A stretch of DNA of 64,000 nucleotides, taken from the NCBI GenBank assembly GCA_945861345.1, contig CAMATX010000002.1, positions 1 to 64,000 of the forward strand, read 5' to 3'. Below, piece by piece: positions 1 to 64,000 of the stretch. Each line of letters begins with the position of its first letter. The stretch's first letter is position 1. The notes under the pieces were generated by a model. The model saw nothing but the letters and a program-made list of their open reading frames with translations, did no database searches and was not told where the DNA came from. Origin of the DNA: Comamonas sp. lk (GTDB taxonomy: Bacteria > Pseudomonadota > Gammaproteobacteria > Burkholderiales > Burkholderiaceae_C). A program made the translations under genes and the position numbers.

Positions 1-372
1 TTTAAATAGGCCTGCGGCCTCCACCATGGTAAAGCCCTGCATGCGCAAGCTCGAGAGAAACTGCCCCATCGCCACCTGCGGGCTGACCGGCTTTTCGCTC
101 ACCAGCGTGATCGTGCCTTTAACGCGCGGGTCCACCACCACATTCATGCCGGCGACCAGCCCCAGCGTGCGGGCCACAGCCTCGATGTCGGCGGCGTTGA
201 AGTTGAGCGTAATGAAGTCGCCCCGCTTGGGCGCGGGCGCACTGGCCGCAGAAGCAGCGCTGGCCGGGGCGGGCGCTATCGCCGTTTGAGCCTGGGCGCC
301 CAGACAGGCGCAGGCCAGCGCCAGCGCGCGCCAGCGCGTGGCAGGTGGGGCAGCAAAACGAGCAAGTGACAT
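1..372 (-). CDS. gspD: Type II secretion system secretin GspD, N-terminal part (truncated by window edge)
   Basis: Manual translation from ATG at 372 gives MSLARFAAPPATRW...KRGDFITLNFNAADIEAVARTLGLVAGMNVVVDPRVKGTITLVSEKPV, a typical secretin N0 domain; first gene after gspN in the same direction; absent from the ORF track because it runs off the edge. Confidence 0.9.
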   Translation of the reverse strand, partial: MSLARFAAPPATRWRALALACACLGAQAQTAIAPAPASAASAASAPAPKRGDFITLNFNAADIEAVARTLGLVAGMNVVVDPRVKGTITLVSEKPVSPQVAMGQFLSSLRMQGFTMVEAAGLFK

Positions 373-378
373 GTGATT

Positions 379-1191
379 TCAACCCAGTTTGATCAAAGAG
401 CGCGCACCCATGCGCTGGCCGATGATGTTCAACAAATTCGCCAAAGCCTCTTGGCGCTCGGGCGTGGCCTGGGCCTCGCCCTCAAAACGCAATTTACCGC
501 CGGTCCACTGGCCCCGGCCCCGCAGCTGCAAACTGCCTTGCAGTGTCTGCAGATCCACCTGCGGCACGCTGCCGCCTTGCACTTGCAGCCGGTAACTGCC
601 CATGGGCCGCAGCGTGGACAGGCGCGAGGCCATGTCCAGCGCGTCCAGCGTCAGCCGTCCATCGACCTGCCAGCGACCTAGGCTGTACTGCAAAGCCACC
701 GCTTCGCTGCGCAAGAGCAACTGGCCCTGCAGGCGAATCGTGTTCCAGGGCGTGCCCAAGCCGCTGAGCCACTGCGCCGGCCAGGCCGATTGCTGGTCGG
801 CCAGCGTCCATTGTGCGCCGCCCCAGTGCGGCGCCATGGCGATGTGCCAGGCCTGGGCGGTACAGCAATCGGCGCGCACTTGCAGCGTCCACTGGGCCCA
901 GCCCGGGCGCAGTTGCCAGCGCAGGCGGCCGGGCAGGGTGCTGGCGTCGGTGCTGTCGCGCCCGCCTGTCAGCATCAGCTGGGCCGAGCCGTCCCAGAGC
1001 GTGCCTTGGGCGTCGCGCATTTGTACATGGCCTTGGGACGCGTCATCGATGAGACCCCCAAGCCAGCGCGCAGGCGCAAACAGCAGCAGCGCCGCCAAGG
1101 CGCCGAGCGCACAACCCGCGACCAAAATGCCCCAAGGCGCTGATGCCGAACGGGCACCGGGAGGCGGTATTGATAGCCAGGGCTGCGCCAT
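379..1191 (-). CDS. gspN: Type II secretion system protein GspN
   Basis: In-frame start MAQPWLSIPPPGARSASAPWG at 1191; single N-terminal TM, GspN-like pattern; position in gsp cluster. Confidence 0.8.
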   Translation of the reverse strand: MAQPWLSIPPPGARSASAPWGILVAGCALGALAALLLFAPARWLGGLIDDASQGHVQMRDAQGTLWDGSAQLMLTGGRDSTDASTLPGRLRWQLRPGWAQWTLQVRADCCTAQAWHIAMAPHWGGAQWTLADQQSAWPAQWLSGLGTPWNTIRLQGQLLLRSEAVALQYSLGRWQVDGRLTLDALDMASRLSTLRPMGSYRLQVQGGSVPQVDLQTLQGSLQLRGRGQWTGGKLRFEGEAQATPERQEALANLLNIIGQRMGARSLIKLG

Positions 1192-1193
1192 GG

Positions 1194-1679
1194 TCAGGGG
1201 GCCGCCGGTAGTTGAAGCAGCAGGCGCCCGCTCCAGCGGCCGCCACTTTGGGTGATATGCGCCTCCAAAGGCCGCGTGCGCGCTTGCAAACGCGCTTGCG
1301 TGAGCCACTGCGCCAAGGCCGCACCGTCGGCGTCCTGGAAAGTGCATTCCAATTGGGCGCCCAGAGTCACCAAGCGCGCCGAGGGGCCGAGGGTGGCGAT
1401 GGAGGCTTGCAACAGCGCGCGCGGGTCGCCGCCGGGCGCGGTCGCCTGTGCCCGCAAAGCCTGCGCTTGGGCTTGCCACTGCAGCACCTGAATATATTGG
1501 GCGTGCACTTGCGCAGCTTGCGCCTGCGCGCTGCGCAAAGCCGTCCAGGCCGGGCGCAGCGCCACGGCCCACAAGCTGGCAAGCAGCAACACCGCCAGCG
1601 CTACGCGCAAGGCGGCTTGCTCGCGGGGGCTTGTTTGGTCCCAGCGGGCGCGCAGTGGCGCCAACCATGCGGCGCTCAT
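1194..1679 (-). CDS. gspM: Type II secretion system protein GspM
   Basis: MSAAWLAPLRARWDQTSPREQAALRVALAVLLLASLWAVALRPAW; N-terminal TM; between gspL and gspN. Confidence 0.85.
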   Translation of the reverse strand: MSAAWLAPLRARWDQTSPREQAALRVALAVLLLASLWAVALRPAWTALRSAQAQAAQVHAQYIQVLQWQAQAQALRAQATAPGGDPRALLQASIATLGPSARLVTLGAQLECTFQDADGAALAQWLTQARLQARTRPLEAHITQSGGRWSGRLLLQLPAAP

Positions 1680-2917
1680 GGCGCGGCCTCCGCTTGGACG
1701 GTCAGGGTTTGGCCGCTGCTTTGCACACGGTATCCCCGCGCCTGCAGCGCTTGCTGCCAGCCCGCAAGCGCGGCCGGCGAAGGCTGCAGGCCCAGCACTT
1801 TGAGCTCGCCTGCGGCGTAGTCCAGGCTGCGCGGCGCCTCGGTGTTTTGCGCGGTCTCGCCCAAAGCGCTGAGCATGGCCTCTAGATCGGTGCTGGCCAG
1901 TTGGCCGCTGGTTTGCTGCAATCGGGCCACTTCGCGCTGCATTTGCAAGGGCGCGTCCAGCACCACGGTTACCGATGGGAAGGTGGCTTGCAGCGCAGCG
2001 GTCATGCCCTGGCGCTCGGCGCGCAGGGCTGCCTGTTGCTGGTAAGCGTACAGATTGAGCCCGGCGACATTGACCACAAGCAATGCGGCCATGCTCCAAC
2101 GCAGCGGCCGCCAGCGCGGCGCTTGCAGCACATGGCGCAGCCCAGCGCTCAGGCGTTTAAAGCGCCGCCCGCCGCGCGAGGCGACCAGGCCCCACTGCGC
2201 CAGGTCCCAGCTGCCTTGGCTGGCCAACATCGCGCGCTGCACGCGGGTTTGTAACTGCACCGGGCGGCCTAGCAGCTGCTCGGCCAAAGCGGCTACCGCC
2301 GGCTCGGCAAACACGGGCCACTGCGCCGGCGGCGCCAGGAAAGCTACGGTGGCGGCCTGCAAGGGCAAACGTTGCACGCCGCGCGCGCTCACCAGCACGA
2401 TGTCGGGCTGGTTGTCGGTGCCGGTGACAGCCACATAGCCCTCGGTGCTGCCCTCGGTCAGGGGGGCGTGGGCCGGTACGATGGCGCCCACATGCAAACC
2501 GGTTTGCTCCAGGGCGCGCACCCAGGCTTGCAGCCAGGCTTTGTCGCACACCGCCACGCGGCAGGCACCCTGCGCCGGACGGGGCGATGGCAGCGCCACA
2601 TGCACCGCACCGAGCTCGTCGAGCACATGTTCTTCTAACAGTGCCTCCAGCACCGACTGCAAACGGCCCGATTTGGCAGCGCCCGCAGGCAGGTGCACCT
2701 GATGCCAAGACAAACATGCGGCAGGCACCACCAGCACCAGGTCGCCGCCTTGGGAACCGCGCAGCGCAGCGGCTATCAAGGACAGCGAGGTACTGCGCGC
2801 CGCACCGCCGCCAGCCCCTTCTTGGAGCACGGCATAGTCCAGCGCCACTGCTGGCGCCGGCATGTCGATGGGGAGCAAAAGGACGGTGGTAGCCATAGGT
2901 AAGGGGATTTTTTTCAT
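1676..2917 (-). CDS. gspL: Type II secretion system protein GspL
   Basis: Start MKKIPLPMATTVLLLPIDMP overlaps the gspK stop (ATGA); GspL cytoplasmic domain followed by one TM; cluster position. Confidence 0.85.
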   Translation of the reverse strand: MKKIPLPMATTVLLLPIDMPAPAVALDYAVLQEGAGGGAARSTSLSLIAAALRGSQGGDLVLVVPAACLSWHQVHLPAGAAKSGRLQSVLEALLEEHVLDELGAVHVALPSPRPAQGACRVAVCDKAWLQAWVRALEQTGLHVGAIVPAHAPLTEGSTEGYVAVTGTDNQPDIVLVSARGVQRLPLQAATVAFLAPPAQWPVFAEPAVAALAEQLLGRPVQLQTRVQRAMLASQGSWDLAQWGLVASRGGRRFKRLSAGLRHVLQAPRWRPLRWSMAALLVVNVAGLNLYAYQQQAALRAERQGMTAALQATFPSVTVVLDAPLQMQREVARLQQTSGQLASTDLEAMLSALGETAQNTEAPRSLDYAAGELKVLGLQPSPAALAGWQQALQARGYRVQSSGQTLTVQAEAAP

Positions 2918-3888
2918 TGTAGGGTGCGCGCCAGGGCCACACTGCGGGTACGCCACAGGGTTTTGACCTTCTGGTTTTCGCGCTGCACCACCGATATTTC
3001 ATGCACGGTGCGCCCCTGGATTTGCAGACTGCCCCGAATTTCAAAAAAGCGGGTTTGGGTGGCGAACAACTCGGTCTCGGGCGTGGCCGTCGGCAACTGG
3101 GCTGCCTGGCGGAACTCGGTGACGTTTTCCCAGGGTTTTTTGCTGCGCAAAAGCAAGAGGCGCTGCGCGGCGGACTGCTCCAGCGCGGGGATGGCCGCGC
3201 GCAGCACGACTTCAGGAGCGGTGTTGACGTTGATGGGCGCACTCTCGGGCAAAAGGGTGATGTAAGGGCGCAGTTTGTCGATGGCCGCGCCGTCCAGGCC
3301 CAGCCAGCGCAGCTGCTCGATGTCTTGGGGCAACAGGGCGGCCTGCGGATCGCCGTTGGCCGAGGCGGCGGCCAGATGGGCGCGCAGGTAGTCCTTGGCC
3401 AACGCTTGGGCTTGCTGCTCGGGCAGGTCCAGCAAGGCAAAAAGGCGGACCAACACCGCCACGCTGGGCGCGTGGACCTTGCCGTCGGCCACCAGGTTGC
3501 GCACGTTAAAGCGCGCTTGCAGGTCGCTCATCTGGCCGGATAAAAACGCGTCCATGCTGGGGTCGGGCGTCTGGGTGTCGTTGCGGTCGGCGGCGATAAA
3601 GCTGGACAAGCGCGCCGGTTCGAGCGCAATTGCCCAGGGCTCGGTAAGGTTGTCCGAGCCGCCTTTGCGGCCGTCTTCGGCCAGGATCAGCCGCGCCCAG
3701 TCCAGGGCGCCGTGCAGGATCCAGGTCGCTTGCATGCGGCTGCGCTCGGCGGACTCGACCTCCACTGCGCGCCACTGCTGCCACAGCGCCGCTGACGCCA
3801 GCGTGGCCACCAGGACCACGGTGAACATGGCCATCAGGATGGCGGCGCCGCTCTGGCGGCGTGCTTGCGGGTGGCGTAAGGGGCTCAT
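2914..3888 (-). CDS. gspK: Type II secretion minor pseudopilin GspK
   Basis: RRQSGAAILMAMFTVVLVATLASAALW prepilin-like N-terminus and GspK-type body (NVNTAPEVVLRAAIP). Confidence 0.93.
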   Translation of the reverse strand: MSPLRHPQARRQSGAAILMAMFTVVLVATLASAALWQQWRAVEVESAERSRMQATWILHGALDWARLILAEDGRKGGSDNLTEPWAIALEPARLSSFIAADRNDTQTPDPSMDAFLSGQMSDLQARFNVRNLVADGKVHAPSVAVLVRLFALLDLPEQQAQALAKDYLRAHLAAASANGDPQAALLPQDIEQLRWLGLDGAAIDKLRPYITLLPESAPINVNTAPEVVLRAAIPALEQSAAQRLLLLRSKKPWENVTEFRQAAQLPTATPETELFATQTRFFEIRGSLQIQGRTVHEISVVQRENQKVKTLWRTRSVALARTLQ

Positions 3889-4637
3889 GGCGTGGCCCCC
3901 GCCAGCGCCGGGCGCGACCAGTCGCGGGTAATGACGCCGGCGATGGGCGCGTCAGCGGGCAGGGTCAGCACCAGGCGCACGCCGTCGGGCAGCGCATCGG
4001 TGCGGGCCAGCGGCGTAGGTGCCAGCACACCACTCGGTGCGGGCGCAGCGGATGCGGCGGAGGCTGGCGCGCGCGGTGCCGCGCTGCTGTCTTGGTCGGC
4101 GCTCGAGAGCGGGTTGGTCCAGGCACCGCCCCGGTAAAAGTAAATCTGCCAAGCTTGCAGCGGCAGCAAGGCCACCTCGCGCTGGCGTTCGGCGTCACCT
4201 GGGTTTTGCGCCCATTGGGCGGCTTGCGCCCAGGCGGCTTGTAAATCCGCACGCCGGCGCAGCGGTTCGGACTGCCAGCGCATCCAATAGCTCCCTTGGG
4301 GCCGCACCGCACGGCTCCAGGCGACCACTTGCAGGCCCTCGCCTTCCGGCGCGTCGGCCGGGCTGCGGCGCAAGATGCGCATGCCGCGCCCGTCCCAGTC
4401 CAGGCTGGAGAGGCCTGGCTGCTGCACCATGGCGTCTAAGTCGGCGCTCCACTGGGCCAGACCGGTTTGCATGGTGAGCAGCGCATCGGCACGGCCACCC
4501 AGGCGCTGCTGGGTTTGGACCATGGCGTCAAGCCCGCGCCAGCTGAGGGCAGCCATCAGCGCCATCAGGGCCAAGGCCACGAGCAGTTCCACCAAGGTGA
4601 AGCCGCGCGCGCGGTGGCTAGGCAGGCCGCGGGTCAT
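3885..4637 (-). CDS. gspJ: Type II secretion minor pseudopilin GspJ
   Basis: RARGFTLVELLVALALMALMAALSWRGLDAM prepilin motif. Confidence 0.9.
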   Translation of the reverse strand: MTRGLPSHRARGFTLVELLVALALMALMAALSWRGLDAMVQTQQRLGGRADALLTMQTGLAQWSADLDAMVQQPGLSSLDWDGRGMRILRRSPADAPEGEGLQVVAWSRAVRPQGSYWMRWQSEPLRRRADLQAAWAQAAQWAQNPGDAERQREVALLPLQAWQIYFYRGGAWTNPLSSADQDSSAAPRAPASAASAAPAPSGVLAPTPLARTDALPDGVRLVLTLPADAPIAGVITRDWSRPALAGATP

Positions 4638-4640
4638 GGC

Positions 4641-5033
4641 CTAGTTGCGCCCCACAATGGTGGACAGGCGCAGCACCGGCACCTCGCCCTGGCGCACCTG
4701 GGCGTCCACGCGCACGAAATTGGGGTTGGGTGTGGGCTGCACTTGCAGCGCCACATCCATGTCTATGCCAGCCTGCGTGCAGGTGCTGCTGCTCGTGCCC
4801 ACGCCGGGCATCTGGCGCGAAAGGCGGATGTGGTGCAAGGCGTTTTCGGCGCACAGCTGGGCCAGCAAGGTGTCGCTTTGGCGCTGGGCATAAAGGGTAA
4901 GTGCGCCGCTGGCTTTGAGGCCGGCGAGCAAGGCCACGGCCACGATGGAGAGTGCTACCAGTACCTCGACCAGTGTGAAGCCCCGCCCGGCCCGGCGGGC
5001 CTGCAGCGGGAAGATGGGCTGGGGCCGGCTCAT
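4641..5033 (-). CDS. gspI: Type II secretion minor pseudopilin GspI
   Basis: GRGFTLVEVLVALSIVAVALLAGLKASG prepilin motif; cluster position. Confidence 0.9.
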   Translation of the reverse strand: MSRPQPIFPLQARRAGRGFTLVEVLVALSIVAVALLAGLKASGALTLYAQRQSDTLLAQLCAENALHHIRLSRQMPGVGTSSSTCTQAGIDMDVALQVQPTPNPNFVRVDAQVRQGEVPVLRLSTIVGRN

Positions 5034-5569
5034 GGCGCGGCGCCTAGCGTGGGCGCGCCTTTAGCCGTGGTGGCAGCAATCGCAAATGGCCGCACGCCGT
5101 CGGTGGCCACGCGCACTTGCTGCCCCGGACTTTGCCGCGAGGCGATGACGATGGACTGCGGATCGAGCAAGGGCTCGGGGCCCAGGCGCACCCGGCGCGC
5201 TGGCGCATCAGCGGCTTGGGCATGGGGCAGCACGTCGGCGAGCACCGTGTCTTTGCTTTGCCAACGTTGTTCGGCCTGCGGGGGGCTGATGCCTTCGAGC
5301 ACAAAACCGGCGTCGGTACCGCGCCAGTACACCGGGGTGCCCTGCATGCGCGATTGGGCGCGCGCGGACTCTAAGATGGCCGCCAGGCGCTGGGCGTCGC
5401 GCTCCAGGTCCACGCTTTGGCTGTCGCGCATGCGCAATACCACGGCGGCAGAAGCCATGGCCATGATGAATACCACCACCATGAGTTCGAGCAGCGTAAA
5501 GCCGCCCTGGGCTGTTGGCGCACGGCGCAGCGCGTGCGGCTTAGGGCTGCCAGCTACCGATGTCCGCAT
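5030..5569 (-). CDS. gspH: Type II secretion minor pseudopilin GspH
   Basis: QGGFTLLELMVVVFIMAMASAAVVLRM prepilin motif; cluster position. Confidence 0.88.
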   Translation of the reverse strand: MRTSVAGSPKPHALRRAPTAQGGFTLLELMVVVFIMAMASAAVVLRMRDSQSVDLERDAQRLAAILESARAQSRMQGTPVYWRGTDAGFVLEGISPPQAEQRWQSKDTVLADVLPHAQAADAPARRVRLGPEPLLDPQSIVIASRQSPGQQVRVATDGVRPFAIAATTAKGAPTLGAAP

Positions 5570-5984
5570 TTTTGCCCTCGCCGCCGGCCTGGCCGTCGGC
5601 GCCGAAGGACATCACGTCAATCTCGCCTTTGACGCCCGGGTTGATATAGACATAGGGCTTGCCCCAGGGGTCGTTGGGCAACAGATCGAGGTTTTTCTTC
5701 CAGTTGGCGGGCGCCGGTTCGTTCGTAGGCTTGGTGACCAATGCTGCCAGACCTTGTTCCTGGCTGGGGTAGCGGCCGTTGTCCAGGCGGTACAGCTTGA
5801 GTGCCTGCACCAGGTTGCTGATGTCGGTCTTGGCGGCGGTGACCTTGGCGTCGTCCGCGCGCTCGAGCACGTTAGGCACGATCAAGGCCGCGAGCACACC
5901 AATGATGAGCATGACCACCATCAGCTCGATGAGGGTGAAGCCGCGTTGCAAATATCCGGGGTGGGGGTGGCGAAGTTGCGTCAT
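5541..5984 (-). CDS. gspG: Type II secretion major pseudopilin GspG
   Basis: Start MTQLRHPHPGYLQRGFTLIELMVVMLIIGVLAALIVPNVLERADDAKVTAA...LPNDPWGKPYVYINPG, classic GspG. Confidence 0.96.
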   Translation of the reverse strand: MTQLRHPHPGYLQRGFTLIELMVVMLIIGVLAALIVPNVLERADDAKVTAAKTDISNLVQALKLYRLDNGRYPSQEQGLAALVTKPTNEPAPANWKKNLDLLPNDPWGKPYVYINPGVKGEIDVMSFGADGQAGGEGKNADIGSWQP

Positions 5985-6024
5985 GGTGACTGATGATAGA
6001 CGCTTCAAACTAAAGCGCGCTGAC

Positions 6025-6062
6025 AAAAAAGCCGCCGCCATGTCGGCTGACACGGCGGCGGC
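6025..6062 (-). terminator. Rho-independent terminator
   Basis: Minus strand reads GCCGCCGCCGTGTCAGCCGACATGGCGGCGGCTTTTTT: GC-rich hairpin plus U tract, just after the lipoprotein gene ending at 6107. Confidence 0.85.
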
Positions 6063-6106
6063 TGACCTGCGGGCCTGCTGGCAAGCCCGCGATGGTCTGT
6101 GGCGGT

Positions 6107-7738
6107 TTACTTCCAGAAGTAGAAGTTGTCCATGTAAAGAGTCTTGCCGCTGGGATAACCAACGAACTTGATCTGGGTAATGGCACCTCTGTTAGGAAGG
6201 GTGTACTTGCTTAAATCGATATCGCTGGTAGTCCATTTATTTGCGGTCAATGGGATATTAACCAGTTGCTCGACTGAGGGGGGGCCAGTGGAAATGAGGT
6301 AAACGTCGACTGAAGTGAGGTCAGCGGTCCAGAAATCTACGTGCAATTTCGTGAATGTTCTCAGATCGACTGGTGAGCCCAACTCGATGCCTTTGTAATT
6401 GAAGGTTGCCATTTTGGCGATATTGTCAAGGCCAACGTTGTACGTGGTTACGACCGTTGAGTCACCCCAATTTGGGAAATAGTTACCTCCAGGTAGCTGC
6501 GTGTACACATCAGAATAAATAGACACCACATTCGATGCCGCCAATTTTGTAGCCGCCACTGGCACATCGGTAGGGTTCGCAACGACCGGCACTACCGGGG
6601 CGGCGGGGCAGGCTAGCGAGACGCCATTAACCCCCAAGAACTTGAGGTCATCCACATAGTAGTTTGCGCTGACAACATTTTGGAAGAATGCAGGGAATAC
6701 GCTGACTTTGTTGTAGGTGTAGTCTTTATTGAAAGGCGCCGTGCTTGCGGCTTGTTTGCTGAAATCAAATGTCAAGGTTTCCCATGCGTTGTTGGTCGTG
6801 ACAGTCGCTTCGGTCTCGACGCTGTGTGTGCTATCGGAAGCGTCCTCGAGCTTCAGTCGGAACAAGCTACCAGATGGCGCATACACACGCAGTGTCATTT
6901 TCGAATTGGTCGCACTAACGGGCACGGTGGGTATGCTTTGCGCGGGATTTGCGCATGTGGAAATGGTGGCTCCGGCCCAACCTTCGTTAGCGCTGACTTT
7001 GGTTAACTTGGCCACTTTGTTGGTTGCCATGACCGGGTCTGTCGCAACTATGGCGCCAAGTCCGCCAAATGTGAACATGGTTGGGGCCGTCGTTTCATCA
7101 AAAGTCACAAACGTGGTGGCTGCCACAGGAACGACCACCGTGACGCTGACGGCTGCAGAGGTCATCGCCACGTAGTTGGTATCCGCTGCTTTGGTGGCGG
7201 TCACGGCGCACGTGCCTGCCGCAGAACCTGCTGTCAGGGTGCTTCCACTGACGGTACAAGTGCCGCTGGTGACTGCATAGCTGACAGCGCCGTTACCGCT
7301 GCCGCCGGTGGTGCTCAGGGCGGCGGTGCCGCCTGCGTTGATGCTGGTGGCGGACACAGAGGCCGTCAGGGCTGCTTGGTAGCTCAAGACCGTAACGGTG
7401 ATGGGCGAGGAGGTCGCCGACTGGTAGCTGGCATCACCCGCTTTGCTGGCAGTGACGGTACAGGTGCCGCCGGTGGCAGGCGCGGTCAGTGTGGTGCCGC
7501 TGACGGTACAGGTGCCGGTGACCACGCTGTAACTCACCGCGCCGGAACCGCTGCCCCCTGTATTTCCGAGCGTGGTGGTCGCAGAAGGCGCCAAAGTGAT
7601 GCTGGCCGCTGTGGCCGTCAGGCTCGCTTGCGCAACAGGGGCCGGGCTGGAGGCGCTGCCTCCGCCGCACGCAGACAAAAGTGCCGCCAAAGCCAAGCTG
7701 GCTGAGGCGAGGTAAAGCGGTTTGCGAGGTAGGTGCAC
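6107..7738 (-). CDS. Surface lipoprotein with two Ig-like repeats and two C-terminal carbohydrate-binding-like beta-sandwich domains; no catalytic domain seen
   Basis: GTG start at 7738 gives HLPRKPLYLASASLALAALLSACGGG lipobox; repeats ..TGTCTVSGTTLTAPATGGTCTVTASKAGDASYQ.. and ..SGTCTVSGSTLTAGSAAGTCAVTATKAADTNYV..; tail NVVSIYSDVYTQLPGGNYFPNWG...LHVDFWTAD...GKTLYMDNFYFWK resembles domains attached to GH16/laminarinase proteins. Confidence 0.7.
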   Translation of the reverse strand: MHLPRKPLYLASASLALAALLSACGGGSASSPAPVAQASLTATAASITLAPSATTTLGNTGGSGSGAVSYSVVTGTCTVSGTTLTAPATGGTCTVTASKAGDASYQSATSSPITVTVLSYQAALTASVSATSINAGGTAALSTTGGSGNGAVSYAVTSGTCTVSGSTLTAGSAAGTCAVTATKAADTNYVAMTSAAVSVTVVVPVAATTFVTFDETTAPTMFTFGGLGAIVATDPVMATNKVAKLTKVSANEGWAGATISTCANPAQSIPTVPVSATNSKMTLRVYAPSGSLFRLKLEDASDSTHSVETEATVTTNNAWETLTFDFSKQAASTAPFNKDYTYNKVSVFPAFFQNVVSANYYVDDLKFLGVNGVSLACPAAPVVPVVANPTDVPVAATKLAASNVVSIYSDVYTQLPGGNYFPNWGDSTVVTTYNVGLDNIAKMATFNYKGIELGSPVDLRTFTKLHVDFWTADLTSVDVYLISTGPPSVEQLVNIPLTANKWTTSDIDLSKYTLPNRGAITQIKFVGYPSGKTLYMDNFYFWK

Positions 7739-7793
7739 GGTAGGGCCTCCGGTAGATGGTTGCAAGGTAGTGAATCGCGCTAAAACGATTTTC

Positions 7794-7820
7794 TGAAAGC
7801 GCTGCCTGAAAGCGCTTTCA
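7794..7820. promoter_or_regulatory. LacI-family operator (palindrome plus overlapping half site)
   Basis: TGAAAGCGCTGCCTGAAAGCGCTTTCA upstream of the lipoprotein gene; 7807-7820 is the perfect palindrome TGAAAGCGCTTTCA. Confidence 0.75.
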
Positions 7821-7880
7821 TTAAATGGTATCGCTTTCTCAGGAATTTGTGGTTTGGTGTTTACCCTAGGTTGTCGGGGC

Positions 7881-10142
7881 TTATTGGCGCGCCAAACGGC
7901 CTGGCGCCACTTGCAGGACCACGCCGTCGCTAAAGCGAACGGTGATCGGCTGCTTGGTGGCGTTAAAGGCGAGATAGGTTTTTTTACCGTCCGGGCGTTT
8001 GAATACGCTGTAGAGCGTGGTGTTGGCGGTGGTCTCAAAGTCGGGGGTGCCCATGGCTTGCAGGCTGAGCAACCAGTGCAAGGTGTGGCTGCGGGTGTCG
8101 CCCAATTCGAAGGATCCCCAGCGGTCCCATTGGGCCAGGCCGGCCTGCGGATCGGCCAGGGCCAGGGTTTTGGCGACCAGGTCGTGCCAAATATCGATGG
8201 GTTTGGCCACCTTGCCCCGCGCGGCGTAAATCTCGGTATCGGGTTTGAGCGTGGCCATGCTGCGTTTCACAAAGGCCGGGTCGCGCCCTAGGTAGGTAGA
8301 GGCGCTGGTGATGGGTAGCAAATTGATGCCCTTGATCTGGCGCGGCTCATCGATCCACCAGGTGTTGTGTGCGTATTTGCCGCCAAAGACCATGCTGGTT
8401 TCGACGTTTTGGTACTCGGGCGGAAACACCAAGCCGTGCAGATCAAACCAGTAGGTGTTGATGGCCTCGATCTCGTTGGTATAGAGGTAGATGCCGACAT
8501 CGCGCAGGGCTTTGTTGCCGGTGATTTCGGCCCACAAAATCAGGCCCGCCCAAGCGTTGATAGCCTCAGACGATGACTCCTGGTTATTGCCAAACGGCCC
8601 CAGGCCAATGCCCGAGGCCCAAGAGTGGCCCTCGTAGTGGTCAAAATTGCGGATGAACGGGAAGGCGGCCGCACCACGCTCGGTGGTGGCAATGTCGGCA
8701 ATCAGCAATTCCACCATGCCGCCCCAGCGCTCTTTGGCGGCCCACTGCGGATCGCGCAGGGCGATATCGGCCATAGCGCGTATCCAGTAGCCGTAGTGAA
8801 AGTGGTGGTCGTTCATTTGCTCCACGCCAAAGTATTCCTCGGGGTAGGAGACCACCGTGCCTTGCGCTTTGTCGTAATGAAAATAGGTTTTGCCGTTGTC
8901 ACCAGAAAACCATTGCTCTACCCGGCCTTTGAGCAGTTGCAGCAACTGGTCGCGCGCTTGCATATCGCCTTGCTGCTCGGCGACGTCCATCAGTTTGGTG
9001 ATGCGCTGCAAGCCCTTGCCCTGCCAATAGGGGCCGGTGCCGATCTCCAGCATCATGCGCCGGGCGTTGCGCTGGTCGGTTTTGAGTAGCTCGCGCAGTT
9101 CGGCACTGCGGGGCTGCTCATCCAAGCCGGGCCAATAAGGGACAAAGCCGTTGTAGGTGCGCTGGGTTTGGAAACGCCCCTCGGTAATGAGCTTAATGGG
9201 GCCGCGCAGGCTGGCATAGCTGGCACCAAGCGTGCCTTGCAGGCTGGGGTTGTTGTGCCACTGGTGGGGCAACAGGCCGAGCAAGGGCGTTGCAGCAGGC
9301 CCTTCCATGGTCTGGGCAGTCGCAGCGTAGGTACTGGTGAGGATGCTGCGCGCCTCGTCAAACGCCCAGTCTACGCGGGTGTCGGTCAAAAATGCATAGG
9401 CGTGGCGTAAAAACAGCGCCTGGGTGGCCGCACTGGCGTCGGGCAAGGCAGCAGCGGCGACATAGCCCTTGCCGGCGGGCAAATGGCCAATCCATTCGGT
9501 GCCCGAGCGCTGATCCCACCGCACGCCGGTAGGGCCGAAAAGCGCGTAGGCCTTGCCTTTGAAGTCCAGGGCCAACACGCGTGCATCCGACGCTGCGCTG
9601 CGGGTGGCGCCTGGCGGCACTTGCAAACGCACATCGCCTTGCGCGATGCGCAGCGACACAAAGGGGCTGCCGTGGGCTACGGTGGCGGTCATGGCCGGGG
9701 CCTTAGCGCCCCAAGCGATATCAATGGCCCAATCGCTGGCCTGGGCCAGCACCGGGCGCTCCAGCAACTGCCCAACCGGAGACAGCAGCAAGCCGTCTTG
9801 GTGCGGGTAGTGGATTTCCACGTCGCGGCGCTCGGTGGGCACCACGGTTTTAGAGGGCAGCGCGAACTCGATGCCCGCCGTGCTCGGCAAGATGGTTAGC
9901 GGGTGCGCAAACAAGACTTCGGGCTTGGCGCTGTAGACCAGCGCGGAGTACCACTGGTTGCTGGGCGCGGCGCGCTGGCGCATGGCCTCGGTGCGGTAAG
10001 GTGCCGCCGGTACGGCACGATCGGCCGCTTTGGGCGCGAGCGAATAGGCGCCAGCGCCTACTTTTTCAAGCTGCGCGTGGGCGCTGAGAACGGCACCGCC
10101 CAGCGCCAGGCAGGTGATGCAAACAATGCGAGAGAAGGCCAT
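7881..10142 (-). CDS. GH81 family endo-1,3-beta-glucanase, secreted
   Basis: Likely start MAFSRIVCITCLALGGAVLSAHAQ (signal peptide); NQWYSALVYS, NDHHFHYGYWIRAMADIA, NFDHYEGHSWASGIGLGPFGNNQESSSEAINAW are GH81 hallmarks. Confidence 0.93.
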   Translation of the reverse strand: MAFSRIVCITCLALGGAVLSAHAQLEKVGAGAYSLAPKAADRAVPAAPYRTEAMRQRAAPSNQWYSALVYSAKPEVLFAHPLTILPSTAGIEFALPSKTVVPTERRDVEIHYPHQDGLLLSPVGQLLERPVLAQASDWAIDIAWGAKAPAMTATVAHGSPFVSLRIAQGDVRLQVPPGATRSAASDARVLALDFKGKAYALFGPTGVRWDQRSGTEWIGHLPAGKGYVAAAALPDASAATQALFLRHAYAFLTDTRVDWAFDEARSILTSTYAATAQTMEGPAATPLLGLLPHQWHNNPSLQGTLGASYASLRGPIKLITEGRFQTQRTYNGFVPYWPGLDEQPRSAELRELLKTDQRNARRMMLEIGTGPYWQGKGLQRITKLMDVAEQQGDMQARDQLLQLLKGRVEQWFSGDNGKTYFHYDKAQGTVVSYPEEYFGVEQMNDHHFHYGYWIRAMADIALRDPQWAAKERWGGMVELLIADIATTERGAAAFPFIRNFDHYEGHSWASGIGLGPFGNNQESSSEAINAWAGLILWAEITGNKALRDVGIYLYTNEIEAINTYWFDLHGLVFPPEYQNVETSMVFGGKYAHNTWWIDEPRQIKGINLLPITSASTYLGRDPAFVKRSMATLKPDTEIYAARGKVAKPIDIWHDLVAKTLALADPQAGLAQWDRWGSFELGDTRSHTLHWLLSLQAMGTPDFETTANTTLYSVFKRPDGKKTYLAFNATKQPITVRFSDGVVLQVAPGRLARQ

Positions 10143-10212
10143 GGCAAATCCTGTGCAAAGCGCGCCAGCCCACAGCGGACGGCGCAAAAGTGGTAATCGT
10201 CAGGCGCGATTA

Positions 10213-10226
10213 TGAAAGCGCTTTCA
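10213..10226. promoter_or_regulatory. LacI-family operator TGAAAGCGCTTTCA upstream of GH81
   Basis: Perfect 14-bp palindrome. Confidence 0.75.
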
Positions 10227-10294
10227 AATTTAAGACACTAGGGTAATCCATAGCACGGGCCACAGCCTCACTTTGCACGGGACAGGACGGCAAC

Positions 10295-10311
10295 CTAGGG
10301 GAAACCCCTAG
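10295..10311. promoter_or_regulatory. Palindrome CTAGGGGAAACCCCTAG upstream of porin (putative activator site)
   Basis: Perfect 7-bp arms with 3-nt spacer; related palindromes at 10238-10253 and 19184-19200. Confidence 0.5.
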
Positions 10312-10349
10312 CTATCAGGATGCAAAATAGTTGCATCATTAAGCTACCG

Positions 10350-10363
10350 TGAAAGCGCTTTCA
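10350..10363. promoter_or_regulatory. LacI-family operator TGAAAGCGCTTTCA upstream of porin
   Basis: Perfect 14-bp palindrome ~20 bp before the porin start. Confidence 0.75.
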
Positions 10364-10379
10364 CAAATTTCAGATTTCT

Positions 10380-11717
10380 ATGACTATGAGCCTTGCATCT
10401 ACCCTTATCCCTGCCCGTACCACATTGCTGCAGTCTGCCTTGGCTGCAGCCCTGGCCTGCGGGGCCTCGGTAAGCCACGCTATCGACTTTGGGCCCGATG
10501 GCATGTTCACGCTGACCGGCTTTGCCAAAGTGGAGAGCAGCCGCGCCAGCAACCAGTGCAATGCCTGCGCGCGCTTTCCCAGCGAGGACAAGCAACGCAT
10601 ATGGGCCGACGAGGTGGTGCCCGGGCGTGAGTACAAAACGGGCAACACCACGGTCACCTTGTTCCAGCCCTGGCTGGGCGCTAACTACAACCTGGGCAGC
10701 GGCTACAAATTCTCAGCGCTACTGAGCCAGCGCTGGCGCGACGGCATGCTGGACATGGCGTTTGACCCCAATATTTGGTACGAGAAAAACGTCGCGATCA
10801 GCCATGAGGACTATGGCCGCATCGCCATCGGCAGCATGACCGCCCGCGGCTGGAGCGTGGCCGACTACCCCTACGGCACCAACATCGGCCTGTCCAACGA
10901 ATGGGGCGGCAGCGGCGCAGGCTACGGCATGCTGGGCAACGCCGTGCGCGTGACCACCCGCCCGCTCGATGTGCTAAGCGGCGACCTGGTACTCGAGGCC
11001 ACCTACGACCGGGGCAACACCAACTTCAGCGCCAACAAGCCTGCCTTTTTAGAGTTGTACGCGCAGTATCACCAGGGTGATTTGGTCGTCGACGGCATCT
11101 ACCAGGACACGCGCAACGGCAAGCCTGTGGCCTGGGGCCATGCGCCCTTCTCCGGGCTAACCGATTCCGCCGAATTTGACAGCAAGCTGGGCGGCTCGGG
11201 CCAAAGCATCGCCATGGTGATGGCGCGCTACCAGTTGACCTCGCAAATAGAGCTCTCGGGCGGCCTGCGCGCCAACCGCTGGAGCGGGGCGCACGCGATT
11301 CAACTCACCACCGGCGCGCAAGGGCTTTGGAACAATATGTTCAATGTCGCCTGGGACACCCAGCTGGCCGGTGTGCCCAACCCCGGCTATGTGGCCACCT
11401 CGGTCGACGTCAGCGCCGGTGCGCGCTACCGCATGGGTGCCTGGACGGCCTCTAGCGGCGTGGTCTACCTGGGCAAAGCCAAAACCGACAACCCCGCCGA
11501 ACGTGGCCAAAGCAACGACGCCTTGGCCGGCACCATCGGCCTGAACTACGACATGGGCGACGGGCTGCAGCTTTATGGATTTGCCGGCATGGTGCGCTTT
11601 GGGCGCCTGGGCCTCTCGCCCATGTCCATGCCCGGAAACACCGCCTTTTGGGGTGTGGACCCGCGCGTAACGCAAGACGGCAACTGGCTCGGCCTGGGTG
11701 CGGTTTACACCTTTTGA
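10380..11717 (+). CDS. Outer-membrane porin, probably for oligosaccharides
   Basis: Signal peptide ending SVSHA-IDFG, beta-barrel alternation, C-terminal aromatic (AVYTF); next to GH81 and GH17. Confidence 0.7.
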   Translation: MTMSLASTLIPARTTLLQSALAAALACGASVSHAIDFGPDGMFTLTGFAKVESSRASNQCNACARFPSEDKQRIWADEVVPGREYKTGNTTVTLFQPWLGANYNLGSGYKFSALLSQRWRDGMLDMAFDPNIWYEKNVAISHEDYGRIAIGSMTARGWSVADYPYGTNIGLSNEWGGSGAGYGMLGNAVRVTTRPLDVLSGDLVLEATYDRGNTNFSANKPAFLELYAQYHQGDLVVDGIYQDTRNGKPVAWGHAPFSGLTDSAEFDSKLGGSGQSIAMVMARYQLTSQIELSGGLRANRWSGAHAIQLTTGAQGLWNNMFNVAWDTQLAGVPNPGYVATSVDVSAGARYRMGAWTASSGVVYLGKAKTDNPAERGQSNDALAGTIGLNYDMGDGLQLYGFAGMVRFGRLGLSPMSMPGNTAFWGVDPRVTQDGNWLGLGAVYTF

Positions 11718-11754
11718 TGCCCGGCCTACTGCCTGACTTTGTGCACCTTCTTTC

Positions 11755-13527
11755 ATGAAAACTCTCAGCATGTTTAAAAATACCCAACAGTGGATGCGCG
11801 GCGCACTGAGCGCCGGATTGGTTGCCGTTTTGCTCGCCTGCGGCGGCGGCGGCGTGGTGCCCGGCACCGGTGTCGCCACCCGCACGCTCAGCCCCGAATT
11901 CAGCAGCCGCAAAGCCGTGGCCTATTCGCCTTACCGCAGCAGCAACCGCGACACCGAAGTCATCACCGATGCCATGGTTTTGCAAGACCTGCAACTGCTC
12001 TCGGCGGGCGGCTTCAAGCTGATCCGCTTGTTTGACAGCTCGGACGCGGTAGCTTCGCGGGTACTGCGCTTGCTGGCAGCCAACCCCAGTCTGGACATCA
12101 AAGTGATGCTCGGCGCCTACATCCTGAGCGAGAGCAGCCCCTACATCACCGAAGCACAAAAGGCCAACAGCCGCAGCTTCAACGCCGCCGAGGTGGCACG
12201 CGCCGTGGTGCTGGCCAAGAGCTACCCGTCCCTCGTTTTGGCCGTCAGCGTGGGCAACGAGACCATGGTGAGCTGGTCTTTTGTACCCACCAGCCCAGCG
12301 CTGATGGCCGGCTACATCAGTGCCGTGCGCAACCAGATTACCCAGCCCGTCACCACCGATGACAGCTGGTCCTTCTTTGCCCGGTCCGCCGGTGAACCCA
12401 ACGACCCCAAACCGGTGCTCAACACCATCGACTTTGTGGCCCTGCATACCTACCCACTGCTCGATACACCGTACAACACCTGGGACTGGATGCAAACGGC
12501 CGTTCCCGCAGACCAACGCGCTGTCGCCATGATGGACGCGGCCATCGCCAAAGCCAAAGCCGACTATGCGGCGGCACGCACCCAGCTCGATAACACGGGC
12601 TTTAGCGCCCTGCCCATCGTGATCGGCGAGACCGGCTGGAAAGCCGCGCCGGCCAATGGCGAGACCGGGCGCGCCAGCCCGGCCAACCAACGCATGTACC
12701 TGGACCGCTTAAACGCCTGGGCAAAAACCAGCACCGCGCCTAAAGCCATCGTCTATTTCGAAGCCTTTGACGAACCCTGGAAAGGCAGCGACAACGCCTT
12801 TGGTCTGTTCAACGTCAGCCGCCAACCGCGCTGCGCCATCAAAGACCTGTACCCGACTCTGACGCCCGAGACCAATAGCTGTACTGATGCACAGGCGCTG
12901 TACTACATCGCCCCGGTCACGCGTGGCACCGTGACAGCCAACCGCTACAGCGCCTACATGGACACGCTGACCGCCGGCGAAGCACGTCCTGGCGAAATGC
13001 CGCGCTTTGACGCCTGGGACAGCGGCGCCACGGCGGGCTATGCGCAAACTGCTGATGCAGCGGCCACCATCGATCCGGGCAATGGCATTGACATCACGCC
13101 CAAACCCGCAGTTTGGGGCTGGGGCCTGGCCTTGGGCCTGCCCACAAGTACCGAGGATCTGAGTAACTTCAACAGCGCCAGCGGTCGCCTTAATTTCAGC
13201 ATCAACACGACTTATGCGGGCAAGTTGGAAATCGGCTTTTTTACCGGCTCAGCGGCCGCTGGCAGCGCCTTCGATGTCTACCTGCCCATCAGCAGCGGCC
13301 AGTACGGCTACGTCAACGATGGCAAATGGCACGAGGTGTCCATTCCGATCAAGGACATCACCCCGCGCGGCGCCATGGCCTACGGCATGACCGACCCGAA
13401 CAAGGCCAAGCTGGACATGAGCAAGGTGCAAAGCGTGTTCGTGATTGCCGACCGCTACGCGGTGACCGGCAACAGCGCCAACGTGACGACGCGCCTGAAA
13501 ATCGACGCGATTTATTGGTCTAAGTAA
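11755..13527 (+). CDS. GH17 family beta-1,3-glucanase/glucanosyltransferase-like lipoprotein with C-terminal beta-sandwich domain
   Basis: Lipobox LVAVLLACGGGG; AVSVGNETMVSW (acid/base) and PIVIGETGWKA (nucleophile); YFEAFDEPWK. Confidence 0.88.
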   Translation: MKTLSMFKNTQQWMRGALSAGLVAVLLACGGGGVVPGTGVATRTLSPEFSSRKAVAYSPYRSSNRDTEVITDAMVLQDLQLLSAGGFKLIRLFDSSDAVASRVLRLLAANPSLDIKVMLGAYILSESSPYITEAQKANSRSFNAAEVARAVVLAKSYPSLVLAVSVGNETMVSWSFVPTSPALMAGYISAVRNQITQPVTTDDSWSFFARSAGEPNDPKPVLNTIDFVALHTYPLLDTPYNTWDWMQTAVPADQRAVAMMDAAIAKAKADYAAARTQLDNTGFSALPIVIGETGWKAAPANGETGRASPANQRMYLDRLNAWAKTSTAPKAIVYFEAFDEPWKGSDNAFGLFNVSRQPRCAIKDLYPTLTPETNSCTDAQALYYIAPVTRGTVTANRYSAYMDTLTAGEARPGEMPRFDAWDSGATAGYAQTADAAATIDPGNGIDITPKPAVWGWGLALGLPTSTEDLSNFNSASGRLNFSINTTYAGKLEIGFFTGSAAAGSAFDVYLPISSGQYGYVNDGKWHEVSIPIKDITPRGAMAYGMTDPNKAKLDMSKVQSVFVIADRYAVTGNSANVTTRLKIDAIYWSK

Positions 13528-13544
13528 AGCATGGGGCGGGCCTG

Positions 13545-14594
13545 CTAAACCGCCTGGCCAGCCGCATCAAAGGCCAGCACCCACTGCGGCTCCGCACGCA
13601 AGAACACGGTGCTGCCAGATTGGATCGCCTGCTCAGCAGCCACTTTGGCTTTGAGCAGCGCGGCCACACCCTCCACGCGCATGTGCAAAATGGACGCGTC
13701 GCCCAAATGCTCAGCGAGCACTACCGTGGCGGCCACACCCGCACCACCCGCATGTACCTGTAAATGTTCCGGGCGCACCCCGATGTGCTGCACCTGCAGG
13801 CGGTCGGCACCCGCCAATGCGGCCCATAAAGCCTGGTGCGCCAGAGGCGCTGAGGCCACGGGGCGTTCGACCAGATTGATTTTGGGCGCGCCCATGAAAC
13901 TGGCCACAAAGGTATTGGCGGGCCGGTTGTAAACCTCCAGCGGCGCGCCAAGCTGCTCTATGCGGCCCTGGTTAAACACGGCAATGCGCGAGCCCAGGGT
14001 CATGGCCTCCACTTGGTCATGGGTCACGTAAATCATGGTGGTGCCCAGCTCTTTGTGCAGGCGGGCCAGCTCTACGCGCATATCAACGCGCAGCGCGGCA
14101 TCCAAATTGGAGAGTGGCTCGTCAAACAAAAACACTTTGGGCTTGCGCACAATGGCCCGGCCAATGGCTACGCGCTGGCGCTGGCCGCCCGAAAGCTCTT
14201 TGGGGTAGCGCTGCAGCAAATCGGCCATGCGCAATGTATCGGCCGCCTGCTGCACCTGGCGCTCGCGCTGGGCTTTGTCCACGCCGGCCATCTTGAGGGC
14301 AAAACCCATGTTCTCGGCCACCGTCATGTGCGGGTAGAGGGCATAGCTTTGAAACACCATGGCAGCGCCACGGTCTGCCGGGCGCAAGTCGTTGGCGCGC
14401 ACGCCGTCAATTTGCAACTCGCCCGCGCTGATGCTCTCCAGGCCCGCAATCATGCGCAAGGTGGTGGATTTGCCGCATCCCGAAGGGCCAACGAAGACCA
14501 AAAACTCGCCGTCCTGCACATCAATATCGATGCCACGGATGACCTCGCTGGCGCCGTAGCTCTTGCGAAGGCCTTGTAAGGTGACGGATCCCAT
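13545..14594 (-). CDS. ABC transporter ATP-binding protein (UgpC/MalK-type sugar importer)
   Basis: GPSGCGKSTTLRMIAG Walker A, LSGGQRQRVAIGRA signature, C-terminal OB-fold region. Confidence 0.93.
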   Translation of the reverse strand: MGSVTLQGLRKSYGASEVIRGIDIDVQDGEFLVFVGPSGCGKSTTLRMIAGLESISAGELQIDGVRANDLRPADRGAAMVFQSYALYPHMTVAENMGFALKMAGVDKAQRERQVQQAADTLRMADLLQRYPKELSGGQRQRVAIGRAIVRKPKVFLFDEPLSNLDAALRVDMRVELARLHKELGTTMIYVTHDQVEAMTLGSRIAVFNQGRIEQLGAPLEVYNRPANTFVASFMGAPKINLVERPVASAPLAHQALWAALAGADRLQVQHIGVRPEHLQVHAGGAGVAATVVLAEHLGDASILHMRVEGVAALLKAKVAAEQAIQSGSTVFLRAEPQWVLAFDAAGQAV

Positions 14595-14624
14595 GCGCGT
14601 GTCCTTTTTTCTTAAGGGGTCGGC

Positions 14625-15977
14625 TTAGGCAGCGCGCTGCGCCGGCACTTGGGCACCCAAAAACTGTCGATACCACAAGGCGCTGTCTTTGAGCGTGCGC
14701 TTTTGCGTGGCGTAGTCGACGTGCACAATGCCAAAACGCTTGGCGTAGCCCGACGCCCATTCAAAATTGTCCATCAGGCTCCAGACCATGTAGCCGCCCA
14801 TATTGACGCCCTGCGCCATGGCGGCCTGCACGGCGGCGATATGGGTTTGCAGGTAGTGCTGCCGATCAGCGTCGTGGATGCGGCCTTGCGTCAGCGGATC
14901 TTTAAACGCCCCGCCGTTTTCGGTAATCAACAAGGTGGGCACCGGGTAGTCGCGGTGCAGGCGCAGCAGCAACTCGGTCAGGCCCTGGGGATAAATTTCC
15001 CACGCCATCTCGGTCAGCGGCAGGCCGCTGCTGTGCACGTCCCATTGACCCTCGGCCCGCACTACCGAGCGTGAGTAGTAGTTAATACCCAAAAAGTCCA
15101 TGGGCGTGGCGATGATGTCCAGGTCGCCCGCCTGTACCGGCGGCGCGTCCATGCCCAAATGCTCCATCACGTCCTGCGGATAGCTGGCGCGAAACATGGG
15201 ATCCATGTACAGGCGCAGCAAGAGGCCATCCTCTAAGTGCGCTTTGGCCTTGTCTTGGGCACTGTCAGTCGCTGCTTGCACCGGTGCAAGATTGAGCACG
15301 ATGCCTAGCTTGGCGGTGCAGCCTTGGACTCGCAAGGCCCGCAGGGCCATGCCGTGGCTGAGCATCAGGTGGTGCGCCACGCGCATGGCGATGCCCCGGT
15401 CTTTCATGCCAGGCGCAAAAATGCCGCTTTCATGGCCGAGTATGGACATTACCCAGGGTTCGTTATGGGTCGCAATGGAAGCCACCCGGTCGCCCAAGCG
15501 CTGGTGCATGGCCAAGGCGTAGTCGACAAATCGGTCGCAGGTATCACGCGCAGCCCAGCCACCTTGGTCCTGCAAAGCCTGCGGCAAGTCCCAGTGGTTG
15601 AGCGTCAAATAGGGCGCCACACCGCGTGCCAGCAAGCCATCGACCAGGCGCTCGTAAAAATCCAGCCCCTTGCTATTAAAGGCGCCTGATCCGAGCGCTT
15701 GCACCCGAGGCCAGGAGGCCGAGAATCGATAGGCGTTAACGCCCAGGCTGGCGATCATGTCCAAGTCTGGTTCTAGCAAACGGTAGTGCGCGCAGGCTTC
15801 TTTGCCGTCGCTTTTGTCCGCGATGGTGCCTTCCTTAGCGCAAAAAGTGTCCCAGATAGAGGGGCCTTTGCCGTCCGCGTCATGGGCGCCTTCGATCTGG
15901 AATGCGCTGGTGGCAACGCCCCAGACGAAATCGGAGGGAAAGCTGGCTTTGAGGTCTGCGTCTGAACGTAAATGCAT
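14625..15977 (-). CDS. GH1 family beta-glucosidase, cytoplasmic
   Basis: FPSDFVWGVATSAFQIEGA, THNEPWVMS acid/base, LLITENGGAF nucleophile. Confidence 0.95.
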   Translation of the reverse strand: MHLRSDADLKASFPSDFVWGVATSAFQIEGAHDADGKGPSIWDTFCAKEGTIADKSDGKEACAHYRLLEPDLDMIASLGVNAYRFSASWPRVQALGSGAFNSKGLDFYERLVDGLLARGVAPYLTLNHWDLPQALQDQGGWAARDTCDRFVDYALAMHQRLGDRVASIATHNEPWVMSILGHESGIFAPGMKDRGIAMRVAHHLMLSHGMALRALRVQGCTAKLGIVLNLAPVQAATDSAQDKAKAHLEDGLLLRLYMDPMFRASYPQDVMEHLGMDAPPVQAGDLDIIATPMDFLGINYYSRSVVRAEGQWDVHSSGLPLTEMAWEIYPQGLTELLLRLHRDYPVPTLLITENGGAFKDPLTQGRIHDADRQHYLQTHIAAVQAAMAQGVNMGGYMVWSLMDNFEWASGYAKRFGIVHVDYATQKRTLKDSALWYRQFLGAQVPAQRAA

Positions 15978-16022
15978 GCTGTTAATTAATTAGGTGAAAT
16001 GTCAAAGGGTTGCAGGCGCGGC

Positions 16023-16853
16023 CTACTTCACCGCGCCTGCGGTGAGGCCATCGATCAGGCGACGGGAGGAAATCGCAAACAAAACCAAGAGCGGCAAAGT
16101 GGCAATCGCCGAGCCCGCCATCACCGCACCCCACTCGGTGTTGACGGGGCTTTGCATGCTGCGCAGCGCCAACGGCAAGGTGTACATCTCGGGCGAGCGC
16201 ATCACAATCAGCGGGCCGATGAAGTTGTTCCACGACGCGATAAAGGTGATCAAACCCAGTGTGCCCAAGGCCGGCTTGAGCAGGGGCAAGACGATGCGCC
16301 AGTAAATTCCCCATTCGCCGCATCCGTCCATGCGCGCCGCTTCCACCAGGTCGCGTGGAATGGCGCTGCTGACAAACTGGCGCATCATGAAAATGCCAAA
16401 CGCACTGGCTGCGCCGGGGATATAGAGCGCGCGGGGTTGGTCAATCCAGCCGAAGGCGTCCATGATCATGAAGCTGGGAATCATGCCCAGAAAGGAGGGC
16501 AGCAGCATGGTGCCCATGACCAAGGTAAACAAGGGCTGCTTGCCCCGGAATTCGTACATGGCAAAGGCATAGCCGCCCATGGAGCAAAACAGCAAGGTCA
16601 GCGCGGTGGAAGCCAGCGCGACATACAAACTCCAGCCCAGGCTGCGCCAAAAAGCGATCTTGGTGGTCAAAATGTCCAGGTTGCTTAAAAAATTGCTGCC
16701 AAAGAACAGCGGTGGCGGCAGGTTGAAGATTTCGGTGCGTGAATGGCTGGCAAAAACGAACATGAAATAAAAGGGCAGCAGCATCACCAGCGCACCCACG
16801 CCGACCAGGGCATAGGCGGCGCGGGGGGCGAGCAGGTCGGTGCGCATCGTCAT
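16023..16853 (-). CDS. ABC sugar transporter permease (MalG-like)
   Basis: Multi-TM with EAARMDGCGEWGIYWRIVLPLLKPAL EAA motif. Confidence 0.92.
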   Translation of the reverse strand: MTMRTDLLAPRAAYALVGVGALVMLLPFYFMFVFASHSRTEIFNLPPPLFFGSNFLSNLDILTTKIAFWRSLGWSLYVALASTALTLLFCSMGGYAFAMYEFRGKQPLFTLVMGTMLLPSFLGMIPSFMIMDAFGWIDQPRALYIPGAASAFGIFMMRQFVSSAIPRDLVEAARMDGCGEWGIYWRIVLPLLKPALGTLGLITFIASWNNFIGPLIVMRSPEMYTLPLALRSMQSPVNTEWGAVMAGSAIATLPLLVLFAISSRRLIDGLTAGAVK

Positions 16854-16858
16854 GGGCC

Positions 16859-17818
16859 TTAGGCGGCAGGGCCGCGCGGCTTGAAGGCGCGGTTGGTCAG
16901 CCAGGTGAGCACGGCTACAAACACAAACAACAGCCAGGACAGGGCGCTGGCGCCACCAAAGTCGTTGAACTCAAAGGCCGTGCGGTACATATACATGGCG
17001 GTGGTCATGCCGGTCTGGTCGGTACCGCCACGCCCGCCAGTCAGAATGAAGGGCTCTTCAAACAACTGCAGGCCACCAATCATGCTGAGCGTGACGCCAA
17101 AGTAAATCATCGGCTGCAAGCTGGGCAGGGTGATGTACCAAAACTGCTGCCAGCGTCCGGCCCCGTCCATCGTGGCGGCCTCGTAAATGTCGCCGGGAAT
17201 GGTTTGCAAAGCCGCCAGGTAAAGCACCGTGTTAAAGCCCACATAACGCCAGAACACCACCAGCGCGATCGCAGGTTTGATGTTCTCGGCCCGGCCCAAC
17301 CAGTCGGTGGGCTCCGCTGGCGTGAGCCAGGCCAAACCAGGCACCCCGTGCAAGGCCTGCAAACTCAGATTGATCAGCCCGTAGTCGGTGGAAAACAGCG
17401 TGCTAAACATCATGGCAATGGCCACGGTGCTGGTGATGTAGGGCAAAAAGTAGGCGCCAATCACGCTGTTGCGGCTGCGCTTGAACGAGGTGTGGATGAA
17501 GTAGGCCAGCGGAATAGCCACCACATGCTGCGGCACGCCCGAGACTACGGCCAGCCATGCGGTGTTTTTGAGCGACTTCCAAAACCATTCGTCGGTCAAG
17601 GCAAACGCAAAATTATCCAGGCCCACAAACTTCATGGCTGACACGCCGGCCGTGGGCTCCCAGCTCTGAAACGCCAGGTAAAAAGAGAAGGCCAGCGGAA
17701 ACAAGCCAAAGACCACGAACAACAGCACAAACGGGCTGAGCAGCACGTAAGGCGCTGCTGCGGGCGAGAGGCGGGGCAGGAATCCGACGCGCATGAGCAA
17801 GTTATGGGCTGGGGCCAA
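16859..17818 (-). CDS. ABC sugar transporter permease (MalF-like)
   Basis: Multi-TM with YEAATMDGAGRWQQFWYITLPSLQPM EAA motif. Confidence 0.92.
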   Translation of the reverse strand: MAPAHNLLMRVGFLPRLSPAAAPYVLLSPFVLLFVVFGLFPLAFSFYLAFQSWEPTAGVSAMKFVGLDNFAFALTDEWFWKSLKNTAWLAVVSGVPQHVVAIPLAYFIHTSFKRSRNSVIGAYFLPYITSTVAIAMMFSTLFSTDYGLINLSLQALHGVPGLAWLTPAEPTDWLGRAENIKPAIALVVFWRYVGFNTVLYLAALQTIPGDIYEAATMDGAGRWQQFWYITLPSLQPMIYFGVTLSMIGGLQLFEEPFILTGGRGGTDQTGMTTAMYMYRTAFEFNDFGGASALSWLLFVFVAVLTWLTNRAFKPRGPAA

Positions 17819-17819
17819 C

Positions 17820-19085
17820 TTAACGCTTGGCGCGGCGTTCGATCAAGGCTTTGGCATCCGCCAGGGCGGTGCGCACGTCTTTGCCTTGGTCGAGCACTTT
17901 GTCCAGCTCGGTATTGATGATTTCATCAGCGATAGGATCGAGCTTGTGCACATCGACGGCGGTGATCTTGCGCGCCGCATCGCGCCACAATAAGCGCGCT
18001 TTCTGTCCGCCCAGGAAGTCAATAGGCTGCTCGAAAAATGCATTGTTATGCACCTCCAGAAGGGCCGGAAACGCGTCCTGCGCTTTGAAAGCGGCCAGTT
18101 GCAGCTCGGGCGTGAGCGTCATCATCTGGATGAACTCGGCGGCCAAGGCTTTGTTTTTGGCGCCTTTGGGGATGCTGTAAAAACTGCCACCCCATGAACC
18201 ATAGGCTTTCTCGGGCAGCTGGGCGGCGCGCCATTGGCCTTTGGTGTCGGGGGCCAGCCAGGTACTCAAGTGGCCGGCCAGCCAAGCGCCGGACATCTGG
18301 GTGGCGATCGTGCCACGCTTGAATCCCTCGGACCATTCGTTGGACCAGGAGGCGATCTTGCCGTCGAGCTTTTGCTCACGTACTTTTTTGGCCAGCTCAA
18401 AGGCACGCACAAAGCGGGGGGTGTCTACCAAGACTTTGCCGTTTTTGTCCAGATACAAGCCCTCACCGGGCTTGATGTCTGCGCGAATCATGATGTCTTT
18501 GATGTCACGCGCGTGGGCCATCAGGTAGGCGCCGGTAGCGGCCTTGATTTTGATCCCAGACGCCACATAGCTGTCCCAAGACTGGGTCAGGTCTGCCTCG
18601 GTCAGGCCGGCTTTTTTGAGCACGTCGGTGCGGTAGAGCAAAGTTCCCGGCCCAATGTCCGTGGGCATGGCAACCAGTTTGCCGGCACTGGTGGTCCCCT
18701 GGCGGTAGGCAAAAGACACGATGCGCGCCTGCTGCGATTGCAGGTTGTAGGGCGCGGCGCCCAAGTCTTCCAGGCCGCCGCCCTCGGCAAATCGGCCCAC
18801 GTAGCCGTATTCAAGCACCATGACGTCGGGCAAACTGGAGGCCGTGGACAGCGCGGTAGTCATGGCCGTATGGTGGTCGGCAAAGGCCCTGCTGGTTATT
18901 TTGACTTCCACCTCGGGATGCTTTTTCTTGAAGGCGGGGATGGCGGCCTTGGCGATTTCGTCCACTGCTGGGTAAGCGGAAATGGCCAAGACGGTTTGCG
19001 CCTGCGCCCAGGAAGCGGTGCCCGCCAAACTCACCAAGCTCAGCAAGGCTGCTTGAAGCAGTGCGTGCGATTGCAAATTAGCCAT
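17820..19085 (-). CDS. ABC sugar transporter extracellular substrate-binding protein
   Basis: Signal peptide MANLQSHALLQAALLSLVSLAGTASWAQA; family-1 solute-binding fold pattern; precedes permeases. Confidence 0.9.
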   Translation of the reverse strand: MANLQSHALLQAALLSLVSLAGTASWAQAQTVLAISAYPAVDEIAKAAIPAFKKKHPEVEVKITSRAFADHHTAMTTALSTASSLPDVMVLEYGYVGRFAEGGGLEDLGAAPYNLQSQQARIVSFAYRQGTTSAGKLVAMPTDIGPGTLLYRTDVLKKAGLTEADLTQSWDSYVASGIKIKAATGAYLMAHARDIKDIMIRADIKPGEGLYLDKNGKVLVDTPRFVRAFELAKKVREQKLDGKIASWSNEWSEGFKRGTIATQMSGAWLAGHLSTWLAPDTKGQWRAAQLPEKAYGSWGGSFYSIPKGAKNKALAAEFIQMMTLTPELQLAAFKAQDAFPALLEVHNNAFFEQPIDFLGGQKARLLWRDAARKITAVDVHKLDPIADEIINTELDKVLDQGKDVRTALADAKALIERRAKR

Positions 19086-19138
19086 AACTGTCCTCATTGA
19101 TGAAGCCGCGCTGCACAAGAAGCCTTGGAGGCATGGTT

Positions 19139-19152
19139 TGAAAGCGCTTTCA
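19139..19152. promoter_or_regulatory. LacI-family operator TGAAAGCGCTTTCA upstream of the first ABC operon
   Basis: Perfect 14-bp palindrome. Confidence 0.75.
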
Positions 19153-19183
19153 TTGATTGTACGAAGTGAAGCAAGTGCGCTGG

Positions 19184-19200
19184 CTAAGGGGAATCCCTAG
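19184..19200. promoter_or_regulatory. Palindrome CTAAGGGGAATCCCTAG (putative activator site)
   Basis: Resembles the palindrome at 10295-10311; lies upstream of the LacI site. Confidence 0.45.
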
Positions 19201-19305
19201 TATGTTTTCCAGCAAACGTATCTGCGTTTGTAATGCCTGAAGCACCCGGCCCAGGACCTGCGCTCTCCTGGTGTCGGAAACCAAAACTTGATTCGGTTAT
19301 TTTAC

Positions 19306-19319
19306 TGGAATCGATTCCA
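19306..19319. promoter_or_regulatory. Second-class LacI operator TGGAATCGATTCCA
   Basis: Perfect 14-bp palindrome between lacI-1 and the ABC operon; related to sites at 25005-25038 and 25227. Confidence 0.65.
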
Positions 19320-19366
19320 TTTAGTGGTGTTTTGGGTTTTGGCGGGGCGCTCCCGTCATTGGCCGC

Positions 19367-20413
19367 TCAGGCGCGCAGGGTTAGACTTTGCGCGGCTTCC
19401 TCGCTCACGGGCGCATTTGCCACCGAAGCACGCCAGGTCACGCTAATGGGGAACTCCCGCAGTACCTCGTGGTGTGCGCCATAACATTGGTTGAGAAGCC
19501 ATCGCACGGCTGACCGAGTAACAGCGGGCCACGGAATATGCACGGACGTGAGTTGCGGCGCCGAATACTTGGCGCTGTGGGTATCGTCATAGCCCAATAC
19601 GGAAATCGCCCCGGGTACGGAAATGCCCACGCTTTGCAGATAGGCCAGGGCGCCTACTGCGGTTTCATCGTTGGCGCAAAAAAGTGCTGTGAATTCATGT
19701 CCTGAAGCGACCAGGGACCGTGCGCAATCCCAGCCGCCTTCTGGTGAAAAGTCACTCTCCCGGGTGGCCACTTGGCGCGGATCCACGCCATGCAGCGCCA
19801 GTTCTTGCATGAAGGCGTCGACACGGGCGACGTTGTCAGGCGATGTCGCTGGGCCAGTGATAACGGCATATTTTCGGTGTCCGAACTTCAACAAGGACTG
19901 GGCCGCCAGGGCGCCTCCAAGCCGGTGATCGGGGGTAAAGCATTGCTCCTCCAGGCCGGCAAAATCAAAGTTGAGGACCGCCAGTTTGCTGCGCGTCTCC
20001 CCCAAGGCAGCGATGTCCTCGTCGCGCAGAGCGTCCGTCATGATCAATAGCCCGTCGCAGTCGCGCTCAATCAGAAAACCAATGCCTTCCATAGCCTGTC
20101 GGCGCGCATCGCCATCGCCACAGCCAAAGGCAACCACCATATGCAAGCCCGAGGCGCGCAGTTGTGCATCAATGGCGCTCAAAATCGGGGTGTAAAAAGT
20201 GCCTTCGAGCAAAGGTATGTAGACGCCAATCATTTGCGATACACCCGACAAGAGCGAGCGCGCAACATGCGAGGGTCTAAAGTTCAAGGTTTCAATGGCC
20301 TGCCTGACGCGCTCTGCCGTCGCGGGGGCGACGGAGCCCTTGCCACTGACCACACGCGATGCAGTTCCTACGCCAACGCCGGCCAAACTCGCTACGTCTT
20401 TGATCGTGGCCAT
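19367..20413 (-). CDS. LacI-family transcriptional regulator (regulator 1)
   Basis: MATIKDVASLAGVGVGTASRVVSGKGSVAPATAERVRQAIETLNFRPSHVARSL LacI HTH plus periplasmic-binding-like effector domain. Confidence 0.95.
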   Translation of the reverse strand: MATIKDVASLAGVGVGTASRVVSGKGSVAPATAERVRQAIETLNFRPSHVARSLLSGVSQMIGVYIPLLEGTFYTPILSAIDAQLRASGLHMVVAFGCGDGDARRQAMEGIGFLIERDCDGLLIMTDALRDEDIAALGETRSKLAVLNFDFAGLEEQCFTPDHRLGGALAAQSLLKFGHRKYAVITGPATSPDNVARVDAFMQELALHGVDPRQVATRESDFSPEGGWDCARSLVASGHEFTALFCANDETAVGALAYLQSVGISVPGAISVLGYDDTHSAKYSAPQLTSVHIPWPAVTRSAVRWLLNQCYGAHHEVLREFPISVTWRASVANAPVSEEAAQSLTLRA

Positions 20414-20511
20414 GTCATATCTTTACGGTGGAAATTCTCGAACCAATTGCGCACGAGCGCGCGGGGTACGCGCCTTCAATAATATGCTCAGTAGATATTA
20501 ACAAAGAATCG

Positions 20512-22020
20512 CTAGGATGAGGCCGCGCAATGTTGCGCAATATAGTGTTCATGGGTTGGCATAACGTCAACGCATTTTTGAACCACTGACTCAATATCGT
20601 CCAGGTATGTTTTGATTTCTGCCAGGGGACGCAAGTCGACCAAGGGGTTATACCCTCGGGCATGTATACCCTGTCCATGCATAACCTGCACCCAACTGAC
20701 ATCACCAAATAACTCATTATTGTCTCTAAATATTCGCCCATTGCTGGCAAAAAGATCTATCTTGTGCTGCAAGGTGGCTGGTATTTCCATGGTACGGCAG
20801 TGGTTCCAAAATTCAGAGTCTGTGCGCTGCGTGGCCTTGTAATGCAAGATGATGAAATCGCGAATGCGCTCATATTCAATTTGTGTTTGCGTGTTGTACT
20901 CTTCAATATTGGCCTGCGCAAAATCCATCGCAGGAAACATGCGAATGATGCGCATAATGGCCGTCTGCACCAAGTGGATATTGGTTGACTCGATGGGTTC
21001 AAAAAATCCGCTTGCGAGCCCTACAGCAACACAGTTTTTATACCAAGTCTCTTTGCGCCTGCCCGGGGTAAAGGGTATATGCCGCGGTTCAGCCAGTTGC
21101 TTTGCATCTAGGTTGTTGAGTAACAGGGTGGTTGCCTCATCCTGACCCATAAAGCGGCTGGAATAGACATGGCCATTACCGATGCGATGCTGCAAAGGTA
21201 TACGCCATTGCCAGCCTGCGCTATGGGCTGTGGCCCGGGTATAGGGCACCAGCGGCGTGACCGATTCGCAAGGCACGGCTACCGCGCGGTCGCACGGCAG
21301 CCAGTGCGACCAGTCTTCGTAGTCTCGGCCCAGGGCCTGCCCAATCAACAGCGCGCGCATACCCGAGCAATCAACAAAGAAATCTCCGCTGACTGACTGA
21401 CCGTTGGCCATTGCGACCGATTCGACGAATCCGTCTTGTTCTCGCAGTGCGGTCTGCACTATTCGGCCTTCAAGGCGGATCACACCTCTTTCTTGGGCGT
21501 ACCGGCGTAAATATTGCGCATAGAGACCGGCGTCAAAGTGGAACGCATTATTGATATCCCCCAGAGGCGAGCCTTCCATTTCTGGCTTGCTGCTCAGAAA
21601 TTTTGATTTCCGAGGCGCAAAAGTATTGATAGAGTAATTTTCGAGACCACTAGCCTGGCCTGCTTGGTGCATTTTGAGCCAATACTGGTAGCAGGGTAAG
21701 GGTCCGAGATCGCGTCCGATCTTGCCAAACCCATGAATATAGGAATCACCCCGTTGACCCCAGTTCACAAACTCGATGCCGAGTTTGTAAGTGCCTTGCG
21801 TCGCGCGCAAAAATTCATTTTCATCAATGCCCAATGCCGCATTGAAATCTTTAATGAGGGGAATGGTCGCTTCGCCTACACCTATGGTTGCGATTTCATC
21901 AGACTCAATCAGGCAAATACTGTAATTTCGCCCCAACAAACTGGCAAATGCTGCCGCAGTCATCCAGCCAGCGGTTCCCCCACCCACAATGACAATGCTT
22001 TGAATTCTTTTTTCGTTCAT
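20512..22020 (-). CDS. Flavin-dependent tryptophan-halogenase-family protein
   Basis: Likely start MNEKRIQSIVIVGGGTAGWMTAAAFA; GEATIP, TYKLGIEFVNW (conserved Lys), GWQWRIPLQHR, FFEPIESTNIHLVQ; PF04820-type motifs. Confidence 0.9.
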   Translation of the reverse strand: MNEKRIQSIVIVGGGTAGWMTAAAFASLLGRNYSICLIESDEIATIGVGEATIPLIKDFNAALGIDENEFLRATQGTYKLGIEFVNWGQRGDSYIHGFGKIGRDLGPLPCYQYWLKMHQAGQASGLENYSINTFAPRKSKFLSSKPEMEGSPLGDINNAFHFDAGLYAQYLRRYAQERGVIRLEGRIVQTALREQDGFVESVAMANGQSVSGDFFVDCSGMRALLIGQALGRDYEDWSHWLPCDRAVAVPCESVTPLVPYTRATAHSAGWQWRIPLQHRIGNGHVYSSRFMGQDEATTLLLNNLDAKQLAEPRHIPFTPGRRKETWYKNCVAVGLASGFFEPIESTNIHLVQTAIMRIIRMFPAMDFAQANIEEYNTQTQIEYERIRDFIILHYKATQRTDSEFWNHCRTMEIPATLQHKIDLFASNGRIFRDNNELFGDVSWVQVMHGQGIHARGYNPLVDLRPLAEIKTYLDDIESVVQKCVDVMPTHEHYIAQHCAASS

Positions 22021-22121
22021 GGCGTGTTCCCTTCGGTGGTATGAGAGTCCAATTCCTATTGCCGTTAATGGAAAAAAGCCCCGCTGAACCGTGCCAGCAG
22101 GGCCCTCGATGGTGATGCCGC

Positions 22122-24938
22122 TTAGAACTTGTAGCTTGCGCCCAACAGCACCGAGCGTCCAAACGTTTCGGTTTTCCACGGCAGCAGTCCGGCAGAGCTA
22201 CCGCCGACCTCGGGTCCTCGGGTCTGCACGGCCGGGGCATCCGTCAGGTTATTCACTTGTAAAAGTAGGGACAAACCTTTGTAAGCACCGCCATTAAAGG
22301 CATAGCCAATTTGCAGGTCTACCTGAGTTTCCGCATCAATCTGTGTGTTGAAGTCTGTTCCGAGAAGAACGCTGCGCGTTGACGCGGTAAACGGCGAGCG
22401 ATAGCGCTGGCTGATGCGCGAAGTGAATCCCTGGTCTTCGTAGTAGAAGGTCAGGTTATTGACGATACCTGAAAATCCATCGAGGTAAATTGCGTTTCCG
22501 TTCTTGTCGTTAGGCAGGCTATTGCGCGTTGCCGACTCGCTTACGATGACGCCGAAACCTTTGAGCGCCGGGCTCAGCAGCGCACCTTCCAAGGATGCGC
22601 TCAACTCCAGACCCCACACCTGACCACCCTGCCCGTTGGCCTGCGTGGTCACCGTGCCCAGATTCGGGTTGCAGCCGGTATTGCCGGGTCCGCATCCTGG
22701 CGTCAGATTCGAATAGTTCTTGAACATCGAGAAATCGCGCACCGTGTCTTGGCTGTAAATAAAGCTGTCGAGCTTTTTATAAAACGCCGCACCGGCCACA
22801 TAACTGCTCTTGCCAAAGTATTTTTCCAGCGAAAAATCCAGAGATTGGGCGCGCCAGGGCTGAAGGTCTGGCTTGCCGCCAGCGCCAGCAGACCATTGAC
22901 CAATAGCGCTACCAGGCGCCACAGCCTTGAGCTTGGGCTGATCCGCGCCGGCACGCATGTCATCCATACGGGGTCGGGCCATGGATTTTGCCAAGCCAAA
23001 GCGCGCTAGCAGTTCGGGGTTCAGGTTGAACACCAAATTAAGGCTTGGCAAGACGTCGTCGTACTGCGCACTGCCGCTGACAGCAACAAGCGATCCCGAG
23101 CCAGGCGCACCCGGCGTGGCGCCGTCATTCCACTGCATGCCGGTAGAACTTTGCTGGGTGTGCACCGTCTGCACGCCCACATTACCGCGCACGGGAACTG
23201 CGCCCCACGAGGTATCGACATTTAACTTGGCAAATGCGGTGGTGACCTTTTCATGTACGCCAAAGGTGTTGGACAGTGCAGCCCATGGATCTTTGGCTGT
23301 AGCGGCGTATAGATTCATCATGCTAGGAATGTCCCAAGACACGGTGTTTATGTTGACGCCGCCGACATTGATGCTGACGGGTCCACGCAAAGCGCCAGCG
23401 GGTATAGCCACATTGCTGCTCGCCAGTGACAAGCTGTAAGCATTGGACTGGACATCTTTGTCACGCTGGGCATAGTTCAGGCCCGCTTCCAAGCCGCTAA
23501 AGATCCCGCCTTCCAATTCCCGCTTGGCTGAGAGCCGAAGTGTCTTGATGTCATCTTGGTACGACGGTGTGCGCATTTCCGACCAGTTGGGGTCGTTGGT
23601 CAATTGCACGTTGCTGGCGCTGGTCAGATTCTCAGTGGTTGTCCAGGCCTGATTGCCTGAGCTCCCCAGCCCCGAGAAGCTCATGGTTCCGCCAGCCTGG
23701 CCTTTGGCGAGGGATTGGATATAGGTTTCGGTGCGGTTGGCATGGGACAGGCCCAAGTCCGTAAGGGCAGTCCATTTGTCGCCCAGTTTGATCTCATTTT
23801 TCCAGCCCAGAGAGCTGATGTCATCACTGCGATGCCAATTCTTTTCATACACCAGGTTGCGCCCGCCCGCGACAGTGCCGCTGTCGACGACCGTATTGCC
23901 CTTGACGTTGCTGGTACCCACATTGCTGAACTGTGCGCCGCCACTCCACAGACCGATATCTCCGGCCCAAAAGTTGGATACCCGGTCCTGATTGAACTTG
24001 GAGTAGTACAGGTCCACCACGCTGTGGACATCTTTGTTTGGTTTGAGCTCTAGCACCGCCATAAGGCCGTCACGTACTTGCTTGCTCGATGTCACGCTCG
24101 CTTCCGTACCTTGTGCAAACAGCGCATTGACCCCGCCCTGGCCCGTCCCAGGCACACCCTTGGCGCCGGCCCACCATGCGCCGACGTAGTCGCCATATTT
24201 CCACGATTCGTATTTTTTAGACTGGCCGGGGGAGTCCAGGTGGGCAAAACCCAGTGCCAGGCCGACGGTATTGTCTGCAAACTGGTTGATATAGGACGCG
24301 CTGATGCGGTTACCCATGTTGGCGCCACCTTGCGGCGAGACTTGCCCCAGCGAGTTTTGTTCGCCACGCAGGCTGACCGACACCTGGCGGCCGCGCGTAT
24401 CGAGCGGCATCACCGGACGAATGTCTACGGTGCCGGACAAGCCTTGGCCTACCAAGGCAGCGTCGGGGGTCTTGTAGACCAGTACCTGGTTGATAAGCTC
24501 TGATGGAAATTGATCGTACTCGGCTGCCCGACCGTCACCCGAACTGACCACCTCGCGGCCATTGAGGACGGCACCGGCATAGTCGGGCCCCAGTCCACGG
24601 ATAGAAATCGCCGATGCCCGACCATCAACACGCTGGGCCGCCAAGCCGGGCAGGCGGGCGATCGAGTCCGCGATACTCGCGTCGGGCAGTTTGCCGATAT
24701 CTTCAGCAGATATGGCCTCCACAATCGAGTCGGCGTTACGCTTGAGCGCAATGGCGCTTTCGATACCGGCGCGAATGCCGGTAACTGTCACTGCGCCAAG
24801 ACTGATCGGGCTTTGCTGCGCGTAGGCCGCGCCGGCAGTCAACACTGCCATCGCGCATGCCAGCGCGACCGGCTTGGCTTTGAACGCGGCCGTGCTTTTG
24901 CTCAAATTGCGCGCGCTCGGGGTGCTTAATCGGGTCAT
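22122..24938 (-). CDS. TonB-dependent receptor (Caulobacter-type, carbohydrate uptake likely)
   Basis: Signal peptide, TonB-box-like ISLGAVTVTG, plug SAEDIGKLPDASIADSIARLPGLAAQRVDGRASAISIRGLGPDYAGAVLNGREV, C-terminal YKF. Confidence 0.93.
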   Translation of the reverse strand: MTRLSTPSARNLSKSTAAFKAKPVALACAMAVLTAGAAYAQQSPISLGAVTVTGIRAGIESAIALKRNADSIVEAISAEDIGKLPDASIADSIARLPGLAAQRVDGRASAISIRGLGPDYAGAVLNGREVVSSGDGRAAEYDQFPSELINQVLVYKTPDAALVGQGLSGTVDIRPVMPLDTRGRQVSVSLRGEQNSLGQVSPQGGANMGNRISASYINQFADNTVGLALGFAHLDSPGQSKKYESWKYGDYVGAWWAGAKGVPGTGQGGVNALFAQGTEASVTSSKQVRDGLMAVLELKPNKDVHSVVDLYYSKFNQDRVSNFWAGDIGLWSGGAQFSNVGTSNVKGNTVVDSGTVAGGRNLVYEKNWHRSDDISSLGWKNEIKLGDKWTALTDLGLSHANRTETYIQSLAKGQAGGTMSFSGLGSSGNQAWTTTENLTSASNVQLTNDPNWSEMRTPSYQDDIKTLRLSAKRELEGGIFSGLEAGLNYAQRDKDVQSNAYSLSLASSNVAIPAGALRGPVSINVGGVNINTVSWDIPSMMNLYAATAKDPWAALSNTFGVHEKVTTAFAKLNVDTSWGAVPVRGNVGVQTVHTQQSSTGMQWNDGATPGAPGSGSLVAVSGSAQYDDVLPSLNLVFNLNPELLARFGLAKSMARPRMDDMRAGADQPKLKAVAPGSAIGQWSAGAGGKPDLQPWRAQSLDFSLEKYFGKSSYVAGAAFYKKLDSFIYSQDTVRDFSMFKNYSNLTPGCGPGNTGCNPNLGTVTTQANGQGGQVWGLELSASLEGALLSPALKGFGVIVSESATRNSLPNDKNGNAIYLDGFSGIVNNLTFYYEDQGFTSRISQRYRSPFTASTRSVLLGTDFNTQIDAETQVDLQIGYAFNGGAYKGLSLLLQVNNLTDAPAVQTRGPEVGGSSAGLLPWKTETFGRSVLLGASYKF

Positions 24939-25004
24939 TGCCGTACTCCTTGGTCTGGAAAAATCGAACATTGGTTGCAAAAAAACGTACCTATCACGTG
25001 AAAA

Positions 25005-25038
25005 GGGAAACGATTCCAAATTAATGGGAACGATTCCA
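25005..25038. promoter_or_regulatory. Two tandem second-class LacI operators upstream of the TonB receptor
   Basis: GGGAAACGATTCCA (25005-25018) and TGGGAACGATTCCA (25025-25038). Confidence 0.65.
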
Positions 25039-25226
25039 ATCAATCCAATGTAACTGGCTATTTTCTAATTGTTATTAGGGAATTCCCGCATTTTTCAAGG
25101 ATTTTTGTTCTCTTTATGCACTAATTTGGGGTTTAAAGCCACTAATTTCTGTTTTTCCCGGATTGGAACCACCCTGTCAAACAAAGGGTTGTTACCGATT
25201 GTGGGATTGCGCTTGAGGCTTACAAT

Positions 25227-25240
25227 TGGAATGCTTTCCA
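25227..25240. promoter_or_regulatory. Second-class LacI-like operator TGGAATGCTTTCCA upstream of the GH1-2 operon
   Basis: Near-palindrome 24 bp before the GH1 start. Confidence 0.5.
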
Positions 25241-25264
25241 TTATCGCGAAACCCCATTTTGAAC

Positions 25265-26641
25265 ATGACAACTCATCCGGCCAGCATTTTTCCCCCCGTG
25301 CGACGGATGGATTTCCCACCCGACTTTCGGTGGGGCAGTTCGACCTCGTCCTACCAAATCGAGGGAGGCGCGCAAGAGGGTGGGCGTGGTGAATCAATTT
25401 GGGATCACTTTTGCGCCGAGCCGGGCCGTATCCGTGACGGAACAAGCGGCGCCGTCGCCTGCGACCATTACCACCGCTGGCCGCAAGACCTCGATCTGGC
25501 GCGCGACCTGGGCACGAATGCCTACCGTTTTTCCATCGCCTGGCCCCGCATTTTTGCCCAGGGTGGTACTGGGGCGCCGCTGCGCAACGGCCTGGACTTT
25601 TATAGCCGCTTGGTCGACGGCATGCTCGAGCGCGGCTTGGAGCCCTGGGCCACGCTCTACCACTGGGACTTACCCCAGGCCTTGCAGGCGCACGGCGGAT
25701 GGGCGCAGCGCGCCACCATGGATGCATTTACGCATTACACCGACGCCGTCACACGCCATTTGGGCGACCGTATCAAACACTGGATTACGCATAACGAGCC
25801 CTGGTGCACCGCCTTTCACGGCAACTATGAAGGAGTACACGCGCCTGGCCTGAAAGACTTCAAAACCGCATTGCAGGTATGTCACCATGTTCTGGTCTCG
25901 CATGGCATGGCGACCGCGGCGATCCGGGCCAATGTGCCGCAGGCCCGCGTCGGTGCGGCATTGAGTCTGCATCCCCTCAAATCCGCCAGCAACAGCGCCC
26001 AGGATTTGGCCGCCACCCGCCGCCACGACGGTTTGCGCAACCGCTGGTTTTTGGACCCCTTGCATGGCCGAGGCTACCCCCAAGACGTGTGGGACTTGCT
26101 AGGCGCCCAGGCGCCCACGGTGGCAGCGGACGATATGGCGCTGATGGCCACGCCCACCGACTTTTTGGGCGTGAACTATTACTTTCCCGAAATCGTCGCC
26201 GATGCACCGGGACAGGGCCCGATGCAAACCCGCGTCGTAGACTGCGACCAAGTCGAGCGCACAGGCTTTGGCTGGGAGGTATCGCCCCAAGGCATGGTGG
26301 ACCTGTTGCAGCGTGTCCATGCGGATTACCAGCCCCGGGCCATCTACCTGACCGAAAACGGATCTTCCTATGATGACGTGCGCACGCCCGATGGCCGCAT
26401 CGAGGACCACCAACGCATGCATTATTTGCAACGTCACCTGCGCGCGGTACACCAGGCCTTGCAGGTGGGAGTGCCCATCCAGGGCTATTTCGCGTGGAGT
26501 TTGCTGGACAACTTTGAATGGGCAGAGGGCTATTTACGGCGCTTTGGTCTGGTTTATGTGGATTTCGCTACCCAGCAACGCCAGCTAAAAATGAGTGGCC
26601 AGTGGTACCAGAGCTTTTTGAAAGAGGAGACGCCATGCTGA
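25265..26641 (+). CDS. GH1 family beta-glucosidase (second copy)
   Basis: FPPDFRWGSSTSSYQIEGG, THNEPWCTAF, IYLTENGSSYDD. Confidence 0.95.
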   Translation: MTTHPASIFPPVRRMDFPPDFRWGSSTSSYQIEGGAQEGGRGESIWDHFCAEPGRIRDGTSGAVACDHYHRWPQDLDLARDLGTNAYRFSIAWPRIFAQGGTGAPLRNGLDFYSRLVDGMLERGLEPWATLYHWDLPQALQAHGGWAQRATMDAFTHYTDAVTRHLGDRIKHWITHNEPWCTAFHGNYEGVHAPGLKDFKTALQVCHHVLVSHGMATAAIRANVPQARVGAALSLHPLKSASNSAQDLAATRRHDGLRNRWFLDPLHGRGYPQDVWDLLGAQAPTVAADDMALMATPTDFLGVNYYFPEIVADAPGQGPMQTRVVDCDQVERTGFGWEVSPQGMVDLLQRVHADYQPRAIYLTENGSSYDDVRTPDGRIEDHQRMHYLQRHLRAVHQALQVGVPIQGYFAWSLLDNFEWAEGYLRRFGLVYVDFATQQRQLKMSGQWYQSFLKEETPC

Positions 26642-27858
26642 AGTTCGCACGCCTTGCCGCCTTGACCTTCGCCCTGGGCAGCGCCCATGCCGCCGGCCCC
26701 AAAGCCGAAGTGATCCACTGGTGGACCTCGGGCGGCGAATCGGCCGCCGTGAAGACCTTGGCCGATGCCTATATAGGCGCTGGAGGCGTATGGGTCGATA
26801 CCGCTATCGCATTAGGTGAGCAAGCCCGCGCAGTAGCGGTCAACCGCATTTTGGGCGGCAACCCGCCCACGGCGGCGCAGTTCAATACCTCCAAACAGTT
26901 TCTCGACCTGGTTGAGCAGGGCATGCTCAACCCCATCGACAACGTGGCGCAGCAGCAGGGCTGGGACAAATTACTGCCCGAGACAGTGCTTAGCGTGGTG
27001 CGCGTCAAAGGCCATTACTACGCAGCACCCGTCAACATCCATATGCCCACCTGGATTTGGTACTCCAAGGCCGCCTTTAAACAAGCGGGTATCGCTACAG
27101 AGCCCAAGTCCGTCGACGAACTATTTGCCGCGCTGGACAAGTTACGCGCTGCTGGACTGGTTCCGCTCGCCCACGGTGGGCAGCCCTGGCAAGAAAACAT
27201 TGTTTTCACAGCCGTACTGGCCAACGTGGGCGGCACCGAGCTGTACCTGAAAGTATTTCGCGACAAAGATCGCCAAACCATTGAAGGGGAGGCTTTCAAA
27301 AAGGTCTTGCTCAGCTTTAAACGCCTGCAGTCCTATACGGACAAAGGTGCGCCCGGACGCAATTGGAATGACGCCACCTCCATGTTGATTACGGGCAAAG
27401 CAGGCGTTCAAATCATGGGCGATTGGGCCAAAGGCGAATTTGCCCAAGCGCGTCAAAGCCCGGGGAAGGACTATGGATGTATCGCCGGCTTTGGCGCCAA
27501 GTCGCCCTACATCATCCAGGGCGACGTTTTCGTTTTTCCCAAGACCAACGACCCACAAGCCATCAAAGCGCAACAGTTATTGGCCAGCGTCATGCTCACA
27601 CCGGCCACGCAAGTGGCCTTTAGCAATAAGAAAGGCTCGATCCCGGTGCGCACCGATGTGGACAGCGCCAGCATGGACCTGTGCGCCCAACAAGGACTGG
27701 CCATCATGAAAGATAAATCACGCCAATTAGGCAACGGTGAAATCTATATGAGTCCGGACCAAAACGGTGCCCTGACAGACATCTTGACCGCTTATTGGAA
27801 TAAGAACCTTCCGGTGGAGAAGGTCCAAAAAGACATTGCCGCTGCACTCAAAAACTGA
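26635..27858 (+). CDS. ABC sugar transporter substrate-binding protein (second system)
   Basis: MLKFARLAALTFALGSAHAAGPKAEVIHWWTSGGESAAVKTLADAY; start overlaps the GH1 stop. Confidence 0.93.
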   Translation: MLKFARLAALTFALGSAHAAGPKAEVIHWWTSGGESAAVKTLADAYIGAGGVWVDTAIALGEQARAVAVNRILGGNPPTAAQFNTSKQFLDLVEQGMLNPIDNVAQQQGWDKLLPETVLSVVRVKGHYYAAPVNIHMPTWIWYSKAAFKQAGIATEPKSVDELFAALDKLRAAGLVPLAHGGQPWQENIVFTAVLANVGGTELYLKVFRDKDRQTIEGEAFKKVLLSFKRLQSYTDKGAPGRNWNDATSMLITGKAGVQIMGDWAKGEFAQARQSPGKDYGCIAGFGAKSPYIIQGDVFVFPKTNDPQAIKAQQLLASVMLTPATQVAFSNKKGSIPVRTDVDSASMDLCAQQGLAIMKDKSRQLGNGEIYMSPDQNGALTDILTAYWNKNLPVEKVQKDIAAALKN

Positions 27859-27867
27859 CATCTGCCC

Positions 27868-28773
27868 GTGACAGCACCCCGCTCTTGGTGGAAAGTGCGC
27901 CCTGGCCAGCTCAGCGCCAGTGTCGCCTTGCTGCCTCTGGCCATGATCGTGTTGGTGGCCTACGCCGGCACCGTCTTGTGGTCGCTGCGTGTTTCCTTGA
28001 CCGATGCGCGCACCTTCCCCTCTGACGTGTATGTCGGCCTGGCCCAGTACGAGCGCCTCTTTCACAATGAACGTTGGCTTTTGTCACTCAATAACTTGGC
28101 GGTATACGGCCTGTTGTTTATTGGTCTTTGCATGGTGGTCGGGCTATTGCTGGCTGTCTTTATAGACCAAAAGGTTCGCGGTGAAGGGCTGCTACGCACC
28201 GTTTTTTTATACCCCTATGCCATGTCCTTCGTCGCGACCGGTCTGGTTTGGCAATGGTTGCTTAATCCCGAGCTGGGACTGCAAAATGCCGTGCAGACGC
28301 TGGGGTTTGATGGCGTACAAATCGATTGGATCGTAGACCAAGACAAGGTGATGTACACCATCGTGCTTGCCACGGTATGGCAGGCCTCGGGCTTTGTGAT
28401 GGCCTTGTTGTTGGCCGGCTTGCGCAGCATTGACGCGCAAATCTGGAACGCAGCCCGCATTGACGGAATTCCCACTTGGCAGGTGTACACCTTTATCGTT
28501 TTGCCTATGCTGGGCGAGTCCATTGCCACGGTATTTGTACTGTTGCTGACCGCCACCGTGAAACTATTTGACGCGGTGGTTTCGATGACCCAGGGCGGCC
28601 CGGGTAATGCCAGCGAGGTGCCGGCCAAGTTCATCATGGACCACTTGTTTGGCCGGGCCAATTTGGCGCTGGCATCGGCTGGATCGGTGGTCTTGCTGCT
28701 GAGCGTTCTAGCGCTGGTGGCACCGCTTTTGTATGCGCGCAGTCGCTACCAAAAACGCGTAGGCCATCCATGA
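27868..28773 (+). CDS. ABC sugar transporter permease (second system)
   Basis: Multi-TM, WNAARIDGIPTWQVYTFIVLPML EAA motif. Confidence 0.92.
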   Translation: MTAPRSWWKVRPGQLSASVALLPLAMIVLVAYAGTVLWSLRVSLTDARTFPSDVYVGLAQYERLFHNERWLLSLNNLAVYGLLFIGLCMVVGLLLAVFIDQKVRGEGLLRTVFLYPYAMSFVATGLVWQWLLNPELGLQNAVQTLGFDGVQIDWIVDQDKVMYTIVLATVWQASGFVMALLLAGLRSIDAQIWNAARIDGIPTWQVYTFIVLPMLGESIATVFVLLLTATVKLFDAVVSMTQGGPGNASEVPAKFIMDHLFGRANLALASAGSVVLLLSVLALVAPLLYARSRYQKRVGHP

Positions 28774-29627
28774 ACAGCAGGCTCTCTGTGGCGCGTTGGG
28801 GGATTTACTGCTTCTTGCTGGGCGCCGCTCTCTTTTTCCTGCTGCCGGCCTATGTCATGCTGGTCACGTCCCTGAAGTCCATGGACGAAATTCGACTAGG
28901 GCACCTCTTTGCCTTGCCCGCAGAACTCACTATTGAACCCTGGCGAAGCGCCTGGTCCAGCGCCTGCACCGGCCTGAACTGCGAGGGCATCCGAGGCGGT
29001 TTTTGGAACTCGGTGGGCATTGTCATCCCCAGCACCGTAGTACCCATCTTGCTAGGTGCACTCAATGGATATGCGCTCTCGTTTTGGCGTCCGCGGGGAA
29101 GTCAAGCCTTGTTTGCTGTATTGATGGCTGGCGCATTTATCCCAGCGCAGGTGATGATGTACCCGCTGATTCAGATTTTGGCTGTGTTGGGAATTTTTGG
29201 CTCGCTAGCGGGCATTGTCTTGGTTCACACCATATTTAGCATGCCTGTGATGACGCTGCTTTTTCGCAATTACTACTTGTCCATTCCAACCGAGCTGTTC
29301 CATGCTGCCCGCATCGATGGGGGTGGCTTTTTACGCATCTTTTTTGAGCTGGTATTGCCCATGTCAGTGCCTATCGTGACAGTGGCGGCCATCATGCAAA
29401 TCACAGGCGTTTGGAATGACTATATTTTGGGCTTGGTATTTGCAGGTCGCGAACACCTGCCCATGACGGTACAGCTCAACAACATTATCAACACCACGAC
29501 CGGCACCCGCCTATACAACGTCAATATGGCGGCTACGATTTTGACATCGCTGGTGCCCTTGGCGGTGTACTTTGCCTCCGGGCGCTGGTTCGTGCGTGGC
29601 ATCACGGCGGGCGCACTGAAAGGATAA
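28770..29627 (+). CDS. ABC sugar transporter permease (second system)
   Basis: Multi-TM, FHAARIDGGGFLRIFFELVLPMSVP EAA motif. Confidence 0.92.
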   Translation: MNSRLSVARWGIYCFLLGAALFFLLPAYVMLVTSLKSMDEIRLGHLFALPAELTIEPWRSAWSSACTGLNCEGIRGGFWNSVGIVIPSTVVPILLGALNGYALSFWRPRGSQALFAVLMAGAFIPAQVMMYPLIQILAVLGIFGSLAGIVLVHTIFSMPVMTLLFRNYYLSIPTELFHAARIDGGGFLRIFFELVLPMSVPIVTVAAIMQITGVWNDYILGLVFAGREHLPMTVQLNNIINTTTGTRLYNVNMAATILTSLVPLAVYFASGRWFVRGITAGALKG

Positions 29628-29629
29628 GC

Positions 29630-30706
29630 ATGGCCGGCATCAAGATTCATGACCTCCAAATCAGCTACGGCAAGACCACGGTCATCGAGAGCCTGGACCT
29701 TGAGGTGCTTGACGGCGAGTTTTTGGTGCTGTTAGGCCCCTCAGGATGCGGCAAATCCACACTTCTGCACGGCATTGCCGGCTTGCAGGAGGTGTCTGCC
29801 GGCACTATCACCATTGGCGGCGTAGATATGACCCATGCCGACCCCACGGACCGCCAGATTGGCATGGTGTTTCAATCCTATGCGCTCTATCCGACCATGA
29901 CGGTCGAGCGCAATATGTCTTTTTCGCTGAGAGTCAAAGGCTTTTCGCGCCAAGAAATCGCCCGCCGCGTCGGCCGGGCGGCGCAGATGCTGCAATTGAC
30001 CGAACTGTTGCAGCGCAAGCCGGCGCAGCTCTCGGGCGGTCAACGCCAGCGCGTCGCTATCGGGCGGGCATTGGTGCGCGATGCGGGTGTGTTTTTGTTT
30101 GACGAGCCGCTGTCCAATTTGGATGCCCAGTTGCGTACCGAATTGCGCCGCGAGCTCAAATTGCTCCATAAGCGCCTGGGCACCACCATGGTCTACGTGA
30201 CCCACGACCAGGTAGAGGCCATGACTCTGGCCAGCCGCATCGTGGTGATGCGCGCTGGCCACATCGAGCAAATCGGCACGCCGGGCGCCGTCTATGCACG
30301 GCCCAATAACTTGTTTGTAGCCAGTTTCTTAGGGGCCCCGGCTATGAACATGCTCCATGGCACCTTGGTGGCCGCACAAGATAGCACGATGGCGCTGGCG
30401 CTTCAGGGCGGCAACATCGGCCTGGCCGGCTACGCATTTTTGGACGCACCGCAGGCTGCATGCGAAGTCGTCCTGGGCTTGCGGCCTGAATCGCTGCATT
30501 TGGATCCTGCCGGACCCTTTGAAGGCACCGTGGTGTTGGTGGAGCCCATGGGCAATCACAGCGTTTTGTGGATCGACTGGGCCGGTCAACACCTGTCTTG
30601 CCTGCTACCAGGCGGCGTGGCACCCGCGCTGGACTCGGCGCTGCGGTTTGCCATCGACACCACCCAAATTTCGCTGTTTGACCGCCACACCGAGCGGCGC
30701 ATCTAA
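29630..30706 (+). CDS. ABC sugar transporter ATP-binding protein (second system)
   Basis: GPSGCGKSTLLHGIAG, LSGGQRQRVAIGRALVRDAGVFLFDEPLSNLDA. Confidence 0.94.
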   Translation: MAGIKIHDLQISYGKTTVIESLDLEVLDGEFLVLLGPSGCGKSTLLHGIAGLQEVSAGTITIGGVDMTHADPTDRQIGMVFQSYALYPTMTVERNMSFSLRVKGFSRQEIARRVGRAAQMLQLTELLQRKPAQLSGGQRQRVAIGRALVRDAGVFLFDEPLSNLDAQLRTELRRELKLLHKRLGTTMVYVTHDQVEAMTLASRIVVMRAGHIEQIGTPGAVYARPNNLFVASFLGAPAMNMLHGTLVAAQDSTMALALQGGNIGLAGYAFLDAPQAACEVVLGLRPESLHLDPAGPFEGTVVLVEPMGNHSVLWIDWAGQHLSCLLPGGVAPALDSALRFAIDTTQISLFDRHTERRI

Positions 30707-30744
30707 GTCCGCCCTTTGGCGCTATTTTGTAAGGAGTCCAGGCC

Positions 30745-32235
30745 ATGTCTTTTGCATCGCTTCAAACCATGGCCCCGGCCGGCTTTGCGCGCCGCTGGGT
30801 TATGCACGGTGTGCGGTGGGTGATGACCCTGACCTGGGCAGCGTGTGCGTTTATGTCGGTGGCCCAGGCTGCGCCAAAGACCGCCGCTGTGCGGGCGTGG
30901 ATCACCACCACGGACCAGGTCCACCTGCTGGCGTCCGCACCTGCGCAGGCTTTTGGTAAAAGGGCCGCGCTTGATTTGGATATCGAGGTTGATGCTCAAC
31001 AGCGCTTCCAAACCATGGTGGGCTTTGGCGCCAACATTACCGACGCTTCGGCATGGCTGATACAGCAACGCATGAGCCCGACGCAACGCAAAGCTCTTTT
31101 GGATGATTTGTTTGGCAAGCCCCCGGGCATCGGCCTGAGTTTTACCCGTCTGACGATTGGAGCTTCAGACTTTTCGCGCAGCCATTACAGCTTGGACGAT
31201 GTACCTGCGGGCGAAAGCGACTTTGCGATGGAAAGATTTTCCATCGAACCGATGCGCGCAGACGTGCTGCCCGTCGTGCACGAGGCACAGCGCATCAACC
31301 CGGCGCTGCAAATAATGGCCAGCCCCTGGAGCGCCCCGGCCTGGATGAAAAGTAGCGGCAGTCTGGTCCGAGGAACCCTACGACCCGAGGCCTACGGCGC
31401 CTTTGCCGCCTACCTAGGCAAATTTGCCGACGCGATGCAGGCCGAGGGCCTGCCGTTGTTTGCACTGACATTGCAAAACGAGCCGCACTTTGAACCCGAG
31501 GATTACCCCGGCATGCGTTTGATGCCAACAGCGCGGGCGCAATTGATCGCCGAGCATGTAGGACCGCTACTGGCCCGACGCGCACAACCTGTCAAGCTCT
31601 TGGACTGGGACCACAATTGGGACGAGTTCAATGCGCCCCTGGAAGTACTGGCCGACCCCCGTGCCAACCGCTTTGTAGCGGGTGTGGCCTGGCACTGCTA
31701 TGGCGGCGAAGTCAGCGCGCAAAGCAAAGTCCACGCAGCGTACCCGGACAAAGAGACCTATTTCACCGAATGTTCGGGTGGTCAATGGAAGCCGCATTGG
31801 CGAGAAACACTGCCCTGGTTTATGCGCCACCTCATCATCGGCACCACGCGCGGCTGGGCCAAGGGCGTACTTTTATGGAATATCGCTCTGGACGAGAACC
31901 ACGGCCCGCACCTGGGCGGCTGCAAAGACTGCCGTGGCGTGGTCACCATCGACAGCCGCAGCGGCGCCGTGACGCGCAACTTTGACTACTACGCACTGGC
32001 CCATGCCAGCCGCTTCGTGCGTCCCGGCGCGGTGCGCATCGGATCGACGGGGGAGCTCGATGGCCTGGAAAGCGTCGCCTTCCAAAATACTGACGACCAG
32101 TCCATCGCGCTGATCGTGCTCAATGGGGCCAGCCGGACCCGCAAGTTCTCGATAAGTTTTCGCAGCCAACGTTTTCACCACGCCATGGAGGCAGCCAGCG
32201 TAGCTACCTTTGTTTGGGCTGGGCGCCCTGAATGA
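30745..32235 (+). CDS. GH30 family glycosidase (beta-1,6-glucanase or glucocerebrosidase-like), exported
   Basis: MVGFGANITDASAW, TLQNEPHFEPEDYPGM (acid/base), YFTECSGGQW (nucleophile), C-terminal beta domain. Confidence 0.92.
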   Translation: MSFASLQTMAPAGFARRWVMHGVRWVMTLTWAACAFMSVAQAAPKTAAVRAWITTTDQVHLLASAPAQAFGKRAALDLDIEVDAQQRFQTMVGFGANITDASAWLIQQRMSPTQRKALLDDLFGKPPGIGLSFTRLTIGASDFSRSHYSLDDVPAGESDFAMERFSIEPMRADVLPVVHEAQRINPALQIMASPWSAPAWMKSSGSLVRGTLRPEAYGAFAAYLGKFADAMQAEGLPLFALTLQNEPHFEPEDYPGMRLMPTARAQLIAEHVGPLLARRAQPVKLLDWDHNWDEFNAPLEVLADPRANRFVAGVAWHCYGGEVSAQSKVHAAYPDKETYFTECSGGQWKPHWRETLPWFMRHLIIGTTRGWAKGVLLWNIALDENHGPHLGGCKDCRGVVTIDSRSGAVTRNFDYYALAHASRFVRPGAVRIGSTGELDGLESVAFQNTDDQSIALIVLNGASRTRKFSISFRSQRFHHAMEAASVATFVWAGRPE

Positions 32236-32278
32236 CCTGGACTAGCTCCCCGAGCACCTATATCAACGAAAGGCACTT

Positions 32279-33571
32279 ATGTTGCATCGTATCGCTATCC
32301 TGACCCGACGCACATGCACCGGCTTGCTTGCCGCTGCCCTGCTCCTTCCCTTTGCAGCCTTTGCCCAAAACCAGGTTTTTCTCCAGGCGCAGGGCACGCG
32401 CTGGGCGCGCTCGGACGGCGCAGCAATTGAGCTGCGGGGTACCAACCTGGGCACCTGGCTGCTGCCCGAGTTCTGGATGCTGGGCTACCCGGACGACGCA
32501 CCAGTGAACGACCAATGCAAGCTTGAGGCCGTGTTGGACAAACGCTTTGGCTACGCACAGCGCCAGCGTCTGCTGACGGTCTTTCGGGAAAACTGGATGC
32601 GAGAGCGCGATTGGGACCTCATTGGGTCCTTCGGGCTTAATTTGGTGCGTCTGCCCTTTTTATGGAGCGTCATCGAAGACGAACGCCGCCCAGGCCATTT
32701 GCGGCCCGATGCATGGCGCTACCTTGATGCAGCCATTGCACAAGCCAAAGCGCGCGGCATGTATGTGGTGCTCGATTTGCACGGCACGGTGGGCGCCCAA
32801 GGCAAGGAACACCACAGTGGCTGTGCCAACCGAAACCTGCTCTGGAGCCGGCCTGATTACCAGGCGCGTACCGCATGGCTTTGGCAACAAATCGCCAAGC
32901 GCTACAAAAACGAGCCTGTCGTGGCCGCCTATGGTCTGCTCAACGAGCCCTGGGGTAGTTCGGACGCCCAGTTGGTAGAAGTGGTGCGCGGGCTGTACGC
33001 CGATATCCGCAAGATCGACACGCGCCATATCATTTTGCTGCCCGACCACCCCAAAGGCATTGGCGCTTATGGCAACCCGGCGGACCTGGGCATGCACAAC
33101 GTCGTTTTCGAGACCCACCCCTACCCGGGGCACTTCGGCTGGGCCCAGCCGGGCTTGGAAGTGCACCGCAATTGGCTAGGCTGTTTACCGGATGGGGGCG
33201 GGCTATGCGACTGGAAAAAGCGCATGGCAGCCATCCAAACACCGCTTTTCATGGGGGAGTTCCAGCCCTGGGCCGACATGGATTCACCGTTGGGCGGCCA
33301 AATAACGCGAGCCAGCTTTGACGCCTACGCCGCCCAAGGCTGGGCCAGCGCAGTGTGGTCATACAAAATGGTTCGCGCGCAAAACAAGGCTGCCTCGTCG
33401 GTCTGGGGCTTGGTCATGAACGCCGATGACGCGCCCGTGCCACAACTGGACTTTCGCAAAGCATCGCTACAAGAGATTGAAAGCCTTTTTAAGCTCTACG
33501 GCAGTATGCGCTACCGCGTGCGCACCGAGGTGCGTGATGCACTGCAAAGCAGTACGGCCGCCCCGCTTTAG
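32279..33571 (+). CDS. GH5 family beta-glucanase (exo-1,3-glucanase-like), exported
   Basis: Signal peptide FAAFAQN; RGTNLGTWLLPE, YGLLNEPWGSS, LFMGEFQPW. Confidence 0.88.
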   Translation: MLHRIAILTRRTCTGLLAAALLLPFAAFAQNQVFLQAQGTRWARSDGAAIELRGTNLGTWLLPEFWMLGYPDDAPVNDQCKLEAVLDKRFGYAQRQRLLTVFRENWMRERDWDLIGSFGLNLVRLPFLWSVIEDERRPGHLRPDAWRYLDAAIAQAKARGMYVVLDLHGTVGAQGKEHHSGCANRNLLWSRPDYQARTAWLWQQIAKRYKNEPVVAAYGLLNEPWGSSDAQLVEVVRGLYADIRKIDTRHIILLPDHPKGIGAYGNPADLGMHNVVFETHPYPGHFGWAQPGLEVHRNWLGCLPDGGGLCDWKKRMAAIQTPLFMGEFQPWADMDSPLGGQITRASFDAYAAQGWASAVWSYKMVRAQNKAASSVWGLVMNADDAPVPQLDFRKASLQEIESLFKLYGSMRYRVRTEVRDALQSSTAAPL

Positions 33572-34755
33572 GCAGACACCAGCAATCGGGCCAGCTTGCC
33601 CTTGACCACCGGCACCGTCAGCATGGTGCTGGCCAGGGCCATCAGCAAGAGTGCGGTAAAGGCGTCGTTGGAAATAATGCCTTTGTCCAGCAAGATGTTG
33701 CAAAAAATAATCATGATCAAGGCCTTGGTCTGCAGCAACCAGCCGATCAAAGAGGCTTCGCCCCGTTTCCAACCCAGAATCCGCCCGGCCAGGTGCACGC
33801 CCAGCAACTTGCCGCTCACCGCAGCTAGCAGCAACCAGGCAGCAGCTACAAATACAGCACTCCCGCCTAGCCCCCATTGCGTACGCAGGCCGGTGCTGAG
33901 AAAAAACACCGGCATCATGAGCAACAATACATTGTTGCGCAGCGCATCGCGCTGAGCTTGGTCGATGGCGTGCGCATCAATGACCACACCGGCCAAAAAT
34001 GCACCCACCATAAAGTGCAAGCCCGCCACATCGGCGGCCAGGGCGCATAAAGCGAGCCAGACCAGCCCTAGGTAGAGCCGATCGCGCACCGGTACGCGCG
34101 GCATGATCGCCCGCAGACACCAAGACAGCAGTACGAACAAGAGCAGAAAAACCAGCTGCAAGCCGGCCCGCTGGTAGTCCATCAGGATCAAGGCCAGGAC
34201 GCCCCAAATCAGGATATCGTCCAAACTGGCGTAACGAAGAATGCGCTGGCCCAAGTCGGTGCGCAGGATGTGCAGCTTTTCCAAAAACAAAACCAGAATG
34301 GGTAGGGCGGTCACAGCACAAGACATCGCTACACCCAGCACAAACTGCCACTGGGTCGCGGTCGGCCCCATCCAACCGGGCTCCAAAACCATGGCGTAGG
34401 CGGCGACGCAACCCAAGACCAGGGGTGAGCCCAGGGCCAGGGCGGCGGTGATCACACTTTCGCGCCGGTGTGTCCAGGCTTGTGCCAAGTCCAGCTCCAA
34501 ACCCGCAAGCCAGACAAAAAGCATCACGCCCCACCAGGCTAGGCCGTTCAAGCTGCCTAGCACGGACGGCGTAAATAGGGCTTGGTACACCTGTGGGAAT
34601 TGCGCCCCCAGCACACCTGGCCCTAGCAAAATTCCACCAACGATCTGCACTACCACCAAGGGTGCAAAATTCTCGGTGTTGCCGAGGCGCCATACAAGAT
34701 ACGGCAAGCTGAATATGACGAGCAGTGCGGCAAGAAACAGCTCGGAGGTGCTCAC
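33568..34755 (-). CDS. Cation:proton antiporter (CPA2/KefB-like)
   Basis: ~11 TM segments; start overlaps the upstream lacI-2 stop. Confidence 0.85.
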   Translation of the reverse strand: MSTSELFLAALLVIFSLPYLVWRLGNTENFAPLVVVQIVGGILLGPGVLGAQFPQVYQALFTPSVLGSLNGLAWWGVMLFVWLAGLELDLAQAWTHRRESVITAALALGSPLVLGCVAAYAMVLEPGWMGPTATQWQFVLGVAMSCAVTALPILVLFLEKLHILRTDLGQRILRYASLDDILIWGVLALILMDYQRAGLQLVFLLLFVLLSWCLRAIMPRVPVRDRLYLGLVWLALCALAADVAGLHFMVGAFLAGVVIDAHAIDQAQRDALRNNVLLLMMPVFFLSTGLRTQWGLGGSAVFVAAAWLLLAAVSGKLLGVHLAGRILGWKRGEASLIGWLLQTKALIMIIFCNILLDKGIISNDAFTALLLMALASTMLTVPVVKGKLARLLVSA

Positions 34756-35822
34756 GGCCGCGCTTTGCTTGTTTTGGGGCTCGGCGCCTGGCTGGACTCG
34801 CGAATCAGCAGTTGGGGCGCAGGCAGTACCGCGTCGGGCACGGTGCCGGCGATCAGCTGCAAAACCGAGGCAGCGGCCATGCGCCCGAGTTCATAGGCCG
34901 GCTGCTGAATGGTACTTAGGGGTGGCGTGGCATACATCGAGGTGGGCAGATCGTCAAAACCCACCAAAGACACATCATCGGGCACTTTCAGACCATGGCG
35001 AAACAGGCTGAGCGCGGCGCCAGCGGCCATCTGGTCGTTGGCGGCAAAAATGGCTGTGAAAGCCTGCCCTTCGTCTAACAAGCGGTCTACGGCTTGCTGA
35101 CCGCTGATTTCGTAATAGCGCCCCGGCACCACCAAAGCAGGGTCAAACGGGACGCCGGCACCCTCAAGGGCTGCGCGATAGCCGCGCATGCGCTCGGCCG
35201 CGTCGGGGTGCTCCTGGTCGCCCGCAATAAAAGCGATACGGGTATGGCCCAAGTCCAGCAAGTGGCGCGTGGCCATAAAGCCACCAGTGTAGTTATCAAA
35301 ATTGAGCGCGAAAAGGCCCGGCGCTTGCAGGCTGCGGCCAGACACCACCACCGGCAAGCTCTTGGCGCACTCCTGTAGCACGCTGTCTGACAGGCGCGGC
35401 AAGAGCACCACAATGCCATCGACCCGGCGTGAGCGCAATACGTCCAGGCAACGCGCCTCGGCCTCCGGATCCCAATGGGCGCTCATAAACATCGGGCTGT
35501 AGCCGGCGGGATCCAAGGCGTCCTCGATGCCGCGCAAGGCGGCTCCGTAAAACGGGCTGTCGATGGCCTGCGTCACCACGCCAATGCTGAATGTCTTGCC
35601 CCCGGCCAGGCCGCGGGCCAAGGGGTTGGGCACGAAACCCAGCGTGGTGGTTGCCTCCAGCACCGCTGCCCGCTTGGCTTCGCTGACCACTGCGGTGCCG
35701 TTCAGAATACGCGAGACCGTGCTCGGCGAGACACCCGCGCGACGCGCAACCATGTCCAAGGTGACGGTGATGCGCTCGGGGTCGGCAAGCGGCTCGGGAG
35801 GGGAAGGCGTGGGCTTTTTCAT
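34752..35822 (-). CDS. LacI-family transcriptional regulator (regulator 2)
   Basis: VTLDMVARRAGVSPSTVSRILNGTAVVSEAKRAAVLEATTTLGFVPNPLARGL HTH; likely start MKKPTPSPPEPLADPERI at 35822. Confidence 0.94.
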   Translation of the reverse strand: MKKPTPSPPEPLADPERITVTLDMVARRAGVSPSTVSRILNGTAVVSEAKRAAVLEATTTLGFVPNPLARGLAGGKTFSIGVVTQAIDSPFYGAALRGIEDALDPAGYSPMFMSAHWDPEAEARCLDVLRSRRVDGIVVLLPRLSDSVLQECAKSLPVVVSGRSLQAPGLFALNFDNYTGGFMATRHLLDLGHTRIAFIAGDQEHPDAAERMRGYRAALEGAGVPFDPALVVPGRYYEISGQQAVDRLLDEGQAFTAIFAANDQMAAGAALSLFRHGLKVPDDVSLVGFDDLPTSMYATPPLSTIQQPAYELGRMAAASVLQLIAGTVPDAVLPAPQLLIRESSQAPSPKTSKARP

Positions 35823-35869
35823 GCGTAGCGGGTGATACGGGGCCGGTTCAAGCGGTTTTAGATTGATTT

Positions 35870-35883
35870 TGAAAGCGCATTCA
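35870..35883. promoter_or_regulatory. LacI-family operator TGAAAGCGCATTCA between lacI-2 and gspC
   Basis: 13/14 match to TGAAAGCGCTTTCA in the divergent promoter. Confidence 0.65.
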
Positions 35884-35929
35884 ATCTTATACGCATTGGG
35901 TCGGCACCCCTGAGAGGGATAATCCGCGC

Positions 35930-36367
35930 ATGGCTCCCTCTTCCCCTCCCACCTGGTGGCTGCGTAGCAGCACATTTGTTGTCGCCGCGCTGGCAGGTGC
36001 CAGCGCCGTGTGGTGGGTTTTGCAACTGCGCGGTGGCACAGCCCAGGTGCCGGCAGTGCCGCCTTTTGTGGCCGCCCAGGCCGAACCGGCGGCGCTCCTG
36101 GCTATCCTGGGCGCCCATGAAAACGCCGGTCCCGCTGCCGCGCCGGGTAACGTGGCCATCGACCTGATCGGCGTTGTTACCGGCCCTGCTGGCAAAGGCT
36201 ATGCCTTGTTGTCGGTGGCAGGCGCTCCTGCCAAGGCCTTTGGCCTTGGGGCAACCGTGGCGCCAGGCCTGGTTTTGCAGTCGCTGATGCCGCGCGGCGC
36301 GGCGCTGGGGCCCTCCGGCGGTAGCGCGTCCGTACAGTTAAGCCTGCCTGCGTTGGCAAAGCCTTGA
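35930..36367 (+). CDS. gspC: Type II secretion system protein GspC (HR domain, no PDZ)
   Basis: N-terminal TM then VAIDLIGVVTGPAGKGYALLSVAGAPAKAFGLGATVAPGLVLQSLMPRGAALG, the GspC homology-region pattern. Confidence 0.85.
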   Translation: MAPSSPPTWWLRSSTFVVAALAGASAVWWVLQLRGGTAQVPAVPPFVAAQAEPAALLAILGAHENAGPAAAPGNVAIDLIGVVTGPAGKGYALLSVAGAPAKAFGLGATVAPGLVLQSLMPRGAALGPSGGSASVQLSLPALAKP

Positions 36368-36481
36368 CCCTAAGGCCTGCCGCCCAGTGCGCTTTTAGCG
36401 GGCGTGGGTGTTTGCAGCCCTAAGCCCTTGAGGTAAGCTTAGCCCCTTAGGGGCCTACTTCCCCCAGACAGGAGCAACTTC

Positions 36482-37612
36482 ATGCAAATAGGCGTACCCG
36501 CCGAAACCGTCTCGGGCGAGACCCGGGTTGCGGCGACCCCTGAAACCGTCAAAAAGCTGGTCGCCCAAGGCCATGCCGTCAAAGTGCAAAGCCAGGCAGG
36601 CCTGGCAGCGAGCGTGACCGACGATGCCTACGTAGCCGCAGGCGCTGAAATCACCGATGCTGCAGGTGCATTGGGTACCGAGCTGGTGCTCAAGGTACGC
36701 GCACCGTCAGCCACTGAGTTGACGCACATGAAATCTGGCAGCGCACTGGTGGGCATGCTCAACCCCTTTGATGCCGACGGTTTGCAGCGTATCGCCGCCG
36801 CCGGTTTGACCAGCTTTGCCCTGGAGGCCGCCCCGCGCACCACGCGGGCGCAGAGCATGGACGTGTTGTCCTCGCAGGCCAATATCGCCGGTTACAAAGC
36901 CGTGATGATGGCGGCCGACAAATACCAACGATTTTTCCCCATGTTGATGACCGCAGCCGGTACCGTCAAGGCCGCGCGGGTGGTGATTCTGGGTGTCGGC
37001 GTCGCCGGTTTGCAGGCGATTGCCACGGCCAAGCGTTTAGGCGCTGTGATCGAAGCCTCGGACGTGCGCCCCAGCGTGAAAGAGCAGGTCGAGTCGCTCG
37101 GTGCCAAGTTCATCGACGTGCCTTATGAAACTGCGGAAGAAAAAGAAGCTGCCGAAGGCGTGGGCGGTTATGCGCGGCCCATGCCAGCGAGCTGGCTGGA
37201 TCGCCAGAAGGTGGAAGTGGCCAAGCGCGTGGCACAAGCCGATGCCGTGATTTCCACCGCCTTGATCCCCGGTCGTGCAGCGCCCGTGTTGATCACCGAG
37301 GACATGGTCAAAAGCATGAAGCCCGGTTCGGTCATCATCGACTTGGCCGCTGGCAAAGGCGCCAATGGTGTGGGCGGCAACTGCCCCTTAAGCGAAGCCG
37401 ACCGCACCGTGGTCAAACACGGTGTCACGCTGGTGGGTGAAACCAATTTGCCTGCGCTGGTGGCCGCAGACGCGTCTGCGCTGTATGCACGCAATGTGCT
37501 GGATTTTTTGAAACTGGTGCTGCCCAAGGACAAGGGCTTTACCGTTGACATGGAAGACGACATCGTGGCGGCCTGCCTGATGACTCAGGGCGGCGACGTC
37601 AAAAGGAAATAA
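36482..37612 (+). CDS. pntA: NAD(P) transhydrogenase subunit alpha part 1
   Basis: [26 protein letters not shown]; followed by pntAB and pntB. Confidence 0.95.
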
Positions 37613-37614
37613 GC

Positions 37615-37917
37615 ATGGACCACACCATCACCAACCTCATTATTTTTGTGCTGGCGATTTACGTCGGCTACCACGTGGTCTGGAACGTCACGCCCGCTTT
37701 GCACACGCCTTTGATGGCGGTGACCAATGCGGTCTCGGCCATCATCATCGTAGGCGCCATGCTGGCGGCAGCCCTCACCGTCACGCCGCTGGGTAAAACC
37801 ATGGGCGTGTTGGCGGTGGCGCTGGCTGCAGTCAATGTGTTCGGCGGCTTTTTAGTCACGCGGCGAATGCTGGAAATGTTCAAGAAAAAAGCGCCCAAGA
37901 CAGGAGCTGAAAAATGA
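37615..37917 (+). CDS. pntAB: NAD(P) transhydrogenase subunit alpha part 2 (membrane)
   Basis: Small TM protein ending [17 protein letters not shown] between pntA and pntB. Confidence 0.93.
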
Positions 37918-39344
37918 GCATGGACCTCGTCGTATTGTTGTATTTGGTCGCCAGCATCTTTTTTATTCAGGCGCTCAAGGGGCTGTCGCACCCGACCACC
38001 TCGATTCGCGGCAATCTGTTTGGCATGAGCGGCATGGCGATTGCCGTGGTAACCACCGCTGCGCTCATCGTCAATTTGGCGGGTCACGCCGACGGCTTGG
38101 GCTGGGTGCTGCTTGGTCTGGTCATCGGCGGCGGCGCTGGGGCCATCATGGCGCAGCGGGTCGAGATGACCAAAATGCCCGAACTGGTGGCCTTTATGCA
38201 CAGCATGATCGGCTTGGCGGCGGTGTTCATCGCTATCGCGGCGGTGGTTGAACCTGCGGCTTTCGCTATCGTGGCACAAGGTTTGGGCACGCTGGACATA
38301 CCTAAGGGCAACCGCTTGGAACTGTTCCTGGGTGCTGCCATCGGTGCTATTACCTTCAGCGGTTCGGTGATCGCATTCGGCAAACTCTCCGGCAAGTACA
38401 AATTCCGTTTGTTTCAAGGTGCGCCGGTGGTGTTTGCCGGACAGCACATGCTGAACCTGGCCATCGGCCTGGCAACGGTCGGTTTAGGCGTGTACTTCAT
38501 GTTCACTGGCAACTGGGATGCATTCCTTATCATGCTGGCGCTGTCTTTTGTGCTGGGCGTGCTCATCATCATCCCGATCGGCGGCGCCGACATGCCGGTG
38601 GTGGTGTCCATGCTCAACAGCTATTCGGGCTGGGCGGCAGCCGGTATCGGTTTTTCGCTGAACAACAGCATGCTGATCATTGCCGGTTCCTTGGTCGGTT
38701 CGTCTGGCGCCATCTTGTCCTACATCATGTGCAAGGCGATGAACCGGTCGTTCTTTAACGTGATTTTGGGCGGCTTCGGCGGTGAGGCTGGCGCTGCGGC
38801 GACCGGCAGCACCGAGCAGCGCCCGGTGAAAAGCGGCAGCGCCGATGACGCAGCATTCATTTTGGGCAATGCCGAAACCGTGGTGATCGTGCCCGGCTAC
38901 GGTTTGGCCGTCGCGCGTGCCCAACATGCGGTGAAAGAGTTGGCTGAAAAGCTGGCGCACAAAGGCATCACCGTGAAATACGCGATTCACCCGGTGGCCG
39001 GGCGCATGCCAGGCCACATGAACGTGTTGCTGGCCGAGGCCGAAGTGCCTTATGACCAGGTGTTCGAGATGGAGGACATCAACGGCGAATTCGGCCAAGT
39101 GGATGTGGCCATCATTTTGGGCGCCAATGACGTGGTCAACCCTGCTGCCATGATCAAGGGCAGTGCCATCTACGGCATGCCGATTTTGGAGGCCTACAAA
39201 GCCAAAACCATCATCGTCAACAAACGCTCCATGGCCGCGGGCTATGCAGGACTGGACAACGAACTCTTCTACATGGACAAAACCATGATGGTGTTTGGCG
39301 ACGCGAAGAAGGTGGTTGAGGATATGGTCAAGGCGATAGAGTGA
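37914..39344 (+). CDS. pntB: NAD(P) transhydrogenase subunit beta
   Basis: Multi-TM domain then [19 protein letters not shown]...[25 protein letters not shown]. Confidence 0.96.
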
Positions 39345-39366
39345 TCGATGCGCCCTCTGAGAAATT

Positions 39367-41682
39367 CTATTTTTCAGATTTCATGAAATAGAAATCGCCT
39401 ACTACTTGATCGTAAATCGCAGGGACTTGTTCGTGCCCAACGGAATTAGCCAGGCCAACGACCTGGTTGCGTACATTACGGACCACTTTATCGATCGTGA
39501 TCCCTGGGACGAGCATTTCCTTTAGAAAAACACGAGTAAATATCCCATTTTTGCCCTTGTCAGTGGGGCCGAGTCGATCAAGGGCTTGCTGGCCAGTACC
39601 TGCGGAAAAAATCACCATTTGCCCGGTCGCTGCTGTCGTTGGCGATAGCCCTCTTCCGCCAATAGCACGTCCAGCAACTTTGAAGGGGTTATCCCTACAC
39701 GCATCAATGATTGCCAAAGCGAATTTCACCTTACGTTCATTCATATCATCAAGCAATCGTTGCAAGGGAATTGCTTCATCTTTAACTTGAGACTCGCTCT
39801 CGCCGCCGATGTCAATTGGAAGCAAGTAATTGGCTGCGCCTAACTGCACGCCGTGCCCCGCATAAAAGATCATTACTTCGTCACCGCCCTCAACCTGTGA
39901 GGAAAAACTCCTTAGTGCCGTTTTCATTTCCTTTTCAGTGAGGTCTAATTTCAATGTAACTTTGTAGCCAACCTTTTGCATGTTTTCGGCAATTGCGCGC
40001 GCATCTTCACGTGCATTTTCTAATTTTGTGACATTTCGATAATTGTCATTTCCAATGATTAAGGCCTTCCGATTCGCATACACCACCTCTGCTCGTACCG
40101 CCAAATCATTAACCCTTTGTTGCGCACTCGACTGGGCCTCAGCCAATTGAAGTTTTCGTTGCAGTTCGTTTTCCCTCTGCGCAGCGGCTAGCGCCTCCTG
40201 CTTCAATTTTTCCTCGGCTTGAGCCTGCATCTTCTTAGCCACTTGGGCCTCCGCAACCAGTTGTGCTTCGCGTGCATTTTGCGACTCTAGCTGCGCTTGG
40301 ATGCGTGTTTTCTCCTCGGTGAGTGCTATTTGCCGTTGTTCGTCTGCGATTTTTTGTTTCTTGGTTTCTTCCAACTTAGCAAGCTGCTGTTTTTGCATCT
40401 CCGTCTCTGCTCTTTGTCGCTCTAAGGCCTCGGCAGTCTGACGTGCCAATTGCGCCCTTGACTGCTCATGCTCTTGTAAAAGTTTTTGGCGTTGAAGGCT
40501 TGATGCCCCGTCTTTCTTTGCTAACTCCTGGGTAGCAAAGAAAGCTTTTTCCTCAGCATCAGTTTTATTGCCCAATTTTTCTTCGGGTTCTGCCTCAAGG
40601 GTCTTTCGTTCCTCTGAAGTTGCTACGGCCAATGCATCTTTGGAAAATGTTTGAAGATTTAGCTCAAGGTCAGCAAAAGCAATTTGCCACTGGTCTCGGT
40701 TTAAAGAGAAGGTGCTGTCCGAGGCATATTTACTAGGATCAAGAATAAGTAGTTTTTTGTTTACCAACGAATCCGTTCCGAAATTAGGCCCAAAAGCATT
40801 TTGATATTTTCCTTGTCCAGAGAAAAGGCCTGCAGAGAACGACCCTACGTAAGTGATAGGCGTACCCGAGTATCGATAAGTTCCAACAACTTTTCCCTTT
40901 CCAATCGGAAAGCCATTCTGCCAATTGGCGACGTAGACTAAGTCATCTGCTTTGCTTTTATAGACGGCACGGCCATTTGGGATACCTCGATTAAATTCCC
41001 CGACAAACGTATCTCCCATGAATGACCCATCTTGACTATGCGCATAAACACCAAAGCATGGAGCTTTAAAGTTTGCTTCAGTACATAAGGGCAAAGTACT
41101 GCCGAATTTATTCTTTAACTCCGACAAGAATAAAGGTGCATTGGCATCAATTTCGACGGAGCTGATTGCTGGCTCCAAGCTTGCTGTTAAATAAGAGTGT
41201 TGAGACAGGCTGACGATAGCAACCTCAATTGGAAAGCTCCAAATGCGTCCAGCTGACAAAGTGCAAGCAGTCCTGATTGTGCCTACAAATTTATCCGATT
41301 TATAACTTCCTTCGGCTTTGGTTAATGGATCTACAGGAACGCAGTCAGTGCCTGCGTTTGTTACTGCCAAAAGTGCAGTACCTAATCCCGCAGGAACTCC
41401 ATTAATCCAGCTAGTGGAATACGTTTCTCCGGGTCTACATTTTCCCCCAGCCCAGCAAATAGTTGCTCTGGTATACGTGCCGACACCATGCGGTTTTCCG
41501 TCTTTAAATTCTCCGACGTATTTGTCACCTTTAAACGCATCATTTCCGGTATGGACATACGTACCTTGACAATTCGTCCAATCCCCACCAATTGGACATT
41601 GAGGTAGTTTGGACTCTGCCGTTACGCTAATGCCAAGCAATGAGAGCGCGACAGCAAGTATGACTTTTGATATTCGGTTCAT
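39367..41682 (-). CDS. Exported MORN-repeat / coiled-coil / caspase-like (peptidase C14) protein
   Basis: Signal peptide; MORN repeats YVGEFKDGKPHGVGTYT and FVGEFNRGIPNGRAVYK; long E/K/Q coiled coil; RKALIIGNDNYRN...MIFYAGHGVQ (His)...LAIIDACRDNPF (Cys). Confidence 0.88.
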   Translation of the reverse strand: MNRISKVILAVALSLLGISVTAESKLPQCPIGGDWTNCQGTYVHTGNDAFKGDKYVGEFKDGKPHGVGTYTRATICWAGGKCRPGETYSTSWINGVPAGLGTALLAVTNAGTDCVPVDPLTKAEGSYKSDKFVGTIRTACTLSAGRIWSFPIEVAIVSLSQHSYLTASLEPAISSVEIDANAPLFLSELKNKFGSTLPLCTEANFKAPCFGVYAHSQDGSFMGDTFVGEFNRGIPNGRAVYKSKADDLVYVANWQNGFPIGKGKVVGTYRYSGTPITYVGSFSAGLFSGQGKYQNAFGPNFGTDSLVNKKLLILDPSKYASDSTFSLNRDQWQIAFADLELNLQTFSKDALAVATSEERKTLEAEPEEKLGNKTDAEEKAFFATQELAKKDGASSLQRQKLLQEHEQSRAQLARQTAEALERQRAETEMQKQQLAKLEETKKQKIADEQRQIALTEEKTRIQAQLESQNAREAQLVAEAQVAKKMQAQAEEKLKQEALAAAQRENELQRKLQLAEAQSSAQQRVNDLAVRAEVVYANRKALIIGNDNYRNVTKLENAREDARAIAENMQKVGYKVTLKLDLTEKEMKTALRSFSSQVEGGDEVMIFYAGHGVQLGAANYLLPIDIGGESESQVKDEAIPLQRLLDDMNERKVKFALAIIDACRDNPFKVAGRAIGGRGLSPTTAATGQMVIFSAGTGQQALDRLGPTDKGKNGIFTRVFLKEMLVPGITIDKVVRNVRNQVVGLANSVGHEQVPAIYDQVVGDFYFMKSEK

Positions 41683-41942
41683 GTTAAGGTTGGACTGATG
41701 GCCAGAGAGGGATTAAATTTATATTGCAGACTACTTATTACCTTATAAGATAGTACAAACTATTGTTGCCGTTCCGTAGGCGTCCGTAGCTGCATAGTAG
41801 TACATGATTATTTATTACGCAATTGCCTCACTATCACCGCATCAGATGCATTTTTTGCCTCAATATGCCTCGTCACCTTCTATTTGAAGCAAATTGAATA
41901 GAAGATCATAGGGGCGCCCGGGATTGATGGCTCAAACGTTAA

Positions 41943-42692
41943 ATGAATATCTCCGTTATGAAAATTTTTTTGCTTCTACTGGCCAGCCTGTTGGCTAGTG
42001 GAGCCAACGCCGACGATCTGCGCAAGATTGCAGTACTGGCCTTGATGGGCGACACACTCACCCTTGTTAACCATCGACCTGAAACCGGTAGCAACATCGA
42101 TAGAAACCTGTATTCCTCAGTACCCACCAGCGCGTCCGCCATAGACAACATGCTCGCGACAGAGGTGATTGAGGCGACTCAACGGGTGGGCCTGCCTGGC
42201 AATCTAGAGATTCAAGCAGTGAAATACCCGGGGCGATATGAAACCGCACGATGGTTCAACGGCGCAAAATTTACGCCACCGGCTGAACTAGCTTTAGCGA
42301 TGACCCAATTGGAAGCCACGCATCTCCTATTCATCGCCCCCTATCGTGCGCCTTCGATGCTCAAAACTGCAAACTCAAGCGTCGGGAGTGGCCATCTTGA
42401 AGGCCTCGGCTTTTACATAGACCGTGAGCTAAGGATCAAACGCGCTGATACCGGCGAATTAGGCCAGGGGGTTTTAGCGCCGTTTGCTTACTTTAAGGTT
42501 TGGCTAATCGACCTTGCCCGCGGCGAGCGTGTGCACGAACAAGCCATCACCGCCAGTAGCACTGCGTCCGTTGCGCGTAACAAGAATGGCCTCGATCCTT
42601 GGGACACACTCGACGCCGCTCAAAAGGTACTAGCCCTGCGCAGGCTCATCCGTAGCGAGCTAGATATGGCCTTACCCAAACTCCTACCCTAG
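41943..42692 (+). CDS. Hypothetical exported protein
   Basis: Signal peptide MKIFLLLLASLLASGANA; divergent from the caspase gene; family not recognised. Confidence 0.6.
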   Translation: MNISVMKIFLLLLASLLASGANADDLRKIAVLALMGDTLTLVNHRPETGSNIDRNLYSSVPTSASAIDNMLATEVIEATQRVGLPGNLEIQAVKYPGRYETARWFNGAKFTPPAELALAMTQLEATHLLFIAPYRAPSMLKTANSSVGSGHLEGLGFYIDRELRIKRADTGELGQGVLAPFAYFKVWLIDLARGERVHEQAITASSTASVARNKNGLDPWDTLDAAQKVLALRRLIRSELDMALPKLLP

Positions 42693-42786
42693 CAGGAATT
42701 TTCAAATTCTCAGGCCACCAGGATTTACTCCACAAAAATACGAGTGCTCGCTGGATTGCATTAGTCCAAAAGTGGTGGGATAGGCG

Positions 42787-43776
42787 CTACTTCAGCCACC
42801 CGCGCTTGCGGAAGTACCACATGGGCACCAGCGCGCTGCAGATCATCAGCGCCACGGTGTAGGGGTAGCTCCAGGGGCCCAAAAACTCCAGTTCGGGGAA
42901 TTTCAGGTTCATGCCGTAGACGCTGGCGATCAGCGTGGGCGGCAGCAAGGCGACGCTGGCCACCGAGAAGATCTTGATGATCTTGTTTTGGTTGATATTG
43001 ATGAAACCGACGGTGGCGTCCATCAAGAAGTTGATCTTGTCAAACAAAAACGCGGTGTGGCTGTCCAGCGAGTCGATGTCGCGCAGAATCTGGCGCGCGT
43101 CTTCAAACTGCTCGGCGTTGAGCATTTTGGAGCGCATCATGAAGCTCACGGCGCGCCGGGTGTCCATCACGTTGCGGCGGATGCGTCCGCTCATGTCCTC
43201 GTGGCGGGCGATGGCAGCGAGGGCCTCGCCGGCGATCTCATCGGTCACATTGCCAGCGAGCACTTTACGGCTGACGTTTTCCAGGTCGTCGTAAATACCT
43301 TCGAGCGTGTCGGCGGAGTATTCGGCATCGGCATCGAACAACTTGAGCAAGACCTCTTTAGCGTCTTCGATCAGTCCGGGCGCGCGGCGCGCACGCATGC
43401 GCAGCAGCCTAAAAACAGGCACGTCTTCGTCGTGAATCGAAAAGAGAACGCCTTTGCTTTTGAGGCTGTCGTTCACCAAATTCAGGATAAACGCGGCGCG
43501 CACCGTGCGCGGCTCGTCTTCGTCGGCGATTAAAAAGTCGCTGCGAATATGCAGCTCGCCGTTGTCCTCGGTGTAGAAACGGGCCGATTCCTCGATGTCC
43601 TCGTCCATCGCGTCTTCGGGGATGGACAGGCCGTAATACTGCTTGATCCAGCGCTTTTCTTCGACGGTGGGCGACTCCAAATCCACCCAAATGGGCTGGA
43701 ATTTGGAGAGCTCTTCCAGGGATTCGATCTCTTCCTGGAATAGGCGGCCGTTGGCCAGGGTAAAAATATTGAGCAT
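42787..43776 (-). CDS. corA: CorA-family magnesium/cobalt transporter
   Basis: C-terminal two TMs with SVYGMNLKFPE (GMN motif). Confidence 0.93.
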   Translation of the reverse strand: MLNIFTLANGRLFQEEIESLEELSKFQPIWVDLESPTVEEKRWIKQYYGLSIPEDAMDEDIEESARFYTEDNGELHIRSDFLIADEDEPRTVRAAFILNLVNDSLKSKGVLFSIHDEDVPVFRLLRMRARRAPGLIEDAKEVLLKLFDADAEYSADTLEGIYDDLENVSRKVLAGNVTDEIAGEALAAIARHEDMSGRIRRNVMDTRRAVSFMMRSKMLNAEQFEDARQILRDIDSLDSHTAFLFDKINFLMDATVGFININQNKIIKIFSVASVALLPPTLIASVYGMNLKFPELEFLGPWSYPYTVALMICSALVPMWYFRKRGWLK

Positions 43777-44133
43777 GGCAAATGATTGAAGGTCGGGGCC
43801 TGCGGGTTCGACGGGCTAAAAATAACGGCAGCTTTCGAACGACGCGGGCCGGGTAGCCTCAACCATTCGAAAGCGGCCTACTGGGGTAGTAGTCCAAGAA
43901 TGCTCTCCACGGTGGAAAACCCTAATTATCGCACTGCCATATGACAAAACAGGCCCCTGCCCAGAGGGCCGCCAAAGCATGCTGCGCCGCCGCATGAAAA
44001 GGCTTTGCAATTTGTCCAAAAGGCGCGCATAGTGGAGTTGCTGGCTGCCACCGTGGGCGGCGGCTTAAGCAGTAAGACCGGTGCCCGCTAGGTCGCCGGA
44101 TGTGTTTTTGGCAAGAGCAACTGGAGGCTATTT

Positions 44134-44463
44134 ATGAATTTGACAATCAGCGGCCATCATCTGGAAGTTACCCCGGCCCTGCGCAGTTACGTGACCGAAA
44201 AGCTGGATCGCATCATGCGGCACTTTGATCAGGTCGTCGACGTAAAAGTCTTGCTGACTGTTGAAAAGCAAAAAGAGAAAGCTCGCAGGCAGCGCGCTGA
44301 ATGCAATATCCATGTCAAGGGCAACGATATGTTTGCCCAAAGCTCGCACCAGGACCTGTATGCGGCAGTCGATGACCTGGTTGACAAACTCGACCGCCAG
44401 GTCGGACGGCACAAAGACCGCATCCAGGACCACCACCACGCAGCGCCCAAACGCCTGATGTAG
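44134..44463 (+). CDS. hpf: Ribosome hibernation promoting factor
   Basis: [41 protein letters not shown]. Confidence 0.94.
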
Positions 44464-44490
44464 AGGCCGCCGGCGCGGCCCCAAGCCCCA

Positions 44491-44517
44491 ACCGCCGCGC
44501 TTTGCGGCGGTTTTTTT
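44491..44517 (+). terminator. Rho-independent terminator after hpf
   Basis: ACCGCCGC-GCTTT-GCGGCGGT then TTTTTT; only ~20 bp before ptsN, so attenuation is possible. Confidence 0.75.
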
Positions 44518-44538
44518 ATGTGCATAATCCGCACCACC

Positions 44539-45006
44539 ATGAACCGACTCGCTGCGCTTTTGCCCCCGCCACACGTGCTCGCGCAAGTTGAGGCCACCAG
44601 TAAAAAGCGCGCTTTTGAGGAAGCCGGCCTGCTCTTTGAAAGTCTGCACGGCCTGAGCCGGGCGCTGGTCACAGACAGCTTGTTTTCCCGGGAGCGGCTG
44701 GGATCGACCGGGTTGGGCCACGGCGTAGCCATTCCCCACGGGCGCATCAAGGGCCTCAAAGCGCCCATGGCGGCGGTGTTCCAGCTGGCCAAGCCCATTG
44801 GCTTTGACGCCCCGGACGACCAGGCCGTCAGCCTCATGATTTTCCTGCTGGTGCCCGAGACAGCCACCCAGCGCCACCTCGAAATTCTTTCTGAAATTGC
44901 CGAGCTGCTCAGCGACGCCGATATGCGCACCCGTCTGACCAGCACGACCGACGCCACCGAGCTGCACAGCCTGCTGACCTGCTGGAAGCCGGTCCAGGCC
45001 CACTAA
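44539..45006 (+). CDS. ptsN: PTS IIA-like nitrogen regulatory protein PtsN
   Basis: [15 protein letters not shown] phospho-His motif; gene order hpf-ptsN-hprK. Confidence 0.93.
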
Positions 45007-45040
45007 CGCCTTTTCCCCACAGCGCCCCCGCCTTTCGCCT

Positions 45041-45991
45041 GTGAAACCCAACGCCATCAGCGCCGACGTCCTCTTTGAGGCCTTTCGCGATCGCTTGCAG
45101 TGGCAGTGGGTGGCCGGCCTGGGCGCCTCGGAGCGCCGATTTGACGAGGTGGCGGTGCGCGCCGCGCGCTCGGGCGCCGATTTGGTCGGTTACCTCAATT
45201 ACATCCACCCCTATCGGGTGCAAATTCTGGGCGAGCGCGAGATCGCTTACATCAGCAACGCCAGCGAAGAAGACAGCACGCGGCGCATCCAGCGCATCGT
45301 GACGCTGGAGCCGCCGGTGCTGGTGCTGGCCGACGGGCAAGTGGCGCCGCCAGGCTTGCTGCGCATGTGCGAAGAGGCGCAAATCCCCATGTTTGCCGCC
45401 CAAGGCTCCTCGGCCTTTGTCATTGATGTGCTGCGCGCCTATTTGTCCAAACACTTTGCCGACCGGGTGTCCATGCACGGGGTGTTCATGGACATTTTGG
45501 GCCTGGGCGTGCTGATTACCGGCGAGTCCGGCCTGGGCAAAAGCGAGCTGGGCCTGGAGCTGATCTCACGCGGCAACGGCTTGGTGGCCGACGATTCGGT
45601 GGACCTGTACCGCATCAACCAGGCCACCATCGAGGGGCGCTGCCCCGATTTATTGCAAAACCTGCTGGAAGTGCGCGGCATTGGCCTGTTGGACATCCGC
45701 GCTATTTTTGGTGAGACGGCGGTGCGCCGCAAAATGCGCCTCAAGCTGATCGTGCACCTGGTGCGCAAAGAAACCCTGGAGCGCGAGTACGAGCGCATGC
45801 CGCATGAGCCACTCACCCAGGACGTGATCGGCATTCCGGTGCGCAAGGTGGTGATTCAGGTGGTGGCTGGGCGCAATATCGCCGTGCTGGTGGAGGCGGC
45901 GGTGCGCAACACGATTTTGCAGCTGCGCGGCATCGACACCTACGCCGACTTTGTCGAGCGCCAGCGCCGCGCCATGGAACAGGGGCAGTAA
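45041..45991 (+). CDS. hprK: HPr kinase/phosphorylase
   Basis: Walker [21 protein letters not shown]; HprK signature [20 protein letters not shown] start. Confidence 0.95.
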
Positions 45992-46016
45992 ACCAGCCGC
46001 CCCACCGCTGCGCCGC

Positions 46017-46871
46017 TCAGGTGTAGCGCTTGCTGCGAAGGTTGGTGCGCATTTCGCTGAGCAAAGGCTGCAAAGTGGGGCTGCCGATGCGCAGCGCCAC
46101 GGCGGTGGCCAGGATGTCAATAATCATCAAATGCATCAGGCGCGAGACCATGGGGCTGTATTTGTCAAAGCCCTCGGGGTGGTCAGCGCTCAGGTGGATA
46201 TGGCCGGCACTGGCCAAGGGCGAGCCACTGGCGGTAATGACGATGGTGGTGGCGCCATTTTTGCGGGCGATGTCGCAGGCGTCCATCAGGTCGCGGGTGC
46301 GGCCCGAGTTGCTCACCACCACCACGCAGTCGCCCGGTCGCAGCACCGACGCGCACAGCACCTGCATATGGCCATCGCTGTAGGCGGCCGTGTTCACCCC
46401 CAGCCGGAAAAACTTGTACTGCCCGTCCTGGGCCACGATGCCCGAATTGCCGACGCCAAAAAACGGCACCTGGCGCCCGGCCTGGTAGGCCTGCACCAAG
46501 GCCACCACCGCACGCTCCATGGCGACGGTACTCGCTTCATTACGGTATTTCAGAAAGGCAGCCACCGTGTTGTCGATGACTTTGACCATCACGTCGCCAA
46601 TTTTGTCGTCCTCGTCCACGCTGCGGTGGATAAAGGGCACGCCCTCGTTGATGGTGCCGGCCAGCTTGAGCTTGAAGTCCGAGAGGCCGTCATAGCCCAC
46701 GCTGCGGCAAAAACGCACCACGGTGGGCTTGCTGACGTGCGCGCGGTCGGCCAGTTCGGTCACCGGCAGCTTGGCAAAAGCGCGCGGGTCGCTCAGGCAG
46801 AGCTTGCCCACGCGCTGTTCGGCCGGGGCCAGGGAAGGCAGAGAGGCTTTGATTCGGTCCAACATCAGCAA
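46017..46871 (-). CDS. hexR: RpiR/HexR-family transcriptional regulator
   Basis: N-terminal HTH (LADRAHVSKPTVVRFCRSVGYDG) plus SIS domain (VSNSGRTRDLMDA); downstream of zwf. Confidence 0.85.
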   Translation of the reverse strand: MLMLDRIKASLPSLAPAEQRVGKLCLSDPRAFAKLPVTELADRAHVSKPTVVRFCRSVGYDGLSDFKLKLAGTINEGVPFIHRSVDEDDKIGDVMVKVIDNTVAAFLKYRNEASTVAMERAVVALVQAYQAGRQVPFFGVGNSGIVAQDGQYKFFRLGVNTAAYSDGHMQVLCASVLRPGDCVVVVSNSGRTRDLMDACDIARKNGATTIVITASGSPLASAGHIHLSADHPEGFDKYSPMVSRLMHLMIIDILATAVALRIGSPTLQPLLSEMRTNLRSKRYT

Positions 46872-46905
46872 TACCTCTTTTTATGAAAACACCGTGGCTA
46901 GAGGC

Positions 46906-48366
46906 CTAGTTTTCTTCATTCCAGCAAAAACCATCGCGGGCGATCATGGCGCTAGAGGCGCTGGGGCCCCAGGTGCCACAAGCGTAGGGGCGCGGGCCCT
47001 GCGGGTCGGCGGCCCAGTGCTTGATCATCGGCTCCACCCAGCGCCAGGCCTCTTCCTGCTCGTCGCTGCGTACAAACAGGTTCAGGCGCCCGTCAATCAC
47101 ATCGAGCAACAAGCGCTCGTACGCGCCCACCCGCTCCGAGCCAAAGCGCTTGGCAAAGTCCAAGTCCAGCTGCACCGGCGCCAAGGTATTGGCTGCCTTG
47201 GCACCGCGCTTGTCCTGGCCCTGCGCCAGCAAATGCAGCTCCAGGCCGTCTTTAGGCTGTAAATTGATGACCAACTGGTTGCCGCCATTGCTGCCGGTAC
47301 GGAAGATCGCGTGCGGCGTAGGCCGGAAATTGACCACAATGCGCGCATCGCGCCCGGCCAGGCGCTTGCCCGTGCGTATGTAAAACGGCACCCCCGCCCA
47401 GCGCCAGTTGGCGATTTCGGTGCGCAAGGCCACAAAGGTTTCGGTATTGCTCTGCGGGTCGACGCCTTTTTCGTCGCGGTAGCCAGGCAAGGGCACGCCA
47501 GCGCTATTGCCGGCGGCGTACTGGCCACGCACCACGTCACTGATCAAGGTCTCGGGTGTCCAGGGCTTCAGAGAGCGCAAGACCTTGAGCTTCTCGTCGC
47601 GGATGGCATCGGCGTGCGCATTGATGGGCGGCTCCATGCCGATGGCGCACAAAAGCTGCAGGGCGTGGTTTTGGACCATATCGCGCAGGGCGCCGGTGGT
47701 TTCGTAAAAAGCGCCCCGGCTCTCCACGCCGATCTCCTCGGCAATCGTGATCTGGATGTTGGCAATGTGCTCGCGCCGCCACAAAGGCTCGAACAAGGCA
47801 TTGCCAAAGCGCAGCGCAAACAGGTTTTGCACGGCGGGCTTGCCCAAATAGTGGTCAATACGAAAAACCTGCTTTTCCTCGAAAAAGCGGCGCACCGTCT
47901 GGTTGATGGCGCGGTTGGAGGCCAAATCGTGGCCCAGCGGCTTTTCCAGGACCACGCGGGTGTTGGGGGTGTTCAGACCGGCACTGGCCAGTTGCTCGCA
48001 GACCACGGTAAAGAGCGAGGGCGCTGTGGCCACATAGACCACCACCGTCTCGGCCTTGCGCTCCTGCACGCTGGCCGCCAGCGTGGCGTAGTCCTCGGGG
48101 CGGGACAAATCCATGCGCACATATTCGAGCAAAGCGGCAAAGCGGGAGAACTCTTCGGGTGAGGGGCGCTTGGCCAGTTCCACCTTGTCAAAGCGCGATT
48201 GGATCAGGGCGCGGTATTGCGCGTGGGTCATGCCGTCGCGACCCACGCCGATGATGCGCCCGCCCTCGGGCAGGGTACCGTGGCGAAACGCCTGGAACAA
48301 AGCGGGCATGAGTTTGCGCCACACCAGGTCGCCGGTGCCGCCAAAGAGAACAAGATCAAAGCTCAT
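46906..48366 (-). CDS. zwf: Glucose-6-phosphate 1-dehydrogenase
   Basis: MSFDLVLFGGTGDLVWRKLMPALF; RIDHYLGKPAVQN active site. Confidence 0.96.
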   Translation of the reverse strand: MSFDLVLFGGTGDLVWRKLMPALFQAFRHGTLPEGGRIIGVGRDGMTHAQYRALIQSRFDKVELAKRPSPEEFSRFAALLEYVRMDLSRPEDYATLAASVQERKAETVVVYVATAPSLFTVVCEQLASAGLNTPNTRVVLEKPLGHDLASNRAINQTVRRFFEEKQVFRIDHYLGKPAVQNLFALRFGNALFEPLWRREHIANIQITIAEEIGVESRGAFYETTGALRDMVQNHALQLLCAIGMEPPINAHADAIRDEKLKVLRSLKPWTPETLISDVVRGQYAAGNSAGVPLPGYRDEKGVDPQSNTETFVALRTEIANWRWAGVPFYIRTGKRLAGRDARIVVNFRPTPHAIFRTGSNGGNQLVINLQPKDGLELHLLAQGQDKRGAKAANTLAPVQLDLDFAKRFGSERVGAYERLLLDVIDGRLNLFVRSDEQEEAWRWVEPMIKHWAADPQGPRPYACGTWGPSASSAMIARDGFCWNEEN

Positions 48367-48389
48367 AATAGGACGCACATAGAATTCGA

Positions 48390-48418
48390 GTTACAAGAAA
48401 GCTGTGATTGATTGTAAC
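48390..48418. promoter_or_regulatory. Inverted repeat GTTACAA-N15-TTGTAAC in the zwf/tal divergent promoter
   Basis: Perfect 7-bp arms in the intergenic gap between zwf (-) and tal (+). Confidence 0.55.
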
Positions 48419-48480
48419 TTTGTTTCACACGCTGCGCATGTTTTTTGCGCTGTTTTGACTTGCCACTACCGGAGCACCCC

Positions 48481-49428
48481 ATGAATCAACTCGAGGCCCT
48501 CAAGCAGTTCACCACCGTGGTGGCCGATACCGGCGACTTCAAGCAAATCAGCGCCTACCAGCCGCAGGACGCAACGACCAACCCCTCGCTCATCCTCAAG
48601 GCGGTACAAAAACCCGAGTACGCACCGCTGCTCAGCGCCGCGGTCGCCCAGCACCGGGGCCGTGCGCTGGACGAGGTGATGGACCATTTGCTGGTGCGCT
48701 TTGGCTGCGAAATTTTGTCGCTCATTCCTGGCCGCGTCTCTACCGAAGTGGACGCGCGCCTGAGCTTTGATACCGCCGCTTCCGTAGCACGTGGCCAACG
48801 GCTGATCGCGATGTACCAGGCGCAGGGCATCGCCAAAGAGCGCATCCTGATCAAGGTCGCCTCGACCTGGGAGGGCATCCAGGCCGCCGCCCAGCTGGAA
48901 CAAGCCGGCATCCACACCAACCTGACCCTGCTGTTCTCGTTTTGCCAGGCCGTGGCCTGCGGGCAGGCGCAGGTGCAGCTGATCTCGCCGTTTGTGGGGC
49001 GTATTTACGACTGGTACAAAAAGTCTGCCGGCGCGGCCTGGGTGGAGGCCGATATGGCGGGCGCCAATGATCCGGGCGTGCAATCGGTCAAGCAAATTTA
49101 CAACTATTACAAACACCACGGCATTGCCACCGAGGTGATGGGCGCGAGCTTTCGCAATGCGGGGCAAATTACCGCGCTGGCCGGTTGCGACTTGCTCACC
49201 ATCAGCCCCGAGCTGCTGGCCAGTCTGGCCGCCAGCGAGGAGCCGCTGCACGCCAGCTTGCACGCCCCGGCCGCACTGGCCATGGACATCGCGGCCGTGC
49301 AGTTTGACGAGGCGGGCTTTCGCTTTGCGCTCAACGAAGACGCCATGGCCACCGAAAAGCTGGCCGAGGGCATACGCGCTTTTTGCGTAGACGCCGTCAA
49401 ACTTGAAAAACTGCTGCTCGCCGCCTGA
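48481..49428 (+). CDS. tal: Transaldolase
   Basis: [53 protein letters not shown] active-site Lys. Confidence 0.96.
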
Positions 49429-49455
49429 GCGCAGCCACTGACCAGGAGCCCCGCC

Positions 49456-51009
49456 ATGAGCCGTTTGCGCTGTGACCATGCCCCCGCCTGGGCCCAACTG
49501 CAGGCCCACTATGCCGCCAGCGGCCAGGCTTTTGACACCCGCACCGCCTTCGCGGACGATGCGCAGCGCTTTGCGCACTTCTCGCAAGCGGCGCCGCATG
49601 TGTTTGTGGACTTGTCCAAAAACCATATCGAGGCTGCCACCGAGGCGCTCTTGCAAACCTTGGCCCAGCAATGCGGGCTGGCGGCGCACCGCGATGCCAT
49701 GTTCGCCGGCGAAAAAATCAACACCACCGAGGGCCGCGAGGTCTGGCATGTGCTGCTGCGCGCGCCGCGTGATGCCGCCACGGCCAGCGCCCACGAAGCG
49801 GCCGAACTGGCCAAGGTGCACCGCACCTTGGACGCCATGCTGGCCTACGCCGAGCAGGTGCGCGCCGACGCGGCCATCACCGATGTCGTCAATATCGGCA
49901 TTGGCGGCTCCGACCTAGGGCCGCAAATGGCGGTGCTGGCGCTGCAGGCTTTTGCGCACCCGGGTAAGCGCATGCACTTTGTCAGCAACGTCGACGGCCA
50001 CGAACTGGACGCCACACTGGCGAAGCTGCGCCCTGAAAGCACGCTGTTTTTGATCGCCAGCAAAACCTTCACCACCATCGAGACCATGACCAACGCCGCC
50101 TCGGCCAAGCGCTGGTTTGAGGCGGCCGGGGGCCACAACATCGCGCGCCACTTTGCGGCACTCACCACGAACGTGGCGGCCGCTAACGAATTTGGCATTG
50201 ACACAACGTTTGGTTTTTGGGACTGGGTAGGCGGGCGCTACTCGCTGTGGTCGGCTATTGGCCTGCCCATTGCTATTGCCATTGGCGCAGATGGTTTTCG
50301 GGACTTTTTGGCCGGCGCGCATGCCATGGACCAGCACTTCCGCCATGCGCCTTTGCCAGCCAACGCGCCAGTGCGCATGGGCCTGCTCGACGTGTGGTAC
50401 CGCAACTTCCACGGCTTTAGCAGCCGCTCGGTGGCGCCCTACCACAGCGCATTGCGCCGCTTACCGGCCTATTTGCAGCAGCTGGAAATGGAAAGCAACG
50501 GCAAACGCGTGGACAGCCAGGGCCAGGCCCTGCCCTTTGGCACCTCGCCGGTGCCCTGGGGCGAGAGCGGCACCAATGGCCAGCACGCCTACTTTCAGAT
50601 GCTGCACCAAGGCACTGACGTGGTGCCCGTAGAGTTTGTCGCCGTCAAAAAAGCGCGCCACACTTTGCAAGGCCACCACACCCTGCTGCTGGCCAACGTG
50701 CTGGCCCAAGCGCAGGCGCTGATGGTCGGCAAAGCCGATGCGGGCGGCCATAAGCACTTCCCCGGCAACCGCCCCAGCACCGTGCTGCTGCTGGACGACC
50801 TGACGCCTGCCAGCCTGGGCGCACTTATTGCCTTGCAAGAGCACCGCGTGTTTGTCAGCGGCGCGCTGTGGGGCATTAACAGCTTTGACCAATGGGGCGT
50901 CGAGCTGGGCAAAGTGCTGGCCAAGGACATCGCCCCGCGCTTAGATAACGGCGACGCCAGCGGATTGGACGCGTCGACGGCGGGGTTGCTGGCGATGCTG
51001 CGCGCTTAG
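49456..51009 (+). CDS. pgi: Glucose-6-phosphate isomerase
   Basis: NIGIGGSDLGPQMA; GRYSLWSAIGLP; INSFDQWGVELGK. Confidence 0.97.
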   Translation: MSRLRCDHAPAWAQLQAHYAASGQAFDTRTAFADDAQRFAHFSQAAPHVFVDLSKNHIEAATEALLQTLAQQCGLAAHRDAMFAGEKINTTEGREVWHVLLRAPRDAATASAHEAAELAKVHRTLDAMLAYAEQVRADAAITDVVNIGIGGSDLGPQMAVLALQAFAHPGKRMHFVSNVDGHELDATLAKLRPESTLFLIASKTFTTIETMTNAASAKRWFEAAGGHNIARHFAALTTNVAAANEFGIDTTFGFWDWVGGRYSLWSAIGLPIAIAIGADGFRDFLAGAHAMDQHFRHAPLPANAPVRMGLLDVWYRNFHGFSSRSVAPYHSALRRLPAYLQQLEMESNGKRVDSQGQALPFGTSPVPWGESGTNGQHAYFQMLHQGTDVVPVEFVAVKKARHTLQGHHTLLLANVLAQAQALMVGKADAGGHKHFPGNRPSTVLLLDDLTPASLGALIALQEHRVFVSGALWGINSFDQWGVELGKVLAKDIAPRLDNGDASGLDASTAGLLAMLRA

Positions 51010-53159
51010 GGCTTGGGCGGCGCAGCCGCCGCAGCACGCGCCGCAAACTCCGCCCGCAAGGCACGCAGTTTTTCGCGCGGGTCTTCTTTGATGGTGTTTT
51101 GGTCCAGGGCCATTTCGGCGATAAAGCGGCTGGGCTGGGCGGCGATGGTGTCGCGGCCTTTTTTGCGGCGGCGCGTCCAGCTCACTTGCAAGGTGCGCTG
51201 GGCGCGGGTGATGCCCACGTACATCAGGCGGCGCTCTTCCTGCAGGCGGGTCACCATGTCGGCATGGGCCAGAGCGTCAGCCGCTTCATCGGCGGCCTCT
51301 GCCGGGCTGGCTTTACCGGCCTCGTCCATCTTGAAGGGCAGCATGCCTTCGGTTACGCCCACCAGCATCACATGCGGCCATTCCAGGCCCTTGGCGGCAT
51401 GCAAGGTAGATAGGGTGACCACGTTTTGGTCTTTTTCGCGCTCGCTCAGGGTCGAGAGTAAGGCAATGGTTTGCGCCACCTCCAGCAAATTTTTGCTCGG
51501 GCGCTGGGTAATCAGGATGTCTTCGTCGGTCTGGCCGCCGCAGCGCTGGGCCATCCATTCGCAAAACTCCATCACATTGGTCCACTTGGCGGCGGCTATT
51601 TGTGGGCTGTCTTCGGTATCAAAGAGGTGTTTTTCGTAGGCCATATCGGCCAGCCATTCGCGCAAGAATGCCAGGGCCGCTTCGGCCCCTTCGGTGTGGC
51701 GGGCGCGAAACTGCAGGTCGTTCACCGTGCGGCCGAACTCTTGCAAGCTGCCCAGCGCCCGGCTGGACAGCACCGAGGGCAGCGAGGACGAAAACAGCGC
51801 CTCAAACAAACTGAGTTTGTAGCGGCTGGCAAAAGTGCCCAGGCTGCCCAGTGTCTGGTGGCCAATGCCGCGCTTGGGCGTGGTCACGGCGCGCAAAAAA
51901 GCCGGGTCGTCGTCGTTATTGGCCCACAGGCGCAGCCAGGCGCACAGGTCGCGCACCTCGGCGCGTTCAAAAAAACTTTGCCCGCCTGACACTTTGTAGG
52001 CGATGCCGGCTTTGCGCAGCGCTTTCTCGAAAGGCTTGGCCTGGTGGTTGGCGCGGTATAGCACTGCAAAGTCGCGCAGCTCTTTGTACTGCATGCCGGC
52101 CTGCGCCAAGGTGCCCTCGGCGCGCAGACTTTGGATGCGGGCCACCACGCGCTCGGCCTCGTGGTCTTCGCTGTCGGCGTCCACCACGCGCACCGGCTCG
52201 CACTCGCCCAGTTCGCTCCACAGGCTTTTAGGAAAGAGCTTGGGGTTGGCTGCGATCACGTTGTTGGCCGCGCGCAAGATGGCGGCGGTAGAGCGGTAGT
52301 TTTGCTCCAGCTTGATGACTTTGAGCGTGGGAAAGTCCTGCGGCAGCAGGCGCAAATTGTCCAAAGTAGCGCCACGCCAGCCGTAAATACTTTGGTCGTC
52401 ATCGCCCACAGCGGTAAAGCGCGCTGCATCGCGGCCACTGGCCAGCGTGCCGTCGGGCTCGCAGCCCACCAAGAGCTTGAGCATGCCGTACTGGGTGGCA
52501 TTGGTGTCCTGGTATTCATCCACCAGCACGTGGCCCATATAGCCTTGCCATTGGGCACGCACCTCGGGGTGCTCGCGCAGCAGTTTGAGCGGCAGGCTGA
52601 TCAGGTCGTCAAAGTCCACGCTTTGGTAGGCGCTGAGGCGCTCCTCATAGCGGCCCATGATGATGGCGCTTTGGCGCTCGTGCTCGTCAGCGGCGATGGC
52701 CAAGGCCTGCTCGGCGTTCAGGCCGGCGCTTTTCCAGGCGCTAATCGTCCACTGCCAGTTGCGCGCGGTGGCCGCATCGGTGCTGCCGCCAGCGTCTTTG
52801 AGAATGCTGGTGACATCGGCGCTGTCCAAGATGCTGAACTGCGGCTTGAGCCCCAACACCGCGCCGTTGGCCCGCAGCATGCGCACACCGAGCGCGTGGA
52901 AGGTGCAAATGAGCACCTCCTGGGCCGCTTTGCCAATCAGGGCGCGGGCGCGCTCGCGCATTTCGGCGGCGGCTTTGTTGGTAAAGGTGATGGCCGCAAT
53001 CCGCGTGGCCGGCATGCCCGCTTGGATGAGCCGGCCGATTTTGTGCGTGATCACCCGTGTTTTGCCCGAACCGGCGCCGGCCAGCACCAGGCAGGGGCCG
53101 TGCATGTAGTTGACCGCCTCTTGCTGGGCGGTGTTCATGGCATTGGAGGGGGAGGACAT
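51006..53159 (-). CDS. UvrD/Rep-family ATP-dependent DNA helicase
   Basis: LAGAGSGKTRVITHKI, DEYQDTNATQYGML, DDDQSIYGWRGA, TLHAAKGLEW. Confidence 0.95.
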   Translation of the reverse strand: MSSPSNAMNTAQQEAVNYMHGPCLVLAGAGSGKTRVITHKIGRLIQAGMPATRIAAITFTNKAAAEMRERARALIGKAAQEVLICTFHALGVRMLRANGAVLGLKPQFSILDSADVTSILKDAGGSTDAATARNWQWTISAWKSAGLNAEQALAIAADEHERQSAIIMGRYEERLSAYQSVDFDDLISLPLKLLREHPEVRAQWQGYMGHVLVDEYQDTNATQYGMLKLLVGCEPDGTLASGRDAARFTAVGDDDQSIYGWRGATLDNLRLLPQDFPTLKVIKLEQNYRSTAAILRAANNVIAANPKLFPKSLWSELGECEPVRVVDADSEDHEAERVVARIQSLRAEGTLAQAGMQYKELRDFAVLYRANHQAKPFEKALRKAGIAYKVSGGQSFFERAEVRDLCAWLRLWANNDDDPAFLRAVTTPKRGIGHQTLGSLGTFASRYKLSLFEALFSSSLPSVLSSRALGSLQEFGRTVNDLQFRARHTEGAEAALAFLREWLADMAYEKHLFDTEDSPQIAAAKWTNVMEFCEWMAQRCGGQTDEDILITQRPSKNLLEVAQTIALLSTLSEREKDQNVVTLSTLHAAKGLEWPHVMLVGVTEGMLPFKMDEAGKASPAEAADEAADALAHADMVTRLQEERRLMYVGITRAQRTLQVSWTRRRKKGRDTIAAQPSRFIAEMALDQNTIKEDPREKLRALRAEFAARAAAAAPPKP

Positions 53160-53253
53160 ACGCAGTCGGCAGGGGCCGCAAATTGGAGGGCAATCACAAA
53201 GGCCGCGCATCTTAACGGCTGGGTGGCGCCTCGTTTGCCTTGACAATGGTGCC

Positions 53254-54246
53254 ATGTTGCAAATACTGGCTGTTACGTTTCCATTTTTCGCGCTGGTGGG
53301 TTTGGGTTATGTGGCCGCCGTGCGTGGCATGCTGCCTTTGTCGGCGATTGGCGGCATGAACACCTTTGTGTTGTTTTTTGCGCTGCCCTGCATGCTTTAC
53401 CGTTTTGGCGCGAGCACGCCGATCGCCCAGCTGTTTGACCCGGGCGCTGCGCTGAGCTATTTGCTGTGCGCGCTGCTGATGGTCACGCTAGTGATAGCCC
53501 TCACACGACGCGGACCTATCGGCTGGAATGACGCGGCCTTTGGCGCGCTGGTCGGGGCTTTTCCCAACACCGGCTTTATGGGCGTTCCGCTGCTGGTGGC
53601 GCTTTTGGGCCAGGCCGCAGCGGGGCCAGCCATCGTCACGATTTTGGTGGACATGGTGATCACCACCTCGCTGTGCATTGCGCTGTCGCGCTTGGGCGGC
53701 GGCCACGGCGAGGGCGACAGCAGCGCGCCCCAAGGCGCAGGCCAAGCGGCCCGCAGCGCTTTGCGCGGCGTGGCGACCAACCCCATGCCCTGGGCCATCT
53801 TGAGCGGCGCAGTGGTCTCGGCCTTTGCCATCGTGCTGCCTGCACCCTTGGCCAAAACCGTGGCCTTGCTGGCCGATAGCGCCTCGCCGGTGGCTTTGTT
53901 CACCATTGGCGCGGTGCTGGCCCGCTCGCGCATGCAAGCGGCCTGCGGCCATGCACCGGCGGTGCCGCTGGGCCAGGTGCTGCCGGTGGTGGCCATCAAG
54001 TTGGTGGTGCATCCGCTGGTGGTGCTGGGCGTGGGCCGCGCTGCGCAAAACCTGGGCGTGGCGCTCGATGACTTTGCGCTCATGGTCATGGTGCTGGTGG
54101 CAGCTCTGCCCAGTGCGAGCAATGTCTCTATGCTGGCTGAACGCTTTGGCGCCAACAACGGGCGCATTGCCCGCATCATTTTGTTTTCAACGATGGCGGC
54201 CTTCTTGAGCTTCTCGGGCGCCGTGGCCTGGATGACGGGGCGTTAA
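53254..54246 (+). CDS. AEC family transporter (auxin efflux carrier-like permease)
   Basis: ~10 TM; MLQILAVTFPFFALVGLGYVAAVRGMLPLSAIGGMNTFVLFFALP; GNTGFMGVP-like GAFPNTGFMGVPLL. Confidence 0.9.
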   Translation: MLQILAVTFPFFALVGLGYVAAVRGMLPLSAIGGMNTFVLFFALPCMLYRFGASTPIAQLFDPGAALSYLLCALLMVTLVIALTRRGPIGWNDAAFGALVGAFPNTGFMGVPLLVALLGQAAAGPAIVTILVDMVITTSLCIALSRLGGGHGEGDSSAPQGAGQAARSALRGVATNPMPWAILSGAVVSAFAIVLPAPLAKTVALLADSASPVALFTIGAVLARSRMQAACGHAPAVPLGQVLPVVAIKLVVHPLVVLGVGRAAQNLGVALDDFALMVMVLVAALPSASNVSMLAERFGANNGRIARIILFSTMAAFLSFSGAVAWMTGR

Positions 54247-56414
54247 ATCGTCAGCGGGTCCACATCGATGGCCCAGCGGATCAGCCCTTTGCACCCCGGC
54301 GCGCTGCGGGCCGCTTGCAAAACAGTGTGCCAGCCGCCCAAAAACTGCTGCAAGGCGCTGCGCGAATCACTCTCGACCAGCATTTGGGCGCGCTCCACAT
54401 TGGCCACTCGCTGCATAGACATGGGCACAGCCGGGTAGAGCGTGACCTGCGCGAGCACCGCTTGCCAACCGGGCCACTGCCCCATATCGGACAGCGCTTG
54501 CACACGCGCGGTGTTCAAGAAAGCCTGCGCCGCCTCTTGGGTGCGCGCATCGGCGCGCACCAGGGCCTGGAAACTAAAAGGCGGCATGCCTGCCTGCGCC
54601 CGCTCTTGGAGCTGGCTGTCGGCAAACGCAGGGTAGTCGTATTGCTTTAAGGCGGCATAAACCGGGTGCGCCGGCTGAAAAGTTTGCACCCACACCTCGC
54701 TGTGGGCGCCTAAAGCGGCATCGCGCCCGGCGCGCCCGGCCGCTTGCAAAAGCAGTGAGAACAAACGCTCTGGCGCGCGGAAATCGCTGGAGAACAAAGC
54801 GCTGTCCGGGTTGATCGCCGCCACCAGCGTGATGCGGCGAAAGTCGTGGCCCTTGGCAATCATTTGCGTGCCCACCAGCACGTCGACCTCGCCGGCGTGC
54901 ACCGCTGCCAACTGGCTTTGCAGCGTGCCTTTGCGGCGTGTGGTGTCAGCGTCGATGCGCGCGATACGCACCGGCTCGCCCTCGGGCTGCGCCTCGCTCT
55001 GGGTGCCGGGGCGGCGCACCTCGGCCAGGAGCGTGGCCAACAGCTCTTCGACTTGCTCGGTACCCCGACCCAGCGGCACGATGTCCGGGTTGCCGCAGTC
55101 CGGGCAGGTGCGGGGCACGCGGTTGCTCAGGCCGCAGTGGTGGCAGCGCAGCGTGCGGTCGCTTTTATGAAACACCCGAAACGCGCTGCAGTGACTGCAC
55201 GCGCTTTTCCAGCCGCAATCGGTGCAATGCAGTACCGGCGCATAACCGCGCCGGTTGATAAACACCAGGCTTTGTTCGCCGCGCGCCACGCGTTCTTTGA
55301 GTGCCTCGACCAGCGGCAGCGAAAACACGGCGTTACGCGGCTGGTGCGTCATGTCCACGCGGCGCACCAGGGGCAGGCTGCGCCCGGCCGCGCCGATGCG
55401 GCTGGGCATGTGCAAGCGCGCATAGCGCCCGCCCTGGTCTACAGGGCGGCTGTGGTACCAGCTCTCCAAAGACGGGGTGGCCGAACCCAGCAGCACTTTG
55501 GCGCCTTCCAGGCGGCCGCGGTAGATCGCCAAGTCGCGCGCCGAGTAGCGCGCGCCCTCGCCGCTTTTGTAACTGGGGTCGTGCTCCTCGTCGACCACGA
55601 TCAGCGCCAGGCCGGGCATGGAGGCAAACACCGCCATGCGTGTGCCCAGCACGATGCGTGCACCGCCCTGGTGCGCCGCCAGCCAGGCCGAGAGGCGCTG
55701 CGCCGGCGTCATGCCGCTGTGCAAGCTGACAACGGCCTGCGGGCCCCACTGCGGAACAAACCGCGCCTCAAAACGCGCTTGCAGCTGCGGTGTGAGGTTG
55801 ATCTCGGGCACCATGACCAGCACCTGGGCGCGGGGGTCGCGCAAGAGCAAATCTTGCACAGCGCGCAAATACACCTCGGTCTTGCCGCTGCCGGTGGCGC
55901 CAAACAGCAAAAACGGCCCGGGCTGGGATTGGATCTCGGCCAATACCTGCGCCTGCTCGGGGCTGAGCATGTCGCCGGCGGCACCGTCGGCCTGCGCCGA
56001 GGCGCTTGGCGCAGCGCTGGCGATTCTGAGTTGGGCTTTTTCTAAACGCTGCGCGCGGCGCTGCAATTGCAGGGGCGAGACATCGCGCAGCTGCGGGGGC
56101 AAGGCCGCCAGTGCCACCTCGCCTGCCGAGCGCTGGTAGTACTGCGCGCTAAAGCGGATGAGTTGCTGCCAAGGTGCGGACAATGGCTGAACCGTGTCGA
56201 GCACGGCGGCGATATCGCGCACTTTGTCGGGTTCGATTTCGCCGGTGGCGTCGGGCGCTTGGGCGTCCCACACCAGCCCCAAGGTTTCGCGCGCGCCCAG
56301 CGGCACCCGCACCAAGGTGCCCGGCGCCAAGGCCAGCGTATGCCGGTAAGTCAGCACCGGGCCCAACTGCGCATGGGCGGGCGTGTGCACCAGCACGGGC
56401 AGCCACACACTCAT
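54243..56414 (-). CDS. priA: Primosomal protein N' (PriA helicase)
   Basis: FGATGSGKTEVYLRAV, Zn-binding CTDCGWKSACSHCSAF..CHHCGLSNRVPRTCPDCGN. Confidence 0.96.
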   Translation of the reverse strand: MSVWLPVLVHTPAHAQLGPVLTYRHTLALAPGTLVRVPLGARETLGLVWDAQAPDATGEIEPDKVRDIAAVLDTVQPLSAPWQQLIRFSAQYYQRSAGEVALAALPPQLRDVSPLQLQRRAQRLEKAQLRIASAAPSASAQADGAAGDMLSPEQAQVLAEIQSQPGPFLLFGATGSGKTEVYLRAVQDLLLRDPRAQVLVMVPEINLTPQLQARFEARFVPQWGPQAVVSLHSGMTPAQRLSAWLAAHQGGARIVLGTRMAVFASMPGLALIVVDEEHDPSYKSGEGARYSARDLAIYRGRLEGAKVLLGSATPSLESWYHSRPVDQGGRYARLHMPSRIGAAGRSLPLVRRVDMTHQPRNAVFSLPLVEALKERVARGEQSLVFINRRGYAPVLHCTDCGWKSACSHCSAFRVFHKSDRTLRCHHCGLSNRVPRTCPDCGNPDIVPLGRGTEQVEELLATLLAEVRRPGTQSEAQPEGEPVRIARIDADTTRRKGTLQSQLAAVHAGEVDVLVGTQMIAKGHDFRRITLVAAINPDSALFSSDFRAPERLFSLLLQAAGRAGRDAALGAHSEVWVQTFQPAHPVYAALKQYDYPAFADSQLQERAQAGMPPFSFQALVRADARTQEAAQAFLNTARVQALSDMGQWPGWQAVLAQVTLYPAVPMSMQRVANVERAQMLVESDSRSALQQFLGGWHTVLQAARSAPGCKGLIRWAIDVDPLTI

Positions 56415-56492
56415 GGCTGCGCCTGCGCTGCGCGCATCTGACCGGATCGTTCTTGGGGGCGGGTTTGCATCAGTTACGGCAAAAAAATACGC

Positions 56493-57066
56493 TAAGTCCT
56501 TGATCCAATTGGCGGGCTGGGATTACCCCCAATTTATGTGGATAACTTTGTTGATAGGCGTGGAATGTGGCCCGCCCACCCTCGAAAAACCAGCGGAAAG
56601 GTACCTTGCATAAAATTTAGGCAATTTTATAAATTCCATACGAATCAATGACTTATGCTGCATAAAGGATACCGCCGGAGGCCACAAGGGCATTACCAGG
56701 GGCGCCACGATACCTAGCGCCAATTGTGCATAACTAACTTTGCCTTGCAAACGTGCAAGCCATGGGCAGCGGCCCAAAGCTGTGCCTGCAAGCCGCCCCA
56801 TTGTGCACCGCCTCCATCTGGACGGACATACAGCCTTTGGGCGCTGCGCACCGTAGTTTTCCAATTAGCCGTGGCATTTGATGCCCGGTTGCGAAAGCAG
56901 GCCTAAGTGATTGATCCGTATGGCAGCGACAGCTTATGGCCTTTTTCTGTGGATAACTTTGTTGATATCCCTGCGCAGAGAGGTCAAAACCCTTGACAAA
57001 TCAAGGCTTTCGAAACATTGCCTCTAAAAAAAGCATATTCGTATTTCCATACAAATCAATGATTTA
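56493..57066. repeat. Diverged 411-bp-period duplicated module with DnaA-box-like sequences
   Basis: ctaagt..ttgatcc (56492/56903), TGTGGATAACTTTGTTGATA (56537/56948, identical 20-mers) and ttccatacRaatcaatga (56634/57045) recur at the same 411-bp offset. Confidence 0.7.
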
Positions 57067-57211
57067 GCAGATTATCCAAGCCAACATGCCGTCTGCAGGG
57101 CGAGGCACTTGGCGGCTTGTATGGACAGGAATTTTTGTGCACAAGTGCGCTCTGGGGCATAAAAACCGGCAAATAAATGCTAGGCAAACTGCCCGGCCCC
57201 GGACCTTGGCG

Positions 57212-58237
57212 TTATTTTGCTTTGGCGCGCGGATGCGCCGCATCGTACGCGCGGGACAAATGCTGGAAATCGAGCCGCGTGTAGACCTGGGTCGTGCTGA
57301 TGTTGGCGTGCCCGAGCAGCTCTTGCACACCGCGCAAATCGCTGCTGGACTGCAGCACATGGCTGGCAAACGAATGGCGCAGCATGTGCGGGTGCACCGG
57401 CGTGCTGGTGTTGGCCAGCAAGCTGCGCCTTTGCAGGCGCTGCCAGACCGACTGCGCCGTGAGCCGCGTGCCATTGCGCCCGGTAAACAGCGCAGGCGAG
57501 TCGGCCCCCCCCGCGCCGCGCCCGGGCGGGCTGCCGCGCAGCGCCAACCAGCGATGCAAAGCAGCCAGCGCCGCGCTACCGACAGGCACGCTGCGCCGCT
57601 TGCTGCCTTTGCCCAGCACATGGGCCTGCGCGTCTTGCAGGTCGACCCAGCCTTTGGCCAGCGCACTGGCCTGCACGTCCAGCCCCACCAGCTCGCCCAC
57701 GCGCAGACCGCTGCCGTATAAAAGCTCGACGATGGCGACATCGCGCGCCTCCAACCAGGCGCCGTCTTCGCTGCGGAAGTCGGCAAACTGCACCGCGTCG
57801 TCCACGCCCAGCGCTTTGGGCAGGGGCTTGGCCGCTTTGGGGGCGCGCACGTCTTGTACCGGGTTACTGGCGACCAGGCCTTGGCGGCCTAGCCAGGCAT
57901 AAAAACCGCGCCAGCCGCTCAGGATGAGCGCAATGCCCCGCGCGCTGCGCCCACCGCTGTGCATGGCGGCGATCCAGCGGCGAATGTGGTGGTGCCCCAC
58001 CTCGCACAGAGGCAAGGCCGCTTGCGCCGTGCGACCGGTGCCTTGCGCGTAGCTTTGCAGCTTGGCCAAATCCAGGGCGTACAAATCAACGGTGCGCGCG
58101 GCCAGGCGCTTTTCGACCCGCACGTACTCCAGGTAGCGTGTGACCAGGTCGGCGTCGCTTGCCACGGGGCGCGGGGTGCTGGCGCGCTTTAACGCAAACG
58201 GCTCAGCGCGGCGCTGGCCACCTCGCCGATGCGGCAC
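57212..58237 (-). CDS. xerC: Tyrosine recombinase XerC
   Basis: HPHMLRHSFASHVLQSSSDLRGVQELLGHANISTTQVYTRLDFQHL; start may be further downstream, as the ORF overlaps DUF484. Confidence 0.92.
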   Translation of the reverse strand: MPHRRGGQRRAEPFALKRASTPRPVASDADLVTRYLEYVRVEKRLAARTVDLYALDLAKLQSYAQGTGRTAQAALPLCEVGHHHIRRWIAAMHSGGRSARGIALILSGWRGFYAWLGRQGLVASNPVQDVRAPKAAKPLPKALGVDDAVQFADFRSEDGAWLEARDVAIVELLYGSGLRVGELVGLDVQASALAKGWVDLQDAQAHVLGKGSKRRSVPVGSAALAALHRWLALRGSPPGRGAGGADSPALFTGRNGTRLTAQSVWQRLQRRSLLANTSTPVHPHMLRHSFASHVLQSSSDLRGVQELLGHANISTTQVYTRLDFQHLSRAYDAAHPRAKAK

Positions 58238-58887
58238 AAAAAGTCAGTGCCCATGCCGCCATGAAAGCGCTGCGCGTCCATCGATGCGAGCACCAGCATG
58301 CCAAAAGCCGGCGCGCTGCTGCCCGCTTCGCCACTGCGCAAGGCGATGATGGCAATCGAGGCGGCCGTATCGGGCTTGTCCAGCCACTGGGTGACTTCAA
58401 AGCCCGTGTTCAGGCCACAAAAGGGCTCGGTCAGCGAGGAAGCAAACAGCTTGGCCTCGTCGCTCACGCCTTGTACAAAAACGCTGTCGGCGTACTGGCT
58501 GTCCAGGCCCCACAGGCGCAGACTGACCTGGGGCACGGCAAATTGCTCGCGAATTTCCTGGGTAATCAGGCCGGGCAGGGTTTGCGCTTGGGGCACCAGC
58601 AAAAGGCCGCGGGCCCAGCGCAAAATTTTGTCGGACAAGAGAACGTTGTCGTTGCCGTGGCGAATCATCTCCATGATGCGCGACTCCAGCAGTTTGATTT
58701 TTTCGCGCAGCATTTCGGCCTGGCGCTCTTGCAGGCTGACGGCGCGGTGGCTGTGCGGGCTGGTAATTTGCACGGCGGCCAGCAAATCGGCGTGGCGCAC
58801 AAAAAAGTCGGGCGTATTGGCCAGGTAGTTGGCAATATCGTCCTCGGTGATCGGGTTGTTCAGGCTAGGTTCGTTGTGCTGGCTCAT
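58189..58887 (-). CDS. DUF484 family protein
   Basis: ITEDDIANYLANTPDFFVRHADLLAAVQITSPHSHRAVSLQERQAEMLREKIKLLE; next to xerC and dapF. Confidence 0.88.
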   Translation of the reverse strand: MSQHNEPSLNNPITEDDIANYLANTPDFFVRHADLLAAVQITSPHSHRAVSLQERQAEMLREKIKLLESRIMEMIRHGNDNVLLSDKILRWARGLLLVPQAQTLPGLITQEIREQFAVPQVSLRLWGLDSQYADSVFVQGVSDEAKLFASSLTEPFCGLNTGFEVTQWLDKPDTAASIAIIALRSGEAGSSAPAFGMLVLASMDAQRFHGGMGTDFLCRIGEVASAALSRLR

Positions 58888-58914
58888 GGTTTTTTTAAGT
58901 GTAGAAAAATAGTT

Positions 58915-59781
58915 TTATAAATCGTCAGGCAGTTCAATTTCGCCGCGAAACACGGTGGTCGCCGGCCCGGTCATTAGCACCGGCGCGCCTTGGCCCGCCC
59001 AGGCAATGCTCAGCACGCCGCCGTGGGTGTGCACATCTACCTGGCCATCGAGCAGGCCCCAACGAATACCGGCCACCACCGCTGCGCAAGCGCCGCTGCC
59101 GCAGGCCAGAGTCTCGCCCACGCCGCGCTCAAACACGCGCAGGCGCACCTGGCCGCGGTCCACGATCTGCATAAAACCGGCATTGACGTGGTGGATAAAG
59201 CGCGCATGTTGCTGTATCAAAGGGCCTTGGCTGGGTACTGGCGCGCTGGCCACATCGGCCACGATTTGCACCGCATGCGGATTGCCCATGGACACCGCCC
59301 CGACCCATACGGTGGCGCCATCGCCCAGCGGCAGGGGCCAATGCTCCCATGGGCCGCAAGGCACAGGCGCCAGGCCTTGGGTGTCAAAGCCAATATCCTG
59401 TAGCTCAAACACGGGCGCGCCCATGTCTACGGTCACGCGTCCGTCGGCTTGCAGCTGCGGCTCGATCACGCCTTTGAGGGTTTGCACCCGCAAACGGGTT
59501 TTGCTGCTCAGGCCTTGTTCGTGCACAAAGCGGGCAAAGCAGCGCGCGCCGTTACCGCATTGCTCGACCTGATTGCCGTCGGCGTTGTGGATGCTGTATT
59601 CGAAATCAATCCCGGGCCCGGGCGCAGGGCCCACCGTCAGAATTTGGTCGGCCCCCACGCCCAGATGGCGGTCGCCCAAAAAGCGGTAATGCGCCGGCGT
59701 CAGGCCCAAAGGTCCGCGTGTTGCATCGAGCACCACAAAGTCGTTGCCGGCGCCGTGCATCTTGGTAAACGGGATTCGCAT
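58915..59781 (-). CDS. dapF: Diaminopimelate epimerase
   Basis: Start [36 protein letters not shown] and [14 protein letters not shown] active-site Cys motifs. Confidence 0.97.
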
Positions 59782-59839
59782 GGCCCCGATTATCAGGCGT
59801 TCGGGGCAGGGCGGCGGCGTTTGGTTGCACAATGCCGCC

Positions 59840-60775
59840 ATGCCCCGTTCCTCCCAAATTCTTGACGACGCAGCCGGCCCCTTGCCTGCGCCTGGCCCCT
59901 GGCAAAGCGAGCAAGCGGTGCCCCTGCTGCGCAATGTGCAGCGCCTGACTGCGCCCAACCCCGGCTTTATGACTGGCCCGGGCACCAACAGCTATTTGGT
60001 GGGTGACGCGGCCAGCGGCTATATCGCCATCGACCCCGGCCCGGCCGACGACCTGCACCTGGAGCGCCTGTGGCAGGCCGCCCGCCATGCGGACGGCAGC
60101 GGCGGGCACATCGCGGCCATCGTGTGCACGCATTCGCACCCCGACCATTCGCCCGGCGCTGCGCCCCTGCAGGCACTGTGTCAGGCGCGCAATGGGCACG
60201 TGCCCGTGATTTGGGGCCTGCCTTCAGGGCCACACGCGCGGGCCAACAGCCAGTTTGCCCCCGACCGCGATGTAGCCGATGGAGAGCACATCCACCTGCA
60301 AGCGCCGGGCGCGCAGGCGCACACCCTCCTGGCCATCCACACGCCAGGCCACGCCTCCAACCATGTGTGCCTGCTCTTGCTGCAAGATGGGCTGCTATTT
60401 TCAGGCGACCATATTTTGAACGGCAGCACCACCGTGATTGACCCGCCCGACGGCAATATGGCGCACTACCTGGACTCGCTGGACGCGCTCACGCGGGCCT
60501 GCCAGGCGCACGCGGTGGACTTCATCCTGCCCGCGCACGGCCACCCACTGCCCGACGCCCTGGGCGCCATCGCCAAGCTCAAAGCGCACCGGCTGGCGCG
60601 CGAGGCCAAGATCGCTGCCGTCATGCAGGCCAATCCGGCCGGCGACCCCGACCAGTGGCTGCCGCTGGCCTATGACGATGTGGACGCACGCCTGTGGCCG
60701 GTGGCCAAGCGCTCGCTCCTGGCGCATGTGGAGCGCATCCAGATGCTGCAAGCGCGCCCCGCGCACCCGGTATGA
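59840..60775 (+). CDS. MBL-fold metallo-hydrolase (LACTB2-like)
   Basis: [45 protein letters not shown]. Confidence 0.88.
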
Positions 60776-61527
60776 GGCCGCTAGCCCCCCAGGCCGCCGC
60801 GACCAGCGGGCCCGGCGAGCGCCTGTCCAAACGCGTGGCGCAGATGCTTGGCTGCTCGCGCAGCCAAGCCGAACAGTACATCGAAGGCGGCTGGGTCCGC
60901 GTCGCCGGGAAGGTGGTGGAGTCGCCCCAGCACCGGGTGGCGCAGGAGGCCATCACGGTAGACCCGGAGGCCAGCGTCCTCGATGCGGGTGAAGTCACGC
61001 TGGTGCTGCACAAACCGGCCAACATGCCGCTGCGCGCCGCCGATCAACTGCTCAAGCCAGGCAGCCACAGTGCGCAAGATGCCACCGGCCAGCGGCCTTT
61101 GCTGCGGCACTTCAAACAACTGCAAACCAGCGTGCCGCTGGAAGATGCCGCCAGCGGCTTGCTCGTGTTTACCCAGGATTGGCGGGTGCAGCGCAAGCTG
61201 ATCGAAGACATGGCCACCATGGAGCACGAACTGATGGTGGAGGTGCGCGGCGCCGTGGCGCCCGAGGCGCTGGTGCCGATCGAGCGCGCGCTGCGCGATC
61301 CACGCCACAATTTGCCACCGGCCAAGGTAAGCATTAGCAGCAGCACCGAGGAGCGCAGCATCTTGCGCCTGGCCGTGAAGGGCGCCCATCCGGGGCTGGC
61401 GGCCTATATGTGTGATGTGGCTGGGCTGCACATCAACGCGCTACGGCGCATCCGCCTGGGCCGCGTCAGCCTGGGGCCGGTAGCGCAGGGGCAGTGGCGC
61501 TTCCTGGCGGACTGGGAGCGCTTTTAG
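60772..61527 (+). CDS. RsuA/RluB-type pseudouridine synthase-like protein with S4 domain; atypical active site
   Basis: S4 domain ERLSKRVAQMLGCSRSQAEQYIEGGWVRVAGKVV; catalytic-motif region reads VPLEDAASGLLVFTQD instead of GRLDxxTSGLLLLT. Confidence 0.8.
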   Translation: MRPLAPQAAATSGPGERLSKRVAQMLGCSRSQAEQYIEGGWVRVAGKVVESPQHRVAQEAITVDPEASVLDAGEVTLVLHKPANMPLRAADQLLKPGSHSAQDATGQRPLLRHFKQLQTSVPLEDAASGLLVFTQDWRVQRKLIEDMATMEHELMVEVRGAVAPEALVPIERALRDPRHNLPPAKVSISSSTEERSILRLAVKGAHPGLAAYMCDVAGLHINALRRIRLGRVSLGPVAQGQWRFLADWERF

Positions 61528-61540
61528 CGCTGAAAAAAGT

Positions 61541-61913
61541 GTGAAGCCCACCGATAAGCCGGATTCTGTGCACGCCGGGTTGCCCCGGTGTGTGACCACC
61601 ATTACTCTGGGCCTTTGATCGCTCAAAAGCTCGGTGCTACCTACCCGCCAACTCAGGGGGCCCCGTCAACGTTGGCCTACTTGGTATTGCTGCGCGTAGA
61701 GATTGCCCGTTTCACCTTCGCACCCGTGGCGTAACTTGCGCTGCGCTGGGGCCCGAAACTCGTCTCTGTTGCTCTAATCCTCACCTTATGCCGCGCCCTT
61801 GCGGGCGCAGGTTTCAGTGGACAGCCGTTAGCTGCTACGCTGCCCTATGCAGTCCGGACGTTCCTCCAGTGCTTGGTTTCCCAAATTGCACCAGCGGTGG
61901 TCTGGCGGGCTTC
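61541..61913 (-). ncRNA. rnpB: RNase P RNA (type A)
   Basis: Minus strand begins GAAGCCCGCCAGACCACC..., contains GAGGAACGTCCGGACTGCATAGGGCAGCGTAGCAGCTAACGGCTG, ends GAATCCGGCTTATCGGTGGGCTTCAC; ends pair as P1. Confidence 0.95.
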
Positions 61914-61937
61914 ACGGGGGTGATTATCGTTTGCGCC

Positions 61938-62216
61938 TCAGCTATCGCCACGTTTGAGGTCGCGGTAAAAGTTTTCGTGTGGCCCGACCATCAGCAGCTT
62001 GAGGGTGTTTTCGTCCAAGACGCGGTATGCCAAGAGGCACACCAAGTTGCCCATTCGGAATTTGTATACCTGGACGCCAGCCAAGTCGCCAACTTTGGTT
62101 TCTCCCGCCTCGGGTTGGCTAGCCACGGTGCGCACCGCATCGTCAAGCGCCGCCTTCTGGGGCGCGTGCAGCTTTTTGACTGCCCGCTGAAACGTCGGGG
62201 TGACAAGTAGGCGCAT
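61938..62216 (-). CDS. RelE/ParE-type toxin of a type II TA system
   Basis: MRLLVTPTFQRAVKKLHAPQKAALDDAVRTVASQPEAGETKVGDLAGVQVYKFRMGNLVCLLAYRV; abuts a ParD-like antitoxin. Confidence 0.8.
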   Translation of the reverse strand: MRLLVTPTFQRAVKKLHAPQKAALDDAVRTVASQPEAGETKVGDLAGVQVYKFRMGNLVCLLAYRVLDENTLKLLMVGPHENFYRDLKRGDS

Positions 62217-62425
62217 TAGCCGAATTGGTATTCGCCTACCGGCTCTTCCTGCTCGGCCACCAGAATGTCGCGAATGACGCTAAAGGGCAGGTCCGGGTTT
62301 TCCGCAGCGATTCTGCCGATTTGCGACCAATACTCAATTTGTTTGGGCACCGAGCGGTGCTCGATGCTGCCGTAGCGTTTGGCCGTTTCGACCAAAGCCT
62401 CGGGTAGTTTGACGTTGATGGCCAT
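62216..62425 (-). CDS. ParD-like antitoxin
   Basis: MAINVKLPEALVETAKRYGSIEHRSVPKQIEYWSQIGRIAAENPDLPF; small, immediately upstream of the toxin. Confidence 0.8.
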   Translation of the reverse strand: MAINVKLPEALVETAKRYGSIEHRSVPKQIEYWSQIGRIAAENPDLPFSVIRDILVAEQEEPVGEYQFG

Positions 62426-62446
62426 ACAAAACTCCAACAGAAAGCG

Positions 62447-62475
62447 CCATTTTAGTCCGCGAAGGACTAAAATGG
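62447..62475. promoter_or_regulatory. Perfect 12-bp inverted repeat, probable TA autoregulatory operator
   Basis: CCATTTTAGTCC-gcgaa-GGACTAAAATGG, 22 bp upstream of the antitoxin start. Confidence 0.65.
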
Positions 62476-62561
62476 AACCTTATAGAGCTACCCATTCTGG
62501 AAAAATTCGACTTTAAATTTTCAAAATAGACGGTTTTGACCCACGGGCCATTACGAAAATA

Positions 62562-62951
62562 CTAAAAAATTGTGCGTGCAAGATACAGAAACAAAAGGAT
62601 ATAGGCCCAGACAATCACGGCGACTTTTACCCAAAAGAATACCAAAGCAAGCCTGTTGATCTTCTCCGGGGCAAGGAACTCCTCCTCATGGCTAACACCA
62701 GCCATTTCTTTGTGCCTAATAAAGACCTGCCAAACCCATGTTGCTACTGAGTACTGTAATAAATCACAGGCCAAACCCACAACTATGAGCATCAGCGGCC
62801 AAAAAAGCTGCTCGGGAATCTTCGGAGCACCTTGAACTTCGAATCTGAACAGCCAAATCACCGCAATCCCAGCTATCCCTAGCTGCCGTACCAATTCGCT
62901 GGTTTTGCCCGAATGAAAATAGTAGTTATCCAGGGCATCCTTTAGTTTCAT
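62562..62951 (-). CDS. Hypothetical membrane protein (~3 TM)
   Basis: Hydrophobic segments LGIAGIAVIWLF, FWPLMLIVVGLACDLL, VAVIVWAYILLFLYLA; overlaps the upstream ORF start/stop. Confidence 0.55.
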   Translation of the reverse strand: MKLKDALDNYYFHSGKTSELVRQLGIAGIAVIWLFRFEVQGAPKIPEQLFWPLMLIVVGLACDLLQYSVATWVWQVFIRHKEMAGVSHEEEFLAPEKINRLALVFFWVKVAVIVWAYILLFLYLARTIF

Positions 62952-63274
62952 ACCTTCGGCTTCCTGGGGCCGCCGCTGCTGGTTCCCGCCCCCGTTCCGC
63001 TTGCCTTTTTGGCGGGTACGGCTTTTTTCGCGGGCACTTGTGCAAGCGCAGATCCCGCTGCTGACTTAGAGGTCGAAGCCGTACGGCCATCGCGTAGTGT
63101 TTTCGAGGCCGCCGAGGCGGCTGAGGAAGTCGTCGCCTTCAAGGGGTTCACCTGGGATAAAGCGCTGCCAGCCGCAGCTTTAGATGTTTTACCTACATTG
63201 GGACTCGAAAGTGTTTTCGCGGCAGACTTAGCGGCTGATGGCGAAGTAACTTTTGTTGTTGGTTTGTTGGCCAT
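62948..63274 (-). CDS. Ala/Ser/Lys-rich repeat-containing small protein
   Basis: MANKPTTKVTSPSAAKSAAKTL...; internal repeats SKAAAGSALSQV / SKSAAGSALAQV. Confidence 0.6.
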   Translation of the reverse strand: MANKPTTKVTSPSAAKSAAKTLSSPNVGKTSKAAAGSALSQVNPLKATTSSAASAASKTLRDGRTASTSKSAAGSALAQVPAKKAVPAKKASGTGAGTSSGGPRKPKV

Positions 63275-63590
63275 AACTGCTCCTTAGTTGCGATGAAATA
63301 AATTGTCTTAATACGCCAATGTGCTGAACGAAATGCATCTCGGTCTGTGTCTGAAAACGAACAGCGTTCAAAAATTATATTTGTATTTTTATTGATTATC
63401 AATTAAGTCATTGTTTGGGGCGAGAGTTCTTCATTACCGGCCAACCCACCGGCTACCCTCTGTCAGAACACATGGCACCACAAACCCTGGGTTGATAAGC
63501 TTATAACCCCCGAGCACCCCAATCTGCCCCAAAATAGCAACTCCGCACCTGGCGTAACGCCCGCTGCCATCACCCCATACCGGAGACACC

Positions 63591-64000
63591 ATGAAAGCCG
63601 ACAACATCCTGCACACCATTGGCAACACGCCGCACGTTCGCATCAATCGCCTGTTCGGGCCGGATGCGCAGGTCTGGATCAAGTCCGAGCGCAGCAACCC
63701 CGGCGGCTCGATCAAGGACCGCATTGCGCTGGCCATGGTGGAGGACGCGGAAAAATCCGGCGTGCTAAAACCCGGCGGCACCATCATTGAGCCCACCTCG
63801 GGCAATACGGGCGTCGGCCTGGCCATGGTGGCAGCCGTCAAAGGCTACAAACTGATTTTGGTGATGCCCGACAGCATGTCCATCGAGCGGCGCCGCCTGA
63901 TGTTGGCCTATGGCGCCAGCTTTGACCTGACGCCGCGCGAAAAAGGCATGAAAGGCGCCATCGCCCGCGCGCAGGAACTGGTCGATGCCACGCCCGGCGC
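63591..64000 (+). CDS. cysK: Cysteine synthase A (truncated by window edge)
   Basis: Manual translation [89 protein letters not shown] lysine in SIKDR and SGNTG motif. Confidence 0.95.

Follow-up and report, generated by a model that had tools for sequence, protein, structure and literature searches.

The non-coding gap between priA and xerC probably comprises two tandem DARS2-like sites, that is, cis-acting DNA that would recharge the initiator DnaA. The window analysed was a 64,000-nucleotide stretch of the draft genome, and the gap houses two modules in which we observed the anatomy, a layout matching that of E. coli DARS2, conservation and, in relatives, the map position. The layout was scored with a rule comprising DnaA box I, a 5 bp gap, box II, a 3 bp gap and box III, with box I opposed to the others, and an IHF site of 8/9 or better at 103-107 bp. 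Both window modules and E. coli DARS2 matched this rule in full, whereas DARS1 matched in its core only. There were no matches in 760 kb of background from two complete relatives (G048 and G007), no full matches in 837 kb of reversed sequence, and no match in the E. coli datA, oriC/mioC, dnaA, polA, nrdA, and purH regions. A profile, R1, built solely from the sequences of beta-proteobacterial modules and containing no E. coli sequence, found E. coli DARS2 (L263:2941-3085) with 18.6 bits and an E value of 5.5e-6 in 18 kb. The features of the locus are as follows.

54243-56414, minus strand: priA, primosomal helicase PriA (Pfam and NCBIfam), the usual neighbour of the element
56415-57211, no strand: non-coding gap (ORFs, Pfam/NCBIfam) housing both modules
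56476-56744, plus strand: module 1, putative DARS2-like element; R1 125.4 bits over positions 10-277, with module 1 itself in the R1 training set; full match to the layout rule
56493-56505, minus strand: IHF-type site upstream in module 1, GATCAAGGACTTA, matching WATCARNNNNTTR at 8/9 and preceding box II by 44 bp
56523-56531, plus strand: DnaA box I of module 1, TTACCCCCA, agreeing with TTWTNCACA at 6/8 and opposing box II across 5 bp
56537-56545, minus strand: module 1 DnaA box II TTATCCACA, perfect
56549-56557, minus strand: module 1 DnaA box III, read on the plus strand as TGTTGATAG
56643-56655, plus strand: module 1 IHF consensus site AATCAATGACTTA, 9/9, 106 bp after the start of box II
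56725-56733, minus strand: additional DnaA box of module 1, TTATGCACA, 188 bp beyond box II
56879-57185, plus strand: module 2, putative DARS2-like element; R1 148.5 bits over positions 2-309, with module 2 itself in the R1 training set; full match to the layout rule
56904-56916, minus strand: module 2 upstream IHF-type site GATCAATCACTTA, 8/9
56934-56942, plus strand: module 2 DnaA box I TTATGGCCT, weak (5/8, as is box I of E. coli DARS2)
56948-56956, minus strand: module 2 DnaA box II TTATCCACA, perfect
56960-56968, minus strand: module 2 DnaA box III, read on the plus strand as TGTTGATAT
56999-57011, plus strand: half of a palindrome inside module 2, AATCAAGGCTTTC, IHF-like (8/9)
57054-57066, plus strand: module 2 IHF consensus site AATCAATGATTTA, 9/9, 106 bp after the start of box II
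57136-57144, minus strand: module 2 extra DnaA box TTGTGCACA, 7/8, 188 bp after box II
57212-58237, minus strand: xerC, tyrosine recombinase, adjoining the element in the close clade only

The limits of the gap were exact, with priA on one side and xerC on the other, and gene and domain searches (ORFs, Pfam/NCBIfam) agreed with the sequence-only reading that it is non-coding. That reading had also reported three blocks repeated at a 411-bp offset, and all of its coordinates and letters were correct: the identical 20-mer TGTGGATAACTTTGTTGATA at 56537 and 56948, the flanking blocks at 56492/56903 and 56634/57045, and, besides these, the near-box TGTGCATAA at 56725. It had overlooked that the fourth block is paired as well, with TGTGCACAA at 57136 (56725+411), and that the flanking blocks are mutual inverted repeats matching the IHF consensus WATCAANNNNTTR. 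A repeat search recovered two families, one of 65 bp with 72% identity and one of 22 bp with 91%, each spaced exactly 411 bp, the distance between modules 1 and 2. The 20-mer consists of two tandem DnaA boxes separated by 3 bp; boxes II and III of module 1 lie in the same orientation and form a double DnaA box. With up to three mismatches, it occurs only at these two sites in the 2.63-Mb draft genome, and both exact occurrences of TTATCCACA in the window lie inside the gap. In module 2 the partner of the palindrome half, CCTTG, lies just upstream, and the palindrome has been lost from module 1. A search of the gap for a sigma-70-like promoter found none, which is weak evidence. The 113-aa ORF at 56523-56864 was rejected as a gene, having no Pfam match.

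Elsewhere in the window, the GC content at 39000-43000 was 45-49%, compared with about 60% around it, and this segment is possibly acquired DNA. The minus strand at 61938-62216 encodes a ParE-like protein (PF15781, E 1.1e-31), the toxin half of a type II toxin-antitoxin pair. In G007, whose genome has 60% GC, a strongly skewed 20-kb segment (C1:1-20000) has 31.6% GC.

The sequence-only reading would have been weakened by blocks that were not conserved in relatives; the opposite was found, and the blocks are kept across genus and family. With up to two mismatches, the 20-mer was present in 55 of 61 same-genus genomes, and almost all of the loci read in the genus lay just upstream of priA. Spacing was near-invariant in the genus, with the IHF-type site at -44, the double DnaA box at 0, IHF at +105/+106, and the DnaA box at +187/+188, while the sequence between these conserved sites diverged. 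The IHF-type site at -44 had a mean score of 8.3-8.6/9 in 35 genus and 30 family modules, and box I fell under the chosen threshold at 16 of 30 genus loci. R1 matched all sampled family genomes (251/251, in 126/126 genera). Among 24 complete or near-complete genomes, its best match adjoined priA in the majority and lay away from priA in G068 and G195; G015 carried an additional copy downstream of priA. In both G195 (L142) and G068 (L136), a second, partial copy was seen a few hundred bp from the full element, and the element of G195 was near a dnaE-like gene. Recent duplication of the modules was rejected: copies within a genome were 0.41-0.48 identical in five genomes, no closer than copies of different genomes, which makes the doubling old.

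Beyond the family, R1 matched 201 of 276 class genomes and 98 of 199 genomes of a phylum sample at E <= 1e-4, with a rough model calibration. The full rule was passed by 24 of the 28 class loci read, about half of which adjoined priA, the remainder being near ksgA-, rapA-, purA-, or herA-type genes. The IHF distance of these loci was partly selected by R1. The distant matches had a near-perfect box I, and this was not selected by the model, because box I is weak in the R1 training set. In the phylum sample, many sampled genomes of one family outside the class (f176, genomes of 1.6-3.1 Mb) matched R1, several of them with 3-7 matches each.

For 19 genomes a second locus was retrieved as well, giving 20 loci; xseA adjoined the match in 18 of them, and 17 passed the full layout rule. 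This copy is usually upstream of xseA and mostly lies towards the terminus, and with respect to the neighbouring gene it is oriented the other way round from the priA type. Measured from dnaA, the median distance was 0.21 of the arm at priA-type sites and 0.91 at second loci, with the xseA neighbour checked in all but G180 and G074. In the genome of the window itself (C37, L265:1-240), the short gap upstream of xseA contained neither TGTGGATAA nor a double DnaA box; xseA is truncated there by the contig end, and the draft assembly limits this negative result. The xseA copy of this genome, otherwise common in the family, has probably been lost. We tentatively propose a broader scheme, which as a whole is possible rather than likely: DARS2-type DnaA recharging may be an ancient trait of Pseudomonadota that is most often sited at priA; Burkholderiaceae may use two sites, one at priA nearer the origin and one at xseA towards the terminus, with fork passage setting the dose of active DnaA; and lineages without a recognisable xseA copy, that of the window among them, may carry a doubled priA copy.

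The proximity to priA also allows for a DnaA- and IHF-controlled priA promoter region that times transcription with replication and does not recharge DnaA. The majority of family copies, as well as many from other gamma-proteobacteria, sit immediately upstream of priA, and the DnaA regulon of E. coli is compact and consists of replication genes (PMC11317965). However, genus members differed in the distance to the priA start (about 22 to 157 bp) while their internal spacing was fixed, the oppositely oriented xseA copies, the downstream copy in G015, and the copies off priA (L136, L142) do not fit a promoter of this gene, and the failure to find a sigma-70-like promoter in the gap points, weakly, in the same direction. 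We therefore regard this explanation as unlikely.

A datA-like site, acting after initiation as an IHF-dependent sink or ATP-hydrolysis site that lowers ATP-DnaA, seems less probable still. It shares with the modules several DnaA boxes around IHF sites and a comparable relative distance from the origin (elements' median 0.21 of the arm, datA 0.20), and this datA-like map position, together with the weak box I of module 2 (5/8), counts against a DARS2-like reading. In contrast, E. coli datA gave R1 a double-box match only (11.3 bits), has no opposed box I at 5 bp, and fails the DARS-type layout rule that the window modules pass, whereas DARS2 matches it fully and DARS1 has its core. The suggestion of a DnaA-titration site thus lost ground, since the opposed pair of boxes I and II and the IHF spacing are those of DARS2 and not of datA.

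The leading idea of the sequence-only reading, that the gap is the chromosomal replication origin oriC, is now very improbable, while its more general term, a replication-control element, stands and has become specific in the DARS2-like layout. DnaA boxes, IHF-type sites, some AT-rich stretches, and replication-gene neighbours would suit an origin, but the GC skew that was proposed as a check switches sign near dnaA and not at the element in both complete relatives. In G048 the sign changed between 3.16 and 3.42 Mb, near dnaA (3.15 Mb), the element being located at 2.41 Mb; sampled skew was negative at 0.88-3.16 Mb apart from one slightly positive sample, and mostly positive beyond 3.42 Mb with one outlier at 4.2 Mb. 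In G007 the sign changed at about 0.62-0.65 Mb, again near dnaA (0.65 Mb), whereas the element is located at 0.13 Mb; samples between 0.63 and 2.5 Mb were mostly positive, and those from 2.8 Mb across the zero point up to 0.6 Mb were negative. The element and dnaA are 746 kb apart in G048 and 527 kb in G007, distances that also bound the range in five relatives (527-746 kb), and across 22 complete or near-complete genomes dnaA and the priA-type element were separated by 200-835 kb. All of this evidence on origin and map position comes from relatives, the genome of the window being a 129-contig draft. As the sequence-only reading had said, dnaA and dnaN are absent from the window; they are located with gyrB on contig C3, where two perfect boxes precede dnaA. 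A conserved non-coding RNA is just as improbable: about 300 bp are conserved and include a short palindrome, but the consensus fold reached only -1.56 kcal/mol with zero compensatory pairs, single-sequence z-scores were -1.85 and -1.22, and no Rfam family passed its gathering score over the gap, the sole hint being a sub-threshold snoRNA match (E 0.28) ascribed to chance.

If the modules are DARS2-like sites, as we favour, ADP-DnaA would bind boxes I, II, and III, and the facing boxes I and II would place two DnaA molecules head to head. IHF, bound about 106 bp away, would bend the DNA so that the downstream segment, which carries the extra DnaA box at +188, meets the DnaA complex; the strained complex would loosen its ADP, and the empty DnaA thus freed could take up ATP and start the next round at oriC. 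Binding of DnaA and IHF and release of ADP at the modules are predicted here from the arrangement of sites, and two copies would double the dose at that position of the arm. The genome contains hda, and ATP-DnaA is therefore expected to be inactivated and to need regeneration. In E. coli, ADP release at DARS2 depends on a bend made by IHF at a set distance from the core, and a moved IHF site weakens it (PMC4245941); the fixed IHF distance of 105-106 bp appears to fit this way of working. The DARS core consists of three DnaA boxes of which I and II are opposed (PMC8682772), and in E. coli the preferred targets of DnaA are double boxes with a gap of 2 or 3 bp (PMC11317965).

To our knowledge, E. 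coli is essentially the only species in which DnaA recharging has been worked out. A site of DARS architecture in every sampled genome of the family, located beside priA and xseA, would allow a direct test of whether the E. coli DnaA cycle is general, and the layout rule provides a sequence means of telling DARS sites from other DnaA sites. The DARS-like kind of site is already known, because reviews report such sequences in other proteobacteria: similar DARS sequences are conserved in many proteobacterial species (PMC10380432), and the spacing of the DARS2 core, IBS, and FBS is kept in beta- or gamma-proteobacteria close to E. coli (PMC5742627), while another source calls the DARS2 core specific to E. 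coli-related gamma-proteobacteria (PMC4245941). Our literature search, most subscription papers lying outside it, found no description of the priA or xseA sites, the tandem copies, or the family, nor, within the same scope, of the added inverted IHF-type site and distal box.

For comparison with the known sites, the box letters of DARS1 and DARS2 were read from MG1655 beside uvrB and mutH, respectively, and not from published box positions. DARS1 reads TTATCCACT-5-TGTGGATAA-3-TGTGTATTA, and DARS2 reads TTATCCCAG-5-TGTGGATAA-3-GGTGTAAGA with AATCAGAGAATTG (9/9 IHF) at 105. In the same notation, module 1 is TTACCCCCA-5-TGTGGATAA-3-TGTTGATAG with AATCAATGACTTA at 106, and module 2 is TTATGGCCT-5-TGTGGATAA-3-TGTTGATAT with AATCAATGATTTA at 106. 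Both modules thus have the DARS core of three DnaA boxes with box I opposed to box II (box I 6/8 and 5/8, respectively), as well as a predicted IHF site, 9/9, at a fixed 106 bp. DARS1 has the same three-box core with the same gaps but lacks a matching IHF site (best 7/9 at 107), whereas the window modules score 9/9. A second three-box core was noticed in the MG1655 rppH-ygdT interval (L263:2632-2774): TTATTCACC-5-TGTGGATAG-3-TGTGAAGAA with an IHF-like site at +95, scoring 15.3 bits with R1 and lying about 316 bp upstream of the known DARS2 core. The published DARS2 is reportedly 455 bp long.

The likeness to DARS2 extends from the order, gaps, and orientation of the boxes (box I opposed to II and III) to the IHF consensus site, which follows the start of box II by 105 bp in E. 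coli and 106 bp in the window, the E. coli offset being the one seen in the genus and family sets. The letters TATAAATCA at the IHF site are common to DARS2 and the consensus of the relatives. Both are non-coding and lie on one replication arm, and the DARS2-type placement away from oriC was found at 0.07-0.37 of the arm in 22 relatives (about 0.27-0.29 in G048 and G007), although the elements' median is nearer to datA than to DARS2 (0.41). E. coli DARS2 activation needs the Fis sites FBS2-3; a simple Fis pattern, itself weak, had no conserved position in the elements and just one match in E. coli DARS2. The core and the IHF spacing are the features that have been kept, and the mutH neighbour, and perhaps Fis, those that have not. 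DARS2 lies upstream of mutH, whereas the beta-proteobacterial copies lie upstream of priA or xseA; the priA type has two sites not seen in DARS2, an added IHF-type site in inverted orientation at -44 and a further DnaA box at +187/188, and the window carries two copies in tandem.
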